Origin: Echinicola jeungdonensis
Lineage (GTDB): Bacteria > Bacteroidota > Bacteroidia > Cytophagales > Cyclobacteriaceae
Reading direction: 5' to 3'
DNA length: 64,000 bases
NCBI RefSeq assembly: GCF_030409905.1
Contig: NZ_JAUFQT010000001.1
Span: forward strand, 1,076,001 to 1,140,000
Within the stretch, counting starts at the first letter, position 1, and the number at the start of each line of letters is the position of its first letter. Positions 1 through 64,000 of the stretch are shown here, in pieces. Under the pieces are notes generated by a model. The model saw only the letters and a program-made list of their open reading frames with translations, was not told the origin of the DNA and made no database searches. Made by a program: the position numbers and the translations under genes.

Positions 1-677
1 ATAGACTGGATCCCCATATATAAACTCACCTGCCAGGCCAATCTTGATTTCCAAACTTTCGATTTCCCTTTTTGGCCCCCTTCTTTGCTTTTAGTCTTTT
101 GTTTTCGCAATTGGGGAATCCAGAATAATATGGTCACTAAGATCAATATTATCCAGCTCAAAAGTGAACCTCTCCATCCCAAACCCAGATCAAGAGCTAA
201 AGGTACACTGACCCCAGAACCAATGGCTGCAAACAGTGACATGCCTGTGGTAAAAAGACTGGTCATCAACCCCAACCTGTTTGGCATCCTTATCTTGATT
301 AAAGGGATCAAAAGCACATTGCAAATAACTATCCCAATCCCCGTAAGGCCAGTCCCAAAATACAATAAAAACACGCCCCCTTGCACCCTAATAAATAGCC
401 CCAGTCCCGTTAATATCAAGCCCCAAAGGACTGCCCGGCTAATGCCTAACCAATCACCAATCGTGGAAGCAAAAAGGGAAAAGGTTGCAAAGGTCAACAA
501 AGGTAAGGTGGTCAAAAATCCAGACCAGGCATTGGACAAATTTAAGTCCTCCCTGATCAATGGAATCAAAGGGCCTACAGAGGTAATGGAAGGCCTTAGG
601 CTAAATGACACAAGCAAAACACCTATTATCAGCAATATGCTGGATTCAGATTTACTTGAACCTTGGGCATCTTCCAT
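1..677 (-). CDS. MFS transporter, CynX/NimT type (C-terminus cut off)
   Basis: Reading the minus strand from the ATG at 677 gives about 225 codons that run off the left edge of the window. After a short polar N-terminus (MEDAQGSSKSESS) the translation is a series of hydrophobic segments. An early stretch SLRPSITSVGPLIPLIRED is typical of the CynX/NimT branch of the major facilitator superfamily (cyanate, 2-nitroimidazole and related exporters or importers). A charged, Lys-rich loop (RKQKTKSKEGGQKGKSK) fits the central cytoplasmic loop between the two six-helix halves. The substrate cannot be told from sequence. The plus-strand open frame over the same bases is only its shadow. About 75 bp separate its start from the 3' end of the next minus-strand gene, hemH. 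Confidence 0.75.
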   Translation of the reverse strand, partial: MEDAQGSSKSESSILLIIGVLLVSFSLRPSITSVGPLIPLIREDLNLSNAWSGFLTTLPLLTFATFSLFASTIGDWLGISRAVLWGLILTGLGLFIRVQGGVFLLYFGTGLTGIGIVICNVLLIPLIKIRMPNRLGLMTSLFTTGMSLFAAIGSGVSVPLALDLGLGWRGSLLSWIILILVTILFWIPQLRKQKTKSKEGGQKGKSKVWKSRLAWQVSLYMGIQS

Positions 678-753
678 AAATTATTACCAGGGATTTGGAA
701 AGGGATTAATCTATCCTCTATATTTATATTGATAAATTATTGAACTGGCTTAT

Positions 754-1794
754 TTAGGAGTTTTTTATTACCAGGTCTTTGACACAATCCACCCAAGTGG
801 GATGGGAATTTAAACTTGGCACAAGGTCCCATTGCTTGCCTCCTAACGCTTCAAAATTCTCTTTGTACTCTTCCCCTACCTCAATGGTTGTTTCCAAACA
901 ATCCGCAACAAAGGCAGGGGAAAATGCTAATACTTTATTATGCCCTTTTTGTGCCAATTCCTTTACCAAATCTTCGGTATAAGGCTGTACCCATGGGTCT
1001 TTACCCAAACGGCTTTGAAATGAAGTATATACTTTGGATGGATCCAGGTCAAGATTTTTGGCTATCAGCCGGGTGGTATGATAACATTGGGCCCGATAGC
1101 AAAAACGGTTTTCCTCAGTCAATTTGCCGCAACAAAATTCATTTAGCTTACAAAAACCATCACAAGAGGCTTTGTAAATTTGCCTTTCAGGAAGCCCATG
1201 GTAGGAAAACAAATAAGCATCATACCTTTCTTTTTCTAATTTTTCACGCGCGATATTGGACCAAGCTTCAATAAACAGACGATTGTCCATAAATTGAGAC
1301 ACAAAATTCAGGGAAGGCAGGACTTGCCAATCTTTGGCTACCTCGATTACTTTTTGAATTACAGATCCGTTGGTGGCAGAAGCATATTGAGGAAATAAGG
1401 GCAGAACAATAATTTTTTCAACCTTGGCAACTTGAAGCTTTTTCAATCCATTTTCAATACTTGGGGATTGATACCGCATGGCAATTTCCACCTGATACCT
1501 ATTTTGATCAAGCTCTTCTTCCAATTTTTCTTTTAAATCTTTGGTATGAAACAGCAAAGGGGAGCCACGATCCGTCCATAATTTTTCATATTCCTTGGCA
1601 GATTTTGGAGCCCGAAAAGGCGCGATGATACAATTCACCAAGAACCAACGGGAAAGAAAAGGGATGTCAATCACCCGGCCATCCATCAAAAATTCTCTAA
1701 GATATTTCCTCACATCAGAAACAGAGGTACTGTCCGGGGTTCCTAAGTTGACCAATAAAATTCCAATCCTGGCTGAATTATTTTCCATGGGCAT
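754..1794 (-). CDS. hemH: Ferrochelatase
   Basis: Inserts ferrous iron into protoporphyrin IX (or coproporphyrin III in some lineages), the last metal step of heme synthesis. The 346-residue product has the N-terminal signature GILLVNLGTPDS (11-22), the active-site motif SYHGLPERQ with His199, and the acidic motif CLETTIEVGEE near 300-309 with Glu301 in the position of the conserved catalytic Glu. Length is usual for bacterial HemH. Six cysteines follow the active-site His within 27 residues (211, 215, 221, 222, 232, 237); some bacterial ferrochelatases bind a [2Fe-2S] cluster through internal cysteines, so a cluster is possible here (inference). Translation may begin at the second Met (codon 3). 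It stands alone between the transporter and a terminator. Confidence 0.95.
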   Translation of the reverse strand: MPMENNSARIGILLVNLGTPDSTSVSDVRKYLREFLMDGRVIDIPFLSRWFLVNCIIAPFRAPKSAKEYEKLWTDRGSPLLFHTKDLKEKLEEELDQNRYQVEIAMRYQSPSIENGLKKLQVAKVEKIIVLPLFPQYASATNGSVIQKVIEVAKDWQVLPSLNFVSQFMDNRLFIEAWSNIAREKLEKERYDAYLFSYHGLPERQIYKASCDGFCKLNEFCCGKLTEENRFCYRAQCYHTTRLIAKNLDLDPSKVYTSFQSRLGKDPWVQPYTEDLVKELAQKGHNKVLAFSPAFVADCLETTIEVGEEYKENFEALGGKQWDLVPSLNSHPTWVDCVKDLVIKNS

Positions 1795-1886
1795 ATGGGG
1801 CTTTTTTAGAGAAGAACCAAAAATACTATGTAATGTTTCAAAAAACCAATTTATTCCCAGAACTGCTTTTAAGGGGATTTGATGCC

Positions 1887-1916
1887 AATAAAAAAAGCGG
1901 ATCTAAGATCCGCTTT
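1887..1916 (-). terminator. Rho-independent terminator
   Basis: Perfect inverted repeat AAAGCGGATC-TAA-GATCCGCTTT at 1894-1916. On the minus strand it is followed by a run of seven T. It lies 25 bp past the stop of the DUF4168 gene and separates it from hemH. Confidence 0.85.
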
Positions 1917-1941
1917 CCTTACTTGACATGGAGAAATGTTT

Positions 1942-2433
1942 TTATTCCTTTTCCATTTCTTTCTTAATTAAATCATCTATTTTTTTTCTTACTTTATCAC
2001 TTTGATTGTAGGCCAGGGAAATTTCCTGAAATTTCTGTAAAGAAAGCTCATTATTTGTAATTACTTCCTGCACTAGAGTTTGCACTTCTTTTTGCATCTT
2101 CATTACACGCTGTCCTGCTTTGTTAAATTTGGCAAGCTCCTCGGCATTGGATGAAGCATCTTTAAGGCCTCCAGTCTGCTGAGCCTGTGCAAGCTCCTGA
2201 AAGCGCTTAATATCTAATCCTTCCTCCTGAATTACTTTCATCATCTTTCCTTGAACTTCCTGCTGTACAGGGATGATCTCCGTATTAATCTTAACAAATT
2301 TTTGATACTCTTCATCGGTAAAATCCTCATTCACCTCTAGGGATGCTTGCTGGGCCATAACTGGTAATCCAACCATGCAAATCATCAAAACGGAAAATAA
2401 ACTAATAACTTTCAGTTCTTTCAAATAAGTCAT
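1942..2433 (-). CDS. DUF4168 family secreted protein
   Basis: A 163-residue protein with a signal peptide (about residues 1-27, ending VMAQQA), followed by a mostly helical, Glu/Lys/Gln-rich mature part. Two related helical blocks are seen (around EYQKFVKINTEI and LSLQKFQEISLAYNQSD), the pattern of DUF4168, a family of periplasmic or surface proteins of unknown function in Bacteroidota and cyanobacteria. It has its own terminator downstream, so it is probably a single-gene unit. No enzymatic motif is visible. Function unknown. Confidence 0.7.
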   Translation of the reverse strand: MTYLKELKVISLFSVLMICMVGLPVMAQQASLEVNEDFTDEEYQKFVKINTEIIPVQQEVQGKMMKVIQEEGLDIKRFQELAQAQQTGGLKDASSNAEELAKFNKAGQRVMKMQKEVQTLVQEVITNNELSLQKFQEISLAYNQSDKVRKKIDDLIKKEMEKE

Positions 2434-2633
2434 AAACGGTTAATTTTTCATTTAAGTTAACCCTCAAGGTACAAAACATAGCAACCAATGCAATATTTAG
2501 AGGTTTTAACCGGAGAATTTAACTCTTTTTAACTTCCCGGGGAATCACACCTAAATTATAATACTTGATTATTTGCTTTACAGAAATTTAGGGCACATCT
2601 CCCAAACAAAATAATTCCAAGTATTTTTTTGAG

Positions 2634-3869
2634 TCATTTAAGTTTATATTTCAAACTCCATTTCATCAAAGGGCCACTACTCATACTGGTCACAATGGCC
2701 ATAATCACGAGCGCAACAAAAAGCTTTTCGTTAATCAATCCGTTTTCCAAGGCAATCAACCCCAAAATAATCTCCATGGCACCTCTGGCGTTCATACCAA
2801 AACCCACCGCCAAGGATTCCCTAAGGTTAAAACCACCTCTTATAGCTCCCACCCCACTTCCAAAAATTTTTCCTGCAAAAGAAATGGCAAGAACAGCAAG
2901 GGTTAACCATATTTCAAAATTGGTGAAAAAGTTAATTTTTAAGCCTATTGATACAAAAAACAAGGGAGCAAAGATGTTATTAATAAACTGATGAACTATT
3001 TCTTTGGCCCGTTCAGACATATGCTCTGAATCCCCCAAAGCCACCCCCATCAAAAAAGCTCCAAAAATCGCATGGATGCCCAGCCATTCGGTAAATGCCC
3101 CCGCCAAAAAACAGGCCACTATAGAAATAGAAAGCACCCCCCCCGGCCAGGCCAATTTTTTATTAATCCAAGGAAGGGCCCTGTTGATAAAAAATTTAAC
3201 TACAGTAACCATCAACAAGGTAAAAACCAGCGTCACCCCAATAGTTTGGAAAAGAGATAGGTTACTGCCCTTTCCCATAAAAGATAATATCACTGAAAAT
3301 ATTATCCATCCTATAATATCATTGACCATGGAGGCCGCCACGATCAACATTCCCATTTTGGACTTAAAAAGGTCCAGGTCCATTAGAATCCTAACCACTA
3401 CAGGAAGAGCTGTTATGGACATTGCAGTACCCATAAAAAGGGAAAAAAGGAGTTTATCCCCTTCTGCCAGGCCAAAAAAACCAGAAAAATAATAGGGAAA
3501 GACAAATCCCAAACCAAAAGGTATGATCAGGCCCAAAATGCTAATGTTCAAAGCTGACTTTCCCTGGGACCAAACCAAATGGAGCTCTACTTCTAAGCCC
3601 GCAATAAAAAGCAATAAAATCACGGCTATGTGAATGATCCCGTCCAATGCTACATTGGCTCCTTGATGCATGACAAACAATTGACCAAAAAGGTCGGGAA
3701 AAACCATTCCCAAGACAGTAGGTCCTAAAACTATCCCTGCCAAAAGCTCTCCAACTACCCCGGGCTGGTTGACCTTTCTGGCTCCCTCAGCAAATGCACG
3801 GGCAAAAACCAACATCACAGCAAGCTGCAGCAGCAAGTTGATAACTTCACTGTGGGTCAATTTGTCCAT
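2634..3869 (-). CDS. Cation:proton antiporter (CPA2/KefB-like)
   Basis: An integral membrane protein of 411 residues with about 12 hydrophobic helices. It matches the Na+/H+ exchanger fold of the CPA2 family: GVVGELLAGIVLGPTVLG near the N-terminus, an intramembrane AMSITALPVVVRIL segment and MVNDIIGWIIF with the helix-5 Asp. There is no C-terminal RCK/TrkA-N domain, so it is shorter than KefB/KefC and unlikely to be glutathione-gated in the same way. It lies 10 bp downstream of the universal stress protein gene and is almost certainly co-transcribed with it; such stress-protein/antiporter pairs suggest pH or salt homeostasis. The ion (Na+ or K+) cannot be assigned. Confidence 0.85.
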   Translation of the reverse strand: MDKLTHSEVINLLLQLAVMLVFARAFAEGARKVNQPGVVGELLAGIVLGPTVLGMVFPDLFGQLFVMHQGANVALDGIIHIAVILLLFIAGLEVELHLVWSQGKSALNISILGLIIPFGLGFVFPYYFSGFFGLAEGDKLLFSLFMGTAMSITALPVVVRILMDLDLFKSKMGMLIVAASMVNDIIGWIIFSVILSFMGKGSNLSLFQTIGVTLVFTLLMVTVVKFFINRALPWINKKLAWPGGVLSISIVACFLAGAFTEWLGIHAIFGAFLMGVALGDSEHMSERAKEIVHQFINNIFAPLFFVSIGLKINFFTNFEIWLTLAVLAISFAGKIFGSGVGAIRGGFNLRESLAVGFGMNARGAMEIILGLIALENGLINEKLFVALVIMAIVTSMSSGPLMKWSLKYKLK

Positions 3870-3879
3870 AAAAAATAAT

Positions 3880-4710
3880 TTACTTTTTAATGATCAATAG
3901 GTTACAGGGCAAATTGCTAAGTATATCTTCAAGGTCATGGGGGAATAACCGGTCAAAAAAGGTTAAGTTTTTCTCTCCCCCAACAATCAATAAATCTGCA
4001 TGAATTTTTTCTGAAAATTTGGCCAATTCCACAGCCCACCTGCCACCAGTCACTTTAATATGTACCTTCAAATTCCCCTTATCAATATTAGCCAAAATAT
4101 TTTCAACATAGTCCACCTCATTTTGGATCAAATGTTTTCTCAACCTAGAAACATCCTCTTCACAGTCTTCCCCCGCAGTAGCCATTTGCATCCCGTACAT
4201 TTTGATCTCATTCAAAATAAAAACCTGGTCAGCCTTTTCTATTTTGCACCATTCCAGGCCCTGTCGAATCACAAATGGGGTTTGCTTTTGCTCGGTACCA
4301 TTGATGACTACTTTTTCAAAATGCCCCGTCTGAATGCTGGGTTCAATCAACATCAATACAGAACATTTGGCTTTACGGATTATTTTTCTGGCAACCGATC
4401 CAATATAATAGGTCAATAAATTCTCCTTCTTCAATGCCCCGGCAATCAAAAGGTCCACCTCCTCCCGATTACATACCTGGATGATGGTTTTAGCTGGCTT
4501 TCCTTCTTCCCAAAAAACCTCCGTTTTAGCTGGATTTATTTGATACTTATCCAAGAGGCTCAGTAGCCTTCCTTTTTTCTCAGGGGTTTCCTTTCCCACA
4601 TGAATGAGGATCAAAGTGGAATCTAAAAGGTCCCGGCACCTTTTGGCTTCACAAATCATGGCATCAATCCGAGGGGAGAAGGCTACCGCTAGGGCTACTT
4701 TTGAATACAT
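3880..4710 (-). CDS. Universal stress protein, tandem UspA domains
   Basis: A cytoplasmic 276-residue protein with two UspA-like domains, each about 135 residues. The first ends in GSVARKIIRKAKCSVLMLIE, close to the G-2X-G-9X-G-S nucleotide-binding pattern. The second ends HADLLIVGGEKNLTFFDRLF followed by LPCNLLIIKK and lacks a clear Gly-rich loop. Known Usp proteins bind ATP or other nucleotides and act in stress survival. It is the upstream gene of a two-gene unit with the antiporter (10-bp gap). Confidence 0.85.
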   Translation of the reverse strand: MYSKVALAVAFSPRIDAMICEAKRCRDLLDSTLILIHVGKETPEKKGRLLSLLDKYQINPAKTEVFWEEGKPAKTIIQVCNREEVDLLIAGALKKENLLTYYIGSVARKIIRKAKCSVLMLIEPSIQTGHFEKVVINGTEQKQTPFVIRQGLEWCKIEKADQVFILNEIKMYGMQMATAGEDCEEDVSRLRKHLIQNEVDYVENILANIDKGNLKVHIKVTGGRWAVELAKFSEKIHADLLIVGGEKNLTFFDRLFPHDLEDILSNLPCNLLIIKK

Positions 4711-4943
4711 ATGTGAATGGAACTAAGGTCTTTTGTACTTAAATTATAAAAAAATCTCATATCATTTATAAAAATCTGAAAAGTATTATTAATCCTGCCT
4801 ATTCCCTCCTGATTTTAGATGTCACTGTTCATGGGGGCCAATCAATGATGTCAATAAGGTCAAAAAAACGGGGAAATTAGATAGAAGCAGGTTCTAAAAA
4901 TTAATTTGGAACCCAAAAGCAAAAAATATTAAAAAATCTTTTT

Positions 4944-5249
4944 CTAAACACAACCTTTTAGTTTCTGAAGCAAATCCCTTTTTGTCATCACCCCACCCTT
5001 TCTCCAAAGGATTTTTCCTTTTTTAAAAAGGATAAAATGAGGCACCGACCGGACAGCAAAACTTAATGCAGCTTGCTGGTTTTTGTCAATATTTACCTTT
5101 AGGATTTTTACCTTTCCGGAGAACTCTTCGGCCACTTCTTCTAAAACAGGATTCATAGTTTGGCATGGCCCACACCAATCCGCATAAAAATCAACTAAAA
5201 TGGCTTCTTCTGAGTGCCTGATGATATCTTTAAATTTCTTCTTGGCCAT
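4944..5249 (-). CDS. trxA: Thioredoxin
   Basis: A short cytoplasmic thioredoxin of 101 residues with the redox motif WCGPC at 25-29 and the cis-Pro motif RSVPHF that builds the active site. No signal peptide. It reduces protein disulfides, drawing electrons from thioredoxin reductase (not in this window). It is isolated: over 200 bp lie on either side with no gene. The gene symbol is by family; many Bacteroidota carry several such short paralogs. Confidence 0.9.
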   Translation of the reverse strand: MAKKKFKDIIRHSEEAILVDFYADWCGPCQTMNPVLEEVAEEFSGKVKILKVNIDKNQQAALSFAVRSVPHFILFKKGKILWRKGGVMTKRDLLQKLKGCV

Positions 5250-5414
5250 ATTTTCTAAAGGGTTAAAGTTGAAAATAAAATAAATATTAAGCCCTTATTT
5301 AAGTTGGAAATGGGAATTTCTAAATCCTGATTGATAGTGTCAGTGAACTTTTTGACCTTTACTTAGGGATCTACCGCTTTTAAATAATGGTTTACAATGT
5401 GATTTAAGATAAGG

Positions 5415-5446
5415 GCACAAAAAAACCCGGACAAGGCCCGGGTTTT
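5415..5446 (-). terminator. Rho-independent terminator of the bamA-ompH operon
   Basis: Stem AAAACCCGG (5422-5430) pairs with CCGGGTTTT (5438-5446). Read on the minus strand it is followed by a T run. It sits 20 bp beyond the stop of the last ompH gene. Confidence 0.85.
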
Positions 5447-5466
5447 ACTAAAGATTTCTTTGTTTT

Positions 5467-6045
5467 TTAGTTATTTCCTGGAGCTCTTGTTGGCAATTCA
5501 GGATTTTCAGGCATAGATTCTGGAAGATCAATTCCCAATTCTTCAGCTACCAATTCAGTAAATTTATCTGCTTCCTTGGTATATAGGAGCACTGGAGCTT
5601 GTCCAGCAGTTTCAGAGAAGATATGGGAATAATTGTGTTCAGCAGCTACAGAATTGATTGCATTGAACACTTTGTTTTGTACAGGTTCCAGCAATTCACT
5701 CAATTTTCTTTGGTAAGAAGTCTGGGCATCTTGCTCATATTTCTGAACTTCCTGTTGCAATTGTTGGAGTTCTTTTTCCTTGGCTGCTCTAGCATCTTCT
5801 GTCATGGTTTGGGCAGCTTGTTGGTAAGATTGCACCTCTCTTTGGAAGTTCTGAGTCTTGGTTTGGATATTGGTTTGCAACTGCATACCATAATCTTTGA
5901 TATCAGCATCAATTTGCTCCATTTCTGGCATCAGGCTCATCAAAGCTTCAACATTGGTATATCCAATTTTAATATTATCCTGGGCTTGGGCTACAAGACC
6001 GAAGCCAAACAAAGCAATCGCTGAAAGGATGATTCTTAATTTCAT
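5467..6045 (-). CDS. OmpH/Skp-family periplasmic chaperone (second copy)
   Basis: A 192-residue protein with a signal peptide (about 1-21, ending VAQAQ), the start motif IGYTNVEALMSLMPEM, a long coiled coil rich in Gln/Glu/Lys (about 45-120), then a conserved C-terminal block VAAEHNYSHIFSETAG. This is the Skp/OmpH layout: trimeric periplasmic 'jellyfish' chaperones that hold unfolded outer-membrane proteins before BamA inserts them. The tail after residue 170 is acidic and Pro-rich. It is the last gene of the bamA operon, 19 bp after its paralog and followed by a terminator. Confidence 0.9.
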   Translation of the reverse strand: MKLRIILSAIALFGFGLVAQAQDNIKIGYTNVEALMSLMPEMEQIDADIKDYGMQLQTNIQTKTQNFQREVQSYQQAAQTMTEDARAAKEKELQQLQQEVQKYEQDAQTSYQRKLSELLEPVQNKVFNAINSVAAEHNYSHIFSETAGQAPVLLYTKEADKFTELVAEELGIDLPESMPENPELPTRAPGNN

Positions 6046-6064
6046 AATTTTTGTTTAATTAAAT

Positions 6065-6586
6065 TTATTTATTTTCTTCTAATCCTAATTCTTCCAAGAC
6101 AAAGTCTGAGTAATCATGGACCGGGTCGGTATAAATCATAGATAAATCTGCCGCCTTGTCAAACATAATTGCTATTCCCTGTCTTTTTGCCACCTTGTCG
6201 ATAGCATCAAATATTTCAGATTGAAGGGGCTGCAACAATTCGGCCTGTTTTTGATAATATTGGCCTTTTATGCCAAAAACCCGGGTGTTAAAGGCCGTTG
6301 CTTCCTTTTCCTTTTCTTTAATGGCCTCCAATCTTTCATTGTACATTTCCTCTGTCAACAAAACTTCTTCTGCTTTTAGGGAATTGTACATTTCTTTTAT
6401 CTCCTGCTCCAAATTCTGTGCCTCTTTTTTCCAGGCATTACCCAATGCCTTTAAATCCTCCTGAATTTTTTTATACTCAGGATGTTTATTTAGCACATAT
6501 TCCGAGTCTACAAACCCTATCTTCTGGGCCATAACACCAGAAGATAGCAACAGCAGCAAAAGTAATAATTTTAAACACTTTTCCAT
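6065..6586 (-). CDS. OmpH/Skp-family periplasmic chaperone (first copy)
   Basis: Skp/OmpH homolog of 173 residues: signal peptide with a poly-Leu core (KLLLLLLLLSSGVMA), the entry motif KIGFVDSEYVLNKHPEY, a coiled coil of about 70 residues, and the end motif VAKRQGIAIMFDKAADLSMIY. It starts 2 bp after the bamA stop, so translation is probably coupled. Two unequal ompH genes after bamA are typical of Bacteroidota. Confidence 0.9.
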   Translation of the reverse strand: MEKCLKLLLLLLLLSSGVMAQKIGFVDSEYVLNKHPEYKKIQEDLKALGNAWKKEAQNLEQEIKEMYNSLKAEEVLLTEEMYNERLEAIKEKEKEATAFNTRVFGIKGQYYQKQAELLQPLQSEIFDAIDKVAKRQGIAIMFDKAADLSMIYTDPVHDYSDFVLEELGLEENK

Positions 6587-6588
6587 GT

Positions 6589-9285
6589 TTATCTAAACTG
6601 TTGTCCGATGGTAAAGTGGAACATTCCTCCACTTGGCTGGTCACTACCTGGTGCTGGATCAAACCCATATCCCCAATCGATACCCAATAGGCCAAAGGCA
6701 GGCATAAAAATCCTTGCCCCAAAACCTGCAGATTTTTTCAAATCATAAGGGTTAAATTCTGCATATTTCCCCCAGTTGTTCCCTGCTTCAGCAAAGCCAA
6801 GTAAAAAGATGGTTGCCGATGGGTTGGGAGAAACCAGGAACCTCATTTCCATTACATGTTTGTTGTAAACAATCCCTCCAAAAGGATCTGCACCTGCCTG
6901 TCCTCTTGTTTCTCTTCCGGGAGTCAAGACCTGGTTTTCATAACCCCTCAAGCCTACAATTTCCTGGCCAAGGGAGAAGTTATTGAAGGTCATACCATCA
7001 CCCCCCATTACAAATCGTTCAAGTGGGATAATTCCTATTTTGTTGCCATAAGACCCCAGGAATCCCATATGGGTCCGGGCACTGACTACAAATTTGCTTG
7101 AACCAAACATAGGAGAGTAGAACTTGGCATCAAACATCCATTTATGGTATTCAAGCCATTTGTATTTCTCCTCATCCGGGGATTCCCTGCTTATATTATT
7201 ATTAAATGCTGAATATGGCGGTGTGAAGCTAGCACTAAGGGAAATATTGGATCCCCGTCTTGGATAAATGGGGCTATCCACATTACTTCTGGAGACAGTA
7301 GTATTCAGGGTCAAACTGTTGGATTTCCCGGTAGCATAGCTCAACCCAAAGCTTCTTCCAAACTCATCAAACTCATATATCTGGAATTGGATGGAATTAC
7401 TGATATTAAAGTAATCATCAGGCCAGGTCACCCGCTTGGCCAAACCAAGGGTCAGCCCGGTAATTTTGAAGAAACCAAGTTCATTTCCAAAGTTGGAGCG
7501 GTCGTATAGATCCAATTGCCTTTGCACGGAATGGTTAAAGCTAAAGGAAAGTGCATTGGGTTTCCTTCCTCCAAACCAAGGTTCGGTGAAGGAGAAGCTG
7601 TAATTCTGGAAGCTTTTTCCATTGGCCTGTACCCTAAGGGAAAGCTTTTGGCCATCTCCGACGGGCAGAGGTCTCCATTTGGAGAAATCACTGATATTTT
7701 TTATGGAAAAGTTATTAAATACCAATCCAACAGTTCCCACAAATCCATAGAAACCTCCCCAACCACCTGATAACTCGATTTGGTCATTGGGTCTTTCTTC
7801 CAGTTGGAATGTGATGTCCACAGTGGCATCCTCAAAATTGGGCTGCAAATTAGGTTCTATGGTTTCAGGGTTAAAATAGCCCACCTGCGACAATTCCCGT
7901 ATGGTTCTAACCAGTAAAGACCTGTCAAATTTCTGCCCAGGCAAAATCCTGATTTCCCTCATGACCACATGGTCGGATGTCCTCTCATTACCCTCAATAG
8001 AAACACTATTTACAGTAACCTGAGGACCTTCAAAAATCCTCATTTCAATATCAATGGAATCTTTTTCCACATTGACCTCTACAGGTTCAATGGTAAAAAA
8101 GAGGTAACCATCATCTTGGTAAAGGGAGCTGATATCATCCCCTCTGGTGGGATCATAATTGATCCGTTTATCCAACAGTTCCTTATTATAAATATCCCCT
8201 TTATCAATCCCCAGCCTATTATGGAGTTCCTCATTAGAATGGATGTAATTACCGGTAAAGGTAATATCGCGGTAATAATACTGTTTCCCCTCCTCTAGCT
8301 CTATATCAATATTTACCCTTTGGGGATCAAAGGTGTACACAGAGTCCCGGAGGATTTCTGCATCCCGGTAACCTTTGTTTTGGTAAAAGTTGATTACTTT
8401 TTCCTTATCCTTTCTGAATTCTTTTTTATTGAATTTGGAAGAATTGAAGAAATTGAGTTTAAAGTTTTTATGGATATAGGTTTTTACCTCCTGATCAGTA
8501 ACTGGATTTGTTTGAGAAATGGCTTTGGAAACATCTTCAGCATCTGCCTCAAACAAGCGGGTAAATAAATCCCTGAAAATATGAACACGGGCATGTTCAT
8601 TGGTCTTTTTCATTTTTTTCTTGACCTTGGCATCAGCAAAATTTTCATTTCCAGCTATCTTGATTTCATTAATTTTGATCTTGGACTTTTTGTCCACATC
8701 AAACCTTAGCTTAACACTGTTTGGAAAAGTGGTATCCCTTTCTTGCAATACTCTTACATCTGCATTTAGAAACCCTTTGTCTACAAAAAACTCCCTGATA
8801 TTTCTTTTGGCAGTATTAAGCAGGTCATCACGAACCACCCTACCCCGAATATTGACCTTATCTCTAAGCTCACTTTCCTGGGTTTGGGTTACCCCACTGT
8901 ATTCCACTCGGCTAAACCTGGGCCTTTCAGTCAAGTCTAAAAGCAAATAAATATCGTCACCTTCGATCTTGGTAACCATCACCTTGACGTCCCCAATAAT
9001 TCCCTGGGACCAAAGCTTCTTCAATGCATTGGAAATTTCATCGCCGGGAACATTGATTTCATCGCCCACTTTCAGGCCAGAAAGGGAAATGATGGCCGTT
9101 TCATCCAAGGTAGAAAGCCCCACAGCCTTAATCTCAGCTATGGTGAACTTTTTTGGATTGGCATAATTTAAATCAACAATATCTACTGGTTTTTGAACGG
9201 AATACCTGCTTTGGCCCAATCTGATCTGGGCTTCGGCTATTCCGGCAAAAAGGAGTAAGCAGGCTACAATTAAGCTTCTTCTCAT
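6589..9285 (-). CDS. bamA: Outer-membrane protein assembly factor BamA
   Basis: The central channel of the BAM machine that folds beta-barrels into the outer membrane. The 898-residue protein has a signal peptide (about 1-19), a long series of POTRA domains (roughly 45-480; for example IKINEIKIAGNENFADAKVK and VNSVSIEGNERTSDHVVMRE), then the 16-strand Omp85 barrel, which includes VMGGDGMTFNNFSLGQEIVG near the lid-lock region. It is longer than E. coli BamA (about 810), with an extended POTRA2/3 region as usual in Bacteroidota. It ends in TIGQQFR, so the last residue is Arg and not the aromatic usual for a beta-signal. It lies 5 bp after uppS and 2 bp before ompH. Confidence 0.95.
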   Translation of the reverse strand: MRRSLIVACLLLFAGIAEAQIRLGQSRYSVQKPVDIVDLNYANPKKFTIAEIKAVGLSTLDETAIISLSGLKVGDEINVPGDEISNALKKLWSQGIIGDVKVMVTKIEGDDIYLLLDLTERPRFSRVEYSGVTQTQESELRDKVNIRGRVVRDDLLNTAKRNIREFFVDKGFLNADVRVLQERDTTFPNSVKLRFDVDKKSKIKINEIKIAGNENFADAKVKKKMKKTNEHARVHIFRDLFTRLFEADAEDVSKAISQTNPVTDQEVKTYIHKNFKLNFFNSSKFNKKEFRKDKEKVINFYQNKGYRDAEILRDSVYTFDPQRVNIDIELEEGKQYYYRDITFTGNYIHSNEELHNRLGIDKGDIYNKELLDKRINYDPTRGDDISSLYQDDGYLFFTIEPVEVNVEKDSIDIEMRIFEGPQVTVNSVSIEGNERTSDHVVMREIRILPGQKFDRSLLVRTIRELSQVGYFNPETIEPNLQPNFEDATVDITFQLEERPNDQIELSGGWGGFYGFVGTVGLVFNNFSIKNISDFSKWRPLPVGDGQKLSLRVQANGKSFQNYSFSFTEPWFGGRKPNALSFSFNHSVQRQLDLYDRSNFGNELGFFKITGLTLGLAKRVTWPDDYFNISNSIQFQIYEFDEFGRSFGLSYATGKSNSLTLNTTVSRSNVDSPIYPRRGSNISLSASFTPPYSAFNNNISRESPDEEKYKWLEYHKWMFDAKFYSPMFGSSKFVVSARTHMGFLGSYGNKIGIIPLERFVMGGDGMTFNNFSLGQEIVGLRGYENQVLTPGRETRGQAGADPFGGIVYNKHVMEMRFLVSPNPSATIFLLGFAEAGNNWGKYAEFNPYDLKKSAGFGARIFMPAFGLLGIDWGYGFDPAPGSDQPSGGMFHFTIGQQFR

Positions 9286-9290
9286 TAATC

Positions 9291-10067
9291 TTATGATTTT
9301 AACTGCGCTCCCGTTTTCCCGAAGCGTCTTTCTCTTTTTTGAAAATCTTTTACCGCTTCCAACAGGTGCTCTTTTCTAAAGTCAGGCCACAACACATCTG
9401 TGAAATACAACTCTGTATAGGCCAATTGCCAAAGCAGGAAATTACTGATTCTCAATTCCCCGCTTGTCCTGATCAATAATTCAGGGTCAGGATAATCCTG
9501 GGTATGTAAATGGGAAGAAATCAATTCTTCCGTCACTTCTTCCGGGTCAATTTTTTTGTCAGCTACTTTTTGAACAATGCTTTTTACTGCTTCTTTTATT
9601 TCCCATCTTCCACTATAGCTTAAGGCTAGGATCAGGGTTAAACCATCATTTGAGGCGGTTTTTTCCATGGCCTCCCTTAATTTGGCTTGCCCTCTTTTGG
9701 GCAAACTGGAAAACTCCCCAATAGTTACTAGCTTGATATTGTCCTTAATCATGGCAGGGACTTGGTCGGTAAGGGTCTTTACCAGCAGTTCCATGATAGC
9801 ATTCACCTCCAACTTAGGACGGGACCAGTTTTCTGTAGAAAAGGTATAAAGGGTAAGGTATTTGACGCCAAGAGTTTTAGCACCTTCTATGGTTTCCCTT
9901 ACTGCTGTAATAGCATTCCGGTGGCCGAATACCCGTTGAGCACCTTTACTTTGTGCCCATCGGCCATTGCCATCCATAATTACAGCTATGTGGTTGGGGA
10001 TTCTTTCCTTGTCGATCGCTTCCTTCATTCCTGTTATTGTCCTAACTATATTTTTTTGGCGGTACAA
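9291..10067 (-). CDS. uppS: Isoprenyl transferase (undecaprenyl diphosphate synthase)
   Basis: A cis-prenyltransferase that extends farnesyl diphosphate to the C55 lipid carrier used for peptidoglycan and surface glycans. The frame is 258 residues. It shows the catalytic motif IAVIMDGNGRWAQSKG (Asp32), FSTENWSRP, and the C-terminal signature RTSGELRISNFLLWQLAYTE. The first Met may be too early: family members usually start about 10-15 residues before IPNHIAVIMDGNG, which would favour the Met at codon 14 (position 10028). It sits 5 bp before bamA. Confidence 0.95.
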   Translation of the reverse strand: MYRQKNIVRTITGMKEAIDKERIPNHIAVIMDGNGRWAQSKGAQRVFGHRNAITAVRETIEGAKTLGVKYLTLYTFSTENWSRPKLEVNAIMELLVKTLTDQVPAMIKDNIKLVTIGEFSSLPKRGQAKLREAMEKTASNDGLTLILALSYSGRWEIKEAVKSIVQKVADKKIDPEEVTEELISSHLHTQDYPDPELLIRTSGELRISNFLLWQLAYTELYFTDVLWPDFRKEHLLEAVKDFQKRERRFGKTGAQLKS

Positions 10068-10111
10068 AAATGGTATTTCTTTTTTAATATTCTATCCCAA
10101 ATGTCATTTAA

Positions 10112-10954
10112 TTAATATTTATAACATTCCACCTGATGGAAGGAATAGCTTAAAGTAACACCTAAAAAATAGTACCAATCTTTGTCTGATTTATTGCCAT
10201 AGTTAACCCCATACGGAGGTGGAACATCATAGGGGTCATCAGGATCAGGAACGTAATCAGGGTCAGGAAAGCGTGAAATATAATTTTCGTTATATTCTAT
10301 TTTATCCAGAAAATCTGTCACTGTTGGTCGGAATCCCATTTCCAAGGCCAAAAAGAGCCTTTCCCTCAAATGGTATTTGATCCCTATACCAAAGGGAATA
10401 ACAGGGGTACCCAGGGAATAACTTTCCTCAACACCTCCTTGTGGATTATCGGGATTTCCCTCAAATGACCTCCCATTACCAAAGAACAGGGCATACCCAA
10501 ACCCAATAAATCCATAAGGAGTATACCTGAATTTAGAATGTGGGGCTAGATAATCCAGGAAATGGAATTCCATAAGGGCATGACCCTCAATGAGGGTTCC
10601 CTTGAAAAAAGCATTTCTTGCCTCAGCCATGGCATCCAGTGGCCGAACACTATCTGCTGCATTCAAACGGGCTACCGAAGTCCCAAAACGGATACTCCAA
10701 ACATTGTCAAAATTTCGCCTGCCAAAAAACGTGCCTTGAAGACCTATCTGCCCGGGATCTACTCTCCGGATGATATCACCCGAATAAGTGGCAACCCCTA
10801 ATCCCAGACCATATTCATTTTGTTGGGCTTGTAGGCTGCCGGGCATTATTAGAAATACCAGGCTAACAATACCAACAAATACAATACACAATAGATTTTT
10901 GATTTTCCTCAAGACGCTGCAATTTATAAAGTACCCAACGAATAAAAAACCCAC
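10112..10954 (-). CDS. porG: DUF6089 family outer-membrane protein, PorG-like
   Basis: About 280 residues with an N-terminal hydrophobic segment ending SLQAQQ (a signal peptide; the true start may be internal, since the first 14 residues look like an extension), followed by alternating beta-barrel-like sequence such as YGLGLGVATYSGDII and PVIPFGIGIKYHLRERLFLALEMGFRP. This is DUF6089, to which the Porphyromonas type IX secretion component PorG belongs. The gene order nadK - DUF6089 - uppS - bamA - ompH - ompH is the same as I recall around porG there, which supports orthology. An unusual Pro/Asp-rich loop (PDPDYVPDPDDPYDVPPP) lies near the C-terminus. The role in secretion here is inferred, not shown. 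Confidence 0.75.
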   Translation of the reverse strand: MGFLFVGYFINCSVLRKIKNLLCIVFVGIVSLVFLIMPGSLQAQQNEYGLGLGVATYSGDIIRRVDPGQIGLQGTFFGRRNFDNVWSIRFGTSVARLNAADSVRPLDAMAEARNAFFKGTLIEGHALMEFHFLDYLAPHSKFRYTPYGFIGFGYALFFGNGRSFEGNPDNPQGGVEESYSLGTPVIPFGIGIKYHLRERLFLALEMGFRPTVTDFLDKIEYNENYISRFPDPDYVPDPDDPYDVPPPYGVNYGNKSDKDWYYFLGVTLSYSFHQVECYKY

Positions 10955-10986
10955 TTAAGTATCCTCAGGGTTAATTTATGTTAAAA

Positions 10987-11862
10987 CTAATTCCTCATAT
11001 CATATCCCCAATTCAGTTTTTTCCTTAGGGTATCAAAAAAACTGTAATCGTGGAATTTTACCAGTTTGGCAGAAAACCTTTCCCGTTTCACTGTCAACAA
11101 GGCTGAGGCGTCCACAGCGGTGGACCTTGAGTCCAATGAGATCAGAAACTTTTTGCTCCGTCCCTCTATCGAAAAACTAATTTCACTTTCATCTGAAACA
11201 ATCATTGGTCTTACATTCAAATTATGTGGACTAACTGGCGTGATAACAAAATTTTTCGCCATAGGGGAGATCAATGGCCCTCCACAACTCAGGGAATAGC
11301 CTGTGGATCCTGTAGGAGTAGCCACTATCAGCCCATCAGCCCAATAACTGTTCAAGTATTCCCCATCAATGTATGTGTGAACGGTAATCATGGAGGAGGT
11401 ATCCCGTTTATGAATGGTGAATTCATTCAACCCATAGGGAACACCACTAAATAATGGCTTATCCGATTCCATCCGGATCAAGGTCCTGTCCTGAATGGTG
11501 TACTGCTGATCAAATAAGACTTCTATGGCCTTACCAACATCCTCTTTGGCAATGGTGGCCAAAAAACCCATCCTTCCTGTATTGATGCCCAATATTGGAA
11601 TTTCATAAGCTCCCACCATGGATACCGTATCCAGGAGTGTACCATCTCCGCCTACAGAGATCACGAACTCCATAGATTCCAACTCTTTCCGGTTACCTAA
11701 TATGGTAAATCCGGTAGCTTTTGCTCCGGATTTCTTCATGGTTTTATAAAAGGCCTCGGTCAAAAAAACTTCCGCCTGATGATAATGCAATGCAGCGATT
11801 AACTGCTCAATATATGGAACAAATTCTTTTTGAAAACCTATTCCATGTATAGTAATCTTCAT
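10987..11862 (-). CDS. nadK: NAD kinase
   Basis: Phosphorylates NAD to NADP in the cytoplasm. The 291-residue protein has the GGDGTLLD motif at 71-78, the NTGRMGFLA motif, and the downstream signature ADGLIVATPTGSTGYSLSCGG, which together form the nucleotide sites of the PpnK family. Length is normal. It lies 14 bp after the CBS-domain gene and about 30 bp before the porG-like gene, so it is internal to the envelope operon. Confidence 0.95.
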   Translation of the reverse strand: MKITIHGIGFQKEFVPYIEQLIAALHYHQAEVFLTEAFYKTMKKSGAKATGFTILGNRKELESMEFVISVGGDGTLLDTVSMVGAYEIPILGINTGRMGFLATIAKEDVGKAIEVLFDQQYTIQDRTLIRMESDKPLFSGVPYGLNEFTIHKRDTSSMITVHTYIDGEYLNSYWADGLIVATPTGSTGYSLSCGGPLISPMAKNFVITPVSPHNLNVRPMIVSDESEISFSIEGRSKKFLISLDSRSTAVDASALLTVKRERFSAKLVKFHDYSFFDTLRKKLNWGYDMRN

Positions 11863-11876
11863 TGAGAAAATAGCTT

Positions 11877-12542
11877 TTAAATATCTAAAAAGCGAAGCAG
11901 GTTATCCAATCTGTCCTGCTCCCCACTCACTCCCATTTCTTCCTGGTAATGGTCAATAATTTTATACCCAAAACGCTCCAATGTCGCTTTGATATGTTTT
12001 AAATCAATTTGGTCAACTTTTAGGGTCAATTTAATTTTATTTTCATCCAAAGGATCATTGGTTATAAAACTGCTAAGGATTTTGGTATTTTCAGACTCTA
12101 TCACCCTTGCTATTTCATAAAGGCTGTATTCAGTCATCAACATGGACAAAACCAATACCCCTCCTTGGGTCTGAATAGCCATGGAGTCAGCAAAGGCAGC
12201 AATGGCATCCTCCAGGGTTACCACTCCATGGTAAGTATTTTCCCGGTCCACCACAGCAACCATATTAGTCTGAAATTCGGATGCCACTCTCAAAACATCA
12301 TAAATATGTTTATCCTTAAAAACAAAGCAGTTGTCAGCCTCCAACTCCACCTCACCAATGGTCAACTCAGGGTTGTTGATATGGTAGATCATTTCATCGG
12401 TAATCAAGCCTTTAAATTTCCCTTCCTCGACCACCGGTAATACATTGGTACGAATTTCCTCCATCCAGGACAAGGCCATCTTCACCTTATCCGAATACTT
12501 CAATGGGGGGATTAAATTATTAATAAATTCGTACGCCTGCAT
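11877..12542 (-). CDS. CBS-domain pair protein
   Basis: Cytoplasmic 221-residue protein. A tandem CBS pair (about 1-130) with VLPVVEEGKFKGLITDEMI in the first repeat and MVAVVDRENTYHGVVTLEDAI in the second is followed by an ACT-like C-terminal region (about 135-200; LSMLMTEYSLYEIARVIESENTKILSSFI). CBS pairs bind adenine nucleotides and act as energy or ligand sensors. No enzyme domain is attached. This gene is conserved at the head of the nadK-porG-uppS-bamA cluster in Bacteroidota, but its function is not known. It appears to be the first gene of the operon; the promoter should lie in the 312 bp upstream. Confidence 0.8.
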   Translation of the reverse strand: MQAYEFINNLIPPLKYSDKVKMALSWMEEIRTNVLPVVEEGKFKGLITDEMIYHINNPELTIGEVELEADNCFVFKDKHIYDVLRVASEFQTNMVAVVDRENTYHGVVTLEDAIAAFADSMAIQTQGGVLVLSMLMTEYSLYEIARVIESENTKILSSFITNDPLDENKIKLTLKVDQIDLKHIKATLERFGYKIIDHYQEEMGVSGEQDRLDNLLRFLDI

Positions 12543-12854
12543 GTTTAAAGATATTAAATTGAACTCATTTAATAAAACGTTAATCTTCAGTCCCTAGTTT
12601 TCAAGTATTAAGCTCTAATTGTCCGACACTAGCCATTACCTCTCTTGACCCAACACTTAATCCATAGTTTAAGTAGCTAATAATCAACGATCCTTGCATT
12701 TAATATACATTAAATCGCTGAATATTTTTCAAATTACCGAAAATTGGACCCCAATCTTTTTGCCAATGGCCTTGTAGGTTTGAGATAATACAAATGGATT
12801 TAATCCGGTTACTTTAACAAACCCCATCCAAAACAAGACAAAAATAATAGTTGA
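12543..12854. other. Intergenic region, 312 bp
   Basis: No open frame or RNA gene seen. It should hold the promoter of the minus-strand envelope operon and the end of the minus-strand glutamine amidotransferase gene. No strong terminator hairpin was found by eye. Confidence 0.5.
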
Positions 12855-13445
12855 TCAGGAAAATTCCTGTTGGCAAAACACCCTTGCCCAATTGCAAATG
12901 ATGTCAATTCCAAACTCTGTCAGGTAAGCTTCAGGGTGAAATTGAATACCTATAATTGGGAGGGATTGGTGCTCCATGGCCATTAAATTCCCTTCACAGG
13001 TTTCCAACAAAGGCTTCAAACAATTAGGCAAAGGCCCTAATTCCAGGGAATGGTAACGCGTCACATTAAAAGTATGGGGAATACCTTCAAAAACCGGATG
13101 GGGTCTTAGCTGCCTTACAGGAAAAACTTTCCCATGTACAGGCATAGCGCATTTAATGACCTTTGCTCCAAAATATTCTCCAATTGCCTGATGGCCAAGG
13201 CAAACTCCAAGCACTGGAATTTTATCATGATAATAATCCAGGATTTCCAAAAGATTTCCCGCCTTTGAGGGGGTTTCAGGTCCAGGCGACAGCACTAATC
13301 CCGCATAATTTTCCTTTTTCAAAGCGGAAAGGGGTAGATCATTTCGGACAACCTTAAGTTTCAAGCCACATTGCTTGAAATAATCCGCAAGGATATGGGA
13401 AAAAGAATCAAAATTATCAATCAGCAGTAGCATTTCCCCCTTCAC
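12855..13445 (-). CDS. Class I glutamine amidotransferase (anthranilate/ADC synthase component II-like)
   Basis: A 196-residue GATase: LLIDNFDSFSHILADYF at the N-terminus, LSPGPETPSKAG, the nucleophile elbow GVCLGHQAIGE with Cys82, and the C-terminal catalytic FHPEAYLTEFG with His170 and Glu172. This is the TrpG/PabA type that feeds ammonia to anthranilate or aminodeoxychorismate synthase. No component I (trpE/pabB) is nearby; the neighbours are cvpA and yqeY, so a PabA-like folate role is as likely as tryptophan synthesis. The start may be Met5 (MLLLIDN). Either start overlaps the end of cvpA, by 29 or 17 bp, so the genes are probably translationally coupled. Confidence 0.85.
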   Translation of the reverse strand: MKGEMLLLIDNFDSFSHILADYFKQCGLKLKVVRNDLPLSALKKENYAGLVLSPGPETPSKAGNLLEILDYYHDKIPVLGVCLGHQAIGEYFGAKVIKCAMPVHGKVFPVRQLRPHPVFEGIPHTFNVTRYHSLELGPLPNCLKPLLETCEGNLMAMEHQSLPIIGIQFHPEAYLTEFGIDIICNWARVFCQQEFS

Positions 13446-13968
13446 TTATATCAATTAAATCCTGAATTCCCTCCATCGCATCACGAATGGCCGGGGTAAA
13501 AGTATCCAAAAGGTCAATCACTACCGGTGCTATAGGCTGAACAATAGGATATAGGGAAGATTCCTCCATTTTTTCCTCGGGAAGAACCACCTCAAAAGAG
13601 TGGCCCACCCAGAATAACAAACTCACCATAAATGCCCATTTCAACATACCCAAAACGGCCCCGGCAAAATTATCAAAGGCTCCAAGAATGGTCAAATCCA
13701 TGGTTTTCTTGACCAGGTAGGCCAAAAGCCTGATGACTAAAACCACAAAAATAAAAATGATCAAAAAGGAGACAAATGGTAACATAAACGTAAGGCTTTC
13801 CACCCTTTCAGCCAAAATAGCTGCCCCCCAGTGCATAAATTTAAAAGCCAATACTAACCCCACAATAAAAGCCACCACAGAAAGCACTCCAATAAAAAGC
13901 CCCTGCTTGTAACCACTGTAAGCCCCAATGGCCAATAATATCAATATGACCCAATCTATGGTACCCAA
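13417..13968 (-). CDS. CvpA family membrane protein
   Basis: A 183-residue inner-membrane protein with four predicted helices (about 5-20, 27-47, 62-86, 104-123). It opens with the family motif IDWVILILLAIGAYSGYKQG and has GAFDNFAGAVLGMLKWAF before the last helix, both typical of CvpA (named for colicin V production). The soluble C-terminal tail (about 130-183) is acidic. Family members contribute to envelope stress tolerance and sometimes sit near purine genes. It lies 10 bp after yqeY and overlaps the amidotransferase gene. Confidence 0.85.
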   Translation of the reverse strand: MGTIDWVILILLAIGAYSGYKQGLFIGVLSVVAFIVGLVLAFKFMHWGAAILAERVESLTFMLPFVSFLIIFIFVVLVIRLLAYLVKKTMDLTILGAFDNFAGAVLGMLKWAFMVSLLFWVGHSFEVVLPEEKMEESSLYPIVQPIAPVVIDLLDTFTPAIRDAMEGIQDLIDISEGGNATAD

Positions 13969-13978
13969 TGAATTTGAC

Positions 13979-14425
13979 CTATGCCAATAATCCTTTTACC
14001 TTTTGGGAAATCAATTTTCCATCCGCTTTTCCTGCCAGTTTCTTGGTAGCTACACCCATCACTTTCCCCATGTCTTTGGGCCCTTCTGCTCCCACCTCGG
14101 CAATAATTTCCTTTAATGCTGCCTCCAGCTCCTCCTCAGAAAGTTGTTTTGGAAGGAATTCATTGATAATGTCAAGTTCATCCTGCTCCACCTCTGCCAG
14201 GTCCTGTCTGTTCTGCTGAAGGTAAACTTCTAAAGAATCCTTTCTCTGTTTGGCAGCTTTAGAAAGTAATTTGATTTCTTCTTCCTCAGTCATGCCTTTT
14301 TCTGAACCCTTTGATTCCTCCAAAAGTATCAGGGACTTAATTGACCGTAAAGCCCGCAGCCTATCCTTATTTTTAGCCAACATGGCCTTTTTAATTTCTC
14401 CTTCTACACTTTGCTTTAAACTCAT
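13979..14425 (-). CDS. GatB/YqeY domain-containing protein
   Basis: A cytoplasmic 148-residue protein of the YqeY family, homologous to the tail domain of GatB (the tRNA-amidotransferase subunit). It shows LRALRSIKSLILLEESKGSE, the central EQDELDIINEFLPKQLSEEEL and GPKDMGKVMGVATKKLAGKADGK, the hallmark C-terminal block. The protein is all-helical and may touch tRNA, but its role is not settled. It is the first gene of a minus-strand unit with cvpA and the amidotransferase, and is divergent from pdxJ. Confidence 0.9.
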   Translation of the reverse strand: MSLKQSVEGEIKKAMLAKNKDRLRALRSIKSLILLEESKGSEKGMTEEEEIKLLSKAAKQRKDSLEVYLQQNRQDLAEVEQDELDIINEFLPKQLSEEELEAALKEIIAEVGAEGPKDMGKVMGVATKKLAGKADGKLISQKVKGLLA

Positions 14426-14450
14426 TATTTTACGTTTATGTTTTTAGGTG

Positions 14451-14458
14451 TATTTTTG
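14451..14458 (+). promoter_or_regulatory. Candidate -7 element upstream of pdxJ
   Basis: TATTTTTG matches the Bacteroidota -7 consensus TAnnTTTG and lies 28 bp before the pdxJ ATG. No clear TTG -33 element is seen at the right distance, so this is only a candidate. Confidence 0.35.
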
Positions 14459-14486
14459 TAACAAAATTAGAGCATATTTTAATAAA

Positions 14487-15206
14487 ATGACCAAATTAAG
14501 CGTAAATATTAACAAAGTTGCAACCCTTCGCAATGCAAGGGGAGGAAACAATCCTGATGTCATTCAAGTTGCTTTGGATGCAGAAAAATTTGGGGCTGAA
14601 GGAATCACCGTCCACCCCAGGCCAGATGAAAGACACATCCGCTATGATGATGTCATGCAACTTAAAGATGCGGTCACCACAGAATTTAACATAGAAGGGT
14701 ATCCGGATAAAAGATATATGGAAATCATCCGCCTGGTTAAACCTGCCCAGGCAACATTGGTACCTGACCCTCCTGAAGTTTTGACCTCCAATACAGGCTG
14801 GGATACCATTTCACATCAGGAAATGCTCAAAGATATTATTGCAGAACTCCATGAATATGACACCCGGACTTCCATATTTATCAACCCAGTAGCCAAATAC
14901 TTTGAACCAGCCAAGCTTACAGGTACGGACAGGGTGGAGCTATATACAGAACCTTATGCTTCCAATTATCGAACCAACAAGCAAACTGCTGTGAAACCCT
15001 ATGTGGAAGTGGCAGAAATTGCACGGGAATTGGGTTTAGGTCTCAATGCCGGACATGATTTGGACCTCAACAACCTCAGGTTTCTAAAAGAACATATCCC
15101 TTATTTGGATGAAGTTTCCATTGGCCATGCCCTGATCTGTGATGCATTATATTTTGGTCTGGAAAACACCATCCAAATGTACCTAAGACAGTTGGAGGAT
15201 ATTTAA
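14487..15206 (+). CDS. pdxJ: Pyridoxine 5'-phosphate synthase
   Basis: Condenses 1-deoxyxylulose 5-phosphate with 3-amino-2-oxopropyl phosphate to form pyridoxine 5'-phosphate (DXP-dependent vitamin B6 pathway). From the ATG at 14487 the product is 239 residues: [20 protein letters not shown], the phosphate and catalytic region [18 protein letters not shown], then [13 protein letters not shown] and the end motif [18 protein letters not shown]. An earlier in-frame ATG (14448) would add 13 unconserved residues and overlap the promoter-like element, so the internal start is preferred. It is divergent from yqeY. Confidence 0.95.
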
Positions 15207-15301
15207 CCTTTTCTTTTGGGACTCATTTTATTTTATTCCCAATTTTCTAAGGGCAAAACCTATCAGATCAATACCTTTGAATCCACAATGAATTAACCAG
15301 T

Positions 15302-16063
15302 ATGACATTAAATTATAAGAAAATAGGGCAGGGAGAACCATTGATCATTCTTCACGGACTTTTTGGTTCAGCAGACAATTGGATGAGTATAGCCAAGGAG
15401 TTAGAAAATGATTTCACCATATATTTGGTAGACCAAAGGAACCATGGGGAAAGCCCAAAAAGTGACGAATGGACCTATAAAGCCATGGCGGAAGACTTAG
15501 CAGGTTTTTTGACCTCCCAAGGCCTGGAAGCGGTAAATCTTATGGGACATTCCATGGGCGGAAAAACTGCTATGAACTTTGCCCTGAAATACCCGGGGAA
15601 AGTCAAAAAACTCATTATTGCAGACATTGCCCCCCGCTATTATGATCCTCATCACCAATCTATCCTGGAAGGGCTAAATGCTATCGACTTGGAAAACCTT
15701 TCTTCCCGGAAAGAAGCAGAAGATACCCTATCCAAATATATATCCGAAAAGGGTATCCGCCAGTTTTTGCTAAAAAACCTGGGAAGAAATGAAGAAAGTA
15801 AATTTACCTGGAAGGTAAACCTCCCTGTTATTACAGAAAAAATAGAAAATGTTGGCGAGGCCTTACAGGGAAATCAGACTTTTGAAAACCCAACCCTGTT
15901 TATGCGTGGTGCCAATTCGGATTATATACAAGATCAAGACAAGGCCGATCTGGAGAAATTTTTCCCTGATTATAAACTAATATCCATTAAAAATGCCGGC
16001 CATTGGCTTCATGCTGAACAACCTGCCGCTGTGGTAGCCACCATAAAGGCTTTTTTGAAGTAA
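15302..16063 (+). CDS. Alpha/beta-fold hydrolase (YbfF-like esterase)
   Basis: A cytoplasmic hydrolase of 253 residues. It shows the oxyanion region LHGLFGSADNW, DQRNHGESP, the nucleophile elbow MGHSMGGKTA with Ser84, and the C-terminal catalytic His in NAGHWLHAEQP. The pattern resembles the E. coli YbfF acyl-CoA/ester hydrolases. The natural substrate cannot be deduced. It follows pdxJ on the same strand after about 95 bp and precedes the methyltransferase gene by 26 bp. Confidence 0.85.
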   Translation: MTLNYKKIGQGEPLIILHGLFGSADNWMSIAKELENDFTIYLVDQRNHGESPKSDEWTYKAMAEDLAGFLTSQGLEAVNLMGHSMGGKTAMNFALKYPGKVKKLIIADIAPRYYDPHHQSILEGLNAIDLENLSSRKEAEDTLSKYISEKGIRQFLLKNLGRNEESKFTWKVNLPVITEKIENVGEALQGNQTFENPTLFMRGANSDYIQDQDKADLEKFFPDYKLISIKNAGHWLHAEQPAAVVATIKAFLK

Positions 16064-16089
16064 AATGAACCATTCAGCCTTACCTTGAT

Positions 16090-16803
16090 ATGAAAAAAGG
16101 AAAGCTTTACCTGATCCCCAATATCCTTGCCCCTAATACCGAAAATGAGGTAATAAGCCCACAGGTCAAATCGGTAATTTCAAACACCCGTTTTTTTCTG
16201 GCAGAAAATCTTAGGACAGCAAGAAGATATATTTCCAGTTTGAAACTGGGATTAACCATTGAGGATCTTCATTTGGAGATTTTGGACAAAAAAACAAAAC
16301 CAACCCAAATTCCTACTTTGATGCAACCGGCGCTGGAGGGACAGGATATTGGAATCATTTCAGAAGCAGGTTGTCCGGGAATAGCCGACCCCGGCTCATT
16401 GGCAGTGGCATTTGCCCATCAAAAAGGAATCCAGGTGGTCCCCCTCTCAGGACCATCCTCCATGTTTTTGGCCCTGATGGGTTCAGGCTTCAATGGGCAA
16501 TCTTTTGCTTTTCACGGCTATTTGCCCATTGACAAAAAGGCCAGAGCTGAAGCTATCCGCCAATTAGAAAGTGAATCTGCCCGATTTCAGAAAACTCAGA
16601 TTTTCATGGAAACCCCATTTAGGAACGACCAACTATTGGATGACCTGAAAAAGACCCTCCATCCCAACACCAAATTATGCATAGCCAAAAACATTACCGG
16701 TCCGGATGAACTCATCCAAACCAAAACGATGGCTCAATGGAAAAAAGCCAAAATCGACTTGCACAAAATCCCTACTGTATTTGTGCTTTACGCCAGTGCC
16801 TGA
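16090..16803 (+). CDS. Tetrapyrrole-methylase-fold SAM methyltransferase, RsmI-like
   Basis: A 237-residue protein of the tetrapyrrole methylase fold. SEAGCPGIADPGSLAVAFAH and VVPLSGPSSMFLALMGSGFN are the SAM-site and substrate signatures of RsmI (16S rRNA C1402 2'-O-methyltransferase). Classic RsmI is longer (about 285 residues) and begins with GTLYIVATPIGN; this one begins GKLYLIPNILAPNTEN, which marks the short RsmI-like paralog of Bacteroidota, so the rRNA target should not be assumed. It probably shares a transcript with the hydrolase upstream. Confidence 0.8.
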   Translation: MKKGKLYLIPNILAPNTENEVISPQVKSVISNTRFFLAENLRTARRYISSLKLGLTIEDLHLEILDKKTKPTQIPTLMQPALEGQDIGIISEAGCPGIADPGSLAVAFAHQKGIQVVPLSGPSSMFLALMGSGFNGQSFAFHGYLPIDKKARAEAIRQLESESARFQKTQIFMETPFRNDQLLDDLKKTLHPNTKLCIAKNITGPDELIQTKTMAQWKKAKIDLHKIPTVFVLYASA

Positions 16804-16933
16804 AATGGGTAACCAATCCCGTAAATTATCCAATGCCATTACCCTAAAATTTTAATCTGAACCCAAAATTTTTTATTTCCTCCTTAAACTGTAATTTTAC
16901 ACGCCATTAAAAAAAAGGAAAACACTACCATAT

Positions 16934-18187
16934 ATGTCATATTTGTTCACCTCAGAGTCTGTTTCTGAAGGACACCCGGATAAAATATCCGATCAGATAT
17001 CAGATGCATTAATAGATAATTTTCTGGCTTTTGATCCCAAATCCAAAGTAGCCTGTGAAACCCTTGTAACTACAGGGCAGGTTGTATTGGCAGGGGAAGT
17101 AAAGTCTGACACTTATTTAGATGTTCAAAAAATCGCCCGGGATGTCATCAACAGAATCGGATACACCAAAGGTGACTACATGTTTGACGGTAAATCCTGC
17201 GGAGTTTTGTCGGCCATACATGAGCAATCTCCAGACATCAATCAAGGGGTGGACAGGACCAGCCCTGAGGAGCAGGGTGCCGGCGACCAAGGCATGATGT
17301 TTGGGTATGCCACCAGAGAATCCGCCAACTTTATGCCTTTGGCTTTGGACCTTTCTCACAGGCTTTTGAAAGAATTGGCCTCATTGAGAAGGGAAAATAA
17401 GGACATCACCTATCTGCGGCCGGATGCCAAAGCCCAGGTTACCATCGAATACAGTGATGATAATGTTCCTCAAAGGATCGATGCCATCGTCATTTCCACC
17501 CAACATGATGATTTTGGGGAAGAAGAAGTCATGTTGAAAAAGATCAAACAGGATATTCTTGACATTCTGATTCCAAGGGTAAAAGCCCAGTTACTTCCAG
17601 AGATTCAGGCTTTGTTTACCGATGAAATCAAATATCATATTAACCCTACCGGAAAATTTGTAATTGGAGGGCCTCATGGGGACACTGGACTTACAGGAAG
17701 GAAGATCATCGTAGACACTTATGGAGGTAAAGGTGCCCACGGCGGGGGAGCATTTTCCGGAAAGGATCCATCAAAAGTGGACCGATCTGCCGCTTACGCC
17801 ACCAGACATATTGCCAAAAACATGGTTGCTGCAGGGATTGCCGATGAAGTATTGGTGCAAGTATCCTATGCCATCGGGGTGGCTGAGCCCATGGGATTGT
17901 ACGTCAATACCCACGGAACGGCCAAAGTTGCACTTTCAGATGGTGAAATTGCCAGAAAAATTTCCAAGATATTTGACATGCGGCCCTATGCCATTGAGCA
18001 AAGGCTTAAATTGAGAAACCCCATATATGAAGAAACCGCTGCCTATGGGCATATGGGAAGAAAAAATGAAGTGGTTACCAAATCCTTCGTTTCACAGGAT
18101 GGCACATCCGTTACTTTGGATGTGGAATTGTTCACCTGGGAAAAGCTGGATTATGTAGATCAAATCAAAAAAGCATTTAACCTATAA
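16934..18187 (+). CDS. metK: Methionine adenosyltransferase (SAM synthetase)
   Basis: Makes S-adenosylmethionine from methionine and ATP. The 417-residue protein carries the ATP/metal motif [14 protein letters not shown], the hexapeptide-containing [12 protein letters not shown], and [19 protein letters not shown] near the C-terminal third. It is longer than E. coli MetK (384), as is common in Bacteroidota. A clear terminator follows. No SAM riboswitch was recognised in the 130 bp upstream. Confidence 0.97.
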
Positions 18188-18188
18188 T

Positions 18189-18214
18189 AAAAGCGGCCCT
18201 TGAGCCGCTTTTTT
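18189..18214 (+). terminator. Rho-independent terminator of metK
   Basis: AAAAGCGGC (18189-18197) pairs with GCCGCTTTT (18204-18212) around a 6-nt loop and is followed by T residues. It starts 2 bp after the metK stop codon. Confidence 0.9.
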
Positions 18215-18480
18215 CATTATATTTTTTTAATTGCTATAGAAGTTATTGGGTTAATGGGAATCCTACTGCTTTTAACTGGATAACCATTTCCTAAAACCCA
18301 TCGGTAAAAGAGTAATATTCCCTTTTTCTGTTAACTTAAAATTGGAAGACGTATCTTTCAATATATCGTGTCCTCGTACATCGTACCCTGTACTTTGTAC
18401 AATCAACTTGTTTTGAGAGGCTTCAGATTGTTCTTATTCACTGCCCCCGCTTTTTTAGGCCTCTTTGGGAAATAGACATA

Positions 18481-18514
18481 ATTAACCTTTTAGTGACTTA
18501 ACTAAAAGGTTAAT
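18481..18514. repeat. Perfect 14-bp inverted repeat
   Basis: ATTAACCTTTTAGT (18481-18494) and ACTAAAAGGTTAAT (18501-18514) are exact complements around a 6-nt loop. The stem is AT-rich and followed by TTTGTTTTT on the plus strand. It may be a weak terminator or a small palindromic element between metK and the insertion sequence. The rest of 18215-18588 shows no gene. Confidence 0.6.
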
Positions 18515-18662
18515 TTGTTTTTAGGGTACTTTGAAGTAAAATTCAGAGTACAATTTGTGTAAGGAAAAGTACAATTACTGAATTGAAGGGGTTGATTTTT
18601 GGGGTGGTTTTGACAATTGGACACACCTGTCCTGTAATCCTTCTTTCCGGCGGTAGTTTTTG

Positions 18663-20036
18663 TCAAGCAGCTTTGTTGATGGGCGGGGATTCCTGTTGGT
18701 TTCTTCGTTTGGCAACTGCTACGGCGTTGGCTGCCATAATGCCGAACAGCACGGCCAGCTTTTCCCTTTTATCTCCCTTTACTCGTATTTTAACCAGTCC
18801 ATAGTGGTTTTTATGGTTGCCGAAAGCCCCTTCCATTGCCGTTGCCCTTTGTTTGGAGACTTCAGCACTCAGAATCTTTTCGGCTTTGTTGTGCGGTTTG
18901 GGGCCTTTTTTGGGGAAGCCGGTGAATATGTCTTTGGAGGTACAATACTTTCTGTTGGCATTGGTGGCATAAATCCGGTCGGCACCCAGCTGGGAAGTCT
19001 GTCCGAAAATCCGGGTATGTTTTACCGTGGATATTTTCAACCGGGTACATTCATTGAAGTTGTTGAAGTCCAGTTTATCGATAAATGATAGCCCGCCTGT
19101 CTGAAGGATATGGGCTTTCATACCGAACTCCACAGGTTTGTTTTCCTTTCCCCGGACGATCGGCCGGAGATAAGGTTTATGGAGGGAAACGATGCGGTCC
19201 TTAAGTTCGGAGGGAGGATTTTCCAACAAAAACTGCTGCTGGACCAAGACTTTTTTGATGGTCTTCAGACAGGCAAAGTCATTTGGTTTAAGCCCCGCCC
19301 CTTGATAAAAGTCTAGGATCTCTTGTAACTGGCCAAGTCCTTTTTCCAACAGGAAGACCAGGGATTTTTTCCTTTTGAGGGTTTCCTTAAAGGATTTGCG
19401 TCTTTTACGGAAGTAGCCAAGCTGTTTGGCCTTCTGCTCCCTGTATTTTGACCGGGGCCTTTTTATGCCCAATTGTTTACATTTTTTGAACAGTTGCTTT
19501 TCAAACACCCACTGGCAGCATTCCCAGAGTAGTTTGGGGTCGGTGGGGAAACGGACATAACTTTCATAACAGGTGGCATCCATTAATAAGACGTGGCTGT
19601 TGTCCACATCCTGTTTCCAGTGATCCATTAGTACCTCTTGGATCTGTTCCCAGTGGCAATGTTCCTCGATGTAGGCCCTGATCCGTGTCATAATGGTAAG
19701 GTCCCGGATCTGTTGGTCTGCTGCCAATACTTTCCCGCAGAAATACTGAAGGCTCCAGTCGGTATTGAAACGCTCTATCAATTGGCGGTCTGAGGTATTC
19801 AGGTAGGCTTTCAAAAACATCAGGGCAAACATGCCCTTGGCACCGAACCACCTTGGGGCACCAGGCCCCTGCAGCTTTTCAGGAACAAGGCTCGAAAGCT
19901 TTTCCCATGGCAGGCTGTCATGGATCTGGCCAAGCAAGGAATTCTTGAAAAAGTGATACTTTGGAGAGTATCCGTCAAAGTCTTTGAAAATAGGGAGCTG
20001 TATGGTATCTTTCATAGTATTTTTGTCTGCAAACAA
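18663..20036 (-). CDS. DDE transposase (IS1182/IS5-like)
   Basis: A full-length transposase of 457 residues. The N-terminal part has the DUF772-like segment RWFGAKGMFALMFLKAYLNTSDRQLIERF. A DDE catalytic part follows, with VLLMDATCYESYVRFPTD holding a candidate first Asp, then a Lys/Arg-rich insert (about 190-225), KPVEFGMKAHIL, and near the end SKQRATAMEGAFGNHKNHYGL with a candidate catalytic Glu. The layout fits IS1182/IS5-group elements; the exact family needs an ISfinder search. The start may be Met8 (MKDTIQLP). No frameshift or internal stop. Confidence 0.85.
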   Translation of the reverse strand: MFADKNTMKDTIQLPIFKDFDGYSPKYHFFKNSLLGQIHDSLPWEKLSSLVPEKLQGPGAPRWFGAKGMFALMFLKAYLNTSDRQLIERFNTDWSLQYFCGKVLAADQQIRDLTIMTRIRAYIEEHCHWEQIQEVLMDHWKQDVDNSHVLLMDATCYESYVRFPTDPKLLWECCQWVFEKQLFKKCKQLGIKRPRSKYREQKAKQLGYFRKRRKSFKETLKRKKSLVFLLEKGLGQLQEILDFYQGAGLKPNDFACLKTIKKVLVQQQFLLENPPSELKDRIVSLHKPYLRPIVRGKENKPVEFGMKAHILQTGGLSFIDKLDFNNFNECTRLKISTVKHTRIFGQTSQLGADRIYATNANRKYCTSKDIFTGFPKKGPKPHNKAEKILSAEVSKQRATAMEGAFGNHKNHYGLVKIRVKGDKREKLAVLFGIMAANAVAVAKRRNQQESPPINKAA

Positions 20037-20050
20037 AAAATACGAAAAAG

Positions 20051-20092
20051 AAAACCCCGGAAAAAGCCCTTTTGGACGATTTTCGGGGTTTT
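20051..20092. terminator. Hairpin just upstream of the transposase gene
   Basis: AAAACCCCG (20051-20059) pairs with CGGGGTTTT (20084-20092), with T tracts on both strands. It lies between the ddl gene and the transposase, both read leftwards, so it may end ddl transcripts or shield the transposase from read-through, as seen in some insertion sequences. Confidence 0.6.
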
Positions 20093-20159
20093 TGAGTTAT
20101 TTTTTCGCAACCCTGTTTATTAAGAGTCAGTGATTTAGCTAATTAACAAGAAGCCCTTT

Positions 20160-21146
20160 TTACACCCACATTTCTTCAATCAATTCTGTATAAAATTCCT
20201 TCACCGTCTTTCCCACTGCCCTTACCTGTTGGGATATCAAACTGGTTTCGGTTTGACCAGGTACCGTATTCACTTCTATAAAATAAAATTTACCTGTGTC
20301 TTTTTCCAGAAAATAGTCCATCCGCACTGCCCCTTTGCAATTTAACTTTTGATAAACTGCCTCAGCAATTTTACTTACCCTTATCACCTCTTCCGGTGTC
20401 ATCCGTCCAGGAGTAATTTCCTCCGAGACTCCTGCAGTATACTTGGCTTCAAAATCAAAATATTCCTTTGAACTCACAATCTCCGTAGAAGGTAAAACAA
20501 TAATTTCCCCAGCAATCTTGTAAATACCAATGGAAAATTCCCTTCCCGAAACAAACTCTTCCACCAATACCTGGTCATCCTCTCCAAAGGCCAAATCCAG
20601 GGCATCCTGTAATTCTTCCACCTTTTTCACCTTGCTCATGCCAATGCTACTTCCTCCATTGTTAGGCTTTACAAAACAAGGCATAGATAGTTCCTGGGCC
20701 ACTTTGCAAGTATTTTCGGGGGAGTTTTCGAATAATTGAAAAGATTTGGCCATAAATAGGTCATCAATTCCTTCCACAATGGCCTTCGTGTATCCTTTGT
20801 TCATGGTAATGGCAGAAGTTAGGGTACTACTGGTGGTATAAGGTATCCCCAACATATCAAAGTAACCGGATAACTTCCCATCCTCACCAGGTGACCCATG
20901 AAGAATATTAAAAACTCCATCAAACTGGATTTTCTCCCCATTCAATGAAATGCTAAAATCATTGAGGTCGACTTTATATTCCTTTCCGGAGGCATCCTGA
21001 TAACACCATTTTTCCCGGTTGATGATAATTTTATAAACATCATACCGTTCCAAATCAATATTTTTTTCCACAACAGCGGCACTTTTTAGGGAAACTTTTG
21101 CCTCTCCGGTAAATCCGCCCGTTACCAATGCAATTTTTTTCTTCAT
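20160..21146 (-). CDS. ddl: D-alanine--D-alanine ligase
   Basis: An ATP-grasp ligase that makes the D-Ala-D-Ala dipeptide for peptidoglycan. The 328-residue product has FNILHGSPGEDGKLSGYFDM (N-terminal substrate region with HGSPGEDG), PCFVKPNNGGSSIGMSKVK (ATP-grasp loop), the EEFVSGREFSIGIY signature, and FIEVNTVPGQTETSL (metal and D-Ala site). Length is a little under the usual 330-360. The insertion sequence lies immediately downstream, but the ddl frame is complete. Confidence 0.95.
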   Translation of the reverse strand: MKKKIALVTGGFTGEAKVSLKSAAVVEKNIDLERYDVYKIIINREKWCYQDASGKEYKVDLNDFSISLNGEKIQFDGVFNILHGSPGEDGKLSGYFDMLGIPYTTSSTLTSAITMNKGYTKAIVEGIDDLFMAKSFQLFENSPENTCKVAQELSMPCFVKPNNGGSSIGMSKVKKVEELQDALDLAFGEDDQVLVEEFVSGREFSIGIYKIAGEIIVLPSTEIVSSKEYFDFEAKYTAGVSEEITPGRMTPEEVIRVSKIAEAVYQKLNCKGAVRMDYFLEKDTGKFYFIEVNTVPGQTETSLISQQVRAVGKTVKEFYTELIEEMWV

Positions 21147-21391
21147 ATTGGGGGTAAAGGTAAAATTTAGAAATGAAAAAATGCAATACAGAATTCAGGA
21201 ACTGATTAATTTTCCTCTTTTGGGAAATGGGTTATTTGTTATTGTATTATTAAAAAATTGAACGCGAGGATCAATAAAATTCATTCTTGCTAAACTCCAG
21301 GTAAGTTTTCATTAGAAAATCTAAAGCTTGATTAGCCTTTCCCTCAATTTCCTTATATTTAGAGACAGGTAAATCCAAAAAAAAATTCTTT

Positions 21392-23569
21392 ATGCGTATA
21401 ATTCGTTTTTTCAATTTAGCAATATTTACCCTCCTACTCATTCATCCTCTTCTGGGTCAAGAAAAAAAAGTCAGCCTGGAATCTGTTTTTAAGCAGGGAA
21501 TTTTCTTTCAGGAAAATATTCAGGGTATCAATTGGATGAATGATGGCCAATATTACAGCAGCTTGGATCAAAGCCAAGGATACCCGAGGGTAATAAAAAT
21601 CAATATTTCTACCGGCAAGGAGGAGGAAGTTTTGATTGACGGGAAAAAATTGGGACTGGAATTTTCTGAATATGAATTGAACAAGGAAGAAACCAAGGCC
21701 CTGGTGGCCTCAGAGGTGGAACCTATATACAGAAGATCTACCCAAGCTAATTACCATTTGATAGATCTGGAAAGCGGGGATTGCCAAAAATTGATGGATG
21801 GGGAAAAAATCTCCTATGCGACACTTTCACCCGATAATGACAAAGTCGCCTTTGTAAAGGATAATGACCTTTATTACATCAGCCTTAAAGATCAGCAGCT
21901 TCATCGGGTCACCCATGACGGCCAAAGGAATCAAATCATCAATGGTGCTGCGGATTGGGTTTATGAGGAGGAGTTTTCCATGGCCAAAGCATTCGAATGG
22001 TCCCCTGATGGTGAACAAATTGCCTTTCTACGCTTTGATGAAACCAAGGTACCAGAATACCATATGCAAATCTGGGGAAATCTATATCCCTATGATTATT
22101 CCTTCAAATACCCCAAAGCAGGAGAAAATAATGCCCTGGTTTCCATCCATGTGCGTCACCTGGAAGATAATAAAACTGTTACACTTGATTCCGGTAATGA
22201 AAATGACATTTACCTCCCCCGGATTTATTGGACCGGCACACCAAATCACCTTGCCTTTATCCGCCTGAACCGCCTTCAAAACCAGTTGGATATTTTCCAG
22301 GCCCAAACAACCACTGGGGAAAGCAGTATTCTCCTTACTGAAACATCAGATACCTATGTGGACCTGGACTACAATGACAATTTACTGTTTTTGGAAAACA
22401 ATAAAGGATTTATTCGGACTTCTGAAAAGGACGGCTATAAGCACATTTATCACCACAATAAAAACGGAAAATTGATTTCACAAGTCACATCCGGTAATTG
22501 GGAGGTTTCGGAATTGGTAGGCGTCGATGAAAAGGATGAAAATGTTTATTATATCAGCACAGAAAAATCCCCTTTGGAAAGGAAACTATTTGTCATCAAA
22601 ATGAACGGCAAATCCAAAAGACTCTTAACCGAAGCCAAAGGCACCCATCATATCAATATGAGCCCTGACTTCAAATATTTTATTGACAAACACACCACAA
22701 CGGATCAGCCTTTAAGGATATCCCTCCACAATCAGAAAGGGAAGGAAATCAAACTTCTTAAAAGCAATACTGCTCTAAAAGAAAGGATTTCACAATATGC
22801 TTTTGCTTCCAAAACTTTTTTTGAGTTTGAGACTGTAGACGGTACTATGCTAAATGGTTATATGATGAGGCCTGCGGACTTTGACCCCTATCATGAATAC
22901 CCTGTTTTGATGTATGTGTATGGAGGCCCCGGCTCCCAGGATGTTACAAATGAATGGGGTGGAACAAGGGATTTTTGGCACCAACACCTGGTTTCTGAGG
23001 GGTACATTGTGGCCTGCATTGACAACCGAGGCACCGGAGGAAGAGGCAAGGCTTTCAAACATTCCACTTATGGGCAATTAGGCAAATTGGAAACCCAGGA
23101 TCAAATTGCCGGAGCCCGATATTTGGCTGATTTGCCCTATGTGGACAATAACCGAATAGGCATATGGGGTTGGTCCTATGGAGGCTACCTGTCTTCCCTT
23201 TCATTAATGTTGGGAAATGACATTTTTAAAACAGCCATTGCCGTAGCTCCGGTGACCAACTGGAGATATTATGACACCATCTACACTGAAAGGTACCTAA
23301 AACCCCCACAGCTCAACCCTTCCGGCTATGATGATAATAGCCCGATAAATCATGTCAAAAAACTAAAAGGAGACTTTCTGCTCATCCATGGCACTGGAGA
23401 TGACAATGTGCATTTTCAAAATTCCGTTGACTTGGTAAATTCCCTAATTGCCGCAGACAAACAGTTTGAAACATTTTATTACCCCAACAGAAACCATGGA
23501 ATCTATGGAGGTAATACCACCTGGCACCTGTACAGCATGATGACGGATTTTATCAAAAGGAAACTATAA
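21392..23569 (+). CDS. Dipeptidyl peptidase IV family serine protease (S9B)
   Basis: A secreted or periplasmic exopeptidase that removes X-Pro (or X-Ala) dipeptides. The 725-residue protein has a signal peptide (about 1-22, HPLLGQEK), an eight-bladed DPPIV propeller domain (about 90-440, with DWVYEEEFSMAKAFEWSPDG, which includes the double-Glu motif that binds the peptide N-terminus), and a C-terminal alpha/beta hydrolase. The nucleophile is Ser595 in GWSYGGYLS; Asp in GTGDDNVHF and His in RNHGIYGG complete the triad. It has its own terminator and is divergent from ddl. Confidence 0.92.
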   Translation: MRIIRFFNLAIFTLLLIHPLLGQEKKVSLESVFKQGIFFQENIQGINWMNDGQYYSSLDQSQGYPRVIKINISTGKEEEVLIDGKKLGLEFSEYELNKEETKALVASEVEPIYRRSTQANYHLIDLESGDCQKLMDGEKISYATLSPDNDKVAFVKDNDLYYISLKDQQLHRVTHDGQRNQIINGAADWVYEEEFSMAKAFEWSPDGEQIAFLRFDETKVPEYHMQIWGNLYPYDYSFKYPKAGENNALVSIHVRHLEDNKTVTLDSGNENDIYLPRIYWTGTPNHLAFIRLNRLQNQLDIFQAQTTTGESSILLTETSDTYVDLDYNDNLLFLENNKGFIRTSEKDGYKHIYHHNKNGKLISQVTSGNWEVSELVGVDEKDENVYYISTEKSPLERKLFVIKMNGKSKRLLTEAKGTHHINMSPDFKYFIDKHTTTDQPLRISLHNQKGKEIKLLKSNTALKERISQYAFASKTFFEFETVDGTMLNGYMMRPADFDPYHEYPVLMYVYGGPGSQDVTNEWGGTRDFWHQHLVSEGYIVACIDNRGTGGRGKAFKHSTYGQLGKLETQDQIAGARYLADLPYVDNNRIGIWGWSYGGYLSSLSLMLGNDIFKTAIAVAPVTNWRYYDTIYTERYLKPPQLNPSGYDDNSPINHVKKLKGDFLLIHGTGDDNVHFQNSVDLVNSLIAADKQFETFYYPNRNHGIYGGNTTWHLYSMMTDFIKRKL

Positions 23570-23589
23570 AGTTATTTAGCTTCCATTTC

Positions 23590-23636
23590 AACCAACCGCC
23601 TTTTCCTTGAAAAAGCGGTTGGTTGTCCTTTTTTCC
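23590..23636 (+). terminator. Rho-independent terminator after the peptidase gene
   Basis: AACCAACCGC (23590-23599) pairs with GCGGTTGGTT (23615-23624), with a further TTTT/AAAA extension of the stem and a T run after it. It begins 21 bp after the peptidase stop. Confidence 0.85.
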
Positions 23637-23696
23637 AAAACATTGCTTTTTCAGGTCCTAAGCCCTATATTAATTTCCATAATAACCCAATTAATC

Positions 23697-24071
23697 ATGA
23701 AGGAAAGACTAAATACCTCTTTACAATCCATCAGCCTTTTTGGGGTGGTGGGCCTAACTGCCTGGTCAGTATTTTATGGAAATCTTCCTACCAAAGAATT
23801 GCTTACTTACCTGATCATTTTTGTTCTGTTAGTGGAGGTTTTCAGCTTGATTTTGATAAGTAAAATCTATCCAGAAAGCCATACCTCTTTCAAAATAGGA
23901 ATGATGGCAGCTCTTCTTGTCCTTTTGGGGATCAAAAGAGTTATGCCCGACTTTTTCACACCCCTTACCGTCACCGCTTTTGTGATCAATTTCTTTTATA
24001 ATTTCTATACCAATCAAAAGCGACGTACAGGAAGGTTTAAAAGGAAGCCTAAGAAGAAAATTAAGTTTTGA
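23697..24071 (+). CDS. Small inner-membrane protein of unknown function
   Basis: From the ATG at 23697 this gives 124 residues: a short polar start MKERLNTSLQS, then four hydrophobic segments (about 12-27, 35-56, 66-80, 85-102), and a very basic tail (KRRTGRFKRKPKKKIKF) expected in the cytoplasm. A longer frame from 23607 exists, but its first codons lie inside the terminator hairpin, so the later start is chosen. I do not recognise a family. It sits alone between two plus-strand genes. Confidence 0.6.
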   Translation: MKERLNTSLQSISLFGVVGLTAWSVFYGNLPTKELLTYLIIFVLLVEVFSLILISKIYPESHTSFKIGMMAALLVLLGIKRVMPDFFTPLTVTAFVINFFYNFYTNQKRRTGRFKRKPKKKIKF

Positions 24072-24424
24072 GGGGAAAAAAGGTGGGAGTTATTAAGTTA
24101 TTGGGTGTATTGGTATAATAGTATTTGAAAATACAGCATTCATCAATATAAACCCCATTTTTTTATGATTTCTCAGGCTGCGGAGCCGTCGATTTTTTTG
24201 GGGTAGGCTGTGACCTGCGGACAGGGTATAGAAATTACAAATTTCGATTAGCATTATCTATCTTTTATATTTTTTGTCTTTTCGCTATTCTTAACTCCTG
24301 GGTCTTTAAAAAGAAAACTGGTGTATTATTGATTTCCTTCAATATTAAAAACCCGCTCTCCATTTACATACTAATCCTGTTGATCGGCACGTTATTTGAA
24401 GTTGTTCTTGAAAATAAATTACCC
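24072..24424. other. Intergenic region, 353 bp
   Basis: No gene or RNA seen. It is AT-rich. An open frame beginning at 24329 runs into the following gene but only extends it with an unlikely second hydrophobic segment. Confidence 0.4.
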
Positions 24425-24889
24425 ATGAAAAAAATAATACTCCTCTTTTGCTTATTAATCCCATTGGTGACCTTTTCCCAACAAAGGTTGGAAAAATTGG
24501 TGGATGAAAGAAAACAACTCCATGAGCAGTGGAAAGACTCTGAAACAAAAAAATCCGGGATATTTGGCCACCGCACCAAAAAAGACATGATCGAAACCAA
24601 CAACTGGTTGGAACGCATCGTCAAAAAGGACAATCAGATCATCGATGAACTGGAGCTATTGAAAAGTATAGAAACCACAGAAATCACCTACGAAAAGGAG
24701 GATTACAAATTTATAGCCCAGAAACAGGAACTTGATATTGGAAAGCTCAAAAGGGCATTGGCTGAAAAAGACGAAAAAATTGCTGAAGAAAAATCCAATA
24801 AAAGGACTTATGAGTGGACCACATTAATATTTTTTATCTCTACCCTGACATTGGGTTATTTATTTTATAAAACGAAATTTAAAGCTTAA
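24425..24889 (+). CDS. Secreted coiled-coil protein with C-terminal membrane anchor
   Basis: A 154-residue protein of unrecognised family. From the ATG at 24425: signal peptide (MKKIILLFCLLIPLVTFSQQ), then a charged helical region (about 20-125) with coiled-coil character, including LEKLVDERKQLHEQWKDSE and KLKRALAEKDEKIAEEKSN, and a single C-terminal transmembrane helix (about 128-148, TTLIFFISTLTLGYLFY). This looks like a periplasmic helical stalk fixed in the inner membrane. It lies 87 bp before glyS, which has its own promoter. Confidence 0.6.
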   Translation: MKKIILLFCLLIPLVTFSQQRLEKLVDERKQLHEQWKDSETKKSGIFGHRTKKDMIETNNWLERIVKKDNQIIDELELLKSIETTEITYEKEDYKFIAQKQELDIGKLKRALAEKDEKIAEEKSNKRTYEWTTLIFFISTLTLGYLFYKTKFKA

Positions 24890-24942
24890 TTAGCAAGCCC
24901 ATATCTTAGGTTCAAACCAAAAACTAAACCCTCAATTCCTTC

Positions 24943-24971
24943 TTGAAATTGATTAGATTTCCCTATTTTTG
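24943..24971 (+). promoter_or_regulatory. Bacteroidota sigma-A promoter of glyS (possibly leaderless)
   Basis: TTG (24943-24945), 18-nt spacer, then TATTTTTG (24964-24971), an exact match to TTG-N17-23-TAnnTTTG. The glyS ATG is only 5 nt after the -7 element, so transcription would begin at or next to the start codon, giving a leaderless mRNA. Confidence 0.6.
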
Positions 24972-24976
24972 CGGCT

Positions 24977-26442
24977 ATGGCAAAGACAGAACAAGCAACT
25001 GAAAATACGCAATTAAAGGATATCATCTCCCATGCCAAGGAGTATGGTTTTGTATATCCATCTTCGGAAATATATGATGGTCTTCAGGCCGTTTATGATT
25101 ACGGAGCTTACGGGGTTGAGCTGAAGAACAATCTAAAGCGACTCTGGTGGGAATCCATGACCCGTCTCAATGACAATATAGTAGGATTGGATTCTGCCAT
25201 TTTTATGCACCCCACCACCTGGAAGGCATCAGGTCACGTAGACAGTTTCAACGACCCTATGGTCGACAATAAGGACAGCAAAAAAGATACCGTGCTGATG
25301 TATTGATTGAGGAAAAAGCAGCTGCCCTTAGGAAAGAGGGAAAAGAGGAAGAAGCTAAATCGCTTTTGGCTGCCATGGGAAAACTTCTTGATGCAGAAGA
25401 CCTAAGTGGCTTGAGGGACCTGATCATCAACGAAGATATCACCTGCCCTATCAGCGGAACAGCTAACTGGACCGATGTAAGGCAATTTAACTTGATGTTT
25501 TCTACTCAAGTGGGTTCAGTAGCTGAAGATGCTTCCACCATTTACTTAAGACCAGAAACTGCCCAGGGAATTTTTGTTAATTTTCTTAATGTGCAAAAAA
25601 CTGCTAGGATGAAAGTTCCTTTCGGTATTGCACAGATTGGAAAGGCCTTCAGAAATGAAATTGTCGCCAGACAGTTTATCTTCAGGATGAGGGAATTTGA
25701 ACAAATGGAAATGCAATTCTTTGTTCGCCCCGGCACAGAAATGGAATGGTACCAGGCTTGGGGAGCTAACCGTTTAAAATGGCACAAAGCCCTTGGCATT
25801 CCGGATAGCCACATCAGGACTTATGTCCATGATAAATTAGCCCATTATGCCAATGCAGCCATGGACATTGAATTTGAATTCCCATTTGGTTTTAAAGAAG
25901 TGGAGGGTATTCACTCCAGAACTGATTTTGATCTTAAAAACCACCAGGAATTCTCCAAAAAGAAACAACAGTACTTCGATCCGGAGGTAAATCAAAATTA
26001 CATTCCTTATGTAGTGGAGACTTCCATAGGAGCGGACCGGTTGTTCCTGATGGTACTTTGCAATGCCTATACTGAGGAGGAAGTCGCTGGTAAAATGCGT
26101 ACCTACCTGAAATTCCACCCAGCCATTGCTCCGGTAAAGGCCGCTATCCTTCCGTTGACCAAAAAGGATGGATTGCCTGAAAAAGGAAAAGAAATTTTTG
26201 ACAGGTTAAAATACGACTTTAACATTGTTTATGAAGAGGCGGCCTCCATTGGGAAGAGATATACACGACAGGATTTAATCGGAACTCCCTTTTGTATCGC
26301 CGTGGACCACCAAACTTTGGAGGACAATACGGTTACCATTAGGCATCGGGATACTACCGAACAGGAAAGGGTATCTATCGATGAGTTACATGGAAGACTG
26401 GGAGAAGCTACAAGCTTTAAAAATATCTTCGACAAAATATAA
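24977..26442 (+). CDS. glyS: Glycyl-tRNA synthetase, reading frame broken by a 1-nt deletion in an A run
   Basis: Charges tRNA-Gly (alpha2 class II type). The sequence lies in two frames: 24977-25306 (MAKTEQATENTQ...NKDSKKDTVLMY stop) and the continuation, open through 25303-26442. Family members read NKDSKKRYRADVLIE at this point. The DNA has AGC then six A (25280-25285) then GATACC; seven A would give SKKRYRADVLIEEK and a single frame of about 488 residues. Class II motifs are present: YLRPETAQGIFVNF (motif 2 region) and ETSIGADRLFLMVL (motif 3), plus a C-terminal anticodon-binding domain. The gene is essential and single here, so a base-call error in the homopolymer or slippage rescue is more likely than true loss. 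A terminator follows. Confidence 0.9.
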
Positions 26443-26466
26443 AAACTGGATAGGTCCAGAGAACAT

Positions 26467-26504
26467 AAAAAGCCCCGGAATTAATCAAACCGGGGCTTTT
26501 TTTT
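26467..26504 (+). terminator. Rho-independent terminator of glyS
   Basis: AAAAAGCCCCGG (26467-26478) pairs with CCGGGGCTTTTT (26490-26501) and continues into T residues. It begins 24 bp after the glyS stop. Confidence 0.92.
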
Positions 26505-26556
26505 ATGCAAATGCATTTTATTACTCACAAATTTCCAAATCCAAATGGATGGCGTA

Positions 26557-26882
26557 TTAACGGTCATCATTAGTATCAATCACCAAGGTATTACTTTTGA
26601 GGGGAGCCAATCTAGGGGTGGGGCGCCCATCTTCATACAGTTCCCCATCTGCAAAGCTATACCACTTTGAGGGGAATAGGTCAGCTCTTCTACTAATATG
26701 TCAAGACAAATTTCTTCACAATTTACGGCCAATTCACTGGCAAAACCAGTGCTGGGGTAAACTTCGGAGCTTTCTTCGATTTCAAAAGTGTCAATATGGC
26801 TGTATGAAAAAACAGCATAAAGGTTTGGATTCCCAAGAACCCATTTTGCATTTTGTGGAACATAATATTTATCGATTGGCAT
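26557..26882 (-). pseudogene. Possible frame-broken small gene
   Basis: On the minus strand an ATG frame from 26882 reads MPIDKYYVPQNAKWVLGNP and stays protein-like to about EEICLDILVEEL. After that the protein-like reading shifts to another frame: RRADLFPSKWYSFADGELYE, then DGRPTPRLAPLKSNTLVIDT, NDDR and a stop at 26557. Each part has good amino-acid composition, but they are out of frame near 26695, as expected for a decayed or mis-sequenced gene. I do not recognise a family. It lies between glyS and the mltF-like gene, on the mltF strand. Confidence 0.3.
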
Positions 26883-26966
26883 TCTGCCAAAATATTATTT
26901 TTAAAACAGAACAGAAAAATGTACGACTTCATTTTGGGTACAAAGCGAAATTTTAAGGATCTAAAA

Positions 26967-28367
26967 TCAAGGATCAACCAATACCCTGTAAGATTCATAA
27001 ATACTCATTATGTCCTGAACATAGGCCACAGCCAGGTGTCCTTTGGCATAACCACTGCGAACAATAGGGTCACGGTAAACTTCCGGTTGGGATTTTCGGC
27101 TAAGATAGTAAGATACATCCCTCCAATTTTGGGTGTCTTTCCCAAATTTCAAGGCTAACCTCCAGGCATCCTCCACATGACCATGGCCAATATTATAGGA
27201 AGCTAATATGAATTTTAACCTTTCATTGATTTCAGGTACCCTTTCCAACCAAAATTTATCGAGATACTTAAGATACTGCACACCTCCCATTAGACTGGCA
27301 AAGGGATCATTGGGATTCTCCACACCAAATCTCTCAAGGGTAACCGGCATTAACTGCAGCAGTCCTCTTGCACCTGCATAAGAAGTGGCTGTGGTATCAA
27401 ACCTTGATTCCTTATATACCAATGAGGCAAGCAACCGCCAATCCCAGCCTAACCTTTCGGAGCCGTCCCTGATGATCCCATCATATACGGATATTTGGTC
27501 GCCAGAAATTGAGCTAAAAGGACTTATATTTCGGTAATAGCTATTCTTTTTATTCAAAAAATATTTTCCATACAGGATGGCCAAATAGGTGGATTTTTCA
27601 CTTTTATCTATCCATTGATTGACCTCTTCCAACAATTGGGGGGCATTTTTCCTCACTACCCATGCCACTTGGGAGGGTTCACTGATTTCAAGGCTTACAT
27701 CTATTTCATTATAATAGGTGGCATTGACCAAGGCTACATCTTCATCCACAACCGTTAAATCTGCTTCTTCCAATACCACCTTATCAATTAAAGATTCCGT
27801 GGTCCCATCTTCTTCAATGATATCAATGTAGATCTGAAGACTGTCTTCCAGGTTTTCCAACTGCTTCTTATAAACCGTTGCCTTTTTGACATGGACTTTT
27901 TTACCATCCAATTTTTTCAAACTGTCTATTTGATTTTTGCCCCTGCGTTGGACCAAAACAGTAGACATTTCATTGATGGGTGCTGTAAAACTGGCATATT
28001 TTTGCCTTTCGGGGGTTTTTTCAAGGTTGATCGCTACTATGTCTGCTTGCCCTTTGTTAAGCTTGTAAAAAGCTTCATCTAGATCCGTCAGGATAATCAA
28101 CCTAAGTCTTACATCCAGCTTGCGGGCCAGGTTCCTCAAAAGTTCATATTCATAGCCCATCCTTCTTCCACGGTAGATATAATAGCTGGTAGAAGAATTA
28201 TCTACGATGGCCCGGATAAATCCCCGCTTTTTGATCTCATCAAGATCAAGTTGTACTGGGTTTTCCCAAAATGCCTTTTCCTTTTTTGCCTTCCTTGCTT
28301 TACCACAAGAAGCCAATATCAAGAAGCAGGACAATACAACAAAAATAACCGAAAGATTATGCTTCAT
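26967..28367 (-). CDS. Membrane-bound lytic murein transglycosylase, MltF-like lipoprotein
   Basis: Cleaves peptidoglycan glycan strands with formation of 1,6-anhydro-muropeptides. The 466-residue protein starts with a lipoprotein signal (lipobox LASC, Cys21), then a SBP_bac_3 solute-binding domain (about 45-275, FIRAIVDNSSTSYYIYRGRR) and a C-terminal SLT domain with the catalytic Glu320 in SLVYKESRFDTTA and the GARGLLQLMP motif. This domain order is that of MltF, whose binding domain regulates activity allosterically. No other cell-wall gene is adjacent. Confidence 0.9.
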   Translation of the reverse strand: MKHNLSVIFVVLSCFLILASCGKARKAKKEKAFWENPVQLDLDEIKKRGFIRAIVDNSSTSYYIYRGRRMGYEYELLRNLARKLDVRLRLIILTDLDEAFYKLNKGQADIVAINLEKTPERQKYASFTAPINEMSTVLVQRRGKNQIDSLKKLDGKKVHVKKATVYKKQLENLEDSLQIYIDIIEEDGTTESLIDKVVLEEADLTVVDEDVALVNATYYNEIDVSLEISEPSQVAWVVRKNAPQLLEEVNQWIDKSEKSTYLAILYGKYFLNKKNSYYRNISPFSSISGDQISVYDGIIRDGSERLGWDWRLLASLVYKESRFDTTATSYAGARGLLQLMPVTLERFGVENPNDPFASLMGGVQYLKYLDKFWLERVPEINERLKFILASYNIGHGHVEDAWRLALKFGKDTQNWRDVSYYLSRKSQPEVYRDPIVRSGYAKGHLAVAYVQDIMSIYESYRVLVDP

Positions 28368-28525
28368 TGGGTCTTGTCAAAGATCCTTTGACACATTGGT
28401 GATAGTCAATTATAGCATAAATATCCCAGATTGACAAAAGAAAAATCAATGGCAGAAATGTGGAAAGGGCAAGCTGAAACCCAGGTTATTTTTCAGCAAT
28501 CAATTCATTTAACATTTTATACAGT

Positions 28526-29848
28526 TCAGTCCCCCATTGGTCCCCTTCCTTGGTAAATATCTCCTGAAAGGCGTTTTAACTCAATCTCAGCCTCTTTTAT
28601 GGAATAAACCGCATCAATGAGCCTTGTTTCTGCCTCCAGGCTGTTAACCTGAGCATCCCGAAACTCCAAATAGGAAGTCAGCCCGGATTTAAATCGATCA
28701 AAAGCAATCTTGGTATTTTCCTCCACCACTTCGTAATTTTCCATTTCGATTTCCAAACGTCTTTTGCCGTTGACATATATATTAAAAGCCCTGTAAATGT
28801 CAGCCCTTAACTGATTTTCATATTGGTCCAGAACATAAGCTTGATTGGTCTGTTGGAGTTTTGCCCTTTGTATCCTTCGATTTAGGATAAAGCCATTAAA
28901 AAGATTGATGCCTATGGTGGCTCCAAAGCTAAGCCCTTCCCTTTTGTTTTGGATCAAAAAACCTGCATCAGATTCTGACACCGATTGCCTGTAAGTTCCA
29001 TCCAAGGTCAATGTTGGCAGTCGTTGAGCCTGTAATTCCTTTACCTGCAAATAGGCTACATTTTCTTCCCGCTTCCGGATAAGAAGATCTTTATTGTCAT
29101 CAAATGCCTGATCCAATAAATCACCCAAAACCAAATCCTCTTGCAACTGTAAGGTATCATTGACCACATATTCCTTTGGAGGGTCGACTACCAAAAGCTC
29201 ATTGAGATTGATCCTGGCATTTTTGATCACTTGTTCCTGGGACAATAAAAGGGAAAGGTCAGAATTATAGTCCACCTGAGCTGCCAGGTAAGCCCTTTTG
29301 GAGGCACTTCCCAACTCATATTGGGATTTTGCAATATCCAATCTGGTTTTTGAAAGCTCTAATGTCTTTTGAAGGACTACATAGCGCTGTTTTTCCAGAA
29401 CCAATCGGTAATAAGCTGAGGAAATGGCCGCCACTGTATTTTCAATCACCACCTTAGCCTGCAATACCCCGATTTCTTCAAGCTTACCCAATCTTTTTAT
29501 TGCCACCAGGGCATCTGCCCGGAAACCATATATGGCATTCAGGGAAAAATTTTCATTGTCGGATTTAGCCCCATCAATATTACGAGTATCCGAATCGTTG
29601 ACAAACTGTTGTTCTACATCTTCCCGGCTAGTGGACTGACCGTAACTTGCATCCAGACTAGGCAACAAAGCACCGGTCCCAATTTTCCGGTCCAATACCG
29701 CAATTTCCTTCTCCTGCAAGGCAATCTTAACATCATAATTGTTTTCAAGACCTATTATTACAGCCTTCTCAAAAGTAAGTTCTTCCTGGGCAAAAAGCTT
29801 TCCCGTTATGCCAACAAGGGCAATGATTAAAACATAAAATCTGATCAT
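28526..29848 (-). CDS. TolC-family outer-membrane efflux protein
   Basis: A 440-residue outer-membrane channel: signal peptide (about 1-20, KLFAQ), then two repeats of the long helical OEP domain. The first repeat shows ALQEKEIAVLDRKIGTGALLPSLDASYGQ and the second the equivalent REENVAYLQVKELQAQRLPTLTLDG. This protein forms the exit duct of the RND tripartite pump encoded just upstream; its start overlaps the permease stop by 4 bp (ATGA-type), so translation is coupled. It is the last gene of the operon. Confidence 0.92.
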   Translation of the reverse strand: MIRFYVLIIALVGITGKLFAQEELTFEKAVIIGLENNYDVKIALQEKEIAVLDRKIGTGALLPSLDASYGQSTSREDVEQQFVNDSDTRNIDGAKSDNENFSLNAIYGFRADALVAIKRLGKLEEIGVLQAKVVIENTVAAISSAYYRLVLEKQRYVVLQKTLELSKTRLDIAKSQYELGSASKRAYLAAQVDYNSDLSLLLSQEQVIKNARINLNELLVVDPPKEYVVNDTLQLQEDLVLGDLLDQAFDDNKDLLIRKREENVAYLQVKELQAQRLPTLTLDGTYRQSVSESDAGFLIQNKREGLSFGATIGINLFNGFILNRRIQRAKLQQTNQAYVLDQYENQLRADIYRAFNIYVNGKRRLEIEMENYEVVEENTKIAFDRFKSGLTSYLEFRDAQVNSLEAETRLIDAVYSIKEAEIELKRLSGDIYQGRGPMGD

Positions 29849-32800
29849 ACTCTAGCTAATCTTCCCTTTTTGGATGTCAAATAGGTATATACTGCTGGGA
29901 TCACAAACAGGGTCAAAATGGTAGAAAACATCAATCCTCCAATTACTGCTACTCCCATTGGCATTCGGCTTTCTGAACCCGCTCCCAAAGCAAGTGCAAT
30001 GGGCAGGATTCCCAAAATGGTTGACAAGCTGGTCATCAGGATTGGTCTGAAACGGGCAGCTGCAGCTCCTACAATGGCCTCATCTACACTCAAACCATGG
30101 GCTTTCCTTTGATTGGCAAATTCCACAATCAAGATTCCATTTTTGGTAACCAGCCCAATCAACATAATGATCCCAATTTGGCTGAAAATATTCAATGTAA
30201 AGCCCAGTGCCCAAAGGGACAGCAATGCCCCACACAAGGCCAAGGGCACTGTAAACATGATGGTCAATGGATCCAGGAAACTTTCAAATTGTGCAGAAAG
30301 CACCAGGTAAATCAGGATCAAAGCAAAGATGAAAGCAAATATCAAACTGTTGGAGCTTTCCCTGTATTCTTTGGAAACTCCATCCAAATCCGTTGTATAG
30401 CTTTCATCCAGGACTTCAGCTGCTATCCTGTCCATTTCTTCCAACCCAACCCCAATGGTATTTTTTGACGCAAGGCCTGCAGAAACTGTGGCACTTACAA
30501 AGCGGTTAAACCGGTACAATTGAGGAGGAGTGCTTTGTTCCCTGATACTGACCAAATTATCCAATTGGACCAGCCGCCCATTTTCAGCTCTAACATACAG
30601 CATCCTCAGGTTGATGGGTTCATCACGGTCCTCCCGCTGCATTTCCCCTACCACCTGATATTGTTTTCCATTCATGATAAAGTAGTCAAACCGCTGACCT
30701 GAATAGGAAAGCTGAAGTGTCCTGGCAATTTCCTGAACCGAAACGCCAATATTTCTGGCCTTATCACGATTAATTTCCACCTCAATCTCGGGCTTGGTAA
30801 ATTTCAGGTTGACATCAGAAAATGAAAACACCGGACTTTGATTGACCTTGTCCATAAATTCTGGAATTACCGTTTTGAGCTTTTCCAGGGTTTGGGCCTG
30901 GATCACATACTGAATAGGCAATCCCCCTCTTCTGTCACCAATGGATTGGGGCTGGGAAGCAAATGCCCTCACATCAGTTTTATCCTTTAGAATAGAAGAA
31001 ACTTCCTCAAAAACCTCCTGTTGGCTTCTTTCCCTTTCATCGGCATCCACCAGGGAAATCCGCATAAAGCCCGAATTCGTGCTGGCTGTCCCAAACCCCG
31101 GAGAAGTCACGGAAATAATACTTTCCCTTTCTTCCTCACCAATAGCAGTTTTAAATTCCATGATCAACTCATCGATCACCCTGTCCATATAATCAAAAGT
31201 AGCCCCTTCAGGCCCACTCATGCTGATTCGGATTTCCCCGCGGTCCTCAGTTGGAGCTAGCTCAGTAGGGATATTGGTAAACAAAAGGTAAATCCCAAGG
31301 CCCATGCAGGCAATGATGATAAAAGAAGTCCATCGGATCTTCATAAAGGCAGAAAGTGCATTTTCATATTTCCGGTTCAACCAGACAAAAAATGGCTCGG
31401 TCACTTTATAAAACCAACTATGCACCTCCCTTTGCTTCAGTAACCTGGAGCTGAGCATGGGCGCCATGGTCAAAGCCACAAAGGAGGAAATGATTACCGC
31501 ACCTGCCACCACAATCCCAAATTCCCGAAACAACCGCCCGGTGGTTCCTGTCAAGAAAATCACGGGCAGGAATACAGCAGCAAGCGCAACAGTTGTTGCC
31601 AGCACGGCAAAGAAAATTTCTTCCGCTCCTTTTTCAGCCGATTTTTGGGGGGATTGGCCTTTTTCAACTTTGGCATAAATATTTTCCAACACCACAATGG
31701 CATCATCCACCACCAAGCCAATGGAAAGCACAATCCCTAGCAGGGTGAGTACATTGATGGAAAAATCCATCAGGTACATGATAAAGAAAACCCCAACCAA
31801 TGAAATGGGAATGGTCAACACAGGAATAAAAGTGGTTCTCCAATCCCTTAAAAACAAAAAGATAATGGCCACCACCAACAAGAAGGCCAATAATATGGTT
31901 TCCTGAACCTCACTGATGGAGTCCCGGATATATTCGGTAGTGTCAAAACCAATCCCCAGCTTTACATCTTCGGGAAGGTCTTTTTTGATGTACTCCAACC
32001 TCCGGTAAAATTCATCTACAATTTCAATATTGTTGGAGCCTGGCAATGGCACCAGCACCACTCCAACCATTGGGATCCCATCCCTTTTCAGCACCGTCCT
32101 TTCATTTAATGGCGCCAATTCTGCTTTCCCCACATCCTGGAAACGGACCACATTATTGTCATTTTCCAGGATGATCAGGCCATTAAATTCATCGGGATTG
32201 GAAAGGCGGCTTTTTGTCCTTACGGATAATTCAATAGTATTTCCCTCGATTTTCCCTGAAGGCAATTCTACATTTTCACTTTGCACCTTATTCAGCACAT
32301 CCAGTGGGGTCACACCATAAGCCGCCATTTTGATAGGATCCATCCGTAAGCGCATGGCATACTGCTTTTCACCCCAAATCTGTACCCGGCTGACTCCAGG
32401 AATGGTTTGAAGGCGCTCTTTGAAAATATTATCAGCAATGTCGGATAGCTCCAAAAGGCTTTTTTCATCACTTTGGACATTGAGAAAAACAATGGGCTGG
32501 GAATCTGCATCTGCCTTGGACACCACAGGCGGCTCCGCATCGGGCGGCAAATTCCGTTGTGCCCCGGCTACCTTATCCCTAACATCATTTGCAGCTGCTT
32601 CCAGATCCGCCCCAACATCAAATTCCACAGTAATGTTACTGGTTCCATCATTACTGGTGGAGGTAAGGGTTTTAATTCCCGAAATTCCATTGATGGCCTC
32701 TTCTAAAGGCTCCGTGATTTGGGCTTCTATCACATCTGCATTGGCCCCAACATAGGTCGTTCGCACATTGATAATAGGCGGATCCACACTTGGATATTCC

Positions 32801-32907
32801 CGGACCCCAAGAAAAGTCATCCCAATAATACCAAATAGAACAATGGTAAGGGAAAAAACAATGGCCAATACAGGCCTTCTAATACTAATAGTAGATAAGC
32901 TGGCCAT
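29845..32907 (-). CDS. RND efflux transporter permease (HAE1/AcrB type)
   Basis: A proton-driven inner-membrane pump of 1020 residues. It has the duplicated RND layout: TM1 at about 12-32, a large periplasmic loop, six helices in the middle including SIGLVVDDAIVVLENIYAKV with the paired Asp of the proton relay, a second loop, and five C-terminal helices (GLVTKNGILIVEFANQ and RFRPILMTSLSTILGILPIA). It belongs to the HAE1 branch (drugs, detergents, lipophilic compounds) and not the metal HME branch; the substrate is not known. It sits 2 bp after the adaptor gene and overlaps the TolC gene. Confidence 0.95.
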   Translation of the reverse strand: MASLSTISIRRPVLAIVFSLTIVLFGIIGMTFLGVREYPSVDPPIINVRTTYVGANADVIEAQITEPLEEAINGISGIKTLTSTSNDGTSNITVEFDVGADLEAAANDVRDKVAGAQRNLPPDAEPPVVSKADADSQPIVFLNVQSDEKSLLELSDIADNIFKERLQTIPGVSRVQIWGEKQYAMRLRMDPIKMAAYGVTPLDVLNKVQSENVELPSGKIEGNTIELSVRTKSRLSNPDEFNGLIILENDNNVVRFQDVGKAELAPLNERTVLKRDGIPMVGVVLVPLPGSNNIEIVDEFYRRLEYIKKDLPEDVKLGIGFDTTEYIRDSISEVQETILLAFLLVVAIIFLFLRDWRTTFIPVLTIPISLVGVFFIMYLMDFSINVLTLLGIVLSIGLVVDDAIVVLENIYAKVEKGQSPQKSAEKGAEEIFFAVLATTVALAAVFLPVIFLTGTTGRLFREFGIVVAGAVIISSFVALTMAPMLSSRLLKQREVHSWFYKVTEPFFVWLNRKYENALSAFMKIRWTSFIIIACMGLGIYLLFTNIPTELAPTEDRGEIRISMSGPEGATFDYMDRVIDELIMEFKTAIGEEERESIISVTSPGFGTASTNSGFMRISLVDADERERSQQEVFEEVSSILKDKTDVRAFASQPQSIGDRRGGLPIQYVIQAQTLEKLKTVIPEFMDKVNQSPVFSFSDVNLKFTKPEIEVEINRDKARNIGVSVQEIARTLQLSYSGQRFDYFIMNGKQYQVVGEMQREDRDEPINLRMLYVRAENGRLVQLDNLVSIREQSTPPQLYRFNRFVSATVSAGLASKNTIGVGLEEMDRIAAEVLDESYTTDLDGVSKEYRESSNSLIFAFIFALILIYLVLSAQFESFLDPLTIMFTVPLALCGALLSLWALGFTLNIFSQIGIIMLIGLVTKNGILIVEFANQRKAHGLSVDEAIVGAAAARFRPILMTSLSTILGILPIALALGAGSESRMPMGVAVIGGLMFSTILTLFVIPAVYTYLTSKKGRLARV

Positions 32908-32909
32908 AA

Positions 32910-34001
32910 TCAGTTGACTTTATTAATGGCTACTTGCATTCCTTCTTTGACTTGCAAAACTCCGGTGGTCAAAACCAACTCTCCTTCTTGAAGACCATCG
33001 ATCACCTGGACTTTCTTTTCCGTTCGCCTACCAATAGTCACCTTTCTTTCCTCCACTTTTCCTTCTTTGGCCAGAAACAGTTTATAGCCGTTGAGTTCAG
33101 GCACTAAAGCCTCCGAGGGAACCATCAGGGCTTTTTCATCCACGTCCAGGTTAAACTGAATATTGACAAACATGCCTGGCAGAAATTGCCTGTTTTGGTT
33201 AGGGCTGATGGCTCTTAATTTCAACGTTCTGGTTTGGGAATCCACAATAGGCTCAAAAGCATAAACTTTTCCAGAAACTTCCCCATCCGTCGCATTATTG
33301 GAAAAAGTTATTTGGGATCCCATTTTAACCTTTCCGGCATATCTTTCGGGAATGGAAAACTCTACCTTGATCGGGTCGATATTGACGATATTGACAATAA
33401 TATCAGAAGTCCCAATTACTGCCCCAACCGAAACCTGTCGAAGTCCAAGCACCCCATCAAAAGGAGCCCGAATCACCATTTTTCTCAGTTGAGCCTTGAT
33501 GAGTTCGATGTCAGCCAATGTCGTATTATATTGATTGAGGGAGATATCGTATTCCTCCTGACTGATCGCTTCCCGCTCCAACAACTGTTTTTGCCTATTT
33601 TCCTGCCCTTCATAAAGCTTTTTGGTATACTCCAATCTATCCAATTGGGCTTTCAATTCATCATCATTCAGATAAACCAAGGGGCTTCCTGCTTTTACAA
33701 ATTGACCTTCCTCAAAATTGATAGATTCCACTAGGCCCGTAATCTCTGGACGTAGTTCCACCGACTCATTGGGCAAAACATTCCCTGTAATATTCAAGTT
33801 ATTTTCTAGCCTTTCTGGTTTCACTTCAATCACATCTACAGGGAGTTTGACATTTTCTTGTTGACCAGCAGGATTATCCTTGCTTCCGGAGGAGGCCCCT
33901 TTTCCATCTGAAAATATTCCACCCAATTGCGACTGAAAAAGTATCACCGCGATAACCAAAAGGATGACTACAAAAAGGGTTATTTTAATCTGTTTTCTCA
34001 T
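32910..34001 (-). CDS. RND efflux periplasmic adaptor (membrane-fusion protein)
   Basis: A 363-residue HlyD/AcrA-like adaptor anchored by an N-terminal helix (about 7-24, LFVVILLVIAVILF). The barrel-sandwich halves are seen as ELRPEITGLVESINFEEGQFV and IRAPFDGVLGLRQVSVGAVI, flanking a coiled-coil hairpin (about 110-165), followed by beta-barrel and membrane-proximal domains ending GVLQVKEGMQVAI. It is the first gene of the adaptor-permease-TolC operon. No regulator gene (TetR, MarR or two-component) is next to it. Confidence 0.93.
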   Translation of the reverse strand: MRKQIKITLFVVILLVIAVILFQSQLGGIFSDGKGASSGSKDNPAGQQENVKLPVDVIEVKPERLENNLNITGNVLPNESVELRPEITGLVESINFEEGQFVKAGSPLVYLNDDELKAQLDRLEYTKKLYEGQENRQKQLLEREAISQEEYDISLNQYNTTLADIELIKAQLRKMVIRAPFDGVLGLRQVSVGAVIGTSDIIVNIVNIDPIKVEFSIPERYAGKVKMGSQITFSNNATDGEVSGKVYAFEPIVDSQTRTLKLRAISPNQNRQFLPGMFVNIQFNLDVDEKALMVPSEALVPELNGYKLFLAKEGKVEERKVTIGRRTEKKVQVIDGLQEGELVLTTGVLQVKEGMQVAINKVN

Positions 34002-34180
34002 GATTTTGTCTATGAATCAATCGGTTATGGCAAGAATATTAAAAAAACACCTACACCATTTATTATCAACGACTTACACCTTAACCATTGGTTTCAAACT
34101 GCAAAGTAAAGAAAAATTATTCCAATTTTTCGAAAATTAAATGCAGGAGGCAAATGACAGTTTTCAGTGGCAAATAACTG

Positions 34181-35233
34181 TCACCATGGCTTTTTCCATC
34201 CCAAATAATCCAAAGTTCTCTTCAATTTAGGTCCAGCCTCAAATCGGTAAATAAAGTTGAGCCTGTAATTTCCTGTAGCAATAGAAGGGGAAAGTTGTTG
34301 TTGACTGAGCAACCTTACCCTGTCATAAACATAATTGGCATTGATGCTCCATTTCTCGGAGTTATAGCCTATGCTTCCCCTTAAAAAATAATTGGCATTG
34401 ATGCCCCATTTGATCTCCTTACTATCCCCTCTAATTTGGGTAAATCCAAATCCAAGATTTCCTGAAGCGGAGGCCATTAAAAATATTCTTTTCCAGATCA
34501 CCAGGGTATAAGCTAAACCCGCATTGGGCCCTAGTTCAAAAAAGCTAACCTGTCTGATCCTTCTTTCCATATCCGACAAAGCCCCAGGGGGAATTAAAGT
34601 GGTATCTCCACTAATCTTTCCTCCGTATGCTTCCAATCCTAGCAACAAGGTTCCTGCAGACTTCTTTTGCCATTCATTTTGTAAAAATGCTGCCCGGTAG
34701 GAAAATTTATCCCCATTGAATACCTGCTTGACAGAGGCTCCAATTTTGGTCACTTTAATATCTGGCCGGTAATAATAATTATCTCCTGGCGGTGCTTGTC
34801 TTCCCTCGGGAATTAAATGATAGCCACTATAAAACTGCAAAAACAAATCAATGATATAATCTTTCTGGTAACTATGGGTTTGCAAGTCAAAATAATCACT
34901 ATCCCCTTTCCCTTTTTCTGGATTTAAAAACCCAAATCCTGTCGCTAGGTTCAGGGAAATATTATTATATGTTGCCCCTACCCCCATGGTCCGGGAAGTG
35001 TTTGGCATATAATTCCAATTTGGGCCGTTTTTCTTATCCTTCAGGTTAAACCCTGTATATTTCTTGGAAAAATAAAACCTGCTGGTGACTTGATTAGGGA
35101 AGGATTGATAATAATCCTCATTTTGAGCATATCCACTTGGACAATCCAAAAAGTTCAGGACTAAAAGCCCAAACAAGAAATAAACGACTGAATTTCTATT
35201 CCCCATAAAAATGTCCTTAAACAAGCCGGCCAC
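34181..35233 (-). CDS. DUF4421 family outer-membrane-like protein
   Basis: A 350-residue protein with an N-terminal hydrophobic segment ending SGYAQN (signal peptide; the start may be Met10, at 35206, which gives a more usual signal). The mature part is alternating beta-barrel-type sequence with many aromatic residues: TSRFYFSKKYTGFNLKDKK, MGVGATYNNISLNLATGFGF, and a C-terminal strand pattern YRLNFIYRFEAGP. This matches DUF4421, a Bacteroidota family of probable outer-membrane barrels with no known function. It stands alone. Confidence 0.7.
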   Translation of the reverse strand: MAGLFKDIFMGNRNSVVYFLFGLLVLNFLDCPSGYAQNEDYYQSFPNQVTSRFYFSKKYTGFNLKDKKNGPNWNYMPNTSRTMGVGATYNNISLNLATGFGFLNPEKGKGDSDYFDLQTHSYQKDYIIDLFLQFYSGYHLIPEGRQAPPGDNYYYRPDIKVTKIGASVKQVFNGDKFSYRAAFLQNEWQKKSAGTLLLGLEAYGGKISGDTTLIPPGALSDMERRIRQVSFFELGPNAGLAYTLVIWKRIFLMASASGNLGFGFTQIRGDSKEIKWGINANYFLRGSIGYNSEKWSINANYVYDRVRLLSQQQLSPSIATGNYRLNFIYRFEAGPKLKRTLDYLGWKKPW

Positions 35234-35277
35234 CTAAAATATAAAATGACCTTGACAGGACATGAAAATTAAGGGAT

Positions 35278-35451
35278 TTATTGAATAAAAAAATACATAA
35301 TGGCAAATGTCAATCCGCCAGCAATGGCCCCGGAAAGGATGTACAATTTCAAAAAGTTGCCTTCCCTACTGTACTTGATAGAAAAAAGGGAAATCACTCC
35401 CAAAATATAGGCAGTGAAAAGGGTTAGTGCAGTAGAAAAGGTCACCAACAT
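35278..35451 (-). CDS. 57-residue two-helix membrane protein
   Basis: A small frame read from the ATG at 35451 to TAA at 35278. The product has two hydrophobic helices (about 3-23, VTFSTALTLFTAYILGVIS, and about 35-56, LYILSGAIAGGLTFAIMYFF) separated by a short charged turn (KYSREGNF). The composition is a clean membrane hairpin, and the spacing between neighbours fits a gene. Family not recognised; it resembles many unnamed short membrane proteins in Bacteroidota. It lies upstream of the DUF4421 gene on the same strand, 45 bp away. Confidence 0.55.
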   Translation of the reverse strand: MLVTFSTALTLFTAYILGVISLFSIKYSREGNFLKLYILSGAIAGGLTFAIMYFFIQ

Positions 35452-35555
35452 GGCCTTTTGGATTAATTTATGGATAATTGAGCTTATCTAATTTCCTAAA
35501 AATTTTTAACTCACTGGTTACCTAACAGTTAAGGTGAAATTTAAATTACTTAACA

Positions 35556-36605
35556 TTAAGGGGCCACCTTTACTTGCTTCCCTTCCCTGCGGGCAAACTC
35601 CCCAATTAGCGCCAATGGGAAATGAGTATCCCATAGAGAGAAACTCTTTTCAAATTCATTTTTATTATCAGGATGTACTGCCACCAAAAGCCCTCCCCCA
35701 ATTTGAGGGTCACACAATTTTACCATATCCATACCTTTGACCCCTTCAACCTTGGAGCTGTAAGCACTCCAATTTTTCTCCACCATTTTAGGAAAAATAT
35801 ATCGGGCCAAATAATTTTCAGCACTGCTTACTATTGGAACTTCATCTAAATTTAATTTAGCGGTTAGTTCATTGGATTGGGTCATGACCAACAAATGTCC
35901 CAATAAGCCAAAACCAGATACATCTGTCATTGCAGTTGCCATACCACTTTTGGCAATGGCTTCACCAACCCGGTTTAAATGGGTTGACAGTTGAATCATT
36001 TCCTCATATTCGCTTTCCAATAACAATCCTTTATTCAAAGCTGCAGTCATCACCCCTATTCCCAATGGCTTGGTCAGGTACAGGAGATCCCCAGCTTGGG
36101 CGCCAAAATTCCGCATTAAATGATTTTTTTCCACAAATCCATTGACACTTAACCCAAATACTGGCTCCTTAAGGTCCAAACTATGCCCCCCAGCAATGAT
36201 CACTCCCGCTTGGGAACATACTTCTTTGGCCCCACGCATGACTTCGGAGGCCATCTCAGCAGAAAGTTCCTCCATGGGCCAACCCAAAATTGCCTGAGCA
36301 AAGGCAGGACCTCCTCCCATTGCATAAATATTATTCAAAGTGCTGGCAGCTACCAGCTTTCCATAATCTTTTGCCTCATCCACCATAGGGGAAAAAAAAT
36401 CAGTGGTGCTTAACAAATATTTACCCCCACCTATTTCATATACTGTCGCATCATCCCTGTCTTCAACCCCCAAAACCAATTGTTCATTATGAACTTGGAC
36501 ATGGGCACTTTGAACCAATATCTCTTCCAGTAGGTCAGGTGGAATTTTACTTCCCCCACCCAATTCACTCATATATTGGTGTAGGCTTTTTTCTTCCTCC
36601 ATCAT
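35556..36605 (-). CDS. selD: Selenide, water dikinase homolog lacking the catalytic cysteine
   Basis: SelD makes selenophosphate from selenide and ATP. From the ATG at 36605 the product is 349 residues and aligns without gaps to E. coli SelD at the N-terminus: family QYSHGAGCGCKISP versus QYMSELGGGSKIPP here. Thus Cys17 is Gly, Cys19 is Ser, and Lys20 is kept. Other motifs are intact: DRDDATVYEI, STTDFFSPMVD, MGGGPAFAQAILGWP, GGHSLDLKEPVFGLSVNG, TDVSGFGLLGH, CDPQIGGGLL. A frame from 36680 exists but runs through a hairpin, so it is not used. No selA, selB or selU is in the window. The protein may be a SelD-like ATPase with altered chemistry, as in animal SPS1 proteins. Confidence 0.85.
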   Translation of the reverse strand: MMEEEKSLHQYMSELGGGSKIPPDLLEEILVQSAHVQVHNEQLVLGVEDRDDATVYEIGGGKYLLSTTDFFSPMVDEAKDYGKLVAASTLNNIYAMGGGPAFAQAILGWPMEELSAEMASEVMRGAKEVCSQAGVIIAGGHSLDLKEPVFGLSVNGFVEKNHLMRNFGAQAGDLLYLTKPLGIGVMTAALNKGLLLESEYEEMIQLSTHLNRVGEAIAKSGMATAMTDVSGFGLLGHLLVMTQSNELTAKLNLDEVPIVSSAENYLARYIFPKMVEKNWSAYSSKVEGVKGMDMVKLCDPQIGGGLLVAVHPDNKNEFEKSFSLWDTHFPLALIGEFARREGKQVKVAP

Positions 36606-36654
36606 TTTTTTGAGGTTTAAATTAAATCTACTGAAAAAACATTTTGGCAACAAA

Positions 36655-36678
36655 AAACCATCCCCTTTCGAGGATGGC
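36655..36678 (-). terminator. Terminator-like hairpin upstream of selD
   Basis: On the minus strand, CCATCC-TCGAAAGG-GGATGG is followed by TTTTTTG, the form of an intrinsic terminator, about 55 nt before the selD start and in the same direction. It could end an unseen upstream transcript or act as a leader attenuator for selD. Confidence 0.5.
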
Positions 36679-36680
36679 AT

Positions 36681-37326
36681 AATATGTTTCTAAACCAGAA
36701 TTCTCAAAATAAATGGAGGTATTAAAAAATTATTTCCAAAAAAAACCTCCAACTCAATTACACACACTAAAAGTCATTAGTAGAAAAAGTTGCTTAATCA
36801 CCCAGAACAAATGTACAATAATTTTTACAGATAACACAATACCCTAATCACGGTATTTTTTGATTAATTAACGGAATATTAACAACTGAGGACTGTTCGT
36901 AAACTTATTTTATAAAAAAAGTTAATTCAACCAATTTTATTTTAAAAGTACCCTGAAAATTTGATAAAAGCGAAATCGCTTATATCTCAAATTATTTTCA
37001 GGTAATAATTTCTTCACAAATGAAAAGGGTCTTTTCGAATTAGATTAGGCAAAATTTCTAAAGAAGGGTAAATCCAAAGGGGCAATTTTGAAAAAACACA
37101 GATTCCTAATAAAAAACCTGCTAAATCGGTTCGATAAAAAAATTGACTTCGAGGCTTTGTGATGGGAATGAAGGCCGGCATTTCAAATGCTCCTCCCTCT
37201 GGCACTCATGGCAAATGAGAGCTGTATGGTATCATAATAGAATGGCACATTCCAAAATGAAATCATTAAGCCACATTGAAAATTAGGCCAAATTGAAAAA
37301 CCTGTCTTCCTTTTAGAATAAGTGTT
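36681..37326. other. AT-rich intergenic region, 646 bp
   Basis: No convincing gene. A 63-codon minus frame (37014-37205) has no family features and poor coding character. The region marks the junction between selD and the AT-rich glycan island. Confidence 0.4.
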
Positions 37327-38061
37327 CTATACTTTTTCTCTAATCCAATATTTTTTAATCCATTTGGCTGGCCTCACATACCTATAAAATTTTCCCCATC
37401 CTCCTTTGATTGCCTTTGGAGGATTAATTTCACCATGAAATATGATTATTCGAGCTCCATGTGGAATTTTCGGCTTTTTCCAAAATGCAAGAGGAAATTT
37501 AGAGACACAATCATATTTAAAACTTGGACACCATCTTTCTGGCCAATAGGACAAAATTCCTTTTTCCTTCATTATTGAAGTCAAGTATTCTTGTTCATTT
37601 CTATGTTTTTTTCTTATTTCTTCAAAATTCTTTAAAAAGAAATCAAATATTTCATAATGTCTTCCTAATTCAAACCTAAAAACTGAAGAATTTCCTGTTC
37701 CACGCCACTTCTTCCTGTAATCTTTTATTATCCTAAATTCACCTTCCAATTGAAAAAATGGATCCATATTATCAACAATAACAACATCTAAGTCAAGAAA
37801 AAGAGCTTCACCTTTTAAACCATATAGATCCTTTTTAAAAACAGTTAGCTTTCTCCACATTCTTTCAGGAAGGCCATCAGGTATATTCACCTCGGGAATT
37901 GGAAAACAAACCACCTCTTTGCGAATGCCTTCTTTATTATCTGTAAAACAAATTAATTGGAAAGGGAATCTTAAATTGTTTTTTACCATTTCATAAAGCC
38001 TATTGACATACTCGGGGCCATAAAGCTCTCCCCATTTCATACAAAAAACATTCTTCATCAA
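37327..38061 (-). CDS. Glycosyltransferase-like protein (GT-A fold, DXD motif)
   Basis: A 244-residue cytoplasmic protein. It opens with KNVFCMKWGELYGPEYVNRLYEM, has a nucleotide-sugar/metal DXD motif in GEALFLDLDVVIVDN, and a later FRFELGRHYEIFDFF. The layout resembles small GT8-like or capsule-associated transferases in Bacteroidota polysaccharide loci. The donor and acceptor are unknown. It follows the methyltransferase-like gene by 1 bp and ends the island. DNA is clearly more AT-rich than its neighbours. Confidence 0.65.
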   Translation of the reverse strand: MMKNVFCMKWGELYGPEYVNRLYEMVKNNLRFPFQLICFTDNKEGIRKEVVCFPIPEVNIPDGLPERMWRKLTVFKKDLYGLKGEALFLDLDVVIVDNMDPFFQLEGEFRIIKDYRKKWRGTGNSSVFRFELGRHYEIFDFFLKNFEEIRKKHRNEQEYLTSIMKEKGILSYWPERWCPSFKYDCVSKFPLAFWKKPKIPHGARIIIFHGEINPPKAIKGGWGKFYRYVRPAKWIKKYWIREKV

Positions 38062-38062
38062 C

Positions 38063-38746
38063 CTAAAATTTAAACATTAATGAGAGTTTTGAATGAAGTT
38101 TCCATAGATTCAAATGCCTTTTTACATTAACTAAGTTTTCAAGCGGAATGTCTTTTGAACCTACCCAAAGTCCTCCATATTCTTTCCTATGATCTGTGAT
38201 AAACTGTCCAAATTTGAAGTGACTCTGATACTGATGATAATGTTCCCTATTACAGTCATGAAAAATAATTATTCCTTTTGGGGCCAATAAATCTTTTGCT
38301 TTCCTCAAGCAGGGGACACGAGCCCTTCCATCAATAATTATTAAATCAAATGGTTTATATTTTTCAGGATAGTTGACATAGGTTTCAAATTCTTCGTATG
38401 TACCGTCTATTTTCCAGTCTCCTTGATTATTCCACCCTTCAATTTCACTGGGAACATGATGAATTTCAACATATGGCAACAAGTATTTACCCCCTACAGC
38501 CTTCGCCCAATCTTTGTCATGTTCCACAGAAATCCAAAGATCCATTGAATGCAATGATGGAAAATATAGAGTACTAAACCCACTTCCCCATTCCAATACT
38601 TTATTTGGTTTTTTTGCTTTTATTATTTCTTCAAAAATATCAAGTTCCTTGTTTTTCATCCAAGGCTTTCGTAACAGCCCAAATCGACGGATCAGACTAT
38701 TCCAATAATCTCTCCGTAATTGATCAATAAGTGAAAATACTAGCAT
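38063..38746 (-). CDS. Class I SAM-dependent methyltransferase-like protein
   Basis: A 227-residue protein with a Rossmann methyltransferase pattern: motif I PNKVLEWGSGFSTLYF, an acidic strand end in WISVEHDKDWAKAV (motif II-like), FDLIIIDGRARVPCLRKAKD and LLAPKGIIIFHDCNREHYHQ. This type, sharing the IDGRAR motif, is common in surface polysaccharide clusters and probably methylates a sugar or a lipid-linked intermediate. It is placed 1 bp from each neighbour, so the three island genes form one operon. Confidence 0.7.
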   Translation of the reverse strand: MLVFSLIDQLRRDYWNSLIRRFGLLRKPWMKNKELDIFEEIIKAKKPNKVLEWGSGFSTLYFPSLHSMDLWISVEHDKDWAKAVGGKYLLPYVEIHHVPSEIEGWNNQGDWKIDGTYEEFETYVNYPEKYKPFDLIIIDGRARVPCLRKAKDLLAPKGIIIFHDCNREHYHQYQSHFKFGQFITDHRKEYGGLWVGSKDIPLENLVNVKRHLNLWKLHSKLSLMFKF

Positions 38747-38747
38747 T

Positions 38748-39581
38748 CTATTTTAAAATTTCTGAAATTCCATTTGAAACTCTTTTTATTTTCTCCTCCT
38801 TCACCTGCTTTATATAGGCTCTGTTTTTTTTTATAACTGCATGATCTGCATATCCCCTCGAATGATCTAAATGGATTGAAACTGTTGAAAACCGAATTAT
38901 TACTGGTTTAATGCCTATATTTATTAGTCTTTGGCCCATTTCCCTATCCTGACCCCCATATTTAAAACTATTATCAAACCCATTTACTTTAATAATATCT
39001 TCCTTCCATCCAGAAGAGTTATTACCATTCCAAGTGGCACTTGCTGGAGTTATTTTATTCATGATTTTGGATAACCATCCATTTGAAACTATTTTCAAAT
39101 CCTTGAGAGATTCTTTCACACCATTTTTATATAACCATTGTATTTTAAAGCACCTTTGAGATAAAATATCCTCTTTTGTAATTAATTTGCTGGTGGTTAA
39201 TGGGAGTTTATAATATCCTCCTGAAAGAAATTTCCCCTTTGAGCAATGTTTCAAATGGACATCAACAAAATCATTTCTCGGAATACAGTCCCCATCGGTA
39301 AAAATCAAATAATTTCCATTAGCAGCTATAACTGCTTTATTCAAAATTCTAGATTTTTGAAAGCCAACATCCTCCTGCCAAACATGTTGGATAGTCATCT
39401 TGGTGACTTTTCTCATTTTTTTTATAACTTCTTCTGTTGAGAGGCCAGAGCCATCATCGGCAATAATAATTTCAAAGTCCTTATTAGATTGGGCATAAAA
39501 ACCCCATAATACTTTCTCTAGCCAAACAGGGTGATTGTAAGTAGAGACAATAATAGAGACAAAAGTAAAATCTTTTCGCAT
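38748..39581 (-). CDS. Family 2 glycosyltransferase
   Basis: A GT2 enzyme of 277 residues without membrane helices. The N-terminus has VSIIVSTYNHPVWLEKVLWG and DFEIIIADDGSG; the central DXD-type motif is NYLIFTDGDCIPRNDFV; the C-terminal galactosyltransferase-like segment is NSSGWKEDIIKVNGFDNSFK with YGGQDREMGQRL. Such two-part GT2 enzymes add hexoses to lipopolysaccharide or capsule. It is the first gene of the three-gene AT-rich operon. The donor is not predictable. Confidence 0.88.
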   Translation of the reverse strand: MRKDFTFVSIIVSTYNHPVWLEKVLWGFYAQSNKDFEIIIADDGSGLSTEEVIKKMRKVTKMTIQHVWQEDVGFQKSRILNKAVIAANGNYLIFTDGDCIPRNDFVDVHLKHCSKGKFLSGGYYKLPLTTSKLITKEDILSQRCFKIQWLYKNGVKESLKDLKIVSNGWLSKIMNKITPASATWNGNNSSGWKEDIIKVNGFDNSFKYGGQDREMGQRLINIGIKPVIIRFSTVSIHLDHSRGYADHAVIKKNRAYIKQVKEEKIKRVSNGISEILK

Positions 39582-39674
39582 TTATTTTTAAATTCTCAAC
39601 TTTTAAGAACAAATTAAAGTCCCTTAATTCGTTATCTTTCAGGAAAGATTATTTCACCCTGTTTGACAACAAAT

Positions 39675-39713
39675 AAAAGGCAAACAACTATTTTCATTAT
39701 GTGTTTGCCTTTT
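39675..39713 (-). terminator. Rho-independent terminator of the aminotransferase gene
   Basis: AAAAGGCAAACA (39675-39686) pairs with TGTTTGCCTTTT (39702-39713), with a T-rich tail on the minus strand. It lies 17 bp beyond the aminotransferase stop. Confidence 0.8.
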
Positions 39714-39729
39714 AAATCAAAGATACATT

Positions 39730-40932
39730 TTACTTCAATTTGGCAACGGTTTCTTTGATCCGCTTCAACGCTTCTCCCAGTTCATCTTCAGAAGCCGCAT
39801 AAGAAAGCCTTACACAGTTAGGTGAACCAAAGGCAGCTCCGGTCACCAAAGAAACGTGCGCTTCATTCAGGATGTACAAGCAGAAATCATCCGCATTTTC
39901 AATTTTGTAAGATCCATTGGACTTACCAAAGAAGGCGGTTACATCTGGGAAGAAATAGAAAGCTCCTTCAGGAACGTGTGTTTTGATGCCAGGAATATCT
40001 CTCAATAGGTCCAAAACGATTCCTCTTCTCTTTAAGTAAGCATCCTCCATTTCTTTGGAAGGAGTCTGGTCACCGGTGATGGCTGCCAAGGCAGCTCTTT
40101 GAGCAATGCCGGTACCACCTGAGGTAAATTGTCCCTGGATTTTTTCGCAGGCTTTGGCGATGGTTAGGGGAGCACAGATGTACCCTACTCTCCAACCGGT
40201 CATGGCATAGCCCTTAGAGAAACCGTTTACGGTGATGGTTCTTTCAAACATTCCATCCAAAGCAGCGATACTGGCATGTTGTCCGGTGAAGTTGATCAAT
40301 TCATATATTTCATCGGCAACCACAAAGATATCTTTATGCTTTTTAACAACTTCCGCGATAGCTTTTAGCTCTTCTTTGCTAAATACAGATCCGGTAGGAT
40401 TGCAGGGAGAAGAATAAATTACCGCCTTGGTTTTATCGGTAATAGCTTCCTCTAATTGCTGGGCTGAAGCTTTGAAGTTATTTTCAAGATTACCTTCAAT
40501 CAATACAGGAACGCCACCTGCCAATTTAATGATCTCGGCATAACTTACCCAGTAGGGAGAGAAAATCACCACTTCATCACCCTCATTCAACAAACACATA
40601 AAAATGTTAGCAATGGAATGCTTGGCCCCGGTAGAAAGGACAATATTTTCTGCTTTGGCCTCAGCGATATGGTTAACATCCCTTAATTTCTGGGCCACTG
40701 CTTCCCTCAGGTCCTGATAACCAGAAACCGGAGGATAAGAGAAATATTTTCCCTCATCAATGGCGGACTTGGCTGCCTCTTGGATATGCTTAGGAGTCTT
40801 AAAGTCCGGCTCTCCCAAACTTAAGCTGATGATGTCAATTCCCTGGCCTTTTAATTCCCGGGCTTTTTTTGCCATAGCCAGCGTTGCTGACTCTTCCATA
40901 TTGTTAATACGGTCTGATAGAATAGCGCTCAT
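39730..40932 (-). CDS. Class I pyridoxal-phosphate aminotransferase (aspartate aminotransferase type)
   Basis: A 400-residue fold-type I aminotransferase of the Ib subgroup: DIISLSLGEPDFKTPKHIQE near the N-terminus, YSSPCNPTGSVFSKEEL, VVADEIYELI with the PLP-ring Asp, the PLP Lys in NGFSKGYAMTGWRVGY, and SYAASEDEL with the C-terminal substrate region NCVRLSYA. It probably moves the amino group between aspartate and 2-oxoglutarate, although some members prefer prephenate or aromatic amino acids. Single-gene unit with its own terminator. Confidence 0.9.
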   Translation of the reverse strand: MSAILSDRINNMEESATLAMAKKARELKGQGIDIISLSLGEPDFKTPKHIQEAAKSAIDEGKYFSYPPVSGYQDLREAVAQKLRDVNHIAEAKAENIVLSTGAKHSIANIFMCLLNEGDEVVIFSPYWVSYAEIIKLAGGVPVLIEGNLENNFKASAQQLEEAITDKTKAVIYSSPCNPTGSVFSKEELKAIAEVVKKHKDIFVVADEIYELINFTGQHASIAALDGMFERTITVNGFSKGYAMTGWRVGYICAPLTIAKACEKIQGQFTSGGTGIAQRAALAAITGDQTPSKEMEDAYLKRRGIVLDLLRDIPGIKTHVPEGAFYFFPDVTAFFGKSNGSYKIENADDFCLYILNEAHVSLVTGAAFGSPNCVRLSYAASEDELGEALKRIKETVAKLK

Positions 40933-41191
40933 TTTTATAATTGTTTAACTAGGTCTCTATTTTTATTATCACTTTACATCAATTGTCATCATAAAAAATG
41001 GAAATCCAAACCAACAAAAGCCTTAAATTCCTTTGCCAATTTTATTCCCCTTATATCTAAATGATATAATAATTGGGCAAAATTAAGGATTATGCTTGTT
41101 AATTCTAAACCTTTCCTTTATTTAGAGTACAGAATATTTATCATATTTCGTTGACTATACAAAAAGCTTGTACTTCTCTTTCTTCAAATTC

Positions 41192-42037
41192 ATGAAAACA
41201 ACGGTTTTTGGCCTATTGATTTTTTTCATTTGTTCTTGGGGAATTGCCCAGGAATCTGACAGCCTGAACAATGCATCAATCGATTCTTCTGGTGTTGTTA
41301 AGGATCGCTTGATGCCTACCACTGCCCCTGTACTCTTATTCGATGTTACCAAACAAAAGGAGGAAATAAAGGAAAAGAAGAAAAAGCGAAAAAAGAAAAT
41401 CTATTTTGGTGAAAAAACCCGGAGAGGGTTTATCCGACAGGATATCAGGGACCAGACCCAATATCAAATTTTCCATTATACCACTAGAGTCAAGGAAGTG
41501 GATCCCTATATCCGGGATATATATTGGTACAATGCAGATGACAAAGTAATCCGGGACTCCAACTTTGATCCTGGGAAGGGGTATTTGTTGCACGGGCCCT
41601 ATGAAAGAAGGATTGATGATTCCGTAATGGAAAAAGGAATGTATTACTTTGGCACCAAACATGGCCGTTGGATGACTTTCGACAGAAAAAACATTCTCCA
41701 AAATAAAGCTTATTTTAATGAAGGCTGGCCGGTAGATTCTCGAATCACCTATTATAACCGCCAGGACCAAAAGCTGGAAAAAATCACTCCTATTTCCTAT
41801 GACCTGAAAGAAGGATATTATTATCATTTTTATGAAAATGGTCAAATAGCCGTCAAAGGCGAATACCATTATGATGAAAAGGTAGGCCTTTGGACTTCCT
41901 ATTGGAATACCGATGGAGATCCCCTGGTGCGAAAAAGGGAAATCCAATACCAAGCCAAACCCTTCACCAAAAACTTCAAACCCTATATTCGGGCTGAGTG
42001 GGATAGGGAGGGGAATTTGATATATAGATATGAGTAA
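41192..42037 (+). CDS. Secreted MORN/YwqK-like repeat protein
   Basis: From the ATG at 41192, 281 residues: signal peptide (MKTTVFGLLIFFICSWGIAQ), a Lys/Glu-rich basic stretch (KEEIKEKKKKRKKKIYFGEK, about 60-80), and then a series of MORN-like units such as GYLLHGPYERR, GMYYFGTKHGRWMTFD, YYYHFYENGQIAVKGEYHYD, and EKVGLWTSYWNTDGD. The repeat type is the one NCBI names YwqK-family antitoxin, but no toxin gene is nearby, and a secreted repeat protein is a safer description. The frame also allows a start 8 codons earlier (41168). Confidence 0.65.
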   Translation: MKTTVFGLLIFFICSWGIAQESDSLNNASIDSSGVVKDRLMPTTAPVLLFDVTKQKEEIKEKKKKRKKKIYFGEKTRRGFIRQDIRDQTQYQIFHYTTRVKEVDPYIRDIYWYNADDKVIRDSNFDPGKGYLLHGPYERRIDDSVMEKGMYYFGTKHGRWMTFDRKNILQNKAYFNEGWPVDSRITYYNRQDQKLEKITPISYDLKEGYYYHFYENGQIAVKGEYHYDEKVGLWTSYWNTDGDPLVRKREIQYQAKPFTKNFKPYIRAEWDREGNLIYRYE

Positions 42038-42250
42038 TGGGATTTGAGTCCCCTAAATCCCCCTTTAGAGGGACTTTCGGGTAATGGTAGCGATGGGTTT
42101 TTCGGCCTCGTGGAACGCGTTATCCTTTCGGCTAAAATAGTGAGTAGTGAAATTACTTAATACTCAATACTAATCCACAGTCTGGAGATTGTGGGGAAAG
42201 GTGGTCACAAATTTAAAAACCTGGATCAATCTCAAATCTCACCTCTACTT

Positions 42251-42607
42251 TCAATAAAACGCATCTTCAAACTGCTTAAACCGGAACACCCCTTTTTTAT
42301 CCTTGTACACGCCGACAATGTCAAAGCGGATATCTTTCATCCAGTCTTTTGCATGGATATAGTGGTCCGCTGCCCTGATGATCAGTTGCCGCTTGCGGTA
42401 ATCCACAAATTCTTCGGCATATCCATAACCTGTCCCACTTCTGAATTTTACCTCTACAAAAATCAGCAGGCCTTTATGCTTCATGATCAGGTCAATTTCT
42501 GCGTGTTTGTGGCGGTAATTGGCTACTATTAATTCATAACCTTTGGATATCAACCAGTCTGCGGCAAGCTGCTCTGCCTGTTGGCCAATGTCAAATTGCT
42601 GTGCCAT
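42251..42607 (-). CDS. YraN family (UPF0102) nuclease-like protein
   Basis: From the ATG at 42607, 118 residues. The family pattern is clear: GQQAEQLAADWLISKGYELI, then the PD-(D/E)xK-type core AEIDLIMKHKGLLIFVEVKFRSGTGYG, with Asp and the E-x-K of the nuclease fold, and the tail IRAADHYIHAKDW. YraN proteins resemble Holliday-junction resolvases, but their role is not proven. The longer frame from 42652 adds 15 residues of no similarity. It is convergent with the MORN gene and divergent from lipB. Confidence 0.88.
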   Translation of the reverse strand: MAQQFDIGQQAEQLAADWLISKGYELIVANYRHKHAEIDLIMKHKGLLIFVEVKFRSGTGYGYAEEFVDYRKRQLIIRAADHYIHAKDWMKDIRFDIVGVYKDKKGVFRFKQFEDAFY

Positions 42608-42731
42608 CGCAAATAATTTATTAATTTTGAAAAAATTAAAGCTAGAAAACATCTCTACAACCCTTTGAAAAAAGTTTGTAGAACCATCGGCCCTAAAATG
42701 CTGTTATAGCGATCATTACAAAGTCATTGCT

Positions 42732-43451
42732 GTGAATCAAATTATCAATAAAAAAGTAAAATTTATAGATCTGGGGAAAAAAGATTACAAAGAGACCTGG
42801 GATTACCAGGAAGAACTCTTTGCCCAGACAGTGGCCATCAAAATCGAAAACCGGAAAAATGGCCCTGATCTACAAAAAATCACTCCCAATTACCTGCTTT
42901 TTGTGGAGCATCCGCATGTTTATACTTTAGGCAAAAGCGGAGAACTCACCCATCTATTACTCAATGAAGAAGAGTTAAAGAACCGGCAAGCCACCTTTTA
43001 TAAGATTAACAGAGGAGGAGATATTACCTACCATGGACCGGGCCAACTTGTGGGATATCCACTTTTGGATCTGGACAATTTCTTTACGGATATCCACAAA
43101 TACCTACGTTTCCTGGAGGAAGCCATTATCCTGACTTTGACTGATTATGGCATTCCAGCTGGCCGTATTGAGGGGCTTACGGGGGTTTGGCTGGATCATG
43201 AAGCCCAAAAAAATCCCCGAAAAATCTGTGCGATGGGTGTTAAATCCAGTAGATGGGTCACCATGCATGGTTTTGCTTTTAACGTCAATGCAGACCTTTC
43301 CTATTTTGGACATATTGTACCCTGTGGCATTTCGGACAAGGCAGTTACTTCCCTCCATTTGGAATTGGGAAGACCAGTGGATGAAAAAGAAGTCAAAGGC
43401 AAAGTGAAAGACCACCTTGCCAGGTTGTTTGATATGGAATGGGAAATTTAA
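42732..43451 (+). CDS. lipB: Octanoyltransferase
   Basis: Transfers the octanoyl group from acyl-carrier protein to lipoyl domains, the first step of lipoate attachment. The 239-residue product has RGGDITYHGPGQ at 94-105, VKSSRWVTMHGFAFNV with Lys171, and PCGISDKAV with Cys198; the Lys and Cys form the acyl-transfer dyad. The first codon is GTG at 42732; the frame is open upstream without an ATG, so GTG is the most likely start. Divergent from yraN. Confidence 0.93.
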   Translation: MNQIINKKVKFIDLGKKDYKETWDYQEELFAQTVAIKIENRKNGPDLQKITPNYLLFVEHPHVYTLGKSGELTHLLLNEEELKNRQATFYKINRGGDITYHGPGQLVGYPLLDLDNFFTDIHKYLRFLEEAIILTLTDYGIPAGRIEGLTGVWLDHEAQKNPRKICAMGVKSSRWVTMHGFAFNVNADLSYFGHIVPCGISDKAVTSLHLELGRPVDEKEVKGKVKDHLARLFDMEWEI

Positions 43452-44110
43452 AACGTTAACGCCCACAAAATTAAACCCTTTTTAGAAAATAACCTTATTG
43501 GTAAGCATTGCATGAATTATGGAATAAAAAATTGGATATCCCATAAAAAGGATTGTCATGTATTGATTAAGGAGAGCCACCCTTTAGGGGATTAGGGATA
43601 GCTTAAAAACTTCTTTTATCTCCCAATTAAATTTAAAAAACATGGGTAACTGGAACTTTAAATGTTAAGTAATAATTTAAAGTTTTCCTTATTTATTAGG
43701 GTTTAACACTTTTTCCTTGATGAAAAAGTGTTAAACCCCGAAAGTTTTCGAGGCAAGGCCTGTGAAGCATCTTTCAAATTGGGTCATTTTCAATTTCGAT
43801 CGCATTTCTGTTTACCCAATTTGATTTTTGGCCAATGGCTGCGGGCTAAAAATGAATGGATCTCGCTCGTCCACTTCGCGAGCTAATTCATTTTTCTACG
43901 CCCTCCACTATCGCCCAAAAACCAGATGCTTCAAGGGCCACCCCAAAGATTATTCTCAATAAATTTCGTTTCGGTTCTTTCGTGCTAGAAATCGGATACT
44001 CAGAAAAAATGTAGAATACTCACAATCAAGCCTGCCTCGATCCTTTTTATCCGAAGCCCTATAAATCAATTTAAATAAAATTTAAATTTGATCCCCAAAT
44101 ATACACGAAC
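43452..44110. other. Intergenic region, 659 bp, with a structured repeat
   Basis: No gene found. It contains one copy of the folded repeat (43701-43939) described separately. The flanks are AT-rich. Confidence 0.5.
43701..43939 (+). repeat. Folded dispersed repeat, copy 1
   Basis: Stems seen: 15-bp GTTTAACACTTTTTC (43701-43715) with GAAAAAGTGTTAAAC (43722-43736); enclosing GAAGCATC (43764-43771) with GATGCTTC (43925-43932); CAAATTGGGT (43775-43784) with ACCCAATTTG (43814-43823); AAAAATGAAT (43848-43857) with ATTCATTTTT (43886-43895), which encloses CTCGC/GCGAG (43862-43866 and 43878-43882). Copies at 51.2 and 59.9 kb keep the same stems with different bases. The strand is given relative to the order of these stems. 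Confidence 0.8.
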
Positions 44111-44512
44111 ATGAAAAAAGACATCAAATTCCACCCAGCCACCGGTGTCAAGATGGCCATTGCCAAAGAAGAGGTCAATGGGCAAGCCGAATGGAGCGTT
44201 TATATCATCAACCTAAACATGATTGAGCTAAAAAATATCCTGATCACTTCCAAGGGATATGGAGCTGTCAATGGTGAACAAAAAAAGACCAGCATATTGA
44301 GGCATATGATTGAGGAATTGGGGCCCCAGAGTATAGCCAAAATAGAACCAATTGACCCTAAATTATTCAAACTCAATAATGAATTTTGGGTAAGTTATTA
44401 TATATTGGATCAAATATTTGATAAAAAATTCGTCTTTGTAGAGGGCAGTATAGATCAAGAGCATATGCAACATATTCCTGAGCTTGGCCTGGAAGGCGTA
44501 TTACATTCCTAA
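44111..44512 (+). CDS. Conserved Bacteroidota protein (often misnamed PheRS subunit alpha)
   Basis: A 133-residue cytoplasmic protein with the conserved pattern WSVYIINLNMIELKNILIT, SKGYGAVNGEQKKTSILRHM and NNEFWVSYYILDQIFDKKFV. I recall close relatives being labelled phenylalanyl-tRNA synthetase subunit alpha in databases, but there are no class II synthetase motifs and the size is far too small, so that name should not be used. Function unknown. It is 6 bp before the exonuclease gene and probably co-transcribed with it. Confidence 0.65.
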   Translation: MKKDIKFHPATGVKMAIAKEEVNGQAEWSVYIINLNMIELKNILITSKGYGAVNGEQKKTSILRHMIEELGPQSIAKIEPIDPKLFKLNNEFWVSYYILDQIFDKKFVFVEGSIDQEHMQHIPELGLEGVLHS

Positions 44513-44518
44513 TGGCCT

Positions 44519-45253
44519 ATGGCAGATTTTTTAACGGATTTAAAAAGCATCCTATTTTTGGACATTGAAACCGCCTCCCTTGAGGCCTCCCTGGAAAAGC
44601 TTTCCCCCAGACTTCAGGATGAATGGGATAAAAAAGCCAAGCAAATTACCCTGGACAAAAACATAGACACGGATGTTTTATTCTTTGAAAAAGCGGGGAT
44701 ATATGCAGAATTTGGAAAGGTCATCTGCATCGGGGTGGGCTATTTCCTTTACGATCCGGAAAGGGAACAACTCCAGTTCAGAACCAAAACCTTTGCCCAA
44801 CCCCAGGAGCATGATACCCTTTTGGAATTCAGGGAATTATTGGAAAAGCGGCAATGGACCCTTTGCGCACATAACGGTAAAGAGTTTGACTTTCCCTATC
44901 TTTGCAGACGGATGCTGGCCAACCGGATTCCTTTACCGGAAGTCCTGCAAATGGCCGGAAGAAAACCCTGGGAAATCAGGCACCTGGACACCCTTGAGCT
45001 TTGGAAATTTGGGGATTACAAGCATTACACCAGACTGGAATTATTGGCAGTCCTTTTTGATATCCCCACTTCCAAGGATGATATCGATGGCAGCCAGGTC
45101 AATGCAACCTATTACCAAGAAAAAAATATTGAAAGCATTCGAAAATACTGTATGAAGGATGTAGAAGTCACTGCTAAAATATACCTTGCATTTCAAGGAC
45201 TGCCTGGAGACATGGACATTAAAATTATTGATTTGGACCATGATTCTCCCTAA
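44519..45253 (+). CDS. 3'-5' exonuclease, DEDD family (PolB-associated type)
   Basis: A 244-residue DnaQ/RNase H-like exonuclease. Exo I is LFLDIETASLEASLEKL with the Asp-x-Glu pair; Exo II is LCAHNGKEFDFPYLCRRML; Exo III is IRKYCMKDVEVTAKIYLAF, whose YCMKD gives a DEDDy-type Tyr and the last Asp. This is the stand-alone domain related to the proofreading exonuclease of family B polymerases. It probably degrades or edits DNA or RNA 3' ends. Probably an operon with the small upstream gene. Confidence 0.85.
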   Translation: MADFLTDLKSILFLDIETASLEASLEKLSPRLQDEWDKKAKQITLDKNIDTDVLFFEKAGIYAEFGKVICIGVGYFLYDPEREQLQFRTKTFAQPQEHDTLLEFRELLEKRQWTLCAHNGKEFDFPYLCRRMLANRIPLPEVLQMAGRKPWEIRHLDTLELWKFGDYKHYTRLELLAVLFDIPTSKDDIDGSQVNATYYQEKNIESIRKYCMKDVEVTAKIYLAFQGLPGDMDIKIIDLDHDSP

Positions 45254-45389
45254 AAATGAATATTTTTCCTATATGAGATAAACCCTAAAGGCCTGTTCAT
45301 TGTATATACATATAGAAAAGCCGTTCCAAAGGAAATGAAAATAAGCCCATCCCCCTGACCCCATTTCACTTCCAATTACAAAATATTGT

Positions 45390-45403
45390 ACAGCTTAAGC
45401 TGT
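45390..45403. promoter_or_regulatory. Palindrome upstream of rnr
   Basis: ACAGCTTAAGCTGT is a perfect 14-bp palindrome that ends 23 bp before the rnr start. It could be an operator, but no consensus known to me matches. Confidence 0.3.
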
Positions 45404-45426
45404 GACACCGAAATAAAAGAATTTTT

Positions 45427-47601
45427 ATGAGCAAAAAATCAAGAAATAAACATAGAGAAAATAAGAAGGGAAGTAAGAGGATGAATGCAGCCCAATTGGC
45501 TCAAAAAGTCCTCAATTTTTTAGACAATCATTATGGAAAAGAATTTTCCGTCAAACAGATCATTAAAAACCTGGGGATCCGGGATGCCGTCACCAAAGGC
45601 GGAGTGGAACCTGTATTATATAAATTGATAGATGCAGGCTCTGTTTCCAAAAATCCCCGAAACCAATTTTCTTCCACCACTACCCCTGATTTTATAGAAG
45701 GAAAAGTGGATTATGTCAATCCGCGGTTTGCCTTTATTGTCCCTGACAAAAAAGAAGAAGGGGAAGAGGATATTCTGGTCAAAGCGGCCAACCTAAAAAA
45801 TGCCCTCGATGATGACCTGGTAAGGGTTATGGTATTCCCGCAAAAAGGTAAAGGAGAAAGACGGGAGGGCAAAGTCCTGGAAATTGTACACCGCCACCGT
45901 TCTGAGTTTGTAGGCAGGGTGGAAATATCCCCAAGGTTTGCCTTTGTGGTGCCGGATTTCAAAAAAATGCACCATGATATTTTTATTAAAAAAGGGGACC
46001 TTCTTGGAGCTGAACACAATCAAAAGGTAGTTGTCCAGCTTACTGAATGGAGAGACGAAGACAAAAACCCAACTGGCAAAGTCACCAGAGTGCTTGGAGA
46101 GGCCGGAGACCATGAGGTGGAAATTCATTCCATCATGGCGGAATTTGGCTTGCCATTCGAATACCCCAAGGAGCCGGAAGAGGAAGCTGAGCTGATTGCC
46201 GACAAAATCTCAAAATCGGATATTAAGGGCAGAAAGGATTTCCGGGATATTACAACTTTTACCATTGACCCGGCGGATGCTAAGGACTTTGATGATGCCA
46301 TTTCATATCAGAAACTACCCAATGGCCGGATTGAATTAGGAGTCCATATTGCGGATGTCACCCATTATGTAAAACCCAAAACCCAGCTGGAGAAGGAAGC
46401 TTACCACCGGGCCACTTCTGTTTACCTGGTGGACAGGACCATCCCCATGCTTCCAGAAAGGCTGAGCAACAACCTTTGTTCATTGAGGCCCAATGAGGAC
46501 AAACTCACTTTCTCGGTCACCTTTGAACTGGATGAAGAAGGAAATATCCATAAGCATTGGATTGGCCGCTCCATTATCCATTCGGACAGAAGATTTGCTT
46601 ATGAAGAGGCCCAGGAAAATATAGATAAGCAATCCGGGGATTATTATCAGGAGCTTACCCTGCTGAATGACCTGGCCAAAAAAATCCGGAAAAGAAGATT
46701 CCTCCATGGGGCCATCAACTTTGAAACCGTAGAGGTAAAATTCAAGCTGGATGAAAAAGGGACACCGCTGGGGTTGATTGTCAAAGAGCGGAAAGACATT
46801 CACAAGATGATTGAGGAGTTTATGCTTTTGGCCAACCGGACGGTAGCTGAATTTGTGTTTAACAAAAACAAGGGCAAGGATACTTTTGTTTACCGGGTCC
46901 ATAATCATCCGGATTTAGAAAAATTGACTACATTTGCCAACTTCGCCAAGAAATTTGGGCACCAGGTCAAAATTTCCGAAGAAACCCAGGTATCCCATAC
47001 GCTTAACAAGTTGATGGAGGAAATAGAAGGGAAGCCAGAGCAAAATGTCCTGGAACAGTTGGCCATCCGGAGCATGGCCAAAGCCATTTATTCTACGGAG
47101 CCCAAAGGCCATTTTGGATTGGCATTTGCCCATTACAGCCATTTCACCTCCCCTATCCGGAGATATCCTGATATGATGGTGCATCGGCTGTTGCAGCATT
47201 ACCTGGATGGAGGAAAATCACCTGAGCAAGAGCACTGGGAGGATAAATGTGTTCATTCTTCGGAAAGGGAAAAGAATGCCGCTGATGCCGAAAGGGCTTC
47301 CATCAAATACAAACAGGTGGAATATATGACCCTGGCAGAGGACAAAGCTTACAAAGGGCTTATTTCCGGGGTGACCGAATGGGGAATATTTGTAGAAATC
47401 ACCGAGACCAAATGTGAAGGCATGGTCAGACTTCAGGATATGAAGGACGATTATTACGAATTTGACGAAAAAAACATGAGGCTGATAGGTGCCAAGAACA
47501 AAAAAATGATCACCCTGGGTGACAAAGTAACCGTTAGGGTGGTCAACACCGATATTGACCGAAGAACCATAGATCTGGAATTTGCCGATGACAATGACTA
47601 A
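45427..47601 (+). CDS. rnr: Ribonuclease R
   Basis: A processive 3'-5' exoribonuclease of 724 residues that degrades structured RNA. A basic N-terminal tail (KKSRNKHRENKKGSKR) precedes a winged-helix-like segment, two cold-shock domains (about 90-235; FIEGKVDYVNPRFAFIVPD), the RNB catalytic domain with the Asp cluster in IDPADAKDFDDAIS and YHRATSVYLVDRTIPMLPER, then GLAFAHYSHFTSPIRRYPD, and the S1 domain (about 640-720, YKGLISGVTEWGIFVEITE). It overlaps the 5' end of the polyprenyl synthase frame, suggesting coupling. Confidence 0.96.
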   Translation: MSKKSRNKHRENKKGSKRMNAAQLAQKVLNFLDNHYGKEFSVKQIIKNLGIRDAVTKGGVEPVLYKLIDAGSVSKNPRNQFSSTTTPDFIEGKVDYVNPRFAFIVPDKKEEGEEDILVKAANLKNALDDDLVRVMVFPQKGKGERREGKVLEIVHRHRSEFVGRVEISPRFAFVVPDFKKMHHDIFIKKGDLLGAEHNQKVVVQLTEWRDEDKNPTGKVTRVLGEAGDHEVEIHSIMAEFGLPFEYPKEPEEEAELIADKISKSDIKGRKDFRDITTFTIDPADAKDFDDAISYQKLPNGRIELGVHIADVTHYVKPKTQLEKEAYHRATSVYLVDRTIPMLPERLSNNLCSLRPNEDKLTFSVTFELDEEGNIHKHWIGRSIIHSDRRFAYEEAQENIDKQSGDYYQELTLLNDLAKKIRKRRFLHGAINFETVEVKFKLDEKGTPLGLIVKERKDIHKMIEEFMLLANRTVAEFVFNKNKGKDTFVYRVHNHPDLEKLTTFANFAKKFGHQVKISEETQVSHTLNKLMEEIEGKPEQNVLEQLAIRSMAKAIYSTEPKGHFGLAFAHYSHFTSPIRRYPDMMVHRLLQHYLDGGKSPEQEHWEDKCVHSSEREKNAADAERASIKYKQVEYMTLAEDKAYKGLISGVTEWGIFVEITETKCEGMVRLQDMKDDYYEFDEKNMRLIGAKNKKMITLGDKVTVRVVNTDIDRRTIDLEFADDND

Positions 47602-48580
47602 GACGGATAATACCACAGCAATTTTTCAAAGCCTGGAAAAACATATCCAGGGTATCAATTATGGGACTTCTCCCAAAGAGCTCTATGATCCCATTTCCTA
47701 TATCATGAATTTGGGAGGCAAAAGGATAAGGCCTTTATTGACCCTTTTGGCCTATGGGCTATACCGGGAAGATTATGAGAAAGCATTGACCCCGGCAAGT
47801 GCGGTAGAAGTCTTTCATAATTTCACCTTGATGCATGATGATATTATGGATGAGGCCCCATTGAGAAGGGGTAAAACCACGGTCCATGAAAGATGGAATA
47901 CCAATACGGCCATTTTATCCGGAGATGTGATGCTGGTAAAAGCCTATGATCTTTTGCTGGATGTCCCCGGGGATAAACTGGCCCAATGTCTTCAGCTTTT
48001 CAATCAAACCGCTTTGGACGTTTGTGAAGGCCAGCAGCAGGATATGAATTTTGAAACCCGGGAGGCTGTCCAGGAGGTAGAATACCTGGAAATGATCCGG
48101 AAAAAAACCGCCATTTTACTGGGCTTTTCCCTGCAATTTGGGGCGATACTGGGAGGTGCATCCCAGGAAGATGCCCAAAGGCTTTTTAATTTTGGAGAAA
48201 GCATTGGCATTGGTTTTCAGCTTAAAGATGACCTGCTGGATGTCTATGCCGATCAAAATAAATTTGGCAAGCAGGTCGGCGGTGACATTATTTCCAACAA
48301 AAAGACCTTCCTATTGATCAAAGCCAGAGAACTGGCAACAGGAGAGGATAAGGAAAAACTGGAAGAATGGTTGGAGGCCAGGGACTTTGATAAAGAAGAA
48401 AAAGTAAATGCTGTCACTGAAATTTATGATAAGCTGAACATCCAAGCCATCACCGAAGAAAAGATGACTTCCTTCTTTGACCATGGATTTGCCCAACTTA
48501 ATGAGCTGGAGGTCAAAAACCAGGACAATTTATTGGCCTTAAAGGCCCTAGCTGAAGATTTGATCAACCGGGAAAAATAA
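47594..48580 (+). CDS. Polyprenyl (trans-isoprenyl) diphosphate synthase
   Basis: A trans-prenyltransferase of about 328 residues that builds linear prenyl diphosphates, probably octaprenyl- or similar for menaquinone side chains. It shows GGKRIRPLLTLLAYG, the first Asp-rich motif LMHDDIMDEAPLRRGKTTVH and the second LKDDLLDVYADQNKFGK. The chain-length-determining residues upstream of the first motif (VEVFHNFTL) suggest a medium or long product. In-frame ATGs occur at 47588 and 47594; both overlap the rnr stop. The ubiquinone/menaquinone role is inferred. Confidence 0.9.
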   Translation: MTKTDNTTAIFQSLEKHIQGINYGTSPKELYDPISYIMNLGGKRIRPLLTLLAYGLYREDYEKALTPASAVEVFHNFTLMHDDIMDEAPLRRGKTTVHERWNTNTAILSGDVMLVKAYDLLLDVPGDKLAQCLQLFNQTALDVCEGQQQDMNFETREAVQEVEYLEMIRKKTAILLGFSLQFGAILGGASQEDAQRLFNFGESIGIGFQLKDDLLDVYADQNKFGKQVGGDIISNKKTFLLIKARELATGEDKEKLEEWLEARDFDKEEKVNAVTEIYDKLNIQAITEEKMTSFFDHGFAQLNELEVKNQDNLLALKALAEDLINREK

Positions 48581-48614
48581 TTTCCCGGTCTAACCTTTAG
48601 ATGACAATCCCAAT

Positions 48615-49244
48615 ATGGAATTATCTGCCACGGTAGTCCTAATAATTATTACTTGTATAAGTTCTTACTACGCCTGGAAATCACCGGCTTTTTTGGAAAG
48701 GAGCCTGTTTTCTCCCTACCAAATTCATAAAAAAGGGGAATATGGACGGTTTATCCTTTCCGGGTTTATTCACAGGGACAGCATCCACCTGCTGTTCAAT
48801 ATGTTCACCTTTTACTTTTTCGGGGGACTTGTCGAACAGTTTCTCACTTATCGACTTGGGATAATTCCCGGCATTGCTGTCTTTGTAACCTTTTACCTGG
48901 CAGCCATTGTGGTAGCCGACATCCCCACATTTATCAAGCATAAGGAAAATTACCATTACAATGCCCTGGGGGCCTCTGGCGGTGTTGCTGCAGCCGTATT
49001 TGCCAGCATTATCTTAATGCCCTTGGCAGACATCTGCCTTTTTGGCCTGATCTGTCTTCCGGGTTTTGTGCTGGGCTTTCTATTTTTGATCTATTCCATA
49101 TATAAAAGCAAACAGGAAACCGATGGCATCAACCATGATGCCCACTTGTATGGTGCCCTATTTGGCATTGTATTTATCCTGATCCTCTCCCCCAGCAGCG
49201 CCATTCACTTTATCGACCAGATCAAGGATTTTAGGTTGTTTTAG
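48615..49244 (+). CDS. Rhomboid family intramembrane serine protease
   Basis: A 209-residue inner-membrane protease with six or seven helices. The rhomboid signature is complete: HLLFNMFTFYFFGG (Asn62 in the HxxxN-like helix), the catalytic Ser121 in GASGGVAAAVFAS, and the catalytic His177 in HDAHLYGALFG. The substrate is unknown. It lies 34 bp after the polyprenyl synthase gene and may share its transcript. Repeat-rich DNA follows. Confidence 0.9.
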   Translation: MELSATVVLIIITCISSYYAWKSPAFLERSLFSPYQIHKKGEYGRFILSGFIHRDSIHLLFNMFTFYFFGGLVEQFLTYRLGIIPGIAVFVTFYLAAIVVADIPTFIKHKENYHYNALGASGGVAAAVFASIILMPLADICLFGLICLPGFVLGFLFLIYSIYKSKQETDGINHDAHLYGALFGIVFILILSPSSAIHFIDQIKDFRLF

Positions 49245-49393
49245 TTGCTCGTTTTCCTCATCGCTTTATCCGGTAAGGGATACTTGGGTTGGTTTTAGAG
49301 ATTCCTGTCTTTCGTTTAATTGATTAACCGATTAATTGGTTAATTGAATCCTTCTAAAAAGCATCAAAGTAAACTCGAAACCGAAATTGTCTG

Positions 49394-49525
49394 TGACCCT
49401 GTAAGGGTCAAATATAATTAACCCCGGGTAGAGGCTTTTTAGCCGTCACCCGGGGAATAAATGCCGTATAGAAAGTTGCATTAGCAGCCAGGCAGTATCC
49501 AAAGACTACCCTTTTCCGCTAATGC
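49394..49525 (+). repeat. Palindromic element, copy 1
   Basis: Three nested stems in order: TGACCC (49394-49399) with GGGTCA (49405-49410); ACCCCGGGT (49421-49429) with ACCCGGGG (49448-49455); GCATTAGC (49478-49485) with GCTAATGC (49518-49525). The same three-stem order recurs at 49.7 kb and, reversed, at 62.4 kb. Confidence 0.75.
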
Positions 49526-49700
49526 CTTTGCCTATTAATAGTGAGTTCCTCAATATGAGACTGCCACCGTTGTCCTTCGTCCTCCCTCGCAGTGACGGTT
49601 AGCGAATAGAACTGTTGGTTTCCCAAATTTTGTATAATGGATTAACTGTTTAATTGGTTAACTGAAAACCGGGATTCGGGATTTGATAATAGTAACTAAA

Positions 49701-49831
49701 GCACCCCAGAGGGATGCAATAAAAATAACCACGGGTAAGCCTAAAAGGCGCCACCCGGGGAATAAAGCAATAACCTTATCCAGCATTAGCCACCAACAAT
49801 CTCAATGTTGCAAACCCTTTTCCGCTAATGC
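49701..49831 (+). repeat. Palindromic element, copy 2
   Basis: GCACCCC (49701-49707) with GGGATGC (49711-49717); CCACGGGT near 49729 with ACCCGGGG (49753-49760); GCATTAGC (49783-49790) with GCTAATGC (49824-49831). Differs from copy 1 in the first stem but keeps pairing (one G-T). Confidence 0.75.
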
Positions 49832-50063
49832 CCAGGGCTTTTAATAGAGATTTTAACCTCTCGCGGTGACGTATTTCGAGTCGAGCCTGTTTTCTTCAAT
49901 ACCCAAACAGAACCCGCCTATCAACTCTTTCACAAATTATTATACCGTTAAAATACTTACTAAAAGATTTTTACTACACCAAAAGCACATATCACCCGAT
50001 TATTTTGTAAATTTGCATTGGTTATCCCCATGGATAGAAAAGGATTTAAATGCAAATCAATCC

Positions 50064-50519
50064 ATGAATACAACAGATTATAAACAACTGATCAGGGACT
50101 CCTATCAGGTCTTTACAAGCGGGGATGTCAGTGTGTTGGATACCTATTTCAACAGGGACGTGGTCAATCATACACCTGACCACAATGTCCCATCAGTTAA
50201 AAAAGGAATTGACTATTTTAAAGAGCAACTGAGTTTTTACTTCAGTGCTTTTTCCAATATGTCAGTCGATATTAAAGAAATCCTTGGGGAAGGTGACACC
50301 GTAATTTCCTATGTCACTGTTAAAGGTAAACATACCGGTGAACTTCTGGGTACCCCACCTACCAACCGGGAAATCAATGTAGATTTGTGCGAAATGTTCA
50401 AGTTCAGAAACGGCAAAATTTCCGAATACTGGGGCGTATTTGACAATTTGGCCTTTTTGATGCAGCTTGGCGTAATTACCGAAGAAGACCTTCACAAAAA
50501 AGGAGGCGCTTTAATCTAA
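50064..50519 (+). CDS. SnoaL-like ester cyclase family protein
   Basis: From the ATG at 50064, 151 residues with the cone-shaped SnoaL fold pattern: YQVFTSGDVSVLDTYFNRDV, the polar motif VVNHTPDHN, GIDYFKEQLSFYFSAFSNMS, and the core VISYVTVKGKHTGELLGTPP with MFKFRNGKISEYWGVFDN. SnoaL-like proteins include polyketide cyclases and many uncharacterised isomerase-like enzymes; no polyketide genes are near, so the substrate is unknown. The longer frame from 49866 adds 66 residues without similarity. Confidence 0.8.
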   Translation: MNTTDYKQLIRDSYQVFTSGDVSVLDTYFNRDVVNHTPDHNVPSVKKGIDYFKEQLSFYFSAFSNMSVDIKEILGEGDTVISYVTVKGKHTGELLGTPPTNREINVDLCEMFKFRNGKISEYWGVFDNLAFLMQLGVITEEDLHKKGGALI

Positions 50520-50683
50520 ATCTTATTAGTTGATCCGGAATGGCTTTTAAGGTTTTCACTTTAAAGGCTAGCAGGTATTACAATTTAAATGAATGGGGAT
50601 AACCAATGTTTCAATTCAGCCAAATTTGGCTGAATTGAAACAACTGTTTAACCTCCAATTTATATTTCTTCTTTATTTTTCAT

Positions 50684-50773
50684 ATTACTTTTTTGCTTCA
50701 GGTCAAAAAAGTAATCAAAAAACCCCGCCGCTGTGCATCTTTTGGCTAAATTTTAAGCCTCCCCACGCACAGC
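50684..50773 (+). repeat. Hairpin repeat related to the folded repeat
   Basis: ATTACTTTTTTG (50684-50695) with CAAAAAAGTAAT (50704-50715); GCTGTGC (50730-50736) with GCACAGC (50767-50773); inside it GGCT/AGCC around AAATTTTA (50744-50759). The first stem has the same T-run/A-run form as the leading hairpin of the folded repeat; the rest differs. Confidence 0.55.
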
Positions 50774-51002
50774 CAAACTCCTCCTTTGTGTGAAGCATCT
50801 ATTGTCTTTTTGCAGCATCACCGTCAGACATGCCTGTGCCCTTTGCATCCCACTTCTTAAATTTCTTAACGCCAAAACCTGCAAGGCGGAAAAACAACCT
50901 ACTATCCCGATAAATACGCAAAAGTTGATTTTTGAAGTCAACAGTTGACGGTCCACTGTCCACAGCCGTTTTTCGTTTTAAATTTCAGCAATTCGATTAA
51001 TA

Positions 51003-51197
51003 AAGGCGTCACTCCGAGGCTTAGGACAGGATGGAGCGGGGAAAGCCGTGGGAGTCTCGCAATTTGGTCACTGGCCGTTTCTAAGATTATGCCCTAACGG
51101 AAAGGCTGGAATTCTTCTTTTAGAAGGTTCAAATTCTGTATAAAACAAATAGGAATGACATTTAGCAAAATAGATTATATTTCCTTCTTACTTTTTC
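51003..51197. repeat. Direct repeat, first unit (about 190 bp)
   Basis: Begins with CGTCACTCCGAGGCTTAGG, then GAAAGCCGTGGGAGTCTCG, TTCTTTTAGAAGGTTC and TTCTGTATAAAAC, and runs into the CTTACTTTTTC arm of the folded repeat. An imperfect second copy is at 51530-51718. Confidence 0.7.
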
Positions 51198-51424
51198 CAT
51201 TGATGAAAAAGTAAGCATCCCGATAGCCATCGGGACTAGGCTGTGGGCTATGCTTCAAATTGGGCCAATCATCTTGGCGATAGCATTTGCGGATACCCCA
51301 ATTTGATTTTAGGCCAATTGTTCCGGACTAAAAATAGGTGGATCTTGCTCGCCCACTTCGCAAGCTAACCTATTTTCTTAACGTCCTCCTCAATTTCCCT
51401 AAAACCGCATACCCCAAGGCCGAT
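51187..51424 (+). repeat. Folded dispersed repeat, copy 2
   Basis: CTTACTTTTTC (51187-51197) with GAAAAAGTAAG (51205-51215); an extra small hairpin near 51220-51234; enclosing GGGCTATG (51245-51252) with CATACCCC (51408-51415), one mismatch; CAAATTGGG (51256-51264) with CCCAATTTG (51297-51305); AAAATAGGT (51331-51339) with ACCTATTTT (51368-51376); inner CTTGC/GCAAG (51344-51348, 51360-51364). Confidence 0.8.
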
Positions 51425-51529
51425 CAAGGGGATTGCGAACAGGAGCTCGGCGGAGTGTATACATTATTCCTACTCTAAAAGGCATCATCAAATATTATTT
51501 ACGTCAATTCGAATAAATTAAAACGTCAC

Positions 51530-51718
51530 TCCGAGGCTTAGGGCTGGATGGAGCGGAGAAAGCCGTGGGAGTCTCGAAATTTGGTTACTGCCCGATTCTA
51601 TGCTTATGTCCAAACCGAAAACCTCTGGAAGGCCTGACATTATTCTTTTAGAAGGTTCCAGTTCTGTATAAAACGAATTGACATTTAAAAAATTAATTAT
51701 ATTGCCTTCTTACTTTTT
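51530..51718. repeat. Direct repeat, second unit, truncated inside a hairpin
   Basis: Second copy of the 51003-51197 unit. It stops exactly after CTTACTTTTTC (51708-51718): the complementary arm present in the full repeat is replaced by ACTTTAGGGCAG. This break is a candidate left edge of the DNA that carries the MazG/helicase operon. Confidence 0.65.
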
Positions 51719-51729
51719 CACTTTAGGGC

Positions 51730-51917
51730 AGTCTCGTTTACTTAAGCTTTACCGTCCCCGACGAATTTCCTATTGCATAGGAAACCACCTTGAGACTTGT
51801 TTATGCTTCAGGAAAATACTCCCGCACAAAGCTTCTTTCACCCTCTAGAATATTTTGGTATCTTCGATACCTGATACCCATGCTGGGCTCTCAAATTGGA
51901 TATAGCCCCTAGAGGGT
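51730..51917 (+). ncRNA. Candidate structured RNA or leader upstream of the MazG/helicase operon
   Basis: Two folded blocks. Block 1: AGTCTC (51730-51735) with GAGACT (51792-51797), enclosing the perfect hairpin TTTCCTAT-TGC-ATAGGAAA (51766-51784). Block 2: ACCCTCTAG (51840-51848) with CTAGAGGGT (51909-51917), enclosing GGTATC-TTC-GATACC (51857-51871) and CCCA-TGC-TGGG (51877-51887), which makes a three-way junction. The blocks end about 120 nt before the mazG-like start and read in the same direction. Transcription is not shown. It may also be a further repeat element. Confidence 0.4.
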
Positions 51918-52038
51918 AACACCCAAAATTCAATTTATTCTCCTAGGGTAAGTTTTTTTTTAATAAAAAGAATAGAGGTTCATAAACCGCCTTATACCAT
52001 ATGCATTACCGATGTGCTTAATTCTAAACAAGAAAAAT

Positions 52039-52368
52039 ATGAATGATATTAAAGAAATAACAGATGCACTGATTAAGTTCAGGAATGAAAGGGATTGGGA
52101 ACAATTTCATAATCCCAAAGACCTTTCTTTAGGTATCAGCATTGAAGCTGGCGAATTACTTGAGCAGTTTCTTTGGAAAGATTCTCCTAATGCAAATACA
52201 GAAAAGGTCAAGGAGGAGCTTGCAGATGTTTTAGCCTATGCTTTTCTTTTGGCTGAAAAGTATGATTTCGATGTTAAAAAAATTGTACTTGAGAAGATCA
52301 GGAAAAATTCGGAAAAATACCCAGTAGATAAAGCGAAAGGAACAGCTAAGAAGTATAATGAGTTATGA
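52039..52368 (+). CDS. MazG-like nucleotide pyrophosphohydrolase
   Basis: From the ATG at 52039, 109 residues of the all-alpha NTP pyrophosphatase superfamily (MazG/RS21-C6 type). Metal-binding motifs are present: E36-A-G-E39 in SIEAGELLEQF and E60-L-A-D63 in VKEELADVLAYAF. Single-domain members hydrolyse (d)NTPs, often dCTP or modified nucleotides, to the monophosphate. The stop overlaps the next gene's start as ATGA (52365-52368), so the two are translationally coupled. The gene is AT-rich relative to housekeeping genes here. In a defence reading it would deplete or clean nucleotides during attack (inference). Confidence 0.88.
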   Translation: MNDIKEITDALIKFRNERDWEQFHNPKDLSLGISIEAGELLEQFLWKDSPNANTEKVKEELADVLAYAFLLAEKYDFDVKKIVLEKIRKNSEKYPVDKAKGTAKKYNEL

Positions 52369-54557
52369 CGGGGTTTTCAATTCAACATCATACCTTTAAC
52401 ACAGGACTTTTTGATCAGTTAAAAACAGATCACTATGCTAAAAATCTTTGGCCAATCGTTTACATTCTTTCTGATATTAACATTAAGGAGGCTTATGTTG
52501 GCGAAACTACCGACACTTTTGCAAGAATGAATTCTCACCTAAAAAACAAATCAAAGAAAAAACTTACTTCTGTCCACTTAATAGGTAGTCCCAAATTCAA
52601 TAAGTCAGCAACATTGGATATTGAATCCAATCTCATTAAATACATGTCAGGTGACGGTAATTTCCAGCTAATCAATGGGAATTTAGGCCTTGCAAATCAC
52701 AACTACTATCAAAAGCCTGAAGTTTATTGGAATCTCTTCAAATCAATTTGGGATGAGCTCAGGACGGTAGGTTTAGCAAAACATTCTCTGGAGCACATTG
52801 ACAATTCAGATTTATTCAAATATTCTCCCTATAAAAGCTTGCGTAATGAGCAAGTTTACGCATTATACAAGATGTTGGAGAGCATTTTATACGATAAATA
52901 TGAGATTGTCCTTATGGAAGGTGGCGCAGGAACCGGCAAGACTATACTGGCAATTTATCTCTTCAAACTGCTTGCAAAAGACAATGAAGATTTTAACTAT
53001 GGTGATTTTGGTGACCATGAATTCGAATTCTTGAATCTAGTAAAACAGATCAAAAAGAAATACCCTAATCTCAAAATGGGATTTGTCGTACCCATGTCTT
53101 CATTTAGAGGAACAATGAAGCAAGTTTTTAAAAATATTAAAGGTCTCAAAGCAAATATGGTTATTGGGCCGGCCGCAGTCAGTCGTGAAACATTTGATAT
53201 ACTGATAGTTGATGAATCACACCGGCTGAGAAAGAAAAAAAGCATAGGTGCTTACATTGGTGCCTTCAATAAAGCAGCTAAACGATTACAGTTAGACCCT
53301 AATGAAACGAATGAACTTGAATGGGTCACTTTACAATCAAAAAAAACTATACTTTTCTATGATGAGAATCAGTCAATAAAACCTTCCGATGTTAATAAGG
53401 AAGATTTTAAGAAATTAAAAAAGAGCTCAAAAACCACCATTAAAAAACTTAAATCACAATTCAGAGTATTGGGAGGTAATGATTATGTTGATTTTATTGA
53501 CAAATTATTGGGATGTAAATTCCCAAAGGAAGGGAAGAAGTTTAATACTAAAGCTTATGAATTACTTCTGTTTGACTCTGTAAGTGACCTGGTATCCGAG
53601 GTAAAACAACGTGATAATGAATTTGGCCTATCAAGGACTTTAGCTGGTTTTTCATGGGAATGGATTTCCAACAAAGAAGGGCAAAAACATTTTAAAGACA
53701 TTAAGATTGGTGAAACTGAATTAAGATGGAATGCAGTCACTGAGGATTGGATTAACTCTAGTAATGCAGTTAATGAGGTAGAATGTATACATACAACCCA
53801 AGGGTATGACTTAAATTATGCGGGCATCATTTTGGGACATGAGATTTCCTATGATAAGAAAAATGGTAGGATTGTTATTATTAAAGAAAATTACAAGGAT
53901 TCTACAGGAAGACAAGCCGATTCTCCAGAACAATTAAAAGAATACATTGTAAACATCTACAAAACTATGATGCTTAGAGGGATTAAAGGGACATATTTGT
54001 ATGCCTGTGACCCTGACCTGAAGGATTATTTGTCAAAGTTTATCCCATTAAAATTATCTAAACCATCAACTCCAATGGTGGAATTTCTCCAACATGACGA
54101 AGTAATCCCCTTTGAGAATGCTATTCCTGCATATAGACTTGATGTAGCTGCCGGTCAATTTGGTGAAAATCAAAAAGTGGATGAGGTTGATTGGGTAAAA
54201 CCTCCCCAATCTGTGCGGATAACTAAAGACCATTTTGCTTGTAGGATTGTAGGAGAATCTATGAACAAAGTTATTCCAAATGGTTCCTATGTCATTTTTA
54301 AAAAGTATAGCGGAGGCTCGAGAAACGGCAAAATAGTACTTGTTGAACACTCAGACTTACAAGATCCAGAATTTGGTTCATGCTATACCGTAAAAGAATA
54401 TGAAAGCAAAAAACATATAAGTGAGGATGGTTGGAAACATGAATCCATAATTCTAAAACCAATTTCTAATGACGATGGATACGAAAATATTATCCTTTCA
54501 GATGATCAAACTTCGTATTTTAAAGTTATTGGGATTTTTGAATGTGTAATAAAATAG
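52365..54557 (+). CDS. GIY-YIG nuclease / Schlafen-group-3 (DUF2075) helicase / LexA-S24 protease fusion
   Basis: A 730-residue fusion. (1) GIY-YIG domain, about 28-100: VYI at 32-34, YVG at 44-46, Arg54, and a candidate catalytic Glu87 in LDIESNLIKYM. (2) DUF2075/SLFN-g3 helicase, about 150-570: Walker A GGAGTGKT at 186-193, Walker B LIVDESHR with Asp283-Glu284, KLKSQFRVLGG (late helicase motif), and ECIHTTQGYDLNYAGIILG. (3) S24/LexA-like domain, about 590-730: a possible cleavage site Ala596-Gly597 in DVAAGQFGE, Ser632 in VGESMNKVIPNGSYVIF, and Lys677 in YTVKEYES, the Ser/Lys dyad of self-cleaving repressors. There is no helix-turn-helix. Damage or a RecA-like signal could trigger cleavage to release or switch off the nuclease-helicase (inference). 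It is followed by a terminator hairpin. Confidence 0.88.
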   Translation: MTGFSIQHHTFNTGLFDQLKTDHYAKNLWPIVYILSDINIKEAYVGETTDTFARMNSHLKNKSKKKLTSVHLIGSPKFNKSATLDIESNLIKYMSGDGNFQLINGNLGLANHNYYQKPEVYWNLFKSIWDELRTVGLAKHSLEHIDNSDLFKYSPYKSLRNEQVYALYKMLESILYDKYEIVLMEGGAGTGKTILAIYLFKLLAKDNEDFNYGDFGDHEFEFLNLVKQIKKKYPNLKMGFVVPMSSFRGTMKQVFKNIKGLKANMVIGPAAVSRETFDILIVDESHRLRKKKSIGAYIGAFNKAAKRLQLDPNETNELEWVTLQSKKTILFYDENQSIKPSDVNKEDFKKLKKSSKTTIKKLKSQFRVLGGNDYVDFIDKLLGCKFPKEGKKFNTKAYELLLFDSVSDLVSEVKQRDNEFGLSRTLAGFSWEWISNKEGQKHFKDIKIGETELRWNAVTEDWINSSNAVNEVECIHTTQGYDLNYAGIILGHEISYDKKNGRIVIIKENYKDSTGRQADSPEQLKEYIVNIYKTMMLRGIKGTYLYACDPDLKDYLSKFIPLKLSKPSTPMVEFLQHDEVIPFENAIPAYRLDVAAGQFGENQKVDEVDWVKPPQSVRITKDHFACRIVGESMNKVIPNGSYVIFKKYSGGSRNGKIVLVEHSDLQDPEFGSCYTVKEYESKKHISEDGWKHESIILKPISNDDGYENIILSDDQTSYFKVIGIFECVIK

Positions 54558-54605
54558 AACTAATTTACATCAAAGGATGTAAACCTATGGTAAAAAAAGA
54601 TTTCA

Positions 54606-54633
54606 GAAAGTTTATTACTCCTAATAAACTTTC
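54606..54633 (+). terminator. Hairpin after the MazG/helicase operon
   Basis: GAAAGTTTATTA (54606-54617) and TAATAAACTTTC (54622-54633) are perfect 12-bp complements around CTCC, 49 bp after the stop. AT-rich and without a strong T tail, so it is a weak terminator or an mRNA 3' protective hairpin. Confidence 0.55.
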
Positions 54634-54725
54634 TACTCAGCTGGCAGAAAAGGTTTCCAAAAGCCCTGCATTTTTTTAGGCATAATGCTAAAATTCTGGT
54701 TCTTCAAAAAAATCCCCCCCCAACC

Positions 54726-54760
54726 AAAAAAAGGTCAGACCCCTTAACCTGACCTTTTTT
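54726..54760. terminator. Bidirectional rho-independent terminator
   Basis: AAAAAAAGGTCAG (54726-54738) pairs with CTGACCTTTTTT (54749-54760), with A and T tracts on both sides, between the convergent helicase and GH127 genes. It can end both transcripts. Confidence 0.88.
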
Positions 54761-54785
54761 CCATTGTTAATTTTCCTCAAAAACC

Positions 54786-56822
54786 TTAATCCCTTTCATA
54801 AGGCAACCAAACCATCATTTCACCTTTGCCGCGGTTGGCCCAGCTGTAGTAAGGGACCAATCGGATGGCTCCTTTTTCATAGGGGTTTTTACTTATCTCT
54901 TTATACAATTGCTTGTCCCAATCGCCTTCTTTTTGGTAATATACCTCTCCGGTAAGGCTGATCATTTCACTGTTGCCGATATTGAATTTTTCCGGGCTTA
55001 GCTTTTCATCCAAATCGATGATAATATCATCCACCGTTTTTCCTGCTGGCAAATCCATGGATTCTACACAGTACACTACCGGGCCTCTTTTGATGGCTAC
55101 CTGGCCTTTAGCCTGCTCCACCAAAGGATTGGCGGCCATATATTTTACCGGCATCTCCAAAACCAATTTTACCTGGTCTCCTTTTTTCCATTTTCTATTA
55201 ACCTCGGCATACTTTCCGGAAACCAGTTCGATGGCCTGCTTTTCCCCATTGATTTCCAAAGCTGCATCATCACACCAGCCTGGAATTCTAAAGAAAAGCG
55301 AAAATGCTTTATTAGGCACTTTTTCCATCTTCAAAGTAACCGTTTCATCCCAGGGGTATTCGGAAGTTTGCTTAATCTCTACTTTCTTTCCATTCAAAAG
55401 CTCAGTTTCTAAGTGGTTGGTACCATAGAGATTGACATAAAGTCCTTCTTCATCCACACTGTAGGCATAATTATTTACCTCCGCCAAAGTCCGGGTTACA
55501 TTGGGTGCACAACAGTTGGAGATAGAAATATATCCTTCCCGCACATTCGGCCAACGCAGTTGGTAAGGCAGGTCATCCTTGGCACTTAGCGGATTGGTGT
55601 AGAAAAACTCAGTTCCTTGCAGGCTGACCCCGGAAAGCACACTATTATACAGGGACTGCTCCAGGACATCCACATACTTGGCATCTCCGGTCACTTGCAA
55701 CATTCTCCAGTTCCACAGCATATTGCCGATATTGGCGCAAGTCTCGTTATGGGCTGCTGCATGGGGAAGTTGATAAGGCTTGCCATAGGCTTGATGGATT
55801 TTCTGTACCACGGTAGGGTTATAAGAAGTACCATTTGGCGAAACCCCATCATACAAAGCACCACAACCACCGGTGATGTACATTTTGCGGTGCACCACAT
55901 CATCCCAGATGGATTCCAGGTTTTGGAGCAATTTTTCCTCACCGGTTTCTGCATACAAATCCGCTACCCCGGCATAAAGATAATTGGCCCGAACCGCATG
56001 GCCCATGGCTTCGGTTTGATCCCTGAAAGGCACCCTGTCTTGGTTATCATCGGTGCCATCATCGGTCTTACCGCGAATATCGATCAGGTTTTGGGCCAGT
56101 TCCAGGTACCTTTTATCACCTGTAGTACGGTACATTTCCACCACACCCATATAGTGGCTGGGGCAAATGGCATTTCTGGCCAGTTGTGGGGAAGCCTTTT
56201 TATAGAAGTCATAAAGGAAGTTGGCGACTCCTTTGGCCACATTCAGGAAATTGTCCTTTCCGGTAGCCCGGTGGTGCACACAGGCCGCGGTCATCAGGTG
56301 ACCCATATTGTATTTTTCAAAGCCCAACTGCTTTTGGAGTTCTTCCTCTCCTAAAGTCCCCCATCTTTCCTCAATCAAAACAGGGGTATGCAGGTAACCA
56401 TCTTTCCTTTGGGCCTTTTCAATCAATGCAATGGCCTTATCCATTTTGGCATCGATTTCCGGATCCTGCGTTTCCGCATAAAGGGCGGCCATACCTTCAA
56501 AAATTTTATAGAAATCCCCGTCATGGAAAGAAGGGCCATCAAATTCCCCCTTCATCAGTCCTGCGGCAATCTCAAAATTGCGCACCGCATGAGTTTCCTC
56601 TGCATCATGGTAGAGATCCCACATAAAAGGAAGGGTATTTTCCTGACTCATTTTAAACTTTTCACCCCAAAAGCCACCTGTCCAGGTGACATCCTGCATG
56701 TCCACACTTTTCAACTTGGCATAGGGACTTTGGGAAGTATTGACCAGGGCTTTTTCCTGGGCATTGGCTGAAATGGCTGTTAGCCCTATTCCAATGCCTG
56801 TGATTAAATATTTTAGGTTCAT
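54786..56822 (-). CDS. GH127-family beta-L-arabinofuranosidase (DUF1680)
   Basis: A secreted 678-residue glycoside hydrolase: signal peptide (about 1-21, ISANAQ), then the (alpha/alpha)6 barrel. Zinc/cysteine active-site residues match the GH127 pattern: Glu360-Thr-Cys362 in HNETCANIGNMLWNWR, and Cys437-Cys438 in SISNCCAPNVTR, the second being the pair that holds the nucleophile Cys. Other landmarks: WTGGFWGEKF and GHLMTAACVHH. It releases beta-L-arabinofuranose from arabinan-type glycans; related families (GH137, GH146) share the fold. It is the last gene of the minus-strand carbohydrate locus. Confidence 0.9.
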   Translation of the reverse strand: MNLKYLITGIGIGLTAISANAQEKALVNTSQSPYAKLKSVDMQDVTWTGGFWGEKFKMSQENTLPFMWDLYHDAEETHAVRNFEIAAGLMKGEFDGPSFHDGDFYKIFEGMAALYAETQDPEIDAKMDKAIALIEKAQRKDGYLHTPVLIEERWGTLGEEELQKQLGFEKYNMGHLMTAACVHHRATGKDNFLNVAKGVANFLYDFYKKASPQLARNAICPSHYMGVVEMYRTTGDKRYLELAQNLIDIRGKTDDGTDDNQDRVPFRDQTEAMGHAVRANYLYAGVADLYAETGEEKLLQNLESIWDDVVHRKMYITGGCGALYDGVSPNGTSYNPTVVQKIHQAYGKPYQLPHAAAHNETCANIGNMLWNWRMLQVTGDAKYVDVLEQSLYNSVLSGVSLQGTEFFYTNPLSAKDDLPYQLRWPNVREGYISISNCCAPNVTRTLAEVNNYAYSVDEEGLYVNLYGTNHLETELLNGKKVEIKQTSEYPWDETVTLKMEKVPNKAFSLFFRIPGWCDDAALEINGEKQAIELVSGKYAEVNRKWKKGDQVKLVLEMPVKYMAANPLVEQAKGQVAIKRGPVVYCVESMDLPAGKTVDDIIIDLDEKLSPEKFNIGNSEMISLTGEVYYQKEGDWDKQLYKEISKNPYEKGAIRLVPYYSWANRGKGEMMVWLPYERD

Positions 56823-57162
56823 ATTTTTTATTAGTATTTAGTAGCTAGTCTTGAGTATTTAGAATTTGGTTTGGTGTCTTTTAATGGGTTTAGTTTTATG
56901 ATTTAAGTTCTTTTTTCTTAACCGTCACTGCGAGGCTTTGTAGGGAATTGAGGGGAGGAAGCCGTGGCAGTCTCATATATTAAATACGAAATTGCCTGCC
57001 TACCGCAGGCAGGCTTCATTCCGTTTCTCTCCATTCGCAATAACGGTGGAGACCTTAATCCTTTCCTTTTTTTATCTACGTCAGTAATATTGTATTGCGT
57101 CCAGCGTCTTGAGTGAGCGTACTCACTACTAACAATAAAATCTCCTTTCTCACATCTCAAAT
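56823..57162. other. Intergenic region, 340 bp, with a GTCACTGCGAGG-type repeat
   Basis: No gene. From about 56932 it has CGTCACTGCGAGGC followed by GAGGAAGCCGTGGCAGTCTC and a small palindrome GCCTGCC/GGCAGGC (56995-57012), closing with GCAATAACGG near 57040. The same block order recurs at 60.5 kb and in shorter form near 51.0 kb. Confidence 0.6.
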
Positions 57163-59511
57163 CTACTCCCCCAACATGATTTTCTCCTGCAAACTCCATC
57201 CTAACAAATTCACCACATCCATCTCTCTTTCCTTTGGCGTAACCTTTAAGCTTTTCAATTGCCCGTCTTTTAATTCCCCTTCGATGGTGGTTTGGTAAGG
57301 GGCATGAAGCTTGAACTGCACATCCCAATTTTTGGGCCAGGCGGGGAAGAGGTAGATTTTTTGATCATCGGTTTGCAAAAGCATTTCCTGCATTCCGATC
57401 ATACCTGATCCGCCCCAATTATGGTCCGGTACCCAGTCAAATCCAGGACCCCAGAATGCCGGAAACCGCCGTCCGGAATCCCCCATTTTCTTTAATGTCA
57501 AGCGGGCAGCTTCCTCTGTCAAGCCCATTCGTGCAGCGAAAATATTGTCCTGCTTCCAGCCCACATGGCTTCTAAATTCAAGCGCATCGGGATCATATTG
57601 ATAGGTATTGATGGCAGTCTGCAAATCTGGTCTTCCAAGGCCATAAATGCCCCAGGGATAAACCGGGTAAAGCTGCGGGGTTTCGGTATTATTCACCCTT
57701 TCCCAAAGCTTTGCGGGGGCAATCACCTTATGTCCATCAATTTCCCTATAACTCAATGGTGGCAACCGGTCCAACATGCCTTCCCAGTGGTTGACCTGGG
57801 TACTGTCCAGATAAGGCAATTCCAAAAGGCTTTCAAGGATAGTTCTTAAGCCCGCAATGGTTGAAGTGGCATTATAGGCCATCTTGTAGGTTTCATTAGC
57901 TGAGCCAGGGTAAAGCACCAAATCTCCATTTTGATCCAGGGTCTTGGCGCCCCTGTTTTCGGCAAGGTATTGATAATGCTCATCAAAAAACCGGAGGCAA
58001 CTTTCAATAAAAGGCAAATATTCTTTGATAGATTTACCGGAGTATTTTTCGGTTTCCAGCATCATCTTGCAAAACTCCAACACGGTATCCCATTGGTATT
58101 CCAGCCAGGCATTGTACTGCATGCCAGGATCATAATCTTCAGGCCGGTCCCATCCATATTCTGCCGGGTTGGGCAAGCCAAAGTTTTCCAGTTGTTCGGT
58201 AAAGCTGGCCCCATCATGCCCCCAATACAACTGGCTTCGCAGTTTGGCAATTTTCCAGGACCTGAGGTAAAAGTCAAACTGGGGTTTCATCATGTCAAAA
58301 TCCCCTGTCCTGACCATGGGAAAATAAACCAGGCGTTGGTTTTGAGCCGTCATGGTGCCTCCACCCCAATTTCTGTGGTCAGGAGTAAAGGGCATATCTT
58401 CTTTGGTATGAACCGGGTCAACGGTAAACAAGCCGCCGTTAAATTTGGTCGGATAGCTTCCATAGGCATTACAACCCAGCATATAGCGGAAAAGCTGATA
58501 ATTCTTGCCTATCTGCCAAACGGTATCATTTTCCATCTTATTGCCCGGATCGGTAATCAAATAACTCTTTTCCCAATATGTTTTCCACCAGGCCTGGGTA
58601 TTAGCTTTGGCATATTTGGTTGAGCGGACTTGGTTTTGAATCAAGCTGTCCAAACCAGACTGCCATGTATCTTGATCAGGGGTCTGCTTAGTGTGGAGAT
58701 AAATTTCCAGAGAATGTTTTTGGGCTGGTTCTTGGCTGGCCAGTTTCCAGGATTTAAAATCAGTATCTTGGTAAACACCTTGTTGATTTCCGGAAGGTTC
58801 CAGATTATCCCCTTTTATCCAGCCCCCAAAGGTCAAATTCCCAATGGGATCCATCATCTGGTCTTTGACTGTTTCCATGCCTTGCTGCCTGACAGCCACA
58901 TCAAAGACGGTGTTCTCATCCCGGTTATGGTGGTAAAACAACACCCCACTATTAGAGAACTGAATGCTATCCTGAAAGGTAATGGTTTCGCCCTGTGGGG
59001 CCCATTTATAGGAATTGGCATTATTGGCCGCTCCTTTGACCGGCCTGTTTTTATAGCGCCAGCTTTCATAAGCGGCTTCCAGATTTATCTTTTGCGCACT
59101 TTCAACCTCCACATGGATCACGGGCTGAAAAACATCCACCCAAAGGTCAATGGCGGTTTTTCGGTTGCCTTCCCCAGCTTCAATATGGATGGATCCTTTT
59201 TCCAAATCCAATTCCTGGCGGAAATGGCCATTGGTTTTAAAAGGGTTGGGGGAAAGTTTCATCCTTACCCGGCCCAGCTTCAAAAAGGTATTGTGCTCAT
59301 CAAAAGTCCCACTGCGGGAAAAGTAAAACAGTAAATCGCCATTCTCCACCCAGACATTGAGGCCAATATCACCCCCACCCAAAGGCATGGATTCACTGGA
59401 ATTTTCACTCATGGAAGTCCAAACAGGGTTATAAACCTTCAAATCCTGGGCATAAAGCAAATTGCCCGGCAACAATAAAAAACTAGTCAGTAAATAAAAT
59501 ACAATCTTCAT
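57163..59511 (-). CDS. DUF5703 domain glycosidase-like protein (six-hairpin fold)
   Basis: A secreted protein of 782 residues with a signal peptide (about 1-22, GNLLYAQ). The N-terminal part is the DUF5703 type: VWTSMSENSSESMPLGGGDI and YFSRSGTFDEHNTFLKLGRV. The middle and C-terminal parts look like an (alpha/alpha)6 glycosidase related to GH95 (EYGWDRPEDYDPGMQYNAWL, DHNWGGSGMIGMQEMLLQT). I take it as a probable exo-acting alpha-L-fucosidase/galactosidase-like enzyme; the sugar cannot be assigned. It sits upstream of GH127 on the same strand. Confidence 0.78.
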   Translation of the reverse strand: MKIVFYLLTSFLLLPGNLLYAQDLKVYNPVWTSMSENSSESMPLGGGDIGLNVWVENGDLLFYFSRSGTFDEHNTFLKLGRVRMKLSPNPFKTNGHFRQELDLEKGSIHIEAGEGNRKTAIDLWVDVFQPVIHVEVESAQKINLEAAYESWRYKNRPVKGAANNANSYKWAPQGETITFQDSIQFSNSGVLFYHHNRDENTVFDVAVRQQGMETVKDQMMDPIGNLTFGGWIKGDNLEPSGNQQGVYQDTDFKSWKLASQEPAQKHSLEIYLHTKQTPDQDTWQSGLDSLIQNQVRSTKYAKANTQAWWKTYWEKSYLITDPGNKMENDTVWQIGKNYQLFRYMLGCNAYGSYPTKFNGGLFTVDPVHTKEDMPFTPDHRNWGGGTMTAQNQRLVYFPMVRTGDFDMMKPQFDFYLRSWKIAKLRSQLYWGHDGASFTEQLENFGLPNPAEYGWDRPEDYDPGMQYNAWLEYQWDTVLEFCKMMLETEKYSGKSIKEYLPFIESCLRFFDEHYQYLAENRGAKTLDQNGDLVLYPGSANETYKMAYNATSTIAGLRTILESLLELPYLDSTQVNHWEGMLDRLPPLSYREIDGHKVIAPAKLWERVNNTETPQLYPVYPWGIYGLGRPDLQTAINTYQYDPDALEFRSHVGWKQDNIFAARMGLTEEAARLTLKKMGDSGRRFPAFWGPGFDWVPDHNWGGSGMIGMQEMLLQTDDQKIYLFPAWPKNWDVQFKLHAPYQTTIEGELKDGQLKSLKVTPKEREMDVVNLLGWSLQEKIMLGE

Positions 59512-59912
59512 TTTTCCTCCAATATGCTTTCAAATTAAAAAAATCAAGGCGAGTGACTTTCCTGTGCTATGCTGTTGAGTCTAGATGGGAGATATAAGTA
59601 TTGAGTTGTGAGATTGGTCAATGTTGACGATTTCGAGCGGGACCTTCGTTCTGTGGCTTACGTTTGGAAGATCGGTAATGGAAAGGTTAGGGAGGGTGAT
59701 CGGGGCTGGACATATTGGGTTAAGGATGCTGGTCGGGATTTGAAATCCTTCTCGAGCCTTTTTTCACTTCACCAAAATGATCATAAACTTTTACCCCTGA
59801 AATAAAAAAGTCCTGAAAACTGAAAGTTATCAAGATTGGCGGGCTACTTTATAGGCATCTGTTTGATCGCACATGAGTAAATAAACTAAGAATTTGGCTT
59901 TATTTTAAGATT

Positions 59913-60138
59913 CTTACTTTTTCCATTGATGAAAAAGTAAGCAAAAAATCTAGGCTGTGGGGTATGCTTCAAATTGGGTCACTCATCCATGCGATTTCAA
60001 ATTTTGAGGCCCCAATTTGATTTTAGGCTAATTGTTCCGGACTAAAAATAAGTGGATCTTGCTCGTCCACTTCGCAAGCTAACTTATTTTTTTAACGTCC
60101 TCCTCAATTTTCCTAAAACCACATACCCCAAGGCCGAT
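59913..60138 (+). repeat. Folded dispersed repeat, copy 3
   Basis: CTTACTTTTTC (59913-59923) with GAAAAAGTAAG (59931-59941); enclosing GGGGTATG (59959-59966) with CATACCCC (60122-60129); CAAATTGGG (59970-59978) with CCCAATTTG (60011-60019); AAAAATAAGT (60044-60053) with ACTTATTTTT (60082-60091); inner CTTGC/GCAAG (60058-60062, 60074-60078). Confidence 0.85.
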
Positions 60139-60528
60139 CCAAGCGTTTGAAACTCCAACCTGAACAGGATTTGCAATTCCTTTTTGCTCAATAAAAAAGT
60201 CCCGCTGCTATACTGACGGGACTATAATTCAATATTTGATAAAAACACTGATCGATTAAATTTAAGGTCACTGCGAAAGCCAAAATTACTTGAATACAAA
60301 AGAGCTGAATGACGAAGCTTTCGTAGGGTTGTCATTCCGACAAAGGAGGAATCTCTTATTTAAACGTTATTGGGTGAGATCCCTCGTTACCTCGGGATGA
60401 CAAATACGATTCATTTCACTACGTGGGAGTTTGACAGCCCAAATTTTTAAAGCGAGATTGCTTCTCTCCCCGTCGCGGCGGATCGATCGCAATGACGTTT
60501 TTAATTTGTGGTTCCGCCTTCGTTATTC

Positions 60529-60672
60529 GTCACTGCCTGCCTGGCCGGTAGGCAGGCGAGGCTTGGGGGTGTGTTGTGGGGAGAAAGCCGCGGCAGTCTC
60601 GATTTTTGAAGACGGGATTGCCACACCCTTTTCCCCACTTTCACCACCACGCATAAGGGTTCGCAATGACGT
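60529..60672. repeat. GTCACTGCGAGG-type repeat block
   Basis: CGTCACTGCC, then GGTAGGCAGGCGAGGCTTGG, GAGAAAGCCGCGGCAGTCTC, a short spacer, GGGATTGCC and CGCAATGACG at the end. The two ends (CGTCACTGC and GCAATGACG) are near-complements. Confidence 0.65.
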
Positions 60673-60723
60673 TTTTAGATTATATTCCTGTCCATTTTAA
60701 CCGAACTTTTGATAGGATTCCCC

Positions 60724-62145
60724 CTACCAATCATCCGTCCTAAAGGAACTCAAGGGCAATCCTCCGGTGCTGAAAACTTCGCCTACTACAAAGTCCTTGA
60801 AAGCATAGCGGATGGCAACCGGATCGCTTACATGGGGAGAGGAAAGCAAAATGGATTTTCTTCTTAACTCAGCTGTTGCTGGATAAAAACGCTTATCTTC
60901 ACCTGCTATTTCAAAACTTTTTACTTCCTTCCCATAGGAAGTAATACCGTTGGGAACATTGTCAAAGGCAACTACTACCGTACTTCCTTTGATTTCCATG
61001 GCCTCAAAGGTTGGGCTGGAATACTCAAACCCTTCCAAACCATAGGTTTTGGCCAGGGCCCAATAGGCCAAACGGTGCCCACCGGCTTTTTTATCTGCAG
61101 GGTGGATATTGTTTTTCTCCCCGATATCCATCAAAACCGCCATACCGCTGTTGGGTATACGCTTGCCGGCTTTTTGTTGGGCTTCCCTGAGATAAGCAGA
61201 ATTGTTCTTTTCGATCACCCGGTCAGGAGTAAACATGCCGTAATTGAATGGTGCAATTTGGGCATAGTAAAAAGGAAATTCACCCATGCCCCATTCTTTT
61301 CTCCATTCATCCACCATGGTCACCATCAATTCTTCATATTGAAAGGGACGGTCATAATTGGATTCCCCTTGATACCAAATGGCACCTTTGATCCCATAGC
61401 CAATGACTGGGTGAAGCATCCCATTGTACAAAGCAGTAGCTGTCCTGTTGGGATCCCCAAAGTCTTCCTTGGTTTCGGGAATCTCAATTTCGTCTTTAAA
61501 ATCTTCCAGCATTTCCTTGCTCATCCAGGCTTCAATATTGGATCCTCCATAGGAAACATGCACCAAACCAATAGGCACATCCAATGCCCTGTAAAGCTGG
61601 GTCCCAAAAAACCAGGCCGTGGCACTGAATTCCGAAACCGTGGAAGGCTTGGCCACTTCCCATTGGCCTTCAAAATCCTGGGTGGTTTCTATGGTGGCGT
61701 TTCGAGGAACGGTAATCAGGCGAACGGATGAATTTTTGCCATTGACGATAGCTTCATTGCCACCTTTCACAGGCTGGGCTGGAAATCCTTTTAATGGCAT
61801 TTCCATATTGGACTGCCCGGAACAAAGCCAAACCTCTCCAATCAGGACATTGTCCAAAGTCAGGGCTTCCCCATCATTGATCTCAATTTGAAAGGGACCG
61901 CCTGCCTCTGGGGTAGCCACTTTAATTTTCCATTCTCCCTCCTTATTGGCAGTGGTTGAATAACTTTTGCCATTCCAGGAAGTGGTTACCTCCACACTGG
62001 CACCACCTTTAGCCCAACCCCAAATGGGGGCGTCTATCTGCTGCTGTAAAACCATATTGTCGGAAAAAATGGCGGGCAATTTTACTGCTGCTTTTGCAGA
62101 AAAAGCCACTAAGAAAATCACGAGTAGTGCGAAAATATTTTTCAT
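60724..62145 (-). CDS. Sialate O-acetylesterase family carbohydrate esterase
   Basis: A secreted 473-residue esterase: signal peptide (about 1-19, AFSAKA), an N-terminal beta-sandwich (about 20-100; PAIFSDNMVLQQQIDAPIWG), then the SGNH-type hydrolase with Ser112 in WLCSGQSNMEMP, AIWYQGESNYDRP, and the Asp/His block KNNIHPADKKAGGHRLA. The family is named for 9-O-acetyl sialic acid, but in plant-polysaccharide loci members remove acetyl groups from rhamnogalacturonan or xylan, which fits the neighbours. The substrate is inferred only from context. Confidence 0.87.
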   Translation of the reverse strand: MKNIFALLVIFLVAFSAKAAVKLPAIFSDNMVLQQQIDAPIWGWAKGGASVEVTTSWNGKSYSTTANKEGEWKIKVATPEAGGPFQIEINDGEALTLDNVLIGEVWLCSGQSNMEMPLKGFPAQPVKGGNEAIVNGKNSSVRLITVPRNATIETTQDFEGQWEVAKPSTVSEFSATAWFFGTQLYRALDVPIGLVHVSYGGSNIEAWMSKEMLEDFKDEIEIPETKEDFGDPNRTATALYNGMLHPVIGYGIKGAIWYQGESNYDRPFQYEELMVTMVDEWRKEWGMGEFPFYYAQIAPFNYGMFTPDRVIEKNNSAYLREAQQKAGKRIPNSGMAVLMDIGEKNNIHPADKKAGGHRLAYWALAKTYGLEGFEYSSPTFEAMEIKGSTVVVAFDNVPNGITSYGKEVKSFEIAGEDKRFYPATAELRRKSILLSSPHVSDPVAIRYAFKDFVVGEVFSTGGLPLSSFRTDDW

Positions 62146-62648
62146 GGTTATTAATATATTTTTAGTTTTTCAATTTTTGATTTAATGGTTTGCTTCAGAT
62201 TTTCCGGTTGCTGAGCGGAGTCGAAGCACCGATAAATCCTAAGCATCCGAAAATTGGATAACAATTGCACTCGCTATACGTCACTGCGATCCCGAACCCT
62301 GTGGAAACAGGGAGCGGGAGATGCAATCTTGTCTTAAAATAAACGAGATTGCCAAACCCTTTGCAAAAGGCAAATTACCGACATCAATTTTTTACATCGC
62401 ATAGTAAATGGCCAAATGCATTAGCGGAAAGTAGAATTCTATAGTCACATTATTGGCTGCTAATGCTTAAAACCTTAACCAATTACACCCAGGGTTGCAC
62501 CTCCTACGTCGGCTTACCCTGGGCTATTTTTGTTGCACCCCTCTGGGGTGCGTTTTCGATTTTTGATTTCTCCAAATGGCTTGGCCTTGCTTGAATTCCA
62601 CCAGGCATTGTCTTTGCCCAAACAAAACTAAGGTCATTAATATTGGGC
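62146..62648. other. Repeat-rich intergenic region, 503 bp
   Basis: No gene. It holds a GTCACTGCGA-type fragment (about 62279-62350) and a reversed palindromic element (next entry). Confidence 0.55.
62418..62551 (-). repeat. Palindromic element, copy 3 (reversed)
   Basis: GCATTAGC (62418-62425) with GCTAATGC (62459-62466); ACCCAGGGT (62487-62495) with ACCCTGGGC (62516-62524); GCACCCC (62535-62541) with GGGGTGC (62545-62551). Read on the minus strand this is the stem order of the copies at 49.4 and 49.7 kb. Confidence 0.75.
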
Positions 62649-64000
62649 TCAATCACCCTCCTTTTCCAAAATCCTCACAGGCCCCAACAAACCGGCTTCC
62701 AGGGGTTCTCTGCCTTCCATCCTATCCAAATCGGCAATGGTCTGGGTAAACCTTTGATCTTGGGGTAACTTCAAATCCCCAATGATGCGGTTGGCCCAGG
62801 TATTGGTCACCCTAATTTCCAATTTATTTTCTCCTTCTCTAAGTGCCTTGGAAATATCTACCTGATATGGGAAAGTCCAGGCCACGCCACAAGGCTTATC
62901 ATTCACTTTTACCGAGGCAATATTGGCCACTTTTCCTAAATGAAGCCAAATTTCACTGTCCTTATCCCCTATCCAGTCAAAAGTGGTGGAATAAGCTGCT
63001 GTACCGGAATAATACTTCACACTGTCATTGGAATGCTGGCTCCAGTCCTGGAGAGCTGTCATCTTGATGGGGTTTTGAGGGCCTCTTTGGGCAGAATCAA
63101 AAGAAACAGTCCATCCACCTTCAATTTCGCTTAGCACTTCATATTCCGGCCAATTGGTACCTTCTTCTTTTTCTTTCTGTTCTGTTTCCTCTTTGAATAT
63201 CACAAATAAGGAACCATTTGCAGGAAGTTTTACAGGAATAATAGTTCTTCCTGATTCCATTTTCCAGTTATTTACTGGATATTCTCTATCCCAAACAGGA
63301 TCATAAAAAACAGGTTTCCTTCCGCTTAGCCTGAATGATAATTCCAGTTCTCTTTCAATTTCTTTTTGATTGGAAATAAAATAGACCTCTTCTTCTGCAC
63401 TTTTTCTATGGGCAAAGGCTAAGTCTTCATTTCGATTTCCTTCTTTATCCCTGGCAATTACATCCGGAGAAATCCCCAAAGCTTCAAAAGTACTTTGTTC
63501 ATAGGGCAATTGCACCACTTTTCCTTTACCCACTTTCCAGCTTTTGATTTGCGGTTTGGTGTCGGCATTTGCTGAATACCCAGCCCATAATTCATCTGTG
63601 AATTGGGCCAAGTCTTCTGCACTGCTTTCCATCCCCCAGGTTTCTGTTGGCTTTTCATCTACCAATACAGTAGCACCTGCTTTGACCAATTCCAATATCC
63701 TCTGGGCTACCTCCACTGACATCAACTCCCCACTGGGGTTCATTTTTCTGCTTCCAGGGAAAACCAATACGGAATAGCTTGCCCCTCCGGGGAAGACCAC
63801 TTTCCCCTCTTTTACCTCAGCCAATCGTAATAAGGCATCAGCACTAAAGGAGTCATAATGATAACCCCTCAATGGATCTGTCCAATCCTCCGCATCCGCC
63901 ATATTAGCCGAATGTTTTACCCCTGCGGGAATCACCCTTGTAGGCTGCCCTTGATTTTCCCATCGGATCCTTTCGGCCTTCACCCTTTCTTCACCAACAA
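62649..64000 (-). CDS. GH106-type alpha-L-rhamnosidase, C-terminal part
   Basis: The frame is open to the right edge of the window, so only the last 450 residues are present. They show YHYDSFSADALLRLAEVKEG, KVVFPGGASYSVLVFPGSRK and LELVKAGATVLVDEKPT, which match the domain after the catalytic barrel in large GH106-family enzymes. The C-terminal galactose-binding-like domain is seen as WLHLGKVANIASVKVNDKPC and LEIRVTNTWANRIIGDL. A GTG at 63983 is internal, not the start. The whole protein is expected to be about 1000-1100 residues and secreted. It would cut alpha-L-rhamnose from rhamnogalacturonan-type glycans. Confidence 0.8.
   Translation of the reverse strand, partial: VGEERVKAERIRWENQGQPTRVIPAGVKHSANMADAEDWTDPLRGYHYDSFSADALLRLAEVKEGKVVFPGGASYSVLVFPGSRKMNPSGELMSVEVAQRILELVKAGATVLVDEKPTETWGMESSAEDLAQFTDELWAGYSANADTKPQIKSWKVGKGKVVQLPYEQSTFEALGISPDVIARDKEGNRNEDLAFAHRKSAEEEVYFISNQKEIERELELSFRLSGRKPVFYDPVWDREYPVNNWKMESGRTIIPVKLPANGSLFVIFKEETEQKEKEEGTNWPEYEVLSEIEGGWTVSFDSAQRGPQNPIKMTALQDWSQHSNDSVKYYSGTAAYSTTFDWIGDKDSEIWLHLGKVANIASVKVNDKPCGVAWTFPYQVDISKALREGENKLEIRVTNTWANRIIGDLKLPQDQRFTQTIADLDRMEGREPLEAGLLGPVRILEKEGD

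Follow-up and report, generated by a model that had tools for sequence, protein, structure and literature searches.

The mazG gene and its downstream neighbour in Echinicola jeungdonensis form a two-gene unit, in which a small nucleotide pyrophosphohydrolase precedes a single polypeptide composed of a GIY-YIG nuclease, an SLFN-g3 helicase and a LexA-like S24 domain. The architecture, the conservation of its active sites and the pairing of both genes were observed across the family, as were the sharing of the S24 module with a second, otherwise different nuclease-helicase and a genomic association with modification-dependent restriction enzymes. We tentatively regard the pair as a stand-alone, horizontally spread two-gene defence unit of the restriction type, devoid of a methyltransferase, probably type IV-like and with the S24 domain more likely serving as off-switch, a reading whose chances we judge to fall slightly short of even. 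The individual domains, the SauUSI-MutT adjacency and type IV restriction are already known; new are a nuclease-helicase that bears an S24 domain and is accompanied by a DCTPP1-type MazG, and an S24 subfamily that ends two kinds of nuclease-helicases. The first-pass annotation had proposed a candidate defence or damage-response system with the S24 domain as built-in sensor or switch and MazG acting on nucleotides: the domains, residues and gene coupling that it named are borne out, whereas we infer restriction, RecA-dependent cleavage and the MazG substrate.

Architecture and conserved active sites of the gene pair

Both open reading frames are present in the window (the whole analysed stretch of 64,000 nt) and are joined by the ATGA overlap described previously (see Table 1). 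The mazG frame could open earlier, at position 52012; the family starts at the ATG of 52039 (M1 in 63 of 64 aligned rows). All four domains passed the curated Pfam cut-offs: MazG-like (PF12643, E 1.5e-20), GIY-YIG (PF01541, residues 31-68, E 1.6e-5), SLFN-g3_helicase (PF09848, residues 181-549, E 1.2e-62) and Peptidase_S24 (residues 593-681, E 3.4e-8). Structural matches of the helicase were UvrD, Dda and SLFN11; a GIY-YIG chain was absent among the matches listed, the GIY-YIG region being barely covered by this search, and a PDB sequence search with the single fusion sequence returned chance-level matches only. A promoter scan gave 14 hits versus 11.2 in the shuffled background, a terminator scan 2 versus 2.0. 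Two direct repeats of 108 nt (85% identical; window positions 50996-51103 and 51513-51620) are located 5' of mazG in a 1.5-kb stretch without clear genes.

Table 1. Features of the mazG-fusion locus; coordinates are positions within the 64,000-nt window of Echinicola jeungdonensis.
Feature	Position	Strand	Basis
mazG, all-alpha NTP pyrophosphohydrolase of DCTPP1 type, 109 aa	52039..52368	+	Pfam, 6sqw_A match, conserved metal site
Fusion gene, 730 aa: GIY-YIG nuclease, SLFN-g3 SF1-type helicase, LexA-like S24 domain	52365..54557	+	
GIY-YIG nuclease domain, ~residues 29-97 (Y33, Y44, G46, R54, E87)	52449..52655	+	
SLFN-g3 helicase domain, residues 181-549 (Walker A 186-193, D283-E284)	52905..54011	+	
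LexA/UmuD-like S24 domain, residues 582-730	54108..54554	+	
Predicted self-cleavage site Ala596-Gly597	54150..54155	+	residue conservation
Ser632, predicted nucleophile	54258..54260	+	63/63
Lys677, predicted general base	54393..54395	+	63/63

The fusion alignment comprised 63 rows, i.e. the window protein and those of 62 of the 73 loci recovered in the genome scan, 11 truncated or frameshifted loci being left out. The five catalytic GIY-YIG residues, the Walker lysine K192, D283 and E284 of the helicase and the S24 dyad were invariant in all rows, and the Ala-Gly site was nearly so (A596 in 61, G597 in 62 of 63). The non-catalytic letters of the GIY-YIG motif as previously delineated show slight variation (V32 62/63, I34 55/63, V45 50/63). 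Residues 98-180, between GIY-YIG and helicase domains, include a nearly invariant segment, ANHNYYQK. In a second set, consisting of 119 of the 120 homologues among the database matches listed (one of 648 aa was omitted), no protein deviated at any of the twelve positions checked, which comprise catalytic residues and the cleavage site. As judged from these alignments, the conservation of the named residues is far beyond chance; a chance ORF or a pseudogene is ruled out by the conserved catalytic residues.

The C-terminal domain has a LexA-like fold and shares with LexA and UmuD the Ser-Lys dyad and an Ala-Gly site 35 residues ahead of the serine. It differs from them in its position behind a helicase and in lacking a helix-turn-helix or polymerase role, and its Ser-Lys distance is 45 residues as against 37 in LexA. 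The earlier statement that the protein is not an ordinary repressor is upheld, that possibility being ruled out by the helicase in front and by the Pfam search, which found no helix-turn-helix. Deviating members were encountered: the L046 fusion has lost the Ala-Gly site and kept both serine and lysine; the S24 domain of a Falkowbacteria member (L060:6947-9079) is far more divergent (23-27% identity; mean to the others 27%, versus 61% for its helicase), has Cys-Gly at the cleavage-site position and looks as if this nuclease-helicase had acquired an autoprotease independently; and L061 contains a 562-aa open frame that stops just past the helicase, near the predicted released product.

In MazG, the metal-site residues E36, E39, E60 and D63 were found in all 64 aligned rows. 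Its best solved relatives are chains of dCTP pyrophosphatase 1 (6sqw_A, E 8.2e-18), with which it has the segments RDWEQFH and WK in common and from which it differs in being bacterial and operonic with a nuclease-helicase. W20, F23, H24 and W46, invariant in the 64 rows, align with residues 47, 50, 51 and 73 of 6sqw_A, and some of these equivalents presumably line the DCTPP1 base pocket. PMC7162842 describes hydrolysis of dCTP and C5-modified dCTP by DCTPP1 in vitro. From this kinship, the substrate of MazG would be C5-modified dCTP or a similar nucleotide. Among the PADLOC models its best match was Csx1 (E 0.0092). A toxin-antitoxin pair was set aside in view of the intact MazG metal site and the location of mazG 5' of the fusion in 72 loci.

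Distribution and genomic surroundings

The genome scan yielded 73 loci, mostly from Bacteroidota, with identities of 49-79%. The suggested pairing proved to be conserved: mazG adjoins the fusion in 72 of them, always upstream (direct matches account for 69, and in the other three, L063, L064 and L067, the fusion is frameshifted); the Oligoflexus member L057 is without mazG. At the 53 junctions with both starts set, the genes overlap by 4 nt (29 loci) or 1 nt (12 loci) or are separated by 0-11 nt (12 loci). A constant third gene was looked for and not found, the largest other neighbour cluster comprising 5 of 74 loci; the two-gene system therefore includes no cognate methyltransferase. The divergences of MazG and helicase were correlated (Spearman 0.40, 54 rows; none of 200 permutations as high), those among the fusion's own domains more closely (0.79-0.80), so that MazG may have been swapped at times.

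At 5 of 74 loci (L030:354-2345, L056:7640-9655, L059:8048-9664, L063:2-1618, L052:12210-14195), the two genes have a TPR protein as neighbour, which overlaps or abuts mazG in four and contains in L056 the zinc-peptidase-like motif HELTH; another TPR protein lies 5' of mazG in G209 (L149:1010-3016). The TPR protein is possibly an optional third component. Genes that we take to be AbiEi/AbiEii-like adjoin the mazG-less Oligoflexus member (L057:4336-5738) and a split Halomonas member (L077:6291-7977).

The fusion was absent from all 38 relatives searched (10 congeners among them, the own genome apart); in the congener G007, an SLFN-g3 gene without S24 was present, likewise behind a mazG. In the tree, the window fusion groups only with that of Robiginitalea (L001). 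Five rows labelled Pseudomonadota correspond to four changes, versus a shuffled mean of 4.9, and some may stem from contaminated binned genomes; their placement would fit horizontal transfer without proving it. All 11 genomes of the genus, counting the own one, have a close match of the rhomboid gene, and 8 of them have the GH127-like gene (E<=1e-100); since both are distant from each other or on separate contigs outside the own genome, no clean empty site was readable. One database search, capped at 7999 candidates, retrieved at least 6201 homologues at E<=1e-3, a figure that takes all architectures together; the family is thus large. Names among the 120 matches listed were, if any, at domain level only (DUF2075, DNA/RNA helicase domain, GIY-YIG endonuclease, LexA repressor).

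At the other loci, the close neighbours are, by their sequence matches, rich in defence genes: the nearest ORFs of >=120 aa within 2.5 kb on each side (127 proteins) matched 104 PADLOC families, a count of families rather than proteins that is inflated by overlapping models, versus 11 families for a random selection of 127 among 289 ORFs located beyond 5.5 kb. No defence island is visible around the window copy (46-62 kb), where the neighbours are presumably RNase R, a polyprenyl synthase, a rhomboid protein and glycoside hydrolases. DNA cytosine methylase models were matched by 2 of the 127 near neighbours; in addition, a motif-level cytosine methylase candidate lies directly 3' of the fusion in L058, and mazG of G039 has a PF00145 gene in its vicinity. 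Such methylases among the neighbours make a strict 5mC target awkward.

One S24 module and its pyrophosphatase-linked helicases

In a sample of 198 Bacteroidota genomes not picked for this gene, the S24 query (E<=1e-6) was positive in nine, every match ending a nuclease-helicase within a long protein. Five of these are GIY-YIG-SLFN-g3-S24 proteins (G000, G050, G067, G106, G215), each directly behind mazG; the other four are PLD-helicases of 1125-1155 aa (G064, G155, G199, G200), each with an overlapping NUDIX gene directly upstream. The representative L006 consists of PLDc, ResIII, DUF3427 and S24 and matches the PADLOC type IV enzyme. The window S24 domain shares 51-52% identity with its counterparts in L006 and L003 and 43-50% with those in the four sampled PLD proteins, and the Ala, Gly, Ser and Lys positions were invariant in 113 of 113 PLD proteins (120 listed, 7 short ones left out). 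Given this identity and the difference of the remaining parts, one S24 module has become part of two nuclease-helicases that otherwise differ, each type with its own nucleotide pyrophosphatase, MazG or NUDIX. The NUDIX type was detected in 62 of the 198 genomes (E<=1e-12); among 30 loci tested, 14 lay beside a PLD-helicase, the 13 best-scoring among them, one of the 14 being in the own genome (L158, L181). There (L181:2119-5648), the NUDIX gene overlaps by 1 nt a 1048-aa SauUSI-like PLD-helicase without this S24.

SLFN-g3 occurred in 28 of the 198 genomes, in nine of them directly downstream of mazG: five proteins with S24 and four with another N-terminal domain (G039, G064, G076, G159) that had no Pfam match. 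One gene separates mazG from SLFN-g3 in G209, and NUDIX is fused to the SLFN-g3 helicase in G167. In 17 of the 28 genomes neither MazG (within the short flanks examined) nor a NUDIX fusion was found; 15 of these have other SLFN-g3 proteins of ~610-705 aa. The single protein at L115:1405-3777 joins a NUDIX domain to an SLFN-g3 helicase and so has pyrophosphatase and helicase in one chain.

Conversely, this MazG type was met at 16 places of the sample: nine directly 5' of SLFN-g3, the one in G209, one preceding a truncated fusion (G102), two beside an HNH protein of 298-300 aa (G039, G129) and three (G115, G184, G231) with no recognised neighbour of these kinds. The HNH protein model (pLDDT 90.3) had modification-dependent enzymes among its Foldseek matches: VcaM4I came first (E 3.6e-7), with a TM-score of only 0.31-0.32 and an rmsd of 19.6 over both domains, followed by ASCH (PUA-like) proteins (TM to target ~0.6) and the modification-dependent TagI (E 9.8e-5).

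Proposed function, alternatives and known systems

Methylase-free restriction enzymes need to avoid killing their own host. In the explanation we prefer, the GIY-YIG-SLFN-g3 protein would act as an ATP-driven helicase-nuclease, loading on foreign DNA and cutting it; its target would probably contain non-standard bases, as in type IV restriction. MazG would hydrolyse the matching modified dNTPs, e.g. C5-modified dCTP, keeping such bases out of host DNA and sparing the host, and may also drain precursors of modified-base phages. RecA filaments would induce self-cleavage at Ala596-Gly597, for which the chemistry is conserved, and cut S24 off the nuclease-helicase. LexA/UmuD domains form dimers, and nicking by GIY-YIG enzymes is usually carried out by a monomer; the cleavage would therefore most likely turn the enzyme down as a built-in restriction alleviation, with switching on as a close alternative. 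For type I enzymes, PMC12707154 describes restriction alleviation through proteolysis after damage. The S24 domain is not essential to the plan, since S24-less relatives exist. Against the proposal also stand the cytosine methylases in some neighbourhoods, the lack of a visible defence island around the window copy, the moderate MazG-helicase correlation, the 17 of 28 SLFN-g3 genomes without MazG (in the short flanks examined) or NUDIX fusion and the low VcaM4I TM-scores. A further point against it is that no base reader (SRA, EVE, YTH, MrcB_N) was found by Pfam in the window fusion; the structural comparison covered mainly residues 104-563 and S24.

The broader generalisation is more doubtful, yet possible: a class of methylase-free restriction enzymes may protect its host twice, a dNTP pyrophosphatase excluding the trigger bases and a LexA-like domain destroying the enzyme upon RecA-reported damage, with one S24 switch on two unrelated nuclease-helicases. 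If true, nucleotide-pool cleaning and RecA-triggered self-cleavage would be two hard-wired safeguards, SOS would be linked directly to restriction within one polypeptide, the MazG and NUDIX genes directly 5' of restriction-type helicases would be explained, and the unit would represent a new way to keep a phage-defence nuclease from harming the cell that carries it.

Of the alternatives, the reverse switch survives best and is still unlikely: an S24 dimer would hold the full-length protein inactive until RecA filaments formed upon infection or damage cause cleavage at 596-597 and free an active nuclease-helicase that would destroy phage DNA or kill the cell in an abortive defence. The S24 chemistry, conserved in 119 of 119 homologues, the existence of S24-less homologues, presumably active as such, and the location of S24 beyond the helicase, which leaves residues 1-596 intact after cleavage, agree with it; however, the 562-aa frame of L061 resembles the predicted released product and is apparently tolerated, and an SOS-triggered nuclease would be expected to be lethal upon any DNA damage.

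Such NTP-pyrophosphatases are "house-cleaning" enzymes and LexA-like domains are part of SOS, which, together with the window copy lying outside any visible defence island, speaks for a repair or damage-response enzyme, in which MazG/NUDIX would sanitise the pool, the nuclease-helicase would cut out DNA that is damaged or misincorporated and S24 would tie activity to SOS. We consider this improbable in view of the patchy presence of the fusion (0 of 10 congeners, 5 of 198 Bacteroidota genomes), the defence genes that are often next neighbours at other loci, the parallel PLD system akin to SauUSI and the VcaM4I-like partner of related mazG genes. Equally improbable is an S24 domain confined to dimerisation or docking: some S24 domains stay uncleaved and L046 keeps Ser and Lys without the Ala-Gly site, but the fusions retain scissile pair and dyad (61-63 of 63 in one set, 119 of 119 in the other), as do 113 of 113 PLD proteins, and even the divergent Falkowbacteria S24 has Cys-Gly at the site.

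Among known systems, the SauUSI type (PLDc-SF2 helicase-DUF3427, PADLOC mREase_IV) resembles the fusion as a single-chain nuclease-helicase without methylase, and its S24-bearing Bacteroidota relatives have a 43-52% identical S24 and an NTP-pyrophosphatase gene directly upstream; in contrast, the fusion has a GIY-YIG nuclease, an SF1-type SLFN-g3 helicase and MazG instead of NUDIX, and no DUF3427 was found in it. Adjacency of MutT genes and SauUSI homologues in Streptococcus is described in PMC7641849. No named defence system of PADLOC 2023 matched over the full length; Nhi (E 6.7e-11, best stretch 273-409), AbiO (E 1.1e-7) and other helicase-nuclease systems gave weak partial helicase matches and differ in domains and gene content. 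In the open PMC literature (subscription papers and preprints lie outside it), no paper on the gene pair or an S24-fused restriction helicase was recognised. Relatives lacking S24 include those of Paenibacillus (L076), Enterococcus (L079), Lactobacillus (L080) and L061. S24-less bacterial GIY-YIG-SLFN-g3 (DUF2075) proteins have the same nuclease and helicase at ~24-36% identity; MazG was looked for and not found beside L076, L078, L079 and L080, and L076 adjoins an MrcB_N-HNH gene. On a Priestia plasmid (L081:342-4248), mutT, MrcB_N-HNH, MazG and SLFN-g3 genes, the last without S24, are arranged in this order, and restriction-modification genes (N-6 methylase, S subunit) come next.
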